Virus record (IMG/VR): IMGVR_UViG_3300032799_000120
Coordinates: 1 to 24,084 of that record
Source of the DNA: a virus
DNA: 24,084 bases
Reading direction: 5' to 3' (one strand)
Part shown: positions 1 through 24,084 of the stretch, in pieces
How positions within the stretch are numbered: the stretch's first letter is position 1
Layout of the letters: each line of letters begins with the position of its first letter
Notes under the pieces: model-generated
The model's database searches: none
Told to the model about the DNA's origin: nothing
Seen by the model: only the letters and a program-made list of their open reading frames with translations
Made by a program: the position numbers and the translations under genes

Positions 1-383
1 GCAAGACCAACATCATTGAATGGAATCCACGTTTACGAACGCTTTGGGATGAATTGAAACAAAAACGCAACAGTATTCTCAAGGATCGCACACAACCGCA
101 TCCCATTCGCGCGGATCAGCGCTTTATGTTTATCAGCGAACATACCGGCGACCACCTGGCTGCCAACTCGCTAAAAACGGCCATGAACAGAGTCGGTAAA
201 ATGGCGGCAGAGCAGGCGAAAATAGAGGGCGTGGAGTTTATCCATTTTACCTTCCATGACATTAAAAGGCGAGCATGTAGCGATTATATTGGCAACAAAA
301 TAGCGGCAACAGGCCACCGCAGTGAAGCTATGATGAAAATTTATGATGTTAGCATACCCGTAATGCCACCCACCCGTAATTAA
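1..383 (+). CDS. int: Tyrosine recombinase integrase, C-terminal part (5' end outside the window)
   Basis: The reading frame is open from base 3 to the TAA at 381-383 and encodes the end of a tyrosine-recombinase catalytic domain. Visible are the FTFHDIKRRA segment (the H-x-x-K/R box), ATGHRSEAM (the second conserved histidine) and MKIYD with the likely nucleophilic tyrosine. The ending, Tyr followed by about a dozen residues to PTRN, is the usual one for phage integrases of this type, so the 3' end looks natural and not cut by the next gene. HD(I/L)K in place of HDLR is normal in this subfamily. The enzyme would recombine attP with a host tRNA gene. The phage attachment site lies about 0.5 kb downstream, past an HNH gene on the same strand. 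The first catalytic arginine is outside the window. Confidence 0.92.
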   Translation, partial: KTNIIEWNPRLRTLWDELKQKRNSILKDRTQPHPIRADQRFMFISEHTGDHLAANSLKTAMNRVGKMAAEQAKIEGVEFIHFTFHDIKRRACSDYIGNKIAATGHRSEAMMKIYDVSIPVMPPTRN

Positions 384-387
384 AGTT

Positions 388-897
388 ATGACAAATTATT
401 ACAGAGCCATAAAAGTTAATGGTAAAAAAATAAATTATCATCGCCATGTTATGGAAAAGTCACACGGCAGAAAATTGAGTAGAGATGAAATTGTCCATCA
501 TAAGGACCATAACAAACTAAATAATACCTTGGATAATCTTGAAATAATTTCAAGATCAAACCATGCAAACCATCATTATTTTGAATCTGGAAAGGCGATT
601 TTATGTCCACTTGAAAAAAAAGCAAGAGGATCAAAAAACGGGAATGCGGTTCTGAATGAAGAACAAGTTTCTATAATAAAAGTTAAATTATTAAAATATG
701 AAGAAAGTTGCAGAGAAATCGCAAGACGGTATGGAGTTGCTGTTGAAACAATTAAGAGTATTCAAAAAGGCCAGTCATGGAAACATATAGAGCCTTTTAT
801 AAATACATTGCAACCAGTATTGCAACCAGAAGCTAAAAATAGCTTGATAAATAATCATCAAGTTATTGATTATAGTGGGGTGAGCGACGGGGATTGA
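388..897 (+). CDS. HNH endonuclease with C-terminal helix-turn-helix (homing-type)
   Basis: This 169-aa protein has an HNH core at residues 31-63: RDEIVHHKDHNKLNN with the paired histidines at 37-38, then NLEIISRSNHANHH. This is the form seen in phage homing endonucleases. Residues 107-130 (CREIARRYGVAVETIKSI) look like a helix-turn-helix that would bind DNA. The gene starts 4 bp after the integrase stop with only a weak ribosome-binding site, so it may be coupled to int. It is clearly more AT-rich than its neighbours, which suggests a mobile gene. The last 30 or so codons run through attachment-site DNA: two arm-type repeats, an IHF-like site and the tRNA-derived core, which supplies the TGA stop. 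The functional protein may effectively end near residue 135. HNH nuclease identity is firm; homing activity is inferred. Confidence 0.85.
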   Translation: MTNYYRAIKVNGKKINYHRHVMEKSHGRKLSRDEIVHHKDHNKLNNTLDNLEIISRSNHANHHYFESGKAILCPLEKKARGSKNGNAVLNEEQVSIIKVKLLKYEESCREIARRYGVAVETIKSIQKGQSWKHIEPFINTLQPVLQPEAKNSLINNHQVIDYSGVSDGD

Positions 898-1027
898 ACC
901 CGCGACAACAGGAATCACAATTAGACGCTCAATCTATAATAATCAATTGCTTAATTCTATTTTATTGCAACCATTCAGGCATTTATGGTTTTTATAAATC
1001 AATCACTTAAAAATCAATTGCAACCAG
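808..1027. promoter_or_regulatory. Putative complete attP: integrase arm-type sites plus IHF-like sites
   Basis: Four direct copies of ATTGCAACCA(G) start (at the TTG) at 808, 820, 965 and 1018. Two lie left and two right of the tRNA-His core (876-920), all in the same orientation, as expected for integrase arm-type sites. Perfect matches to the IHF consensus WATCAANNNNTTR are at 941-953 and 997-1009 on the plus strand and at 859-871 on the minus strand. A weak hairpin, AACCAT with ATGGTT (969-990) followed by a T run, might stop plus-strand transcripts. Arms on both sides of the core are the hallmark of attP, not attL or attR. Protein binding is inferred. The non-coding stretch 898-1030 holds only these elements. 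Confidence 0.75.
876..920 (-). other. Attachment-site core derived from the 3' half of tRNA-His (GTG)
   Basis: Read on the minus strand, this is the 3' half of a tRNA-His. It has an anticodon loop TTGTGAT (914-920, anticodon GTG at 916-918), the 3' strand of the anticodon stem TCCTG (909-913) and a variable loop (904-908). It continues with a T arm (stem 899-903 with 887-891, loop TTCAATC at 892-898), acceptor strand CGCTCAC (880-886), C73 and an encoded CCA (876-878). The 5' half is absent: the bases beyond 920 do not pair with the anticodon stem and do not resemble a D arm. So this is not a functional tRNA gene but the piece a phage carries to restore its target tRNA on integration. Identity to tRNA ends at the anticodon loop, a usual crossover point. 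The host attB is inferred to be the tRNA-His gene. Confidence 0.85.
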
Positions 1028-1030
1028 CTT

Positions 1031-1684
1031 TTAAGTGTCTGCCGTTATCCGGACTATGTTGGTTCCATCTGCATAAATGATAGCTCTTTTCGCATTTGCA
1101 ACGGTAATTCCGGTTCCGCTTGCACCGATAAATTGCAGTGATTGTGCGCCGGTTGTGTTGTTGAAAACTGTGTATTGTTTCACCATCAATGGAATGACAA
1201 CATTGCGGGTGGCTGTCAAGCTCACGGTGCTGGTAAATTCCAGAATATCATTCAGCGCTTCACCATGGAGCAGAGTAATGTTGGCATCACTGGTAATGCT
1301 ACGAACGAGTTTTCCGGTCGCAAGGTCTAACCATGGTCTATGATCTTCGTAGCTGGTAACTGTGCTTGCGCCGGTCACGACTTTATAAAGCGCAATGCTG
1401 CCTGGTGTAAAAGCGCTGGTGTTTTTGCTGACGACACCGGCCCGCGTCGATTCGACATAATTGGTTGTGCTGGCTGTCAGCGCCACAGTACCGTTGGCTA
1501 TGGCCGTTGATACGCCATCGACCAAAATCCTGTCACCGAAATAATCCCAACTTAAGCCGCTGGAACTTTGTCGTTTACCTCCGAATGAATTTTTGCTGAG
1601 CGCGTTATTTATTTCATTAACGGTGGCTTCTTTTCCGGCCTGGGCGGTGGTGAGCTGTGTTAGTAACGAGGCGCTATCGGACAT
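1031..1684 (-). CDS. Tail fibre / tail-tip associated structural protein
   Basis: This 217-aa protein is the last gene of the late block. The N-terminus (LLTQLTTAQAGKEATVNEINNAL) resembles the short oligomerising start found in many phage fibre and baseplate proteins. The middle (NGTVALTASTTNYVES, IALYKVVTGASTVTSYEDHRPW) and the C-terminal beta-rich segment (FNNTTGAQSLQF, AKRAIIYADGTNIVRIT) match a widespread prophage fibre architecture. It starts 5 bp after the stop of the tail tip gene, which fits a fibre attached to the tip. No enzymatic motif is visible. It is likely receptor-facing, but which part binds the host is unknown. The gene converges on attP and the plus-strand int/HNH genes. 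Confidence 0.7.
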   Translation of the reverse strand: MSDSASLLTQLTTAQAGKEATVNEINNALSKNSFGGKRQSSSGLSWDYFGDRILVDGVSTAIANGTVALTASTTNYVESTRAGVVSKNTSAFTPGSIALYKVVTGASTVTSYEDHRPWLDLATGKLVRSITSDANITLLHGEALNDILEFTSTVSLTATRNVVIPLMVKQYTVFNNTTGAQSLQFIGASGTGITVANAKRAIIYADGTNIVRITADT

Positions 1685-1689
1685 GGGTA

Positions 1690-4600
1690 TTATCTCGTAA
1701 TGGTTGCAATCAATGGGTAACCGCGCGAAACGGTAGCGGATAACTGATAAATTTTTACATAAAGCGTGGCCTGATTACTGCCAAAATCCGTGACTTGATT
1801 GGCACTGGTATAAGCAACCGTTTGTGTTGATGCTGTTAATGTGCGCTTAAGCGTGGTATAGGTGCCACTGCTAAAAATATCGACCTCATAGGACTCGGTA
1901 GTTTCCCCAAGTGCAGCATCGACAAGATCGCGCCACCCGGCAAACCGTGATCGTCTTGTCCATATTAATGTCCAGTCATTCGTGGTCGGATGTCGATTAC
2001 CGGTAAGCGCGCATGGCGATAATGGTTCAAGATTGACCGCATTATAAGTGTAACTGCGATTGGATTCTGAAGCCAGTGCTTTCCCGGCGGTAATACCTCG
2101 ATAAAGTTTCGCTACACCGATGGCTGCTGATTGCGAGGCAATAAAAGCAAGCCGCGCAGTATCCAGCAAGATGATTTTGTCAGCCGCCACATGCAGGCCT
2201 GTTGTCCATTCTGTGCCATTTTGCCCGCGTAGAAAATCATTCAGAATATAACTGCCATCGCCTTGTAATACGCATTTTTGCGCGGCTATGATCTCCCAGC
2301 GCGTATCCAGGCCATAAGCAAACCAGTTTGATCCGGCAAATAGTTGCGCCTCGGTAATACTGGATAGCGTACCCTGATACAGTATTACTGTCAGCGTGCT
2401 TGATTTATCCAGCACCGTCCCGCCGTGAGCGGTTAAGCTGGTAGTAGCATAGCCAATTGTCGAGCCAGGCGAAGCAAAATCTTCAATGCTGGTGAACGTT
2501 TGCCCGCCATCCTCGCTTCTGAACAGTGCGCCGCCTGGCCAGCCTGCAAGATAGCCGGTCATGGCTGCCGGGAATCCTGGCGTATTATCTGCATCCCGCA
2601 GCATGGGTATATCCAGCAACTCATAGGTGGTGGGGCCTGGCAATATCATGCCTGCACCAACAGATTGTCCTTCTTCACCCAGCGCTACCGGACTATAAAG
2701 CGCCGCTTTGCTATGTTTGGCACGGCATTCGATACGGCCATCCGGTAATGTGTTAAGGGTAGTCAAGCGTAATTCATAGGTGGCATTTTCGCCATTGAGC
2801 GTGATTACATCGCCTGGTTCCAGATTGGCGTAGGTATACGGCAATATAAAGCTGATGTCGTAGCGCTCCATCCAGTACAGGTACAGCAACACTTCGGCTT
2901 TTTGCGCGGCTTCCTGAGCATTGAATACCACGGGGATTTCGATGCTGATTTCATTAACCGCATCGGTATTGATGCGTGCTGCATATTGCTCGTTGGTGTC
3001 GTACTCGCGCGTATTATCCAGGTATTTGATCGTAACTTTTTTAGCCAGGATACTATCCATTTCACGCGCATTGGTAATTTGTATACCTGGTTTTGCGCCC
3101 GCTGAACGCGCATCCAAAGCGCTGGATGGAATAGTGACAACAGAGGCGGAACCACGCTTTTTAAATTTTATCGCATAACCATGCTGCATTACATCGAAGG
3201 GCCATGAGGACCGCAAGGGTTCAATACCGCCTCGTATAGCACCCATTGCAGATACGCGATAACCATTTACGACGTCTGTGAGTTCAGAAACATCTAAATC
3301 GCCTGTTGTCAGTAAATTACTATTAAGGCATTCAGCTTGCACTATGGTTGATAACAGTGTGACATTGCTGGAAAAGGAAAACCAGACTCTAATAGATAAT
3401 GTCGCGCTGGTACCAACAGCAACAAACCAGGCTCCATTCCAGGCCAGCGCTTTACAATTGAGATTAGGTACAGTATGTGAAGTCCAGGTGATTCCATCAG
3501 GCGATGTACAAGCGTCTACGGTTGACGATAAGACCAATAAATAAGTCCCACTCCACCCGATACAGGTATGCGAAAATGCTGGCATGGTCCGTGCTGTCCA
3601 GGTAATCCCGTCAGGCGATGTGGCATAATCTGAACCACTGCCTTTAATGGCAACAAATAATGTACCATTATGAACAATTCCGGTCCAATTGGTTGCGCCT
3701 GGCATAGTATATTCAGTCCAGGTTATCCCACTATCAGACGAAGTGGCGCAGGTATTACCTTGTCGTAGAGCGACTAATATGCCATTCCCAAATGCCAATA
3801 AATTCCATGCTATTGACCCATTAATGTAGGGTGGCATGGCATTTGTGTACGTGGTCCATCCAATACCGTTTGTAGATGTAGCTGCATAATTAAATGCGCC
3901 GCCGTTTTGCTGTCCTATAGTGAAATAAAATGTATCACACCAGCAGATTGCATACCATCTGGCTACTCCTACGCCAAGACTATTTAACGACCAAATTGTG
4001 CCATGTTCGGAAAATGCGCTATCAGCTGATAACTCAGCTATCGCTACAAATCCAGAATTCGTTCCTGATGTGGCTATCCCTGTCCACAATTTTCCGGCCG
4101 CATTCTGGAATTTATTCCAGGTTTTACCGTCAGCTGATACAGCGACTGTATCATTGTTCCCACCATCTATGGCGCAATATTCAATTCCGTTATAAGCAAC
4201 ACCAATCCATGTTGAAATCGTTGTTGGCAATGTAGACGTGTCAGTATTAAAGTTAATTTGCCCTGTTTTGACTATTTCAACCTTAACCTGCGCTCCAAGC
4301 AAACTGTTATTATAACTTTCCAGCGGAACGTCATTAAATACGATATAGGCAAGACCTCTATAGGCAGGTGTATTGGCCACGCCCTTATCAGCCTGAATGC
4401 TTGGATCGGGTAACTGGGTATCAGTTCCTAAATACAGTTTAAAATATTGGCTTGCAGCCTCACTGGCAATTATATCTGACATTGCGGTAGCGCCCGCATC
4501 ATAAACAAGATCGGAACCTATCCACATTTTTTTTATGCCGTCAATCGGCCCTTCGCATAGACCTACAGCAAACGTGGCAAAATAGGTAAAAGTGGTGTTT

Positions 4601-4938
4601 TTTTGCTTGGGCTTGCCAAAACCGCCCTTGCCGCCGGCGCTGGCATCGGTTTCAACCTCGGTGATCCTGTCGTTTTGTAGCCAGAATATATTGCCGTATT
4701 GGGCAATGATTCCGTAATTCCTCGGTATGATCGCGCCATAGGTTGAGGTTTGGACGGAAAGATCATTAAGCCGTGGACCTTTCAACTCAGGCGTTTTTGG
4801 CGGGTCCAGGGCGCCGCCGATAGCACCACCGATTGCCATGCCCAATGAAGCGCCTAACGCAACATTACCGCCGGCAAAAAAACCGATTATACCGCCGACG
4901 ACACCGCCGGCAATTGTGCCTATACTGCTCCCGCTCAT
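1690..4938 (-). CDS. Tail tip / host-specificity protein (J-like) with inserted Asp-box repeat domain
   Basis: This 1082-aa protein forms the tail tip. Residues about 7-42 are a glycine-rich hydrophobic segment (GGVVGGIIGFFAGG), typical of this family. Residues about 45-225 and 525-1082 follow the usual tail tip order: PRNYGIIAQYGNIFWL, FATFAVGLCEGPIDGIKKMWIG, YRGLAYIVFNDVPLE, then LLTTGDLDVSELTDVVNGYRVS and YWMERYDISFILPY. Between them lies a block of about 300 residues with repeated S-x-D-G-x-T-W motifs (near 267, 352, 399, 440 and 477), like BNR/Asp-box beta-propeller blades. This block is unusual for the family and its DNA is visibly more AT-rich. It probably adds a surface domain for host or polysaccharide binding. 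The ATG overlaps the stop of the NlpC/P60 gene by 4 bp. Confidence 0.85.
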   Translation of the reverse strand: MSGSSIGTIAGGVVGGIIGFFAGGNVALGASLGMAIGGAIGGALDPPKTPELKGPRLNDLSVQTSTYGAIIPRNYGIIAQYGNIFWLQNDRITEVETDASAGGKGGFGKPKQKNTTFTYFATFAVGLCEGPIDGIKKMWIGSDLVYDAGATAMSDIIASEAASQYFKLYLGTDTQLPDPSIQADKGVANTPAYRGLAYIVFNDVPLESYNNSLLGAQVKVEIVKTGQINFNTDTSTLPTTISTWIGVAYNGIEYCAIDGGNNDTVAVSADGKTWNKFQNAAGKLWTGIATSGTNSGFVAIAELSADSAFSEHGTIWSLNSLGVGVARWYAICWCDTFYFTIGQQNGGAFNYAATSTNGIGWTTYTNAMPPYINGSIAWNLLAFGNGILVALRQGNTCATSSDSGITWTEYTMPGATNWTGIVHNGTLFVAIKGSGSDYATSPDGITWTARTMPAFSHTCIGWSGTYLLVLSSTVDACTSPDGITWTSHTVPNLNCKALAWNGAWFVAVGTSATLSIRVWFSFSSNVTLLSTIVQAECLNSNLLTTGDLDVSELTDVVNGYRVSAMGAIRGGIEPLRSSWPFDVMQHGYAIKFKKRGSASVVTIPSSALDARSAGAKPGIQITNAREMDSILAKKVTIKYLDNTREYDTNEQYAARINTDAVNEISIEIPVVFNAQEAAQKAEVLLYLYWMERYDISFILPYTYANLEPGDVITLNGENATYELRLTTLNTLPDGRIECRAKHSKAALYSPVALGEEGQSVGAGMILPGPTTYELLDIPMLRDADNTPGFPAAMTGYLAGWPGGALFRSEDGGQTFTSIEDFASPGSTIGYATTSLTAHGGTVLDKSSTLTVILYQGTLSSITEAQLFAGSNWFAYGLDTRWEIIAAQKCVLQGDGSYILNDFLRGQNGTEWTTGLHVAADKIILLDTARLAFIASQSAAIGVAKLYRGITAGKALASESNRSYTYNAVNLEPLSPCALTGNRHPTTNDWTLIWTRRSRFAGWRDLVDAALGETTESYEVDIFSSGTYTTLKRTLTASTQTVAYTSANQVTDFGSNQATLYVKIYQLSATVSRGYPLIATITR

Positions 4939-5369
4939 GGTTTATCCTCGCTCACTACAGGCGCGTCCTTAAACCGGTAAATGCGCATAATTCGTGATTT
5001 CCATTTTGTATCCAGTCGATGTTCGACCACGCGGCCTATGCCCTCATAGCTGTGTATCAGGTTTTCGCCAGTGTAGATACCTACGTGTTGCGGATCGCCA
5101 GTAAAGCGCATCATTAAAATATCCCCCGCCTGCATTTCATGTACGCGATATAACCATTCCTGGGTATCAGCGGCCAGTTCAAGCAGGCCATTGGATGGCG
5201 TGCGTGAATAGCCAGGTGTTTCCACTGGTTCAAAACCTAGTCGTTTGGCTACGTGTGCAATTACGCCGGCACAATCAAGACCAAGCCCTAATAACCTGCC
5301 CTGGTGCAGATAGGGCGTACCCAGGCATTCGCGGGCATAGGCAATAATATCGTCTGTCTTTATCTGCAT
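4935..5369 (-). CDS. NlpC/P60-family cell-wall peptidase, tail tip assembly protein
   Basis: This 144-aa protein has the NlpC/P60 papain-like fold signature. The catalytic cysteine is in LGLDCAGVIAHVAKRLG (Cys33), the catalytic histidine in GDPQHVGIYTG (His95), and a third polar residue is probably His106 in NLIHSYEG. Related proteins in siphoviruses and gene transfer agents sit between the DUF2163 protein and the tail tip protein, as here, and cut peptidoglycan cross-bridges during DNA entry. The length is normal for the family. A palindromic repeat array separates it from the upstream DUF2163 gene; its own stop overlaps the next gene as ATGA. Confidence 0.93.
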   Translation of the reverse strand: MQIKTDDIIAYARECLGTPYLHQGRLLGLGLDCAGVIAHVAKRLGFEPVETPGYSRTPSNGLLELAADTQEWLYRVHEMQAGDILMMRFTGDPQHVGIYTGENLIHSYEGIGRVVEHRLDTKWKSRIMRIYRFKDAPVVSEDKP

Positions 5370-5403
5370 AACTGGCTTATATTTTTTTTGACAGGATTAA
5401 CAG

Positions 5404-5481
5404 GTAGAGACGCGATTAATCGCGTCTTCTTTAGACGCGATTAATCGCGTCTTCTTTAGACGCGATTAATCGCGTCTCTAC
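5404..5481. repeat. Three-unit array of a 20-bp perfect palindrome
   Basis: AGACGCGATTAATCGCGTCT occurs at 5408-5427, 5433-5452 and 5458-5477, an exact 25-bp period with TCTTT spacers. The outer edges GTAGAGACGCG and CGCGTCTCTAC make the whole block an inverted repeat. It is preceded by TTTTTTTTGACAGGATTAACAGG, and a closely similar lead sequence precedes the copy near 7935. The array fills the gap between the DUF2163 and NlpC genes, and its last base is the first base (plus strand) of the DUF2163 stop codon. It would fold into strong hairpins in the late transcript. It looks like a host-type dispersed palindrome. Confidence 0.9.
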
Positions 5482-6299
5482 TAACGGATGTAGGTTGATT
5501 GGGTAGGGATAAAACTGAAACCGCCGAAATTGACTACGTTATTCCATTTATCACGGCAATCCGCAAGCCGCTTTCTGCAACCGGGTATCATGCTGTAAGC
5601 ATCGCCAATGACTACCGGGTAATAAAACGCTTCATGGGTCAAAATTGACCCACCGGCCGTATGCGCTTTTATTTCCTGCGGTTTAAGACCGGCATTGGCG
5701 CCGGTCGTAAAAGCAATGGTGCCCTCTGCAAAATAATCCACGGCTTCGGCCCTGGCTGAATCGGCAAACTGTGAGGCGCTGGTTACGCTGGTAAGGGTTC
5801 CGGTTACGGTAATCGGGCCCAGAGCCACTTTGCAGCCTGCATATTCCTGACCGCCAAACTTTTTGGGGCATGAGGGCGTATAGGTTTTGCCAACTGACTG
5901 ATTGAGCGCATCAACCATCATCATTAATTCGGCGCTATAACGCTCGTCTTTGAAGGTAATTTTACCCATGAAAGCGACACCCAGCGGTTCTTCATCAACG
6001 ACGGGAGTGCGCCAGGTAGTAGCAAATAAATAAACACGGGCGTTGTCGAATACGCCTGAAACAATCTGATCATAACCGATACCGGCAATATCAGCGATAC
6101 CGGACAGATCAATTACACCAGGTGCCATATTGCCCTCAGCGGCAAGGCCGGTGAATTCATAGCCGGAATCTGTTTTATAGGTGTTGGCGCCGATGACTAT
6201 ATCGCGCGGGTGATCGGTCAGGTAAATTATTGATCCCCAAAGAGGAACAATTTTTAGACAATGGATTTTGTATTTAGGGTCAGCAACGGCGGGCTTCAT
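5481..6299 (-). CDS. DUF2163 / phage BR0599 family tail tip protein
   Basis: This 272-aa protein matches the DUF2163 family of phage and gene-transfer-agent tail tips. The N-terminal region (IYLTDHPRDIVIGANTYKT) and the C-terminal signature (GCRKRLADCRDKWNNVVNFGGF) are both present. Conserved cysteines (CPKKFGGQEYAGC, PGCRKRLADC) fit the metal- or disulfide-bound tip hub known for this family. Its usual neighbours, the DUF2460 and NlpC/P60 proteins, flank it, except that a methyltransferase gene sits between it and DUF2460. The 50-bp gap upstream (6300-6349) lacks a clear Shine-Dalgarno and carries a repetitive CGTGCTTTTCGTGTTTTTC stretch. Start ATG MKPAV is the only good option. Confidence 0.9.
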   Translation of the reverse strand: MKPAVADPKYKIHCLKIVPLWGSIIYLTDHPRDIVIGANTYKTDSGYEFTGLAAEGNMAPGVIDLSGIADIAGIGYDQIVSGVFDNARVYLFATTWRTPVVDEEPLGVAFMGKITFKDERYSAELMMMVDALNQSVGKTYTPSCPKKFGGQEYAGCKVALGPITVTGTLTSVTSASQFADSARAEAVDYFAEGTIAFTTGANAGLKPQEIKAHTAGGSILTHEAFYYPVVIGDAYSMIPGCRKRLADCRDKWNNVVNFGGFSFIPTQSTYIR

Positions 6300-6349
6300 T
6301 TATTTTTGTCCATGAAAAACACGAAAAGCACGAAAAAAAATTTACTCTT

Positions 6350-7024
6350 CTAGGCAACTTCATCGAATAGGGTTTTTTGTGCTGTGGCTTGCGAAAAGCG
6401 TTTTTGTGCAGCTTTAAAATAATCTTCATCAATCTCACAGCCGACAAAATCAACATTAAAATAATGCGCGGCTATGGCGCTTGAACCGCTGCCAAGATGT
6501 GTATCTAAAACGCGTTGTCCGGATTTGGCATAATAGTGTAATAGCCAATTGTAAAGCTGTATTGGTTTTTGGGTAGGATGTATGCGTTTTTCAATAGATT
6601 GTTTCGTGGGGCCTTGTTGATAACCATTCCAGCAATACGTTATCATTCTGACTGCCGTTTTGAAACTTGTCCATGCCAGCTCACAATCGGCAAAATCTCC
6701 AGATGTTTCTTTGTTCCAAACTATCCAGCAGGATGAATCAATAGGGTTTCTACTTATAAAATGATTAGCTCCCCAAATAATTTGATTTTTAGATACCCGT
6801 CGTAATTCGTTAAAATATGTTTTATCAGCTGGTTTCCTATCCCAGAACTTATTTTCGAATTGGGTTGCTTCCAATATCTTTCCATTCGCTTTTGAACATC
6901 TTGAATTATTGCTTTTACCATCCTGTCCTATTCCATAAGGCGGGTCAACAATCGCTAAATCAAACGCATTGTCTTGCAATGTTGACATGTACTCCATACA
7001 ATCAATATTCAATAATTCAATCAT
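6350..7024 (-). CDS. DNA adenine- or cytosine-N4 methyltransferase, beta class
   Basis: This 224-aa protein has motif IV DPPYG at residues 27-31, HPTQKP at 149-154, then the SAM-binding motif I DTHLGSGSSA at 174-183 followed by VGCEID. That order (IV first, I last) defines beta-class amino methyltransferases, which modify N6-adenine or N4-cytosine. The region between motifs is the probable target-recognition part; specificity cannot be read. No restriction gene is adjacent, so it is an orphan, probably protecting phage DNA from host restriction or altering gene expression. Its ATG overlaps the DUF2460 stop as ATGA, so it is translated with the late tail genes. Confidence 0.92.
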   Translation of the reverse strand: MIELLNIDCMEYMSTLQDNAFDLAIVDPPYGIGQDGKSNNSRCSKANGKILEATQFENKFWDRKPADKTYFNELRRVSKNQIIWGANHFISRNPIDSSCWIVWNKETSGDFADCELAWTSFKTAVRMITYCWNGYQQGPTKQSIEKRIHPTQKPIQLYNWLLHYYAKSGQRVLDTHLGSGSSAIAAHYFNVDFVGCEIDEDYFKAAQKRFSQATAQKTLFDEVA

Positions 7025-7887
7025 GGATTAAGCAATTCAATGATTTCAATTTGCGAGGATTCGCGGATACCGGGAGCCAATGAAGTCACATCGATACGGC
7101 TGTTAAACCGGGCCGGAATATCGTATTCACAACCTCCATAAACCGTTTCACCTGTTTGCGGCGTAGTGTTGACGTTACCGCCGCTGGTATAAGCGGTAAA
7201 TGCAGTGCTGTTGATGGCAACGGTGATCGTGGTCGCAGCGGTTACCGTGATAAACGCACGCAGACCGTTGATTTGCGTCATGCCTGATACACCAGAAATA
7301 TACACGGAATCATCAATGTTATACCCGTGCGCGGCGCCAACGGTAATGACTGCGCTGGCAGCCTGTGTGATGCCGGTAATGGCCTTGGTGAGGTTGGTAA
7401 ATGTAACCCGGCCGGTAGTAGTCGATACGCTGAAACGGGTAACCTGTTCGGCCGCGCCGATGGCTATTTTGGTAGTCCCGGAAACCGGCTTGAAGATCGT
7501 GCGGACAGGCTTGCCGATAGAGATTGGCGTGCCGGTGCCGCCATAGGCTACCTGCAATTGATAAATGCCTGCTGAAACCAGCGCTAATGTTTGATCTACA
7601 GCCGTGGGCGTGCCAGTGCGGTTGTTGGTGGTGTAGTCATCCAGGGCTTTGACCCTAAACCCGGCAAACATACCGTAGGAACGATGATAAAGCGAAAGTA
7701 TCTGATCCCATAGATCGGCAGTAAACTGGGTGTAAAACACTGTGTAAATGCGGACCGGATACGGATGCACCAGGCGGCGGTATTCGCTGCCGTTGGCGGT
7801 TTGGGTGATCTCAACGTTGTATTCATCAGAATAACTTGCGCCGGCACGTACGCCAATTGGTAATCTCTCTTCCAGGAATTCGGCCAT
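7021..7887 (-). CDS. DUF2460 tail protein with inserted E1-FCCH-like beta domain
   Basis: This 288-aa protein carries the DUF2460 signature: FLEERLPIGVRAGASYS at residues 4-20, the middle segment SYGMFAGFRVKALDDY (70-85), and the ending GCEYDIPARFNSRIDVTSL (252-270). The family is usually about 210 aa and forms the distal tail ring above the tip. The extra length comes from residues about 168-240 (GYNIDDSVYISGVSGMTQINGLRAF, FTAYTSGGNV), which resemble the small beta domain databases call ubiquitin-activating enzyme E1 FCCH. Phages often carry it with no link to ubiquitin. A similar domain is in the major tail protein of this phage. Confidence 0.88.
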   Translation of the reverse strand: MAEFLEERLPIGVRAGASYSDEYNVEITQTANGSEYRRLVHPYPVRIYTVFYTQFTADLWDQILSLYHRSYGMFAGFRVKALDDYTTNNRTGTPTAVDQTLALVSAGIYQLQVAYGGTGTPISIGKPVRTIFKPVSGTTKIAIGAAEQVTRFSVSTTTGRVTFTNLTKAITGITQAASAVITVGAAHGYNIDDSVYISGVSGMTQINGLRAFITVTAATTITVAINSTAFTAYTSGGNVNTTPQTGETVYGGCEYDIPARFNSRIDVTSLAPGIRESSQIEIIELLNP

Positions 7888-7922
7888 AAATTTGCTACCA
7901 GATTATATTAAGAGATTTTTTT

Positions 7923-7958
7923 TTGACAGGATAGAGACGCGATTAATCGCGTCTCTAC
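7923..7958. repeat. Single copy of the 20-bp palindrome between tail genes
   Basis: The same AGACGCGATTAATCGCGTCT core as at 5404-5481 is present at 7935-7954, flanked by TAG and CTA. It is preceded by a T run and GACAGGAT, nearly the same lead as the 5.4-kb array. It fills the 96-bp gap between the tape measure and DUF2460 genes. There is no U tract directly after the stem on the minus strand, so it is not a textbook terminator; it may stabilise or process the transcript. Confidence 0.85.
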
Positions 7959-7983
7959 GCTGTTTATTTTTTTAATGTCATAC

Positions 7984-10077
7984 CTAACCATATCGACCGG
8001 CGCCGTTAATTAAGCCTAACGCCTCGCGTGCTCCCTGGCCGGCTGCTCTGCGGACGTCTGGCGCTGAGCCGCCATTGACGTTGACGATAATCGTATGGCC
8101 TTGTCCGCCACGCGTTTTTATGCCAAGTTTGCCATCCGAGCCTCGGGCTAATGGCATGATGGCTTCGGGGCCTGCTTCACCCATTAAGCCCGTGCGCCCG
8201 CCGGCCATCGGGAAGGTGTGCGGGCTTGTGACTACGCCACCACCGGCAAAGGCAACTATATTGCCGTGGTTGAAGGCGTGGCCCTTGGCGGCAAAGGCGC
8301 TGAACAGCGATGCGGCGCCACTGACGAGAGAATCAAGGCCACCGCCCCCGCCGGATTTTTTGGACATTAACGAATCGAATATGGCGGCGGAGGCTGCTTC
8401 TGCGGCCATTTTGCGCAAGGCGGTGGTGAAATTATCCAACAAACCGCCCATATCGGTATTAAAAGGATCAAACAGGAAATTGGCAAAACTATCCTGCATA
8501 TTGCGCGCGGCCTGAATTGAAAACTGGGTAAGCGCATCAGTACCCTCCTTAGCCGGGGTTATAAATTCATCATTCCAGGCCTTGCCCAGTTTGTCGAATT
8601 CGGCTTTTGCCTGGTCGGAGTTAATGGTGCCGAGTTTTAATTGATCCTGGGTTTTAGCCAACGCATCACCAAAGCCGCTTTGAATGTCCCCGGAGCGAAT
8701 CAGCTCATCATTGCTTTGACGCAAATCATAATAATCATTGGCGGATTCCACCAGTGCCGCCCATTGTTTTTCCTGGGTTTCCAGCGCGTCTTTTTCCTTG
8801 GCCAGTCCCAACAGGTTTTCCTGTTGCAATGGCGCCAGGCCTTTTAATGAGCCGCTGATGATCTCATATTCAACCTGGGCGACTTCGGTGTTTTTATCGC
8901 GTAAATCGATTTCTTTTTGCAAGCTGGCAAGCATCGATTCATAGGAATTTTGTAGCTTCTCTGCTGCTTTTTGTTCATCCGTTAATGCGGCTTTTCTGGC
9001 ATGGTGCCCTTTCCCTTTCCCGCTGCCACTGTTGATAAAATCTGATACGTCTTTTGTTGATGGTCCCGAGGACAATTTTATCGATGCAGTAGGATTAAGG
9101 CTATCCTTGAGTTGCCCGGCAAGTTTTTCCTGTTGTTTGTATAGACTATCAAGCCGGTTTTTTTCCAGCGTGATGTCATTGCCTGCCAGGTCATCAATCA
9201 GCCCACCGATAAGCCCGTTGTTTTTCAGGGCATTGACTTTTTTCTCGGTGACATCAATTTGCTCGTTGACATGCTGGAGCTGACCGGCAACGCCTGAGAA
9301 TGTTTGTTTGCCAACAAGCGCATTTCCAATACCTGACATCACATTATTAAAGGTAACGCCCGCCTCGGTAGCATTGCTGATTGATTCATACAGATTGTTG
9401 AATGCAGAAGCGAACGAACCACCTGCTACTACAGACACATTACTAAGTCGCACACGCATTAATTCAGACGTATCGTTAAAAATATCGGCATTCCTGGCCA
9501 TTTCAGCGGTAACACCGGACAGCTTTGCGCCTTCCGCAACTACTTTTCTTAGTTCTGCGCCCCCCTGTGATAATAGTGGCGCCAAATCCTGCCAGGATTT
9601 ACCGAGCGCTTTGTTAGCCAAAGCGGCCCGCTGTTGAGGATCTTCAATTGAAGAAAAGACATCAGCCAGTTGCAGGAAAGCATCAGCCGGGTCCTTGGCA
9701 TCGATACCCAGCTTTTTAAAGGCTTCACCGTTTTTGGCGATATTAACGCTGAGTTTATTGGCGGCCGACGTGAACGCCTCCATATCGGTGCCGCTTTGTT
9801 TGGTGGCCAGCTGGAAGCCTGCCAGCTTTTCGACCGCTATGCCGGTTTTAAGTGACATATCGTTGAGGGCATCGGCGGCGTCTATGCCGGATTTTACAAA
9901 AGCGGTGACAGCGGCAACGGACAGACCTGCGCCAAGAGCTGAAAAGGCTTTGTTGATGCGGCTGGAGGTGGTTTCAGCGCGTTGTTGAAAGCGGTTTAGA
10001 TGATCACTAATGCGATCAACCTGCCCGGCAATATTGCCCAAATGGGCATTAAAATCAACCGTGATGCCTAACGCCAT
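7984..10077 (-). CDS. Tail tape measure protein
   Basis: This 697-aa protein is long and largely helical. Residues about 1-45 form a predicted coiled region; a hydrophobic stretch (ALGAGLSVAAVTAFV) follows at about 46-62. The segment ALNDMSLKTGIAVEKLAGFQLA is typical of phage tape measures. The C-terminus has the lambda-family signature AGGGVVTSPHTFPMAGGRTGLMGEAGPEAIMPL, then a glycine-rich tail. The protein sets tail length; at about 1.5 angstrom per residue the tail would be near 100 nm (inferred). It starts 2 bp after the gp10-like gene and lies downstream of the tail chaperones, as usual. Confidence 0.95.
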   Translation of the reverse strand: MALGITVDFNAHLGNIAGQVDRISDHLNRFQQRAETTSSRINKAFSALGAGLSVAAVTAFVKSGIDAADALNDMSLKTGIAVEKLAGFQLATKQSGTDMEAFTSAANKLSVNIAKNGEAFKKLGIDAKDPADAFLQLADVFSSIEDPQQRAALANKALGKSWQDLAPLLSQGGAELRKVVAEGAKLSGVTAEMARNADIFNDTSELMRVRLSNVSVVAGGSFASAFNNLYESISNATEAGVTFNNVMSGIGNALVGKQTFSGVAGQLQHVNEQIDVTEKKVNALKNNGLIGGLIDDLAGNDITLEKNRLDSLYKQQEKLAGQLKDSLNPTASIKLSSGPSTKDVSDFINSGSGKGKGHHARKAALTDEQKAAEKLQNSYESMLASLQKEIDLRDKNTEVAQVEYEIISGSLKGLAPLQQENLLGLAKEKDALETQEKQWAALVESANDYYDLRQSNDELIRSGDIQSGFGDALAKTQDQLKLGTINSDQAKAEFDKLGKAWNDEFITPAKEGTDALTQFSIQAARNMQDSFANFLFDPFNTDMGGLLDNFTTALRKMAAEAASAAIFDSLMSKKSGGGGGLDSLVSGAASLFSAFAAKGHAFNHGNIVAFAGGGVVTSPHTFPMAGGRTGLMGEAGPEAIMPLARGSDGKLGIKTRGGQGHTIIVNVNGGSAPDVRRAAGQGAREALGLINGAGRYG

Positions 10078-10079
10078 TG

Positions 10080-10775
10080 CTATGCTCCAGTTACATTTAA
10101 ATTAAGTTGCCGTGCAAGTTGTGCAGTGGCGACTTCCGAGGCCTCTACCATAATAGCTAATGCTGTTGGCGCGGTGTTATTGAAAGTGTTTAACACGAAG
10201 TGCTTTCCTTCAACCTGTCGTCCAGCGCCTACCCGCCGATACGTTGCCGTTTTAAAGCGATAATCCCGCCTGAATAAACGTTGGCCTGCCCTGGAATTTC
10301 TTGCTGTTCTGCTGTAATTTATTGTTGTTCCCTGGCGATTAACACGTGTGAATCTGGATGTTAAAGCTTCACGGCCAGTAACATTCGCGCTGCCCGTGTT
10401 GTAGCCAACTTCGACGTATTTACCATACCAAGCGCCCTTTGGATCGTTGCGTTTTTTACCTGGCGAGACGGTAATAAAAACACCAACACTGCCATTTTTA
10501 CGAATCTGATTAATTTTTGAATTTTTAACTTTGATAGCACGTTTTAACCGGCCTGGGGGGAAATGGGTATACATTCCACGACCCGTATTATCTTTTTCTT
10601 GTGAGCCACGCGCACTAACTGGCGCAGCATTGCGGATTTCCTTAAGCATATAATTTGCACCTTTACGTATAGCAAGACGATTGATGCGCTCTCCTAAACG
10701 GGCATTGAATTGAAATAACGCGCGCTGAATTTCAGCAATACCACGGATTCTTATTTCAAAAGCATCATCACTCAT
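10080..10775 (-). CDS. HK97 gp10-like head-tail / tail completion protein
   Basis: I start this 231-aa protein at the ATG at 10775 (MSDDAFEIRI), which has AAGGA upstream and overlaps the previous stop by 8 bp. A longer frame from a TTG at 10793 is less likely. The N-terminal half (IQRALFQFNARLGERINRLAIRKGANYMLKEIRNAAPVS) followed by a basic GRLKRAIKVK stretch matches the HK97 gp10 family, which completes the head-tail joint or tail end. Its position just before the tape measure is unusual, since gp10-like genes more often precede the major tail gene. It is longer and more basic than typical family members, with a loop rich in Arg, Lys and Asn at about 110-190. Confidence 0.72.
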   Translation of the reverse strand: MSDDAFEIRIRGIAEIQRALFQFNARLGERINRLAIRKGANYMLKEIRNAAPVSARGSQEKDNTGRGMYTHFPPGRLKRAIKVKNSKINQIRKNGSVGVFITVSPGKKRNDPKGAWYGKYVEVGYNTGSANVTGREALTSRFTRVNRQGTTINYSRTARNSRAGQRLFRRDYRFKTATYRRVGAGRQVEGKHFVLNTFNNTAPTALAIMVEASEVATAQLARQLNLNVTGA

Positions 10776-10980
10776 CAGAATCCTTAATATCAATTTTGCA
10801 AACCCAACCGGCTGCGATTTGCGCGGCGCCGATCAACTGTCTGCCATGTTCTCCCATCTCGCCATGCCCGCCGAAATATTCCATTACAGTCCCCCGCTTA
10901 AACATATCATTAGCCAGCTTTTGTAATTGACCGGCTATTTCCGAAGGCTTTATGGTGAGCAAATCGACGCCATCAGCCAT
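10768..10980 (-). CDS. Small hypothetical phage protein (70 aa)
   Basis: I do not recognise this protein. It has an N-terminal amphipathic helix (IAGQLQKLANDMFKR) followed by a glycine/histidine-rich turn (YFGGHGEMGEHGRQLIGAAQIAAGW) and an acidic end. It is kept as real because it starts with ATG just after a strong terminator hairpin, overlaps the next gene by 8 bp and lies in a fully packed late operon. A role in tail assembly is possible from position only. Confidence 0.6.
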   Translation of the reverse strand: MADGVDLLTIKPSEIAGQLQKLANDMFKRGTVMEYFGGHGEMGEHGRQLIGAAQIAAGWVCKIDIKDSDE

Positions 10981-10997
10981 TATTTTTTATCCGCCTA

Positions 10998-11031
10998 TAA
11001 AAAAGCGTGCATATCAATGTAGATATGCACA
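10998..11031 (-). terminator. Intrinsic terminator, minus strand
   Basis: Read on the minus strand, a perfect 9-bp stem GTGCATATC / GATATGCAC with a 6-base loop is followed by GC and a run of six T. It lies between the stop of the 121-aa gene and the ATG of the 70-aa gene. Since the downstream tail genes must still be expressed, it is probably partial or overcome by late antitermination. Confidence 0.8.
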
Positions 11032-11038
11032 CTTGATA

Positions 11039-11404
11039 CTAACTCACAGCAATTTCGTCACTCACATCCAGCGTACCAACCGGCGGTGTTTCGAACTCGT
11101 CAACGGCCAGTTGAATTGTAATTAATTCGCTTTGCAGCTCTTCGATTACATCCAGCGGGGCGATTTGTTGGACCCTTAGCGGATAGCCATGGTCGATCAG
11201 TATTCTAATATCCGCTATGGCGTTGACAATATAAGCCAGGCGGATGATCGACCATTGCAGCGACTCATTCACTTCGGCACGGGCAGAACCGCTAAGCAGG
11301 TTTTCAGGAAATGACAATATCCGTGTGTAGCCCTCGATTCTGACCGATTCAAAAGTTTCCGCATCGATCAGCTCTTCAAGAAGTTGTTGGATGGTGGTAT
11401 CCAT
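11039..11404 (-). CDS. Hypothetical late tail-region protein (121 aa)
   Basis: This acidic, mostly helical protein has no motif I recognise. Its ATG shares one base with the stop of the upstream Ig-like gene (TAATG), so the two are probably translated together. The C-terminus GTLDVSDEIAVS resembles the upstream gene's ending, GTVTVGDEVAL, a faint hint of a shared terminal motif. It lies between the tail chaperones and the tape measure, where accessory tail proteins are common. An intrinsic terminator follows within 10 bp of its stop. Confidence 0.65.
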   Translation of the reverse strand: MDTTIQQLLEELIDAETFESVRIEGYTRILSFPENLLSGSARAEVNESLQWSIIRLAYIVNAIADIRILIDHGYPLRVQQIAPLDVIEELQSELITIQLAVDEFETPPVGTLDVSDEIAVS

Positions 11405-11724
11405 TACAAGGCGACTTCATCACCCACTGTAACTGTACCCGCTACAGCGCCCAAAGGAGCTACAAAATTGAATGTTTCGGTGATGACTACCGGAAAGATT
11501 CCAGTCCCCAAATCACCATCTGCGGTAATTGTCAGCGCCGCGCCATCACCACTTCCTGCCCAGGCCAATTCGGCTGACAGGCCGTCGGCTGCTATGGTTA
11601 GAACCGAGGTTTCGGCTGGAGTGATTGACCAGACCGGGGCGCCTTCAATTTGACCTGGCGTGCCGTCTGCTTTAGTGTATTGCGGAGTGATGGTTCTTTT
11701 AAAGCCTTGATGGATTTCAAACAT
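11404..11724 (-). CDS. Ig-like (BIG2-type) beta-sandwich tail protein
   Basis: I place the start at the ATG at 11724 (MFEIHQGFKR), with AGAGGAAA 5 to 8 bases upstream; a TTG-started longer frame is unlikely. This gives 106 aa. The sequence (GAPVWSITPAETSVLTIAADGLSAELAWAGSGDGAALTITADGD) has the pattern of a bacterial Ig-like domain: W-S-x-x-P, alternating hydrophobic strands and a final V-T-V-x-D-E. Similar small proteins decorate phage tails or bind carbohydrate weakly. It follows the tail chaperone and a palindromic element and is coupled to the next gene by TAATG. The function is inferred. Confidence 0.7.
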   Translation of the reverse strand: MFEIHQGFKRTITPQYTKADGTPGQIEGAPVWSITPAETSVLTIAADGLSAELAWAGSGDGAALTITADGDLGTGIFPVVITETFNFVAPLGAVAGTVTVGDEVAL

Positions 11725-11782
11725 TGTATTTTCCTCTTTTGTTAAAAACAGTAGCAACCGGCTACTGGCGGTTATGGTTTTT

Positions 11783-11880
11783 AGACAGGATTTACGGGAT
11801 TTACGGGTAGAGACGCGATTTATCGCGTCTAAAGAAGACGCGATAAATCGCGTCTCTACGTAAGACTGTAAATCCTGTCT
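11783..11880. repeat. 98-bp palindromic element with 13-bp terminal inverted repeats (MITE-like)
   Basis: The ends AGACAGGATTTAC (11783-11795) and GTAAATCCTGTCT (11868-11880) are perfect inverted repeats. Inside are two copies of the AGACGCGAT-type palindrome (11811-11830 and 11836-11855), here with TTTATC and ATAAATC centres, so the two copies are also inverted relative to each other. This most complete copy shows what the family at 5404 and 7923 may derive from. It sits between the chaperone extension and the Ig-like gene and codes for nothing. Its size and ends fit a small non-autonomous element, but no target duplication is obvious. Confidence 0.85.
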
Positions 11881-11895
11881 GATTTATTTTAAACG

Positions 11896-12524
11896 TTATA
11901 TTTTCTCGTTCTGAGAATCTCTGATTAGCAGCATTTGTTTGACCAACATCTCAACATCATCGATGCCCAGCATTTCAACCACTACCGGCAAACCTGCCCA
12001 GTCTATTTCACCGCCCAGCATGTTCCAGGCTTGTATCGCCAGCTGAAACAGGGCGGGTGGTTGCTCTTTATAAAACGGTAATTTGCTGGCTTCTAACCAG
12101 GCGCGTCCTTTCCCAGTTCTTGATCAACCTCGCTAATATGACCCAGCCAGGCGTTGAAGATATGAAAGCCAAGCTCGGTGATGATTTTGGGATGGTCATC
12201 CGCCCATAACAGGAACAACTCTTTATCAAATGGCAACTCAACACTGGAGCCGCCGGGTATGATGGTTATTTCCTGCATCCCCGGCCAGCCGACAACAAAG
12301 CGCTCGATGGCGGTTTGTGCCAGGCGGCGCCAAAGCAGGTTTTTCAGTGTAAACATTTCCGCGTAAAACAGTTTTACATCTTCACTGGCTAACGGATTGC
12401 CACCCATATCATTGAGCCATTCCATAGCTTGCATCGGTGTAGGACGGGTAATTGTAAATGCTTTCCCGTCTACATCGACGTTGGTTTGTCTGGATTTTTT
12501 GAGTTTTTCCAGCAATGCACTCAT
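11896..12524 (-). CDS. Tail assembly chaperone, long form made by -1 frameshift
   Basis: The short chaperone frame (12093-12524) contains GGGAAAG at 12114-12108, read as G GGA AAG, the heptamer lambda uses in its G/T genes. Slipping back one base after Lys139 gives a 70-residue extension (GRAWLEASKLPFYKEQPPALFQLAIQAWNMLGG...NEKI) ending at the TAA at 11896-11898, 209 aa in total. Seven bases after the heptamer, a stem CTGGTT / AGCCAG with a 3-base loop (12086-12100) holds the zero-frame stop; this is a normal place for a frameshift stimulator. The extension has no good start of its own. The long form would link tape measure and tail tube subunits, as in lambda gpGT. Confidence 0.85.
12093..12524 (-). 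CDS. Tail assembly chaperone, short form (gpG-like)
   Basis: This 143-aa protein ends at the TAG at 12093-12095 when ribosomes do not slip. It lies between the major tail gene and the tape measure, where the lambda G-type chaperone belongs. The sequence is acidic and helical: MSALLEKLKKSRQTNVDVDGKAFTITRPTPMQAMEWLNDMGG, then LLWRRLAQTAIERF and ELFLLWADDHPKIITELG. It is thought to coat the tape measure before tail tube polymerisation and not to enter the virion. It starts 2 bp after the major tail stop. The excess of short over long form is expected to be set by the slippery site. Confidence 0.88.
   Translation of the reverse strand: MSALLEKLKKSRQTNVDVDGKAFTITRPTPMQAMEWLNDMGGNPLASEDVKLFYAEMFTLKNLLWRRLAQTAIERFVVGWPGMQEITIIPGGSSVELPFDKELFLLWADDHPKIITELGFHIFNAWLGHISEVDQELGKDAPG
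12108..12114 (-). promoter_or_regulatory. -1 programmed frameshift slippery heptamer GGGAAAG
   Basis: The heptamer is in the correct phase (X XXY YYZ) at codons 138-139 of the chaperone gene, four codons before its stop. A 7-base spacer and a 6-bp hairpin follow. The -1 frame is open for 70 codons beyond and shut in the +1 direction after 14 codons. Confidence 0.88.
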
Positions 12525-12526
12525 GA

Positions 12527-13189
12527 TTACGCGGTGTAATATGATGGTGTGGCGGCTGCTGCGATTGATCCAGATGATTTGATGGCTTCACCAAACGCAC
12601 CGGCGGGTAATGCGGTGAAGCCAACGTAACCGCTGAACACCATAATTTTTCCGCCTGTTCCGAAGGTAAATTTAACGGCCAGAAGAGTCTGTGCATCGGA
12701 CGCGGTTTTCATCGCTGCTTGCCCGGCATCACTGATATCCCATAAGTGCCTGATATCTATCGATACCGGCGAGGCCAGGCCAGGTATTTCACGTTTGACA
12801 TTGCCATGGATCACCGAGGTGTCCACTTTATCGAAATCGCCGCCGGACATGGTTATTTCGGCAACGGTTGACAATGTTGTGCCGAACGTTATTTTTTTGG
12901 CGGTGCCACTGGAGAAAGTATCGAAGGTGGTGGTGTCGATTCCAGTAGCGCTACTGACATCTTCAAGCTGGAATGATACCGTGGTAGAGACGTTGACTAC
13001 CCGGTAAACTTTTCCATCCAGCTGCTGCATACCCTGTACGGACAATACTACAAAATCGCCATTGGCAAAATCGTGAGTACAAGTTATGACTCCTGGCGCA
13101 GCCTTGGAGATTGCGGTAATGGTTTTGACAGCGCCCAGAGCGGATTGCAGGGCAATTGCCACGTTGGTCATTTTTGTTACTGTAGACAT
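12527..13189 (-). CDS. Major tail (tube) protein
   Basis: This 220-aa protein precedes the tail chaperone and follows a terminator hairpin, as the most abundant tail protein often does. The start ATG has TGAGGA upstream. The second half (STVAEITMSGGDFDKVDTSVIHGNVKREIPGLASPVSIDI) has the strand-turn pattern of phage tail tube proteins; the ending VGFTALPAGAFGEAIKSSGSI is also typical. Residues about 22-98 (HDFANGDFVVLSVQGMQQLDGKVYRVV, FDTFSSGTAKKI) form an added beta domain like the one in the DUF2460 protein, perhaps displayed on the tail surface. Confidence 0.9.
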   Translation of the reverse strand: MSTVTKMTNVAIALQSALGAVKTITAISKAAPGVITCTHDFANGDFVVLSVQGMQQLDGKVYRVVNVSTTVSFQLEDVSSATGIDTTTFDTFSSGTAKKITFGTTLSTVAEITMSGGDFDKVDTSVIHGNVKREIPGLASPVSIDIRHLWDISDAGQAAMKTASDAQTLLAVKFTFGTGGKIMVFSGYVGFTALPAGAFGEAIKSSGSIAAAATPSYYTA

Positions 13190-13207
13190 TTTAATTCCTC
13201 AAGTCAT

Positions 13208-13231
13208 AAAAAAACCCGCTTATACGGGTTG
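13208..13231 (-). terminator. Terminator-like hairpin just upstream of the major tail gene
   Basis: On the minus strand AACCCG TATAAG CGGGTT is followed by a run of T. It lies 19 bases before the major tail ATG, with the Shine-Dalgarno in between. A near-copy (AAGCGGGTTTTTTTATG shared) precedes the capsid gene. It may be a partial terminator, or a 5' stabiliser after RNA cleavage. Confidence 0.75.
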
Positions 13232-13244
13232 TAAAAAAGATTTT

Positions 13245-13291
13245 GTGAGAGTGGCTTAAGCCGCGTTATTCGCGGCTAAAGCCACTCCCAC
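13245..13291. repeat. REP-like long hairpin
   Basis: GAGTGGCTT-A-AGCCGCG (13249-13265) pairs with CGCGGCT-A-AAGCCACTC (13271-13287) around a TTATT loop: 16 pairs with one A-A mismatch, extended by GTG/CAC. The wording, GTGG-AGTGGCTTTAGCCGCGAA on the minus strand, resembles REP sequences of gammaproteobacteria that are moved by RAYT transposases. It lies in the 125-bp gap before the major tail gene, next to the terminator. Confidence 0.8.
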
Positions 13292-13314
13292 ATTTCCACA
13301 CATTTATTCAATTC

Positions 13315-13740
13315 TTAAACAGTGGCCGAAAATTCAACTGTGTTATAACTGATTTGATAGGTCAGGGTAATAACGTGGATCTCGGGTTCATCTTCGGATA
13401 CTTTGAAATCTGTGGCTATCAATTGTATATCGTCAGCGCCGGCGGGCCTGGTCATGATCGATTCAATTAATACCGCTGCATCATCCATATCGGTTTCGGC
13501 TTTTTCATCGGCTACCGTGCCGCGTATCCAGGCATTGATCGATACCGTAATAATGCGATCCTGCGGCCTGGGTTGATTGTGGATGGTCATGGTTTCCACG
13601 CTTTCAGCATCGGCATAGAGCGTGACGCACGGGAATGAATTACGCACCGGGCCAATGCGTTGTATCCAGACACCGGCAAAACCTGGCAGGGTTTTTAATT
13701 GTGTTTGCAGGGCTTCAAGCAGGGCTCGGCGTTTGTGCAT
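13315..13740 (-). CDS. Tail terminator / tail completion protein (gpU-like)
   Basis: This 141-aa protein lies just before the major tail gene, the usual place for the tail terminator. It starts with a helix (HKRRALLEALQTQLKTLPGF), then alternating strands with VRNSFPCVTLYADAE, RIITVSINAWIRG and a final ITLTYQISYNT strand, the shape of a gpU/gp17-like ring protein that caps the tail tube and meets the head. Its ATG shares a base with the upstream stop (TAATG). Family placement is by position and pattern, not by a diagnostic motif. Confidence 0.7.
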   Translation of the reverse strand: MHKRRALLEALQTQLKTLPGFAGVWIQRIGPVRNSFPCVTLYADAESVETMTIHNQPRPQDRIITVSINAWIRGTVADEKAETDMDDAAVLIESIMTRPAGADDIQLIATDFKVSEDEPEIHVITLTYQISYNTVEFSATV

Positions 13741-13922
13741 TAATTGACCTCAAGACAAAGGGCATAGACGTTGACTTGCCTAATATGACTTTCTATTGAT
13801 TTTTTTAATTTTACGCACTCTTCTATTGAGCGGCTAATAGTCGAATGTTTATACGACGTTACCGTGATCTCTGAAATCGATGTAAATTTAATCGTTATAA
13901 AAATCAATAGCCAAATATTCAT
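13740..13922 (-). CDS. Small protein with N-terminal hydrophobic segment (60 aa)
   Basis: The start MNIWLLIFITIKF is a short signal-anchor or signal peptide; the rest (KHSTISRSIEECVKLKKSIES, VNVYALCLEV) is polar, with two cysteines 24 residues apart that could form a disulfide in the periplasm. I do not recognise it. It is accepted because its stop shares a base with the next ATG (TAATG) and its start follows the connector gene directly. It is more AT-rich than its neighbours. A membrane or exclusion-type role is a guess; it may be a small cargo gene. Confidence 0.55.
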   Translation of the reverse strand: MNIWLLIFITIKFTSISEITVTSYKHSTISRSIEECVKLKKSIESHIRQVNVYALCLEVN

Positions 13923-14516
13923 TTAAAAATACTCACGCATGTCTATATAGTTATCCAGCAATTGCTTGGCCGCATTCGGGATCGTAAACGGGCGCATCAC
14001 TCCCTCTATGCTGGATTGAAATACTTCCCATTGACCTATTATGAACCGTATAGCGTCCTTGATTGATTCGGGTACATCAACAGCATCGCCATAACCGCTG
14101 ATATATTTAATTTGCACCGAGTTTAATTGTGCTCTGACGGTTGGCCAGTTTTGGTCAAAGGCCGGAGCAATTGATGCGGTGACTGTATCAACCAGGTATT
14201 TCGACGGGTCCAGCGTTTGTTGTGCGCCGGCTTCATCCAGATATTTGACGCTGACTACCGACACTAGCGGCGCTTTGAGTGCAATGCACTGCCCATAGAT
14301 TTGACTGAAGGGAAAATCGACCGAATAGCCGGTGACTGTCTGGCTGATAAAGGCTTTGCGGGTGAAATGCTCCGACCATTGCCGGGCGCTTATAATGCGG
14401 CCTGTAATGATGTTATCCCTACTGGTATCGGTGGCCTGGGTAATGCCCAGGTGCGAGCGCATTTCGGCCAGGGTAACGGGTTCGGTTTCCGGCGGTATTG
14501 TGGTTATGTGATTCAT
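13923..14516 (-). CDS. Head-tail connector, phiE125 gp8 / HK97 gp6-like family
   Basis: This 197-aa protein begins TIPPETEPVTLAEMRSHLGI, the classic opening of the phiE125 gp8 family (P-x-T-LAE-x-K-x-H-L), followed by helices (NIITGRIISARQWSEHFTRKAFI), a strand region (IALKAPLVSVVSVKYLD) and a final helical part (VPESIKDAIRFIIGQWEVF). These proteins form the ring below the portal. Here six accessory genes separate it from the capsid gene; in most HK97-like phages the gap is small. The start shares one base with the upstream stop. Confidence 0.92.
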   Translation of the reverse strand: MNHITTIPPETEPVTLAEMRSHLGITQATDTSRDNIITGRIISARQWSEHFTRKAFISQTVTGYSVDFPFSQIYGQCIALKAPLVSVVSVKYLDEAGAQQTLDPSKYLVDTVTASIAPAFDQNWPTVRAQLNSVQIKYISGYGDAVDVPESIKDAIRFIIGQWEVFQSSIEGVMRPFTIPNAAKQLLDNYIDMREYF

Positions 14517-14821
14517 CAGCGCTCTTTTATTTTTAGCCAGAAGGTTCGGTCATCGGTGCGGCCGCCGGTTGTTACGATGCGCACGGTAAATGATCCGGTT
14601 TCTCCTACCGTGCCACCGGAAAGCCACACGGTAATAATGCCAGCGGACTGGGCACTGGAATTAACAGCCAGGCCGCCGGTTAAACTGACAACGGTATGGC
14701 TTACATAGGTATCGGCAATATCAGCCAGCCATGAGACAAAGCTGATCGGATAATCCAGGATGGCATTCGGGTCTTTAATGCCGGTTGGTTTTACCGGATT
14801 GGAAACATCCCAAAAACTCAT
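14516..14821 (-). CDS. Small beta-rich phage structural protein
   Basis: This 101-aa protein has DPNAILDYPISFVSWLADIADTYVSHTV followed by GIITVWLSGGTVGETGSFTVRIVTTGGRTDDRTFWLKI. This two-part pattern recurs in phage proteins encoded near connector genes and in capsid-fibre clusters; the strands suggest an Ig-like fold. A GGAG ribosome site precedes the ATG. It overlaps the connector gene by one base. The exact role (head fibre or neck part) is not established. Confidence 0.75.
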   Translation of the reverse strand: MSFWDVSNPVKPTGIKDPNAILDYPISFVSWLADIADTYVSHTVVSLTGGLAVNSSAQSAGIITVWLSGGTVGETGSFTVRIVTTGGRTDDRTFWLKIKER

Positions 14822-14868
14822 AATGCGTAACTCCGATAATAATAAAAATTGATTGGATAATTCCTGAT

Positions 14869-16260
14869 TTAAAGCGATATTGAATAGTTTCTATTTTCTG
14901 GCGATACTAAATAGTTTCTGTTTTCTGGCGATACGACATAACCTCTGTCGATTGACGGTATAATAATTCCTCCAGGCGCGGCAATAGTTCTACCGGCTTG
15001 ACCAATTATTGCTGTTATAACCTGGCTTGCTATTTTCGTGCTTGCAGATTGCGCGGCTTGTCCGATTTTGCCGGTTATAGCCTGGCTTGCTATTTTCGTG
15101 CTTGCAGATTGCGCGGCTTGTCCGATTTTGCCGGTTATTGCCTGGCTTGCTATTTTCGTACTTGCGGATTGTGCAGCTTGTCCAAATCTTCCGATTACCG
15201 TAGTGGTAATTACTCCCGCACCAATTTGTTCAGCAGTAATTTGGCCGGTTTGTCCGATTATGCCGGTTATTGCCTGGCTTGCTATTTTCGTACTTGCGGC
15301 TTGTGCGGCTTGTCCGCTTATGCCGGTTATTGCCTGGCTTGCTATTTTCGTGCTTGCGGCTTGTGCGGTTTGTCCGCTTGTTCCGGTTATTGCCTGGCTT
15401 GCTATTTTCGTGCTTACGGATTGGCCTGATGATCCAGCATTTGCCAATAGCGAGATAACAGCAATTTTTTCGGTTGTGCCTTGTGCGGTTTGCCCAAGCC
15501 GACCTGTTACTGTAGATGTATGTGTCTCTGTGCCTAGTGCACTTAAGGAAAATATTTTTTTTGATGTTAAAAATAGTTGATAGGGGTTTTTACTTACCCT
15601 TAAGCATTGGTCCGTAGTAAATTCACAGGGGAATACCGCAAAAATATAATTTTCAACTAAATCGGATAATGTAGCCGAGGATGTAGCGGAGCCAAGCTTT
15701 AACGCTACACTAGACGCAGGCCTTGCACCACCCAATGCACCAGAGCCGAGTTTAATTCCATCCCTCCATACCTCTATGCCCCGGAGTCCTACACAAAAAA
15801 CCCAGCACTCTGGAACAGTTGTAAATGTGACCCCGGTTATTGTTAGCCGATTTGTAGTGGCATTTCCGAAGTCATAAAAAATACTACCATCACTGTAAGG
15901 AATACAACATATTAACCTATTCCCAGCCGCTTGATCGCCAGTAAACGCTGAAGCATTTCGATATGTCGTATCCAGTTTACGACGGTATAAAACGACTGTG
16001 CCTGCACTAAGATTCGGTAAGCACTGGTCAACCGTTTTCTTTAGATCAATATAAGAATAGCCGCCCGCTGTCTGCTTAGCGGCCCAGCCTCCTTGTCCTA
16101 TGTTGCGCGTAACATTTGACGGCGTAAATAGTGTTCCGGTAACTGCATCACGGGTGTATGAGTTACCTGTCCAAACCGTTGTCGCATTGCAAAATTCTTC
16201 GGCCATCCTGGCCAGGTTTTGAGGCTGGATAATCCCGTTCTGTCTGACAAGGATTATCAT
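14869..16260 (-). CDS. LamG-like domain protein with 20-residue tandem repeats
   Basis: This 463-aa protein has two parts. Residues about 30-245 look like a concanavalin/LamG beta-sandwich (YRNASAFTGDQAAGNRLICC, ITGVTFTTVPECWVFCVGLRGIEVWRDG, ending SKNPYQLFLTSKKIF), a fold that binds sugars in phage virion proteins. From about 250 to 430 there are roughly nine repeats of ASTKIASQAITGKIGQAAQS type; several are nearly identical, others decayed. The C-terminus repeats SPENRNY twice (27-bp unit). It lies in the accessory cluster after the capsid gene and starts 3 bp after the upstream stop. A long surface fibre or head decoration with a sugar-binding head is likely but inferred. Confidence 0.75.
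   Translation of the reverse strand: MIILVRQNGIIQPQNLARMAEEFCNATTVWTGNSYTRDAVTGTLFTPSNVTRNIGQGGWAAKQTAGGYSYIDLKKTVDQCLPNLSAGTVVLYRRKLDTTYRNASAFTGDQAAGNRLICCIPYSDGSIFYDFGNATTNRLTITGVTFTTVPECWVFCVGLRGIEVWRDGIKLGSGALGGARPASSVALKLGSATSSATLSDLVENYIFAVFPCEFTTDQCLRVSKNPYQLFLTSKKIFSLSALGTETHTSTVTGRLGQTAQGTTEKIAVISLLANAGSSGQSVSTKIASQAITGTSGQTAQAASTKIASQAITGISGQAAQAASTKIASQAITGIIGQTGQITAEQIGAGVITTTVIGRFGQAAQSASTKIASQAITGKIGQAAQSASTKIASQAITGKIGQAAQSASTKIASQVITAIIGQAGRTIAAPGGIIIPSIDRGYVVSPENRNYLVSPENRNYSISL
15001..15525. repeat. 60-bp-period tandem repeat inside the LamG gene
   Basis: Units containing CCTGGCTTGCTATTTTCGT recur at about 15021, 15081, 15141, 15272, 15332 and 15392, an exact 60-bp spacing apart from one decayed 72-bp unit (15181-15252). 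Two decayed units extend it to about 15525. The period is a multiple of three, so copy number can change without a frameshift, and it also keeps the opposite strand open. Confidence 0.93.
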
Positions 16261-16263
16261 ATA

Positions 16264-16773
16264 TTAAGTATTAGTGTATGTTATACCGTTAAAACTAAAT
16301 AGTTGGGACTGCGCCGCTGCCAAGCCCCCCGTATGATTATGAGCAAGGTATAAACCCCAGAACTTGGGCATTATGCCACCAAACAAAGACGCCACGCTGA
16401 ATGGCTGGATGTAATAGACTAATCCCGCTGTCGCAACCGTTACATAAGCAGCCCCGGCAAAGCGCAGGCTGTTAAGCACCGATACATGACCTAGCGTCCG
16501 GGCCGCATCAGCCCCAGCCAATGTATCAGGTGCATCCGCTGTTGTATCAGATCCCCATACCCATAAACAAATTGTTTGTCCTATTGTTGGAGCTGTTGAT
16601 GCATGTCCAGTGATACCGTCCACGTTTACAAGACAGTCAATAAATTTGTTTGTTGTGTTATCAATTTCAGTGGATTCCCTGCCCGCAACAAATGTTGCAG
16701 ACGTTCCAAGGCTGGAAATGTCAAATGTTATTGCGGTGTTAGCCGAATAGGTTGTTGTTAATACCGTAGCCAT
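16264..16773 (-). CDS. Hypothetical beta-rich structural protein
   Basis: This 169-aa protein (TTTYSANTAITFDISSLGTSATFVAGRESTEIDNTTNKFIDCLVNV, then FWGLYLAHNHTGGL) has the look of phage head-fibre or decoration proteins: polar, beta-rich, almost no charge clusters. It shares a base with the upstream stop (TAATG) and lies 3 bp before the LamG gene, so the three genes form a tight unit. No function is recognised. Confidence 0.7.
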   Translation of the reverse strand: MATVLTTTYSANTAITFDISSLGTSATFVAGRESTEIDNTTNKFIDCLVNVDGITGHASTAPTIGQTICLWVWGSDTTADAPDTLAGADAARTLGHVSVLNSLRFAGAAYVTVATAGLVYYIQPFSVASLFGGIMPKFWGLYLAHNHTGGLAAAQSQLFSFNGITYTNT

Positions 16774-17336
16774 TACGAGTTCCTCGCATCAATTACCATG
16801 ACATCAGTACATTGCCCCTCATACACCAAAGAAGCCGAAAGCGGTCGTGTTTGCCCATTGCCCACTGTAGTATCTGATAAGATTTTCTCAATATATCTTG
16901 CTTTACGTGCTAACACATTTCTAACCGCTACCCACCCCCCGTCTTGAGAAGCACCAGCCACCCCTGACCGTACATTTTGCAGCGCATCCTGTAAGCCATT
17001 CCTGACATTAACATCCGAGGCGTTAAGCGTACCATCAATCGGGATTATCATCTGCAAATTGAACTGTTTGCCCTGGCATTGCAAAGACCGATTGCCCCAT
17101 ATTGTCGTCCCGTCTGGTACATCCGTTGGCGTCAGGTTTGCCCAGGCAATCGCAGCACGGATAAGCTGCACATCTGCCGTTGTTGACCAAACCCAAAAAG
17201 CAGGTGAAGCCTCAACCGATAAAGCCTGAGCAAGATTATAATAGCCATCGCCAGACAAAGGAAAGGCCGCAAATGTAGGATCAGCATTAATTGCCGTCTT
17301 TAGTGCCAAAATTTGTGCAGTAGTAAGGGTTGTCAT
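16773..17336 (-). CDS. Conserved hypothetical phage protein of the accessory head cluster
   Basis: This 187-aa protein starts with a helix (TAQILALKTAINADPTFAAFP), then SPAFWVWSTTADVQLIRAAIAWANLTP and VRNGLQDALQNVRSG. The A-x-x-A-x-FWVW-x-T pattern is common in an unnamed family found in many proteobacterial prophages near capsid or fibre genes. It has an amphipathic helical nature, unlike its beta-rich neighbours, so it may be an assembly or adaptor protein. It is translated in a chain with the next gene. Confidence 0.7.
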   Translation of the reverse strand: MTTLTTAQILALKTAINADPTFAAFPLSGDGYYNLAQALSVEASPAFWVWSTTADVQLIRAAIAWANLTPTDVPDGTTIWGNRSLQCQGKQFNLQMIIPIDGTLNASDVNVRNGLQDALQNVRSGVAGASQDGGWVAVRNVLARKARYIEKILSDTTVGNGQTRPLSASLVYEGQCTDVMVIDARNS

Positions 17337-17354
17337 TTTATATACCTATCAGGT

Positions 17355-17945
17355 TTATAAACTGACCGAAAAACTACTCACACGATGCGTACCCGCACCT
17401 GCAAAAGTTTCCAGCACAATTTTGGATACACGCGCATCGGCTGAAGGTAATCCGGTTATGTCAATAGCGGCGCCGCCCTGGGTCGCTGATACCTGGAAAT
17501 AATCCGGGTCAGCCGACGTTGCGCCAACTAAATAATAATGCGTACCAGCGGTTAAACCGGCTGGAACGGTAGCGCCGGTAAAAGTAACGCGGTCATCATT
17601 GACCAGGCCAGTACCTTCAGCATAAATCCGGTTATTGGTTGCGACATCTAACTGAAATGAATAATCGGTGCCACCATTGGGCCACATACCTCGAAATACG
17701 GTAAGCGCTGAGTTCCAGACGCCAATCCAGGCAACTGTAACAGCGGCAGCAACTGAAAAATCTATGTTGCCTGAGCTGGCTTTACTACGCGCTGAAGCAG
17801 CGGCCCAGGTGATGGTTTGTTTGGCGTATGAACCGCCGGTAACTTCATTGGTTCCAGTGGCTGAATAGGCGGTATGTAGTGACATTTTGTCACTAGCTGC
17901 AAATTCTGTGTCTAAAATAGCGTTGGCTCTTGCATCGGTTATCAT
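17355..17945 (-). CDS. Phage surface/fibre-type structural protein
   Basis: This 196-aa protein carries LHTAYSATGTNEVTGGSYAKQTITWAAASARS, a segment widespread in phage head and tail decoration proteins, and a later VPAGLTAGTHYYLVGATSADPDYFQVSATQGGAAIDIT, a small beta module also seen repeatedly in such proteins. It lies in the cluster between capsid and connector. No enzyme motif. A virion surface role is likely from family pattern and place. Confidence 0.78.
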   Translation of the reverse strand: MITDARANAILDTEFAASDKMSLHTAYSATGTNEVTGGSYAKQTITWAAASARSKASSGNIDFSVAAAVTVAWIGVWNSALTVFRGMWPNGGTDYSFQLDVATNNRIYAEGTGLVNDDRVTFTGATVPAGLTAGTHYYLVGATSADPDYFQVSATQGGAAIDITGLPSADARVSKIVLETFAGAGTHRVSSFSVSL

Positions 17946-17972
17946 GGTTTGTACCTTGGTGGTTTTATGGAA

Positions 17973-18476
17973 TTAGACTAATGTCCATTCATTGGGTCCT
18001 ATCCGCATAGCGCTAATAGTCCCATATTGGACTGCCGTAGGTATGCCAACAGGAGTTCTTAACGTAACATCTGTACCAGCTGCGAACGATATTGCTCCAA
18101 CACCGGCTTGATATAATGACAACAATTCACCGGCGTACCAACCCGAGATTTGATCTGTAAGTATTGTTAAAATGATTTCTGATGCTGAAGATGCAATAAT
18201 CAATTTATCTTTATCAGTATGAACAGCATCTTCACTAACAGTGATGGTACGTTGACATTCATCAGTCGGCCGACCATACACCAATTGATCTATTGCCGGA
18301 TATTGGATAACTTTCCCTTCAGCTTCTGCCTGGGTAATCGCGGCCCCTGTATTATCGGCTATTTTTCCGCTATTTAATTGCGTGGCCAATGTATCACCGA
18401 TTGATACTAAATCTCCAGCTGCATAAGGCACACCGCTTAATGTGTAATTAGATAATAATCGAACAGTAGTAGCCAT
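17973..18476 (-). CDS. Head decoration or fibre-like protein
   Basis: This 167-aa protein begins VRLLSNYTLSGVPYAAGDLVSIGDTLATQLNSGKIA, like the short N-terminal domain of many head-fibre proteins, and ends SFAAGTDVTLRTP...GTISAMRIGPNEWTLV, a trimeric-fibre style end. It directly follows the capsid gene, where decoration proteins usually sit. The role is inferred from place and pattern. Confidence 0.7.
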   Translation of the reverse strand: MATTVRLLSNYTLSGVPYAAGDLVSIGDTLATQLNSGKIADNTGAAITQAEAEGKVIQYPAIDQLVYGRPTDECQRTITVSEDAVHTDKDKLIIASSASEIILTILTDQISGWYAGELLSLYQAGVGAISFAAGTDVTLRTPVGIPTAVQYGTISAMRIGPNEWTLV

Positions 18477-18520
18477 GATTTTCCCTCAGTTTTTTATAGT
18501 GTTAATAATTTCAGGGATAT

Positions 18521-18571
18521 TCAATTATGGCGAGATTATGCCCGCCATAATTGAGATCAAAGTTATGTTGC
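18521..18571. repeat. 12-bp inverted repeat and 12-bp direct repeat after the capsid gene
   Basis: TCAATTATGGCG (18521-18532) pairs perfectly with CGCCATAATTGA (18543-18554) around a 10-base loop. No T run follows on the minus strand, so it may be an RNA-processing or stabilising hairpin and not a terminator. Next to it AAGTTATGTTGC is repeated in tandem (18560-18571, then 18572-18583), the second copy containing the capsid stop. Confidence 0.75.
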
Positions 18572-18574
18572 AAG

Positions 18575-19795
18575 TTATGTTGCGGAGTTCTGATAATATT
18601 TGACAGCGGCGGTATCAAGCAAGTTACCGCCTGAACGTGCCCACATCAAAAAGCCAATCTGACCCAGTTTGATATATGCAGAATCATCAAATCTGAATAA
18701 TGTGGCGCCCATCACATCGCGAACAATGTATTTTGAGAAATCACCGAACAAAATTGACTTGGCGTTTGCCGCCATAACCGCTATATCCTGGTTCACTGTG
18801 ACCGGATAACCCAGCAACGAATCAGGCATTGGACCGCCAAGGCCGTCATAACCGGGAATAAATATTGGTCGGGTGGCAGTATCTTTCAGTTTACGGATAA
18901 TTTTAAATGAGGCATCGTTCATCATGAAGCCAACATTACCAACCCGGTATGCTGGATCAATAGCATGTACCAGATCAATTAAATCATCCGAGATGACGGT
19001 CAGGGTTTGGCCGGTAGTACCCACTTTTCCAGACGTTGCGCCGGTGACTACACCACCCGGCTGGGCCGTTCCTGTACCGGTTGTAAAATAGGTGTTGGTG
19101 ATACGGCCAAGACGCTGGATCAAGCGCGCATTAACGAAGGCTTCAACATCAATTTGCGAATCCTGCAACAGTTCAAACGGTACAGCGACCACTTTTGAGC
19201 TGAATTTGTAAGCGTTTACGGCTACGGTGCCGAAGGATGGATCGGCAGGGGTGGCCGTGGTGTTTTCTGCGATCAGTTCGCCCACTTCGGCGGTGCCATC
19301 AGAGGTCGGAAATGACAACGGATTGCCCATGTCAGTATTGATGATGGTAGCCACCGCACGTATACCGCCGAATGCTTTCAGTGCATCAACCAGGGTCTTG
19401 GCGATATCCGATTGCACGGTGTAGCCGCCTTGCGAGCCGGTAGTTGTGCTCATCGTGTTGCGGATGGTTTGCCAGTCTTCGGCGGTCATGCCTTTATCGC
19501 CATGACGAATATATTTTGCGTATAAGGTCCGCGCTACATTGTCTTGGGGTTTGGTTTTGTTGTTGAACAGATCAATTACGTTGTCATTGATATCATCTTC
19601 GGAGAATTTATCAAGATACGCCTGGATATTGCCGATTTCGATGTCTATGGCATCTATTTCCGACATTTTCCCGTCATATTTTTCCTGATCCGCAGGTTCC
19701 CAGCGCTTTTCGGCATTGCTGTTGGCATCCAGGTGTGATTTGATTTCTTGCGCTACAGTAGATCGTTTAGCGCGTAGTTCACTAATGTTTCTCAT
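18575..19795 (-). CDS. Major capsid protein, HK97 fold
   Basis: This 406-aa protein has a charged coiled-coil N-terminus (residues 1-66: ISELRAKRSTVAQEIKSHL, KYDGKMSEIDAIDIEIGNIQAYLDK), the delta or scaffold domain removed by the head protease. The mature part starts around MSTTTGSQGGYTVQSDIA (115-131). Then come the conserved FSSKVVAVPFELLQDSQIDVEAFVNARL and the IPGYDG-LPDSLLGYPVTVNQD patch of the HK97 fold. It is preceded by AAGGAA and a terminator-like hairpin. Confidence 0.96.
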   Translation of the reverse strand: MRNISELRAKRSTVAQEIKSHLDANSNAEKRWEPADQEKYDGKMSEIDAIDIEIGNIQAYLDKFSEDDINDNVIDLFNNKTKPQDNVARTLYAKYIRHGDKGMTAEDWQTIRNTMSTTTGSQGGYTVQSDIAKTLVDALKAFGGIRAVATIINTDMGNPLSFPTSDGTAEVGELIAENTTATPADPSFGTVAVNAYKFSSKVVAVPFELLQDSQIDVEAFVNARLIQRLGRITNTYFTTGTGTAQPGGVVTGATSGKVGTTGQTLTVISDDLIDLVHAIDPAYRVGNVGFMMNDASFKIIRKLKDTATRPIFIPGYDGLGGPMPDSLLGYPVTVNQDIAVMAANAKSILFGDFSKYIVRDVMGATLFRFDDSAYIKLGQIGFLMWARSGGNLLDTAAVKYYQNSAT

Positions 19796-19814
19796 TTGTG
19801 TTCCTTTTTGGCAT

Positions 19815-19836
19815 AAAAAAACCCGCTTTAAGCGGG
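19815..19836 (-). terminator. Terminator-like hairpin just upstream of the capsid gene
   Basis: On the minus strand CCCGCT TAA AGCGGG is followed by seven T, 20 bases before the capsid ATG. It shares AAGCGGGTTTTTTTATG with the hairpin before the major tail gene. Confidence 0.82.
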
Positions 19837-19857
19837 CAGGTGGTGCAGATAGACGCG

Positions 19858-20601
19858 CTAAGCTGCAATTTTTTCCCTTATCGCCAGACGGCGGTAATGG
19901 TTTGATAGGTCAATGGGTTCGGGTGCTGGTTCCGTGATGGGGTCGGGTGTGTCTTCCGGATCCGCTTTAGCTTGCATGGGCGGCGTTTTTGTATAGGCTG
20001 ATAGATCCCAATCTATTTTATTTTTGGGTGTGTCTTCGGCAAGGGCGGTTACAAATCCCGCGTCAACGGCTTCCTTTCCAAAGAAATAGGTTTCTTCATC
20101 CATCCAGTCCTTGATTTGCTGTTCGGTTTTGCCGCTTTTTGCCATGTAATCTTTAATCAGGGTTTGGTCGGTTCTACTTAGCAGTGTGGCCATTTCGGTA
20201 AAATCACTGGCATTACCCATGGCGATTGACCAGGCATTGTGAATCATGAACATTGCGCCTTCACCGATCACTGATTCATCGGCGGCAATCACCGGAAAGG
20301 TGGCGGCGCTGGCGGCGTAGCCGTCTACATGGGCAATGATTTTGCTGGGATGTTCTTTCATTGCCTGCGCCATCGCCCGAGCGGCGAATACATCGCCGCC
20401 GGGTGAATTAATGCGCAAATGGATAACCGGCGCGGTGATGGCCGCCAATTGCTTGATAAAATCCATAGCAGTAACACCGCCCCAAAACGCATCTGAAACG
20501 ATGACATCATAGAGATATATGGTCGCTTCTTCGGCGGTCGCTTCGGCTTTGAAAAAACCACGGCCTTTATTGAGCGCTAGCAGTTTGATTAGTGGTGACA
20601 T
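19858..20601 (-). CDS. Head maturation protease, ClpP-like (S14)
   Basis: This 247-aa protein has the S14 signatures: oxyanion strand INSPGGDVFAA (65-74), nucleophile in DGYAASAAT (Ser98) and histidine in FMIHNAW (His121). The aspartate is not assigned with certainty. The C-terminal 50 residues are proline- and acid-rich (ADPEDTPDPITEPAPEPID), a flexible tail usual in these proteases. It would cut the capsid delta domain. It overlaps the portal gene by 35 bp. Confidence 0.95.
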   Translation of the reverse strand: MSPLIKLLALNKGRGFFKAEATAEEATIYLYDVIVSDAFWGGVTAMDFIKQLAAITAPVIHLRINSPGGDVFAARAMAQAMKEHPSKIIAHVDGYAASAATFPVIAADESVIGEGAMFMIHNAWSIAMGNASDFTEMATLLSRTDQTLIKDYMAKSGKTEQQIKDWMDEETYFFGKEAVDAGFVTALAEDTPKNKIDWDLSAYTKTPPMQAKADPEDTPDPITEPAPEPIDLSNHYRRLAIREKIAA

Positions 20602-21853
20602 TGTTTGTTATCCCGGTGTTTAATAAATCGCCACCATCAACGGGTGGCATGTTTTCTGTACGTCTGATTTCGTTCACAGTTAGCCAGCCGGGTTCCCCGG
20701 CGCGTCCAAGCCCTACTCTATAGCCTTCTTGCCGTGTTTTGTAATCGCCCCGTTCAAGTCCGGCTGTGTTGAATTCAACAAAATATTTTTCCCGGTTAGG
20801 CCAAAATTTTCTGTTTATTTCTTGCTCTATTTTGGCAAGGTGGCGTGCCAGGGTGTATTTAACGTAACCAATACCCATTTGTTCCACGCCGGAACCCCAT
20901 GAAGTATTATTTTGTGTGTGTCCAATCATGTGTGGCGGTACGCCAAATGCCCTGGCTATATCTTCAACCTGAAATTGACGGGTTGACAATAGCTGCGAAT
21001 CTTCGGCATTAAGCGTCAATTCATGCACTTTTGCACCGTTTGTCAGCAGGGCTGGGGTATGGGCGCGGTTAATGCCTTGATAACGCTCAGCCCATGATTT
21101 TCGCATCATTTCCTGTTGTTCTGCGGTTGGATTACCCGCCAGTTCAACGGCGAAGTCCGGGCGTGCTCCGTTTTCAAAAAAGGCGGCGCTGTATTGATCA
21201 GCTGCAATGGCAATGCCGGCGGAATTTCGCAAGACATAGGCTATCTGGCTCATACCTCGCAAGCCGTTAAAGCCAGGGCCCGCAACATGCAATATTTCGG
21301 CGGCCTGGTAGGTTTCGGTTTTATCCTCATCAAGCAGATAATCCGGGAAAACTTTGTAAAGAAGCCCTGCGTCCTCGTCATAACAAACAACAATTCGCTT
21401 TGGGTGTATCCATTCCAGCGCAATAATGTCGGCATTAAACCCGTTTACTCGCCGGATAATCCTGGCAAAGGCGTCACCATGCAATAGCAATGATGACATC
21501 ATGGACTCCCAGAATACCGCTGCACAATACCGTTTATTGGGTGCTTCGTTCAATAGCCACCAGACATAATGATCGGCTTTTTGTCGGGTATCCGCTGTGC
21601 GTTGATAAACAGGCAGAGGCATTGTTGCTATAGCCCCGCCAATCAAAGACACACAGGCATAGACCGCGCTAACCTGCATGGCGGTATGTTCGTTTACCGA
21701 TACGCCAGCTGATGTCATGCCGTTCATGGACCAGTCCAGAAAGTTGGAGCTTGAAATCACGGTTGAGTTGTTTATCTGCGGCGCTTTGCTGGCCGTAGGC
21801 GCTTCAATGCCGTAGCGGCTGATCTTTTGCTTTTTTGCAAATAGTCCCATCAT
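20567..21853 (-). CDS. Portal protein, HK97 type
   Basis: This 428-aa protein has the HK97-type portal sequence: AVYACVSLIGGAIATMPLPVYQ (69-90), LLLHGDAFARIIR, RGMSQIAYVLRNSAGIAIAADQYSAAFFENGARPDF, then QVEDIARAFGVPPHMIGHTQNNTSWGSGVEQ. It makes the dodecameric ring for DNA entry and exit. It starts with two ATG codons; the first overlaps the terminase stop (ATGA). Confidence 0.96.
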   Translation of the reverse strand: MMGLFAKKQKISRYGIEAPTASKAPQINNSTVISSSNFLDWSMNGMTSAGVSVNEHTAMQVSAVYACVSLIGGAIATMPLPVYQRTADTRQKADHYVWWLLNEAPNKRYCAAVFWESMMSSLLLHGDAFARIIRRVNGFNADIIALEWIHPKRIVVCYDEDAGLLYKVFPDYLLDEDKTETYQAAEILHVAGPGFNGLRGMSQIAYVLRNSAGIAIAADQYSAAFFENGARPDFAVELAGNPTAEQQEMMRKSWAERYQGINRAHTPALLTNGAKVHELTLNAEDSQLLSTRQFQVEDIARAFGVPPHMIGHTQNNTSWGSGVEQMGIGYVKYTLARHLAKIEQEINRKFWPNREKYFVEFNTAGLERGDYKTRQEGYRVGLGRAGEPGWLTVNEIRRTENMPPVDGGDLLNTGITNNVTTNQTASAQ

Positions 21854-23613
21854 AAAAATATTATCTCCGAGGCTGATTGGACGTCGTCAAGGACTACTGC
21901 ACGCGCCAGAGCATTGAACAGAGCTGATGCGCCGTCAATTTTGCTGTCGTTGTCTTGTTTATCCGGCATTTTTCTTTCACTTTTGTACTCGTGTACGATG
22001 ACATTACTTATGTTCCACGCCATTACCGGGTTTCCATCATGATGAATCCGGCCAGAATCGATGGCCGCTTCCAGCTCATTGATGGGGATGGTAAGATAAC
22101 TGCCATGCTGTGGAATCGTGACCGGGACCATCCCTGCATCTTGCAAATCATGACTTATCTGGATGGCGCCCCAGGGATCATGCGGTACCTCTTCGACGGT
22201 GAATTTGTAAGAATCTTCGATGATGTCATCGCGTATTCTGTTGAAATCCTGTTCGTTGCCATCGCAAACTTCTATAAATCCGTCATTTTGCCAGCCGGTA
22301 AACATGGCTTGCAGCACAGGGTTTTCCTGTTCTGTTATTTGCGATTCGCAAATGTAGAAACGGGTAAATATGTAATAGTGGGACGCCCCGCCTATGTACC
22401 GTTTAAACAGTAATATTTTTGCTGAAAGGTCACGTTTTTTGGCTAAGTCCAAACCTATCCAGCAGGATTCCCCGAGAAAATCTTCCAGATTCATGTTTTT
22501 ATCGTGGCACAACTCCCAGCTTAAAACGTTGTAATAAGCGTTTTTGGCGTTACACCAGACATTCAAATGCTTGGTCTTGAAGCTGTTTTGTTTGCTGGCC
22601 TTTTGAATAGCCAGTTTTTGCGCTGCTTTGACGAAATCAGGCGCTACCGAAATGCCATAATTGGGGTTGGCCTTGATCAGCATTTGCGGATCAGTCCAGT
22701 CGTCGCCATCATCCAGTCCATAGCAAACGGCGAATAGTTGCGGCCAGTCCATGGTGCCTAACAGGACATTAACTGCATCTTTATCCATTTCGTAGCATGG
22801 ACTGAACAGGTTTTCGCCGCTGGTTGTGATAACCAGTACTAGCGGCTCTTGACGTGCCGCCATGCCTGTTACCATTGTGTCGTACAGATCGGCGGTATCG
22901 TGTTCGTGAAACTCATCAATGATGGCGCAGGATGGACTTGCACCATCACCAGGCTTGCCAATGACCGGTTCAAATTTTGATCCGTCCGGTCGGACAATGG
23001 AACGGGCCTTGTCATCCAGTCGATAGGCTCTTTTCAGCGACGGGGTGTTTTGCACCATTTTCTTGGCAGGTGTGAATACTTCGTCTGCCTGTTTTAACGT
23101 TCCGGCACCGCAATAAACTTCCGCGCCAACTTCGTCGTCAGCACATAGCATGTAAAGGCCAATAGCGGCGGAGAGAACTGATTTTCCGTTCTTTCTGGGA
23201 ATTCGTAAATAGACAACGGTATATCTACGGAACCCGGTTGTTTTATTTATCCATCCGAAAATGTTAGCAACAATGAATTTTTGCCAGGCTCCTAGTTGTA
23301 TTAACCGGTTAGCCCCGACTTGCGCCGCATAATGGCCTTTTACATGCGGTAATTGTTCGATGAAGGCAATGGTTTTCCATGCCTTTGCAAAATCAAAACG
23401 GTATAGATAATCAGGATCAGTAATAGACAGCTGATAATCATCAATAAATTTCCTACATGCAGCTATTTCTGTTTTTGCCGCCAGGCGATGACCTGTCGTT
23501 ACATCATTGGAATACCCGAGAATATCCTGAAACCAGGACGCATTTTCATTGTAGATGTCTATCTGACGCGTAGATACGTTCAATTTGGACAAACGGGTTG
23601 ATCTCCTCGTCAC
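21850..23613 (-). CDS. terL: Terminase large subunit
   Basis: This 587-aa protein (GTG start) is the packaging motor. Walker A is PRKNGKSV (near 139-146), Walker B with catalytic Glu is AIIDEFHEH (near 229-237), and the nuclease part shows WIGLDLAKKRDLSA (near 384-397) and HDPWGAIQ (near 476-483). The GTG at 23613 has no clear ribosome site. A TTG seven codons later has AGGAG 10 bases upstream and may be the true start. The frame overlaps the small subunit by up to 68 bp. Confidence 0.95.
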   Translation of the reverse strand: MTRRSTRLSKLNVSTRQIDIYNENASWFQDILGYSNDVTTGHRLAAKTEIAACRKFIDDYQLSITDPDYLYRFDFAKAWKTIAFIEQLPHVKGHYAAQVGANRLIQLGAWQKFIVANIFGWINKTTGFRRYTVVYLRIPRKNGKSVLSAAIGLYMLCADDEVGAEVYCGAGTLKQADEVFTPAKKMVQNTPSLKRAYRLDDKARSIVRPDGSKFEPVIGKPGDGASPSCAIIDEFHEHDTADLYDTMVTGMAARQEPLVLVITTSGENLFSPCYEMDKDAVNVLLGTMDWPQLFAVCYGLDDGDDWTDPQMLIKANPNYGISVAPDFVKAAQKLAIQKASKQNSFKTKHLNVWCNAKNAYYNVLSWELCHDKNMNLEDFLGESCWIGLDLAKKRDLSAKILLFKRYIGGASHYYIFTRFYICESQITEQENPVLQAMFTGWQNDGFIEVCDGNEQDFNRIRDDIIEDSYKFTVEEVPHDPWGAIQISHDLQDAGMVPVTIPQHGSYLTIPINELEAAIDSGRIHHDGNPVMAWNISNVIVHEYKSERKMPDKQDNDSKIDGASALFNALARAVVLDDVQSASEIIFL

Positions 23614-24025
23614 TAAAAATATCCATTTGTACTGACTCCAATTGTCGGCGGGCTTGCGGTGTTAAGCCAAAGTCACCTACATAGCTGCGAAGCATCCGGC
23701 GGGCTTCATTGAGTTGGCCGATCTCAGGGCGGTTCTTTTCTTGAAATCCATTACGCGTTTCTGAAGCATAAGTATCGCCTTCTTTCCGAAGATATTTCGC
23801 AAGACGATCAATGCTTGAAACCACCCGGCAATACTCGACCAGAGTATCGACAAAAAGATCATTCAGGTATCCATGCAGTGCAAGCAATGGCGCAATCCTG
23901 TCCCACACTACCAGCTCATCTTCTTCTAATCTGAAGCATGGCCGTAACCGACGAGCCTCCTCATAGTGTTCTTGCTTTAGATCAAGAGCAGTCATCGAAA
24001 CTGGTCTAACTGACTTTCTCATCAT
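23546..24025 (-). CDS. terS: Terminase small subunit, P27 family
   Basis: This 159-aa protein has the P27-type layout: a helical start (WDRIAPLLALHGYLNDLFVDTLVEYCRVVSSIDRLAKYL), a polar linker (EKNRPEIGQLNEARRMLRSYV) and the family ending GDFGLTPQARRQL. It binds packaging sites and hands DNA to the large subunit. In P27 phages it lies directly before the large subunit, as here. AGGTGA is very close to the ATG pair, so the second ATG may be used. The 59 bp upstream (24026-24084) hold a 15-codon ORF whose TGA touches the first ATG. Confidence 0.88.
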   Translation of the reverse strand: MMRKSVRPVSMTALDLKQEHYEEARRLRPCFRLEEDELVVWDRIAPLLALHGYLNDLFVDTLVEYCRVVSSIDRLAKYLRKEGDTYASETRNGFQEKNRPEIGQLNEARRMLRSYVGDFGLTPQARRQLESVQMDIFSDEEINPFVQIERIYASDRHLQ

Positions 24026-24084
24026 TCACCTATTCAATTTATTGGCTTTTTGTATTTCAGAAACGAACCGCATAAAAATTTAAC

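Follow-up and report, generated by a model that had tools for sequence, protein, structure and literature searches.

The tail-tip protein of this phage probably carries an exchangeable adhesin, namely an Asp-box beta-propeller at the peripheral position of a megatron, which is swapped for unrelated domains and likely binds a receptor. Judged from alignments of the locus, the peripheral position in this phage lineage appears to be an exchange socket, while the scaffold and a separate tail fibre are kept. The window, i.e. the whole stretch of 24,084 nucleotides analysed (positions 1 to 24,084 of IMG/VR record IMGVR_UViG_3300032799_000120), was compared with its closest relative, the locus L002. 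The N-terminal and C-terminal scaffolds of the two were 75 and 82% identical, and the slot between them was 21% identical and was occupied in L002 by an LVIVD-repeat propeller (E 9e-22).

The megatron gene and its predicted propeller

The window encodes head proteins (large terminase, portal, Clp-type protease, and capsid), and its minus strand carries a tail-tip module resembling that of RcGTA. The module comprises a DUF2460 protein (7021..7887; PF09343), which lies upstream of the hub gene and is probably the distal tail protein (the RcGTA g12 counterpart by gene order), a baseplate hub (5481..6299; PF09931, PF09356; g13 counterpart), an NlpC/P60 tail peptidase (4935..5369; PF00877; g14 counterpart), a protein of 1082 aa (1690..4938), and, directly downstream of the latter, a putative tail fibre of 217 aa (1031..1684; PHROG tail fiber). 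The hub and DUF2460 genes are separated by an N6/N4 DNA methylase gene (6350-7024), which lies within the module and has a lower GC content; L002 has no gene at this position. An HNH endonuclease-like gene is present on the plus strand near the record end (388-897).

The phmmer matches of the 1082-aa protein were the megatrons of RcGTA (6tba, 7e-43) and R4C (8gtc, 3e-42). They covered only the N- and C-terminal parts (residues 11-228 and 529-1082), and the block between them matched neither. The flanks of the block aligned to residues 10-205 and 766-1285 of the RcGTA protein. The N-terminal scaffold (aa 46-225; 4264..4803, minus strand) was the counterpart of the RcGTA adhesin-like domain in the alignment to 6tba and 8gtc. 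The C-terminal scaffold (aa 531-1082; 1693..3348, minus strand) contained the central domain Phage-tail_3 (PF13550, aa 570-726) and the fibre-binding domain Rcc01698_C (PF23666, aa 826-921). Together with the gene order hub - NlpC/P60 peptidase - megatron, these matches identify the 1082-aa protein as a baseplate protein of the megatron type and a relative of RcGTA Rcc01698.

An earlier note on the window had proposed an Asp-box propeller-like domain inside this protein. The block indeed lies in the tail-tip ORF (1690-4938, minus strand), between a segment ending with VEIVKTGQ at aa 227 and LLTTGDLDVSELTD starting at aa 542, and the coordinates proposed for it were right, because the structural matches described below span aa 226-525 (3364..4263, minus strand). 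Five motifs of the type S-x-D/N-G-x-T/S-W were found in the block, all encoded on the minus strand: SADGKTW (aa 268-274; 4117..4137), STNGIGW (aa 355-361; 3856..3876), SSDSGITW (aa 400-407; 3718..3741), and SPDGITW twice (aa 441-447; 3598..3618, and aa 479-485; 3484..3504). A degenerate sixth box, SEHGTIW (aa 310-316; 3991..4011), was read in the translation and aligned to intact boxes of relatives. The spacing of about 38-46 residues agrees with the repeats about 40 residues apart that had been noticed earlier. By the loose pattern, the 304 aa gave five matches; in 2000 shuffles the mean was 0.16, and no shuffle had more than 3. By the strict pattern there were four matches, against a shuffle mean of 0.04. 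A single Asp-box-like motif, SEDGGQTF (aa 808-815; 2494..2517, minus strand), is located in the conserved scaffold and also occurs in L002, L003, and L077. It was assigned to the scaffold and not to the propeller, because the slot of L077 is almost empty.

AlphaFold2, supplied with 16 aligned occupants, predicted an all-beta domain of about 28 strands with seven closed four-stranded blades (pLDDT 86.7, pTM 0.86), in line with the fold suggested in the earlier note. The top Foldseek ranks of the model were Ycf48, followed by virginiamycin B lyase. VIA-align gave Z 30.7 over 278 residues for virginiamycin B lyase and Z 26.2 for a designed seven-bladed protein, and the matches to seven-bladed chains covered model residues 9-308, which correspond to aa 226-525. 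The Pfam matches of the block to BNR (E 1.9) and DUF6242 (E 0.019) were both under the curated cut-off, so the block was classified by fold and motif. Neither Pfam nor PHROGs searches named it, and no Pfam match above cut-off pointed to the TIM-barrel peripheral domain of GTAs. According to the model, the block would be a seven-bladed Asp-box beta-propeller in the peripheral-domain position of the megatron.

Ycf48 has Asp-box repeats and seven blades. The Ycf48-type propellers (PDB 5ojr, 2xbg) are the top Foldseek match, but they are photosystem II assembly factors with ~16% identity to the block and no functional link. Asp-box propellers also occur in other phage proteins (A0A6J5SXG5, DUF6242), at no more than 35% identity and TM 0.82-0.88. 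A0A6J5SXG5 has only 299 residues and is therefore not a megatron, and the other phage Asp-box matches lie in longer proteins whose records name no megatron. The block-only scan of viral contigs gave no relative, and tblastn of the block in phages gave weak Asp-box matches only (23-30% identity); thus, no donor of the window propeller was found in these searches.

The peripheral position and its occupants

The RcGTA peripheral domain comprises residues 230-744, between the adhesin-like and central domains (PMC7296036), and the slot is therefore the place of a standard domain that was replaced, not a short linker with an insert. The earlier note had described an insertion into a linker that is normally short in relatives. 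Neither statement was borne out, as the site corresponds to the peripheral domain of megatrons and is hardly ever empty; the slot was ~10 residues long in L077, 156 in L042, and 266-584 in the other relatives read. The RcGTA megatron (Rcc01698/g15; PDB 6tba, 6teh; PMC7296036) shares with the window the adhesin-like, central and fibre-binding scaffold and the order hub - peptidase - megatron, but its peripheral domain is a TIM barrel of ~515 residues, whereas the window has a predicted 300-residue Asp-box propeller without sequence match to it. The scaffold is also common to the roseophage R4C megatron (PDB 8gtc; PMC10276861), in which the peripheral region is mannanase-like, includes an additional CBM11-like domain, and was assigned to carbohydrate binding by its authors. 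R4C adds a domain to the mannanase-like peripheral domain, whereas the lineage of the window replaces the whole domain. A 2026 preprint lists the "peripheral TIM-barrel domain" among the RcGTA baseplate domains of unknown exact function (PMC13420450).

The search with the C-terminal scaffold retrieved 68 viral loci and 5 genome loci, most of the relatives being metagenomic contigs, and a search of 299 Propionivibrio-family genomes added few relatives. From the loci of the scaffold search, 60 distinct non-empty occupants were extracted, including that of the window. They formed 29 blastp groups, or 28 after one profile merge, without detectable sequence similarity between groups; this number depends on the blastp thresholds and would be lowered by deep profiles joining orphans. 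The only merge obtained by profile comparison of the orphans was that of L054 with a six-member group. The occupants comprised 17 Asp-box, 4 LVIVD, and 3 glycine-rich domains, the six-member group of unassigned kind, several small families, and many orphans. Pfam assigned propeller families to several of them, and many had no assignable fold. The orphan family L010/L026/L067 was also folded, and its Foldseek list contained mostly propellers; with pLDDT 58 and TM ~0.3, this model was set aside as evidence for a propeller.

The occupant borders were extrapolated from local alignments to the domain limits of the window, and may be several residues off, with larger errors possible in some distant relatives, among them L049 and L058. 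The megatron gene is frameshifted in L003/L032 and L039, which were excluded from the tree; L076, whose N-terminal part is broken, entered mainly via its C-terminal part. The glycine-rich slot domain of L053, L066, and L069 belongs to a more distant branch, and three members match Pfam Gly_rich_2. L074 and L076 are two contigs of one Propionivibrio genome and have related megatron scaffolds with unrelated occupants; a third, broken megatron copy is located on another contig of this genome.

The occupants are mostly 266-384 aa long, and the frames are open in nearly all relatives. In L077 (4936-7662, Accumulibacter genome) the rest of the frame is open. It is a natural near-empty megatron and a convenient reference for how the protein works when the domain is missing, and at least one relative thus manages without a slot domain. 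This fits a module that is merely structural and specific to the lineage, has no role in host recognition, and varies through relaxed constraint on a peripheral loop. The retention of domain-sized occupants in open frames argues against such a module, and relaxed point divergence does not yield wholesale replacement with sharp borders; we consider this explanation unlikely.

Replacement between fixed borders

In the near pairs compared (window/L002, L012/L013, L012/L026, L013/L026, L038/L040, and L006/L010), the identity fell from 75-100% to ~20% and recovered to 65-100%; the transitions took no more than ~20 residues and were in the same two places in all pairs. By alignment, the first border directly follows Q-V-K-V-E-(I/V)-V, and the second directly precedes S-x-I-V-x-x-E-C-L-x-S. 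L012, L013, and L026 carry three unrelated occupants, with identities of 79-89% in the N-terminal part, 20-22% in the slot, and 89-90% in the C-terminal part. In the slots tested, the DNA borders were resolved to ~15-30 bases, and blastn between the slots left no match. Within the tail tip, only the slot deviates, because the hub (89%), the fibre (83%), the DUF2460 protein (82%), and the peptidase were overall 82-89% identical between the window and L002. The fibres of L012 and L013, and those of L013 and L026, were 87-89% identical. Among Asp-box carriers, L015 and L023 were 85% identical in the C-terminal scaffold and 25% in the slot, while L023 and L075 have both in common. These identities indicate that the domain has been replaced, or has diverged fast, between Asp-box carriers too.

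In the scaffold tree, the window grouped with the LVIVD carrier L002 (100/100), then with L006 and L010 (100/99). The Asp-box carriers were clustered, with 12 carriers and the empty slot in one clade of 13 rows. A single old insertion, common to close relatives and diverged in place without exchange, would produce such clustering. However, the supported branches require Asp-box status to have changed six times or more, and bootstrap trees gave the same number over their 5-95% range; the nearest scaffold, that of L002, holds LVIVD; and the slots of 80-90% identical scaffolds retain no residual similarity. These results contradict the old insertion, which we regard as very improbable. The occupant families L010/L026 and L019/L074 were each found on distant scaffolds.

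Diversity-generating retroelements often target phage adhesins, and variation in the slot might accordingly stem from such an element or from another form of local hypermutation instead of exchange. The slot holds different families, near-identical scaffolds have no slot sequence in common, and no reverse transcriptase was present among the window proteins scanned, which represent part of its ORFs. For the replacements seen, hypermutation is contradicted and seems hardly conceivable as an explanation.

The base composition was also compared. The GC content of the block was 44.2%, compared with 46.6% on the N-terminal and 49.0% on the C-terminal side, and its GC3 was 37% compared with 47 and 46%, respectively. 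The drop noticed earlier is therefore real, but it is modest and general for the slot: of 59 relatives, 51 had an occupant with lower GC than its flanks, and in 52 the GC at codon position 3 was lower. Since this is so common, base composition is weak evidence of recent acquisition and was rejected as proof of it. The lower GC fits recurrent import or weaker codon selection, and does not date the acquisition in the window. The acquisition suggested in the earlier note is thus supported by the scaffold phylogeny and the sharp replacement borders, and not by base composition.

L002 carries two GIY-YIG endonuclease genes flanking the tail-tip genes (1327-2130 and 7497-8333), one of them with NUMOD3 repeats; one lies directly between the megatron and fibre genes, and the window lacks both at those places. 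As a speculation, homing-type endonucleases near the slot could drive the exchange of adjoining sequence.

Function of the socket domain

The binding function, a glycan ligand, and a role in host range are inferred for the block, receptor or glycan binding by the predicted propeller being most likely. A propeller closes on itself and its ends are generally near each other, so that it could plug into a loop by two adjacent ends. By analogy with RcGTA and R4C, three propeller copies would project from the threefold baseplate, where they most likely attach to a receptor on the host surface ahead of baseplate opening; a capsular or LPS glycan is the probable ligand.

Sialidases and xyloglucanases are among the Asp-box propellers, and LVIVD repeats are not known to have hydrolase activity. 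The occupants may instead be polysaccharide depolymerases or glycosidases degrading capsule or exopolysaccharide en route to the membrane, and exchange between fixed borders could equally serve enzymes cutting different capsules. The equivalent domain of RcGTA and R4C has a TIM-barrel/mannanase-like fold, and one viral structural neighbour of the block is named xyloglucan hydrolase. On the other side, the best solved neighbours, Ycf48 and virginiamycin B lyase, are non-glycosidase seven-bladed propellers, and no solved glycosidase matched the sequence of the block significantly, the match to an exo-alpha-sialidase (E 0.98) being at chance level. In the alignment of 16 Asp-box occupants, the invariant in-domain residues were W144, S183, and W230 (aligned-segment numbering). 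The lack of an acidic residue among them argues against a single catalytic site common to these occupants. We consider enzyme activity of the occupants improbable as the main explanation, as the missing invariant acid and the non-glycosidase neighbours weigh against it. Free swapping of one domain, with scaffold and fibre conserved, is what one would expect if that domain bound a receptor and the host drove its selection.

In the evolved Dit of lactococcal phages, a module was gained; no standing domain was replaced. The evolved Dit, a distal tail protein with carbohydrate-binding modules (PMC10688798), is functionally similar to the socket in carrying a binding module on a conserved tail-tip protein, and it helps adsorption to exopolysaccharide-bearing cells, but it is a different protein (Dit) and belongs to phages of Gram-positive hosts. 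The propeller itself is of an already known kind. Exchange at the megatron peripheral site appears to be new to the literature, as no description was found in the openly licensed papers searched.

That this domain is swapped wholesale, whereas the fibre, the hub, and the distal tail protein are almost constant, suggests that the slot serves host recognition. L012/L013/L026, window/L002, and L038/L040 are natural near-isogenic sets for testing this. The exchange also bears on the function of the RcGTA peripheral domain. More tentatively, the megatron socket domain, and not the fibre, may be the main exchangeable host-recognition element; the socket may favour closed beta-propellers of many unrelated families, and the RcGTA TIM barrel may be the version of the adhesin position that belongs to the GTA.

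Follow-up and report, generated by a model that had tools for sequence, protein, structure and literature searches.

A probable lambda-type −1 frameshift in the tail assembly chaperone gene of an IMG/VR virus and the varied recoding signals of its relatives

The closest described counterpart of the locus studied here is the tail chaperone pair G/GT of phage lambda. At the lambda site (J02459), GGGAAAG stands five codons before UGA, G is the next gene after the major tail gene, the annotated T is 144 codons long, and H starts at the end of T. By the measure that we apply below, the RNA downstream of the lambda heptamer has no excess of structure (z +0.91). The accessible part of PMC5009743 calls G_GGA_AAG highly prone to shifting in E. 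coli, and A_AAA_AAC is reported to shift weakly in this species. The parts available of two phage genome papers place the −1 sites of tail chaperones at AAAAAAC or GGGAAAC in Acinetobacter phage Loki (gp12/gp13; PMC5313236) and Caulobacter phages phiCbK and Colossus (PMC3556154). Haloarchaeal tailed viruses HCTV-1, -2, and -5 also appear in the accessible text of PMC5009743; their archaeal hosts set them apart from the window.

We analyzed a stretch of 24,084 nucleotides from an IMG/VR virus record (IMGVR_UViG_3300032799_000120; hereafter the window). A zero-frame ORF on its minus strand (12093..12524, stop included) encodes a protein of 143 aa that, from the ORF and its IMG/VR relatives, is probably a G-like tail assembly chaperone. 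The last codons of G are GAA CTG GGA AAG GAC GCG CCT GGT TAG. The heptamer GGGAAAG (12108..12114, minus strand) is read ctG GGA AAG in the zero frame, that is, in the exact X XXY YYZ phase with GGA in the P site and AAG in the A site, and four codons (GAC GCG CCT GGT) separate it from the UAG stop (12093..12095, minus strand). This stop falls inside the −1-frame codons for W-L-E (TGG TTA GAA). In the −1 frame, no stop occurs from 12123 until 11898..11896, and the T-like extension on the minus strand (11896..12114, stop included) consists of the slip codons for GK and a further 70 residues, reading GRAWLEASKLPF... after the slip; the predicted fusion is 139 + 70 = 209 aa. If codons are numbered from the slip, the first ATG, GTG, or TTG of the T frame comes no earlier than codon 32, already inside the conserved domain. 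A first-pass annotation made from the sequence had claimed a phased GGGAAAG four codons ahead of the stop, a 70-residue extension with no start of its own, and a 143/209-aa pair; the minus-strand codons bear out all of these. Across the 26 genes of the window (7181 codons), 12 XXXYYYZ heptamers (Y = A or T) occur in frame, of which GGGAAAG is found once. At this density, ~0.015 heptamers would be expected in the nine-codon overlap.

The neighboring genes place G where a tail chaperone is expected, between the genes for the major tail protein and the tape measure. Directly upstream, two bases from the 143-aa ORF, lies the major tail tube gene (12527..13189, minus strand; phrog_584, E 3.3e-37; PF08813, E 1.2e-16). 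The tape measure protein (7984..10077, minus strand; 697 aa) is the presumed partner of G/GT and was recognized by phrog_8462 (E 3.7e-20) and other tape-measure families, with a further match to NF058675 below the cut-off. The window and lambda share the GGGAAAG heptamer, a stop a short way past it (four codons in the window, five in lambda), a −1 extension, the place of G next to the major tail gene, and downstream RNA that is no more structured than expected (z +0.70 in the window). They differ in the length of T and in the four genes that separate T from the tape measure in the window; moreover, no sequence family link was found for G or T. From the sites of Loki and phiCbK/Colossus, for which the available parts of those papers mention no stem, the window departs in its AAG and in a stop that comes four codons later.

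Several features of the surrounding region were recorded along the way. The four genes between T and the tape measure (10080-11757) encode proteins of 117, 121, 70, and 237 aa, the last being HK97-gp10-like; by eye, a gp10-like ORF also lies behind T in L005, L066, L067, and L076. Four codons before its stop, the gp10-like gene of the window (10080-10793) contains an in-frame TTTAAAT, where the −1 frame is that of the tape measure; as the tape measure has its own ATG, this heptamer may be due to chance. Residues 32-86 of the tail tube protein match the E1_FCCH domain of ubiquitin-activating enzyme E1 (30.8 bits; Pfam cut-off 29.5), with a weak NCBIfam Ube1 match as well. Where tail tube and G adjoin, L064 has two inserted ORFs, one of them lysozyme-like, and L065 has one that resembles a GIY-YIG endonuclease (both by eye). 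Farther along the window, segments recur in the second half of a 463-aa ORF (14869-16260), KIASQAITG...GQAAQSAST among them. Just behind T lies an inverted repeat (11807-11859; GTAGAGACGCGATTTATCGCGTCT...) whose 24-bp arms match perfectly across a 5-nt loop. Its 23-nt core occurs in 14 IMG/VR stretches, with ten copies in L266 as an interspersed array, and hence it looks like a mobile or host repeat.

Neither G nor T of the window matched any Pfam, PHROG, or NCBIfam entry, and tblastn against isolated phages returned no match for window G, window T, or the T of L104. The window has no near DNA match among isolated phages, and scans of genome contigs found no relative. AlphaFold2 models of G (pLDDT 88.1) and T (four helices; mean pLDDT 90.8) gave no fold match at E ≤ 0.001. 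Among viral folds, the best matches to the G model include annotated tail assembly chaperones (E 0.007-0.01, TM about 0.45), and the first-ranked match to the T model is a "Tape measure chaperone" (E 1.1); both are weak. Comparison with the PDB returned nothing useful for G and, for T, homeodomain-like helical matches only (Z under 4). Residues ~45-70 of G form an insertion of roughly 26 residues, modeled partly with low confidence, that is common to the window, L002, and L076 and absent from the other ten aligned clade members.

Because G and T were without family or isolated-phage matches, relatives were sought in IMG/VR from two anchors, first the neighboring tail tube protein and later the T domain. 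The tail-tube-anchored search yielded 132 matching loci, of which 84 were distinct and 82 had a complete G (L065 and L134 were dropped); these fell into 74 clusters at 90% nucleotide identity. The T-anchored search examined 250 loci, with T on the plus strand in 225, and gave 121 distinct sequences, 113 with a canonical heptamer (101 clusters) and eight without. T domains in the first five relatives are 43-53% identical to that of the window, and the closest relatives in the larger set reach 59%. Among the aligned G relatives, 5 of 64 match phrog_313, "Tail assembly chaperone" (best E 0.00067). Differences summed over 56 nearest-neighbour comparisons were distributed 952/625/1752 over −1-frame codon positions 1/2/3, the pattern of a translated frame. 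This is the codon-level conservation in relatives that the first-pass annotation had proposed as a check, and here it takes the form of an excess of third-position changes. By this pattern of substitution, the −1 frame is evidently a real, conserved protein domain.

We then located the slip site in both sets. An in-frame heptamer lies within the overlap in 73 of 74 tail-tube-anchored lineages. In the larger set, a canonical −1 heptamer is found at or within two codons of the homologous place in 101 of 105 readable lineages, and in 97 of those 101 it occupies exactly the codon expected from the T alignment. The letters vary: A_AAA_AAC in 63 lineages, A_AAA_AAG in 12, G_GGA_AAC in 10, A_AAA_AAA in 9, and G_GGA_AAG in 7. 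On these alignments, the slip site is conserved by place, not by letters, and GGGAAAG is a minority form. Loss of the heptamer in relatives that keep both frames had been named in advance as grounds for doubt; it applies to the letters (GGGAAAG kept in 7 of 101) but not to the presence of a −1 heptamer at the same place (101 of 105). Among the eight sequences without a canonical heptamer, three come from loci that end within or near the junction (L060, L200, and L219), and the other five, from four lineages, carry near-heptamers: GGGGGAG in L229 and L153, GGAAAAG in L166/L168, and GGGGAAG in L002/L221. L002 is the closest relative of the window (G 90% identical). Its T is cut off by the contig end after 23 codons, over which the −1 frame is kept and, by eye, 18 of 23 codons specify the same residue. 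L002 is nevertheless an unfavourable case, since the A-site tRNA would need to re-pair with GAA through a first-position G:U. According to the accessible part of the PRFect paper, GGGGGAA is very common among the tail chaperones used for training, and G:U re-pairing is pointed to; near-heptamers are thus not necessarily dead.

Position, heptamer, conserved −1 domain, and the lack of a separate start all fit the lambda-type assignment made on first pass, and from the sequence we consider it very probable that this tail chaperone gene undergoes programmed −1 ribosomal frameshifting of the kind known from lambda G/GT. In such a scheme, most ribosomes would read G through to UAG and release the 143-aa chaperone. 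A minority would slip back by one base, with tRNA-Gly and tRNA-Lys moving on G_GGA_AAG to GGG AAA, and would read 70 more codons to produce the 209-aa GT fusion. By analogy to lambda, G would bind the tape measure protein and the T part would recruit the tail tube protein. That ribosomes slip here, how often they do so, and which roles G and GT play are what we infer.

A version of this scheme in which a hairpin around the stop is a needed stimulator appears unlikely. The first-pass annotation had described a 6-bp stem starting 7 bases past the heptamer and containing the UAG, such that reading the stop would open the stem. The stem and its 7-nt spacer are there: CTGGTT (12100-12095) pairs with AGCCAG (12091-12086) around an AGA triloop (hairpin 12086..12100, minus strand). 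Of the UAG, however, the U alone is paired, with A and G lying in the loop. The stability of the hairpin does not stand out from that of dinucleotide shuffles (z −0.54 to −1.13) or of synonymous redraws that keep the −1 protein (z +0.8 and +0.70); coding by itself predicts as much. We surveyed 32 junctions, 28 with a heptamer ending in G or A plus 4 near-heptamers, and found an AGA-triloop stem of at least 6 bp in five: the window, L002, L142, L144, and L229, with 6-9 bp. It is absent from the other 27, including the close L147 and L174, which share the heptamer and stop spacing of the window. The five carriers are exactly the five junctions that encode WLEAS. As only 96 of the 1152 uniform synonymous codings of AWLEAS would give such a stem, its occurrence in 5/5 exceeds a uniform-coding prediction and the stem may have a small role, an argument that is weakened by the relatedness of the five carriers, which share this peptide. 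Swapping arms among the 16 window-type lineages left the native arms better in 8, with no sign of coevolution. The shuffles, redraws, and arm swaps together speak against the hairpin as a selected stimulator in the window and against its proposed place as a functional part of the signal; as far as these data go, it is probably a bystander.

Most relatives are arranged differently. In 71 of the 101 lineages, the stop directly follows the heptamer (UGA in 51, UAA in 13, and UAG in 7), and the next base is C in 47 of these 71; the window, with its stop four codons away, lacks this layout. The MFE fold of every one of the 71 contains a stem; in the median it begins 4 nt past the heptamer, has 16 bp, and spans 44 nt. 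For the 64 stop-adjacent lineages whose heptamer ends in C, the comparison with synonymous redraws gave a mean z of −2.52 (Wilcoxon p 4e-12), with 58/64 lineages below −1; at 90 nt downstream, the corresponding value was −0.12. In the first set, the stem signal was gone 12 nt past the heptamer and absent or weak upstream of it (mean z −0.41 to +0.04). When arms were exchanged between lineages, the native pairs came out better by a mean of 6.1 kcal/mol (65/71, p 9e-13), which shows that the two arms change together. No stem signal was seen among the 16 lineages of the window type, in which the heptamer ends in G and the stop is distant.

The first set suggested that the stem goes with a heptamer ending in C, but the larger set overturned this rule: the stem is kept where a heptamer ending in G or A abuts the stop (seven lineages, mean z −2.66), and also where one ending in C has its stop 1-7 codons away (nine lineages, mean z −2.00). 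Where the last base is G or A and the stop is distant, the junction is without a stem (21 lineages, mean z −0.43). The 90-nt downstream controls were −1.41, −0.61, and −0.79, respectively, and in view of its own control the last result means that the G/A junction with a distant stop does not stand out. GC content was also considered as the cause of the stem signal and rejected: the C lineages have a higher GC content (0.60 versus 0.50), yet the signal was stronger in the 12 with GC under 0.55 (mean z −3.2), and for the stop-adjacent C lineages the value 90 nt downstream was close to zero. Heptamers ending in G or A need three changes on the tail tube tree, and with only three independent changes a formal tree test of the last base cannot reach significance. 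One clade, which includes the window, holds 12 of the 14 scored G/A rows and L002. In this clade, the displaced stop is made within the conserved T motif W-L-E by a Leu codon YTA, such that TGG YTA GAR holds a zero-frame UAG; TAG stands at four codons in 11 of the 16 window-type lineages.

To extend the comparison to isolated phages, we chose four records from 13 matched by a tail tube search. The tail tube proteins of Acidovorax phage Aval and Pseudomonas phages PS-1 and Medea1 are 24-31% identical to that of the window, and that of Escherichia phage Phagiculus 22.8%. All four have an X_XXA_AAC directly before the stop, like the common arrangement of the IMG/VR relatives, and a −1 extension of 103-109 codons, a different and longer T than that of the window. 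An excess stem is present in two (Aval, z −2.79; Medea1, −4.31; PS-1, +0.66; Phagiculus, −0.52). The T frame is annotated as a "FAD-dependent oxidoreductase" from an internal start in Aval (gp32; L138 4661-4972), as a separate hypothetical protein in PS-1 and Medea1, and as a second tape measure protein in Phagiculus.

These annotations, in which the T region of all four distant relatives is a gene of its own with an internal start, speak for a T made by separate initiation or translational coupling with no slip. We regard this as very improbable for the window, whose T frame offers its first possible start only within the conserved domain. Among the first 20 T codons of the 101 lineages, ATG occurs in 9 and GTG or TTG in 23, whereas the heptamer is near universal. 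Less probable still is a fusion made by transcriptional slippage on a homopolymer: runs of nine A occur in some relatives (e.g., L005 and L115), but the window has just GGG and AAA, runs too short for RNA polymerase slippage, and the relatives keep the X_XXA_AAZ phase. Finally, a sequencing error or decayed gene is scarcely credible, for although the window itself is known from one record, 101 lineages repeat the −1 arrangement, and their −1 frame has changed in the manner of coding sequence.

The programmed frameshift is, then, the reading that we retain, and its signal in the window looks lambda-like: a strong AAG heptamer and a nearby stop, with no excess structure. It appears to consist of the heptamer alone with the stop close by, as at lambda's own site. 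For the family as a whole, we are evenly divided over the proposal that, within a single tail chaperone family, two recoding signals can stand in for each other at the homologous codon. The more frequent cassette would be mostly A_AAA_AAC, followed at once by the stop and, ~4 nt past the heptamer, by a stem of median 16 bp. In the window lineage, this cassette would have been replaced by a stand-alone, strong heptamer with lysine in the A site, the stop moved four codons away through Leu YTA, and the stem lost. The titles and abstract openings that our literature searches listed gave no instance of a stop-adjacent heptamer and stem as a unit, or of its replacement within one family; the novelty of both is unproven.

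The frameshift itself is of a known kind, and the window adds one more lambda-type tail chaperone pair, from a protein family unnamed in the libraries searched and one that gene callers would cut short. The family-wide comparison, which goes beyond the first-pass annotation, is the interesting part. More than 100 related junctions amount to a natural experiment: heptamer, stop, and stem differ among them, yet the place of the slip and both proteins have been kept. This makes the trade-off between the three parts testable in bacteria, where A_AAA_AAC is reported as weak and is still the commonest form here. If the two-signal proposal is true, stop adjacency and stem would be a compensating package for a weak heptamer, and the speed of termination would possibly tune the G:GT ratio.
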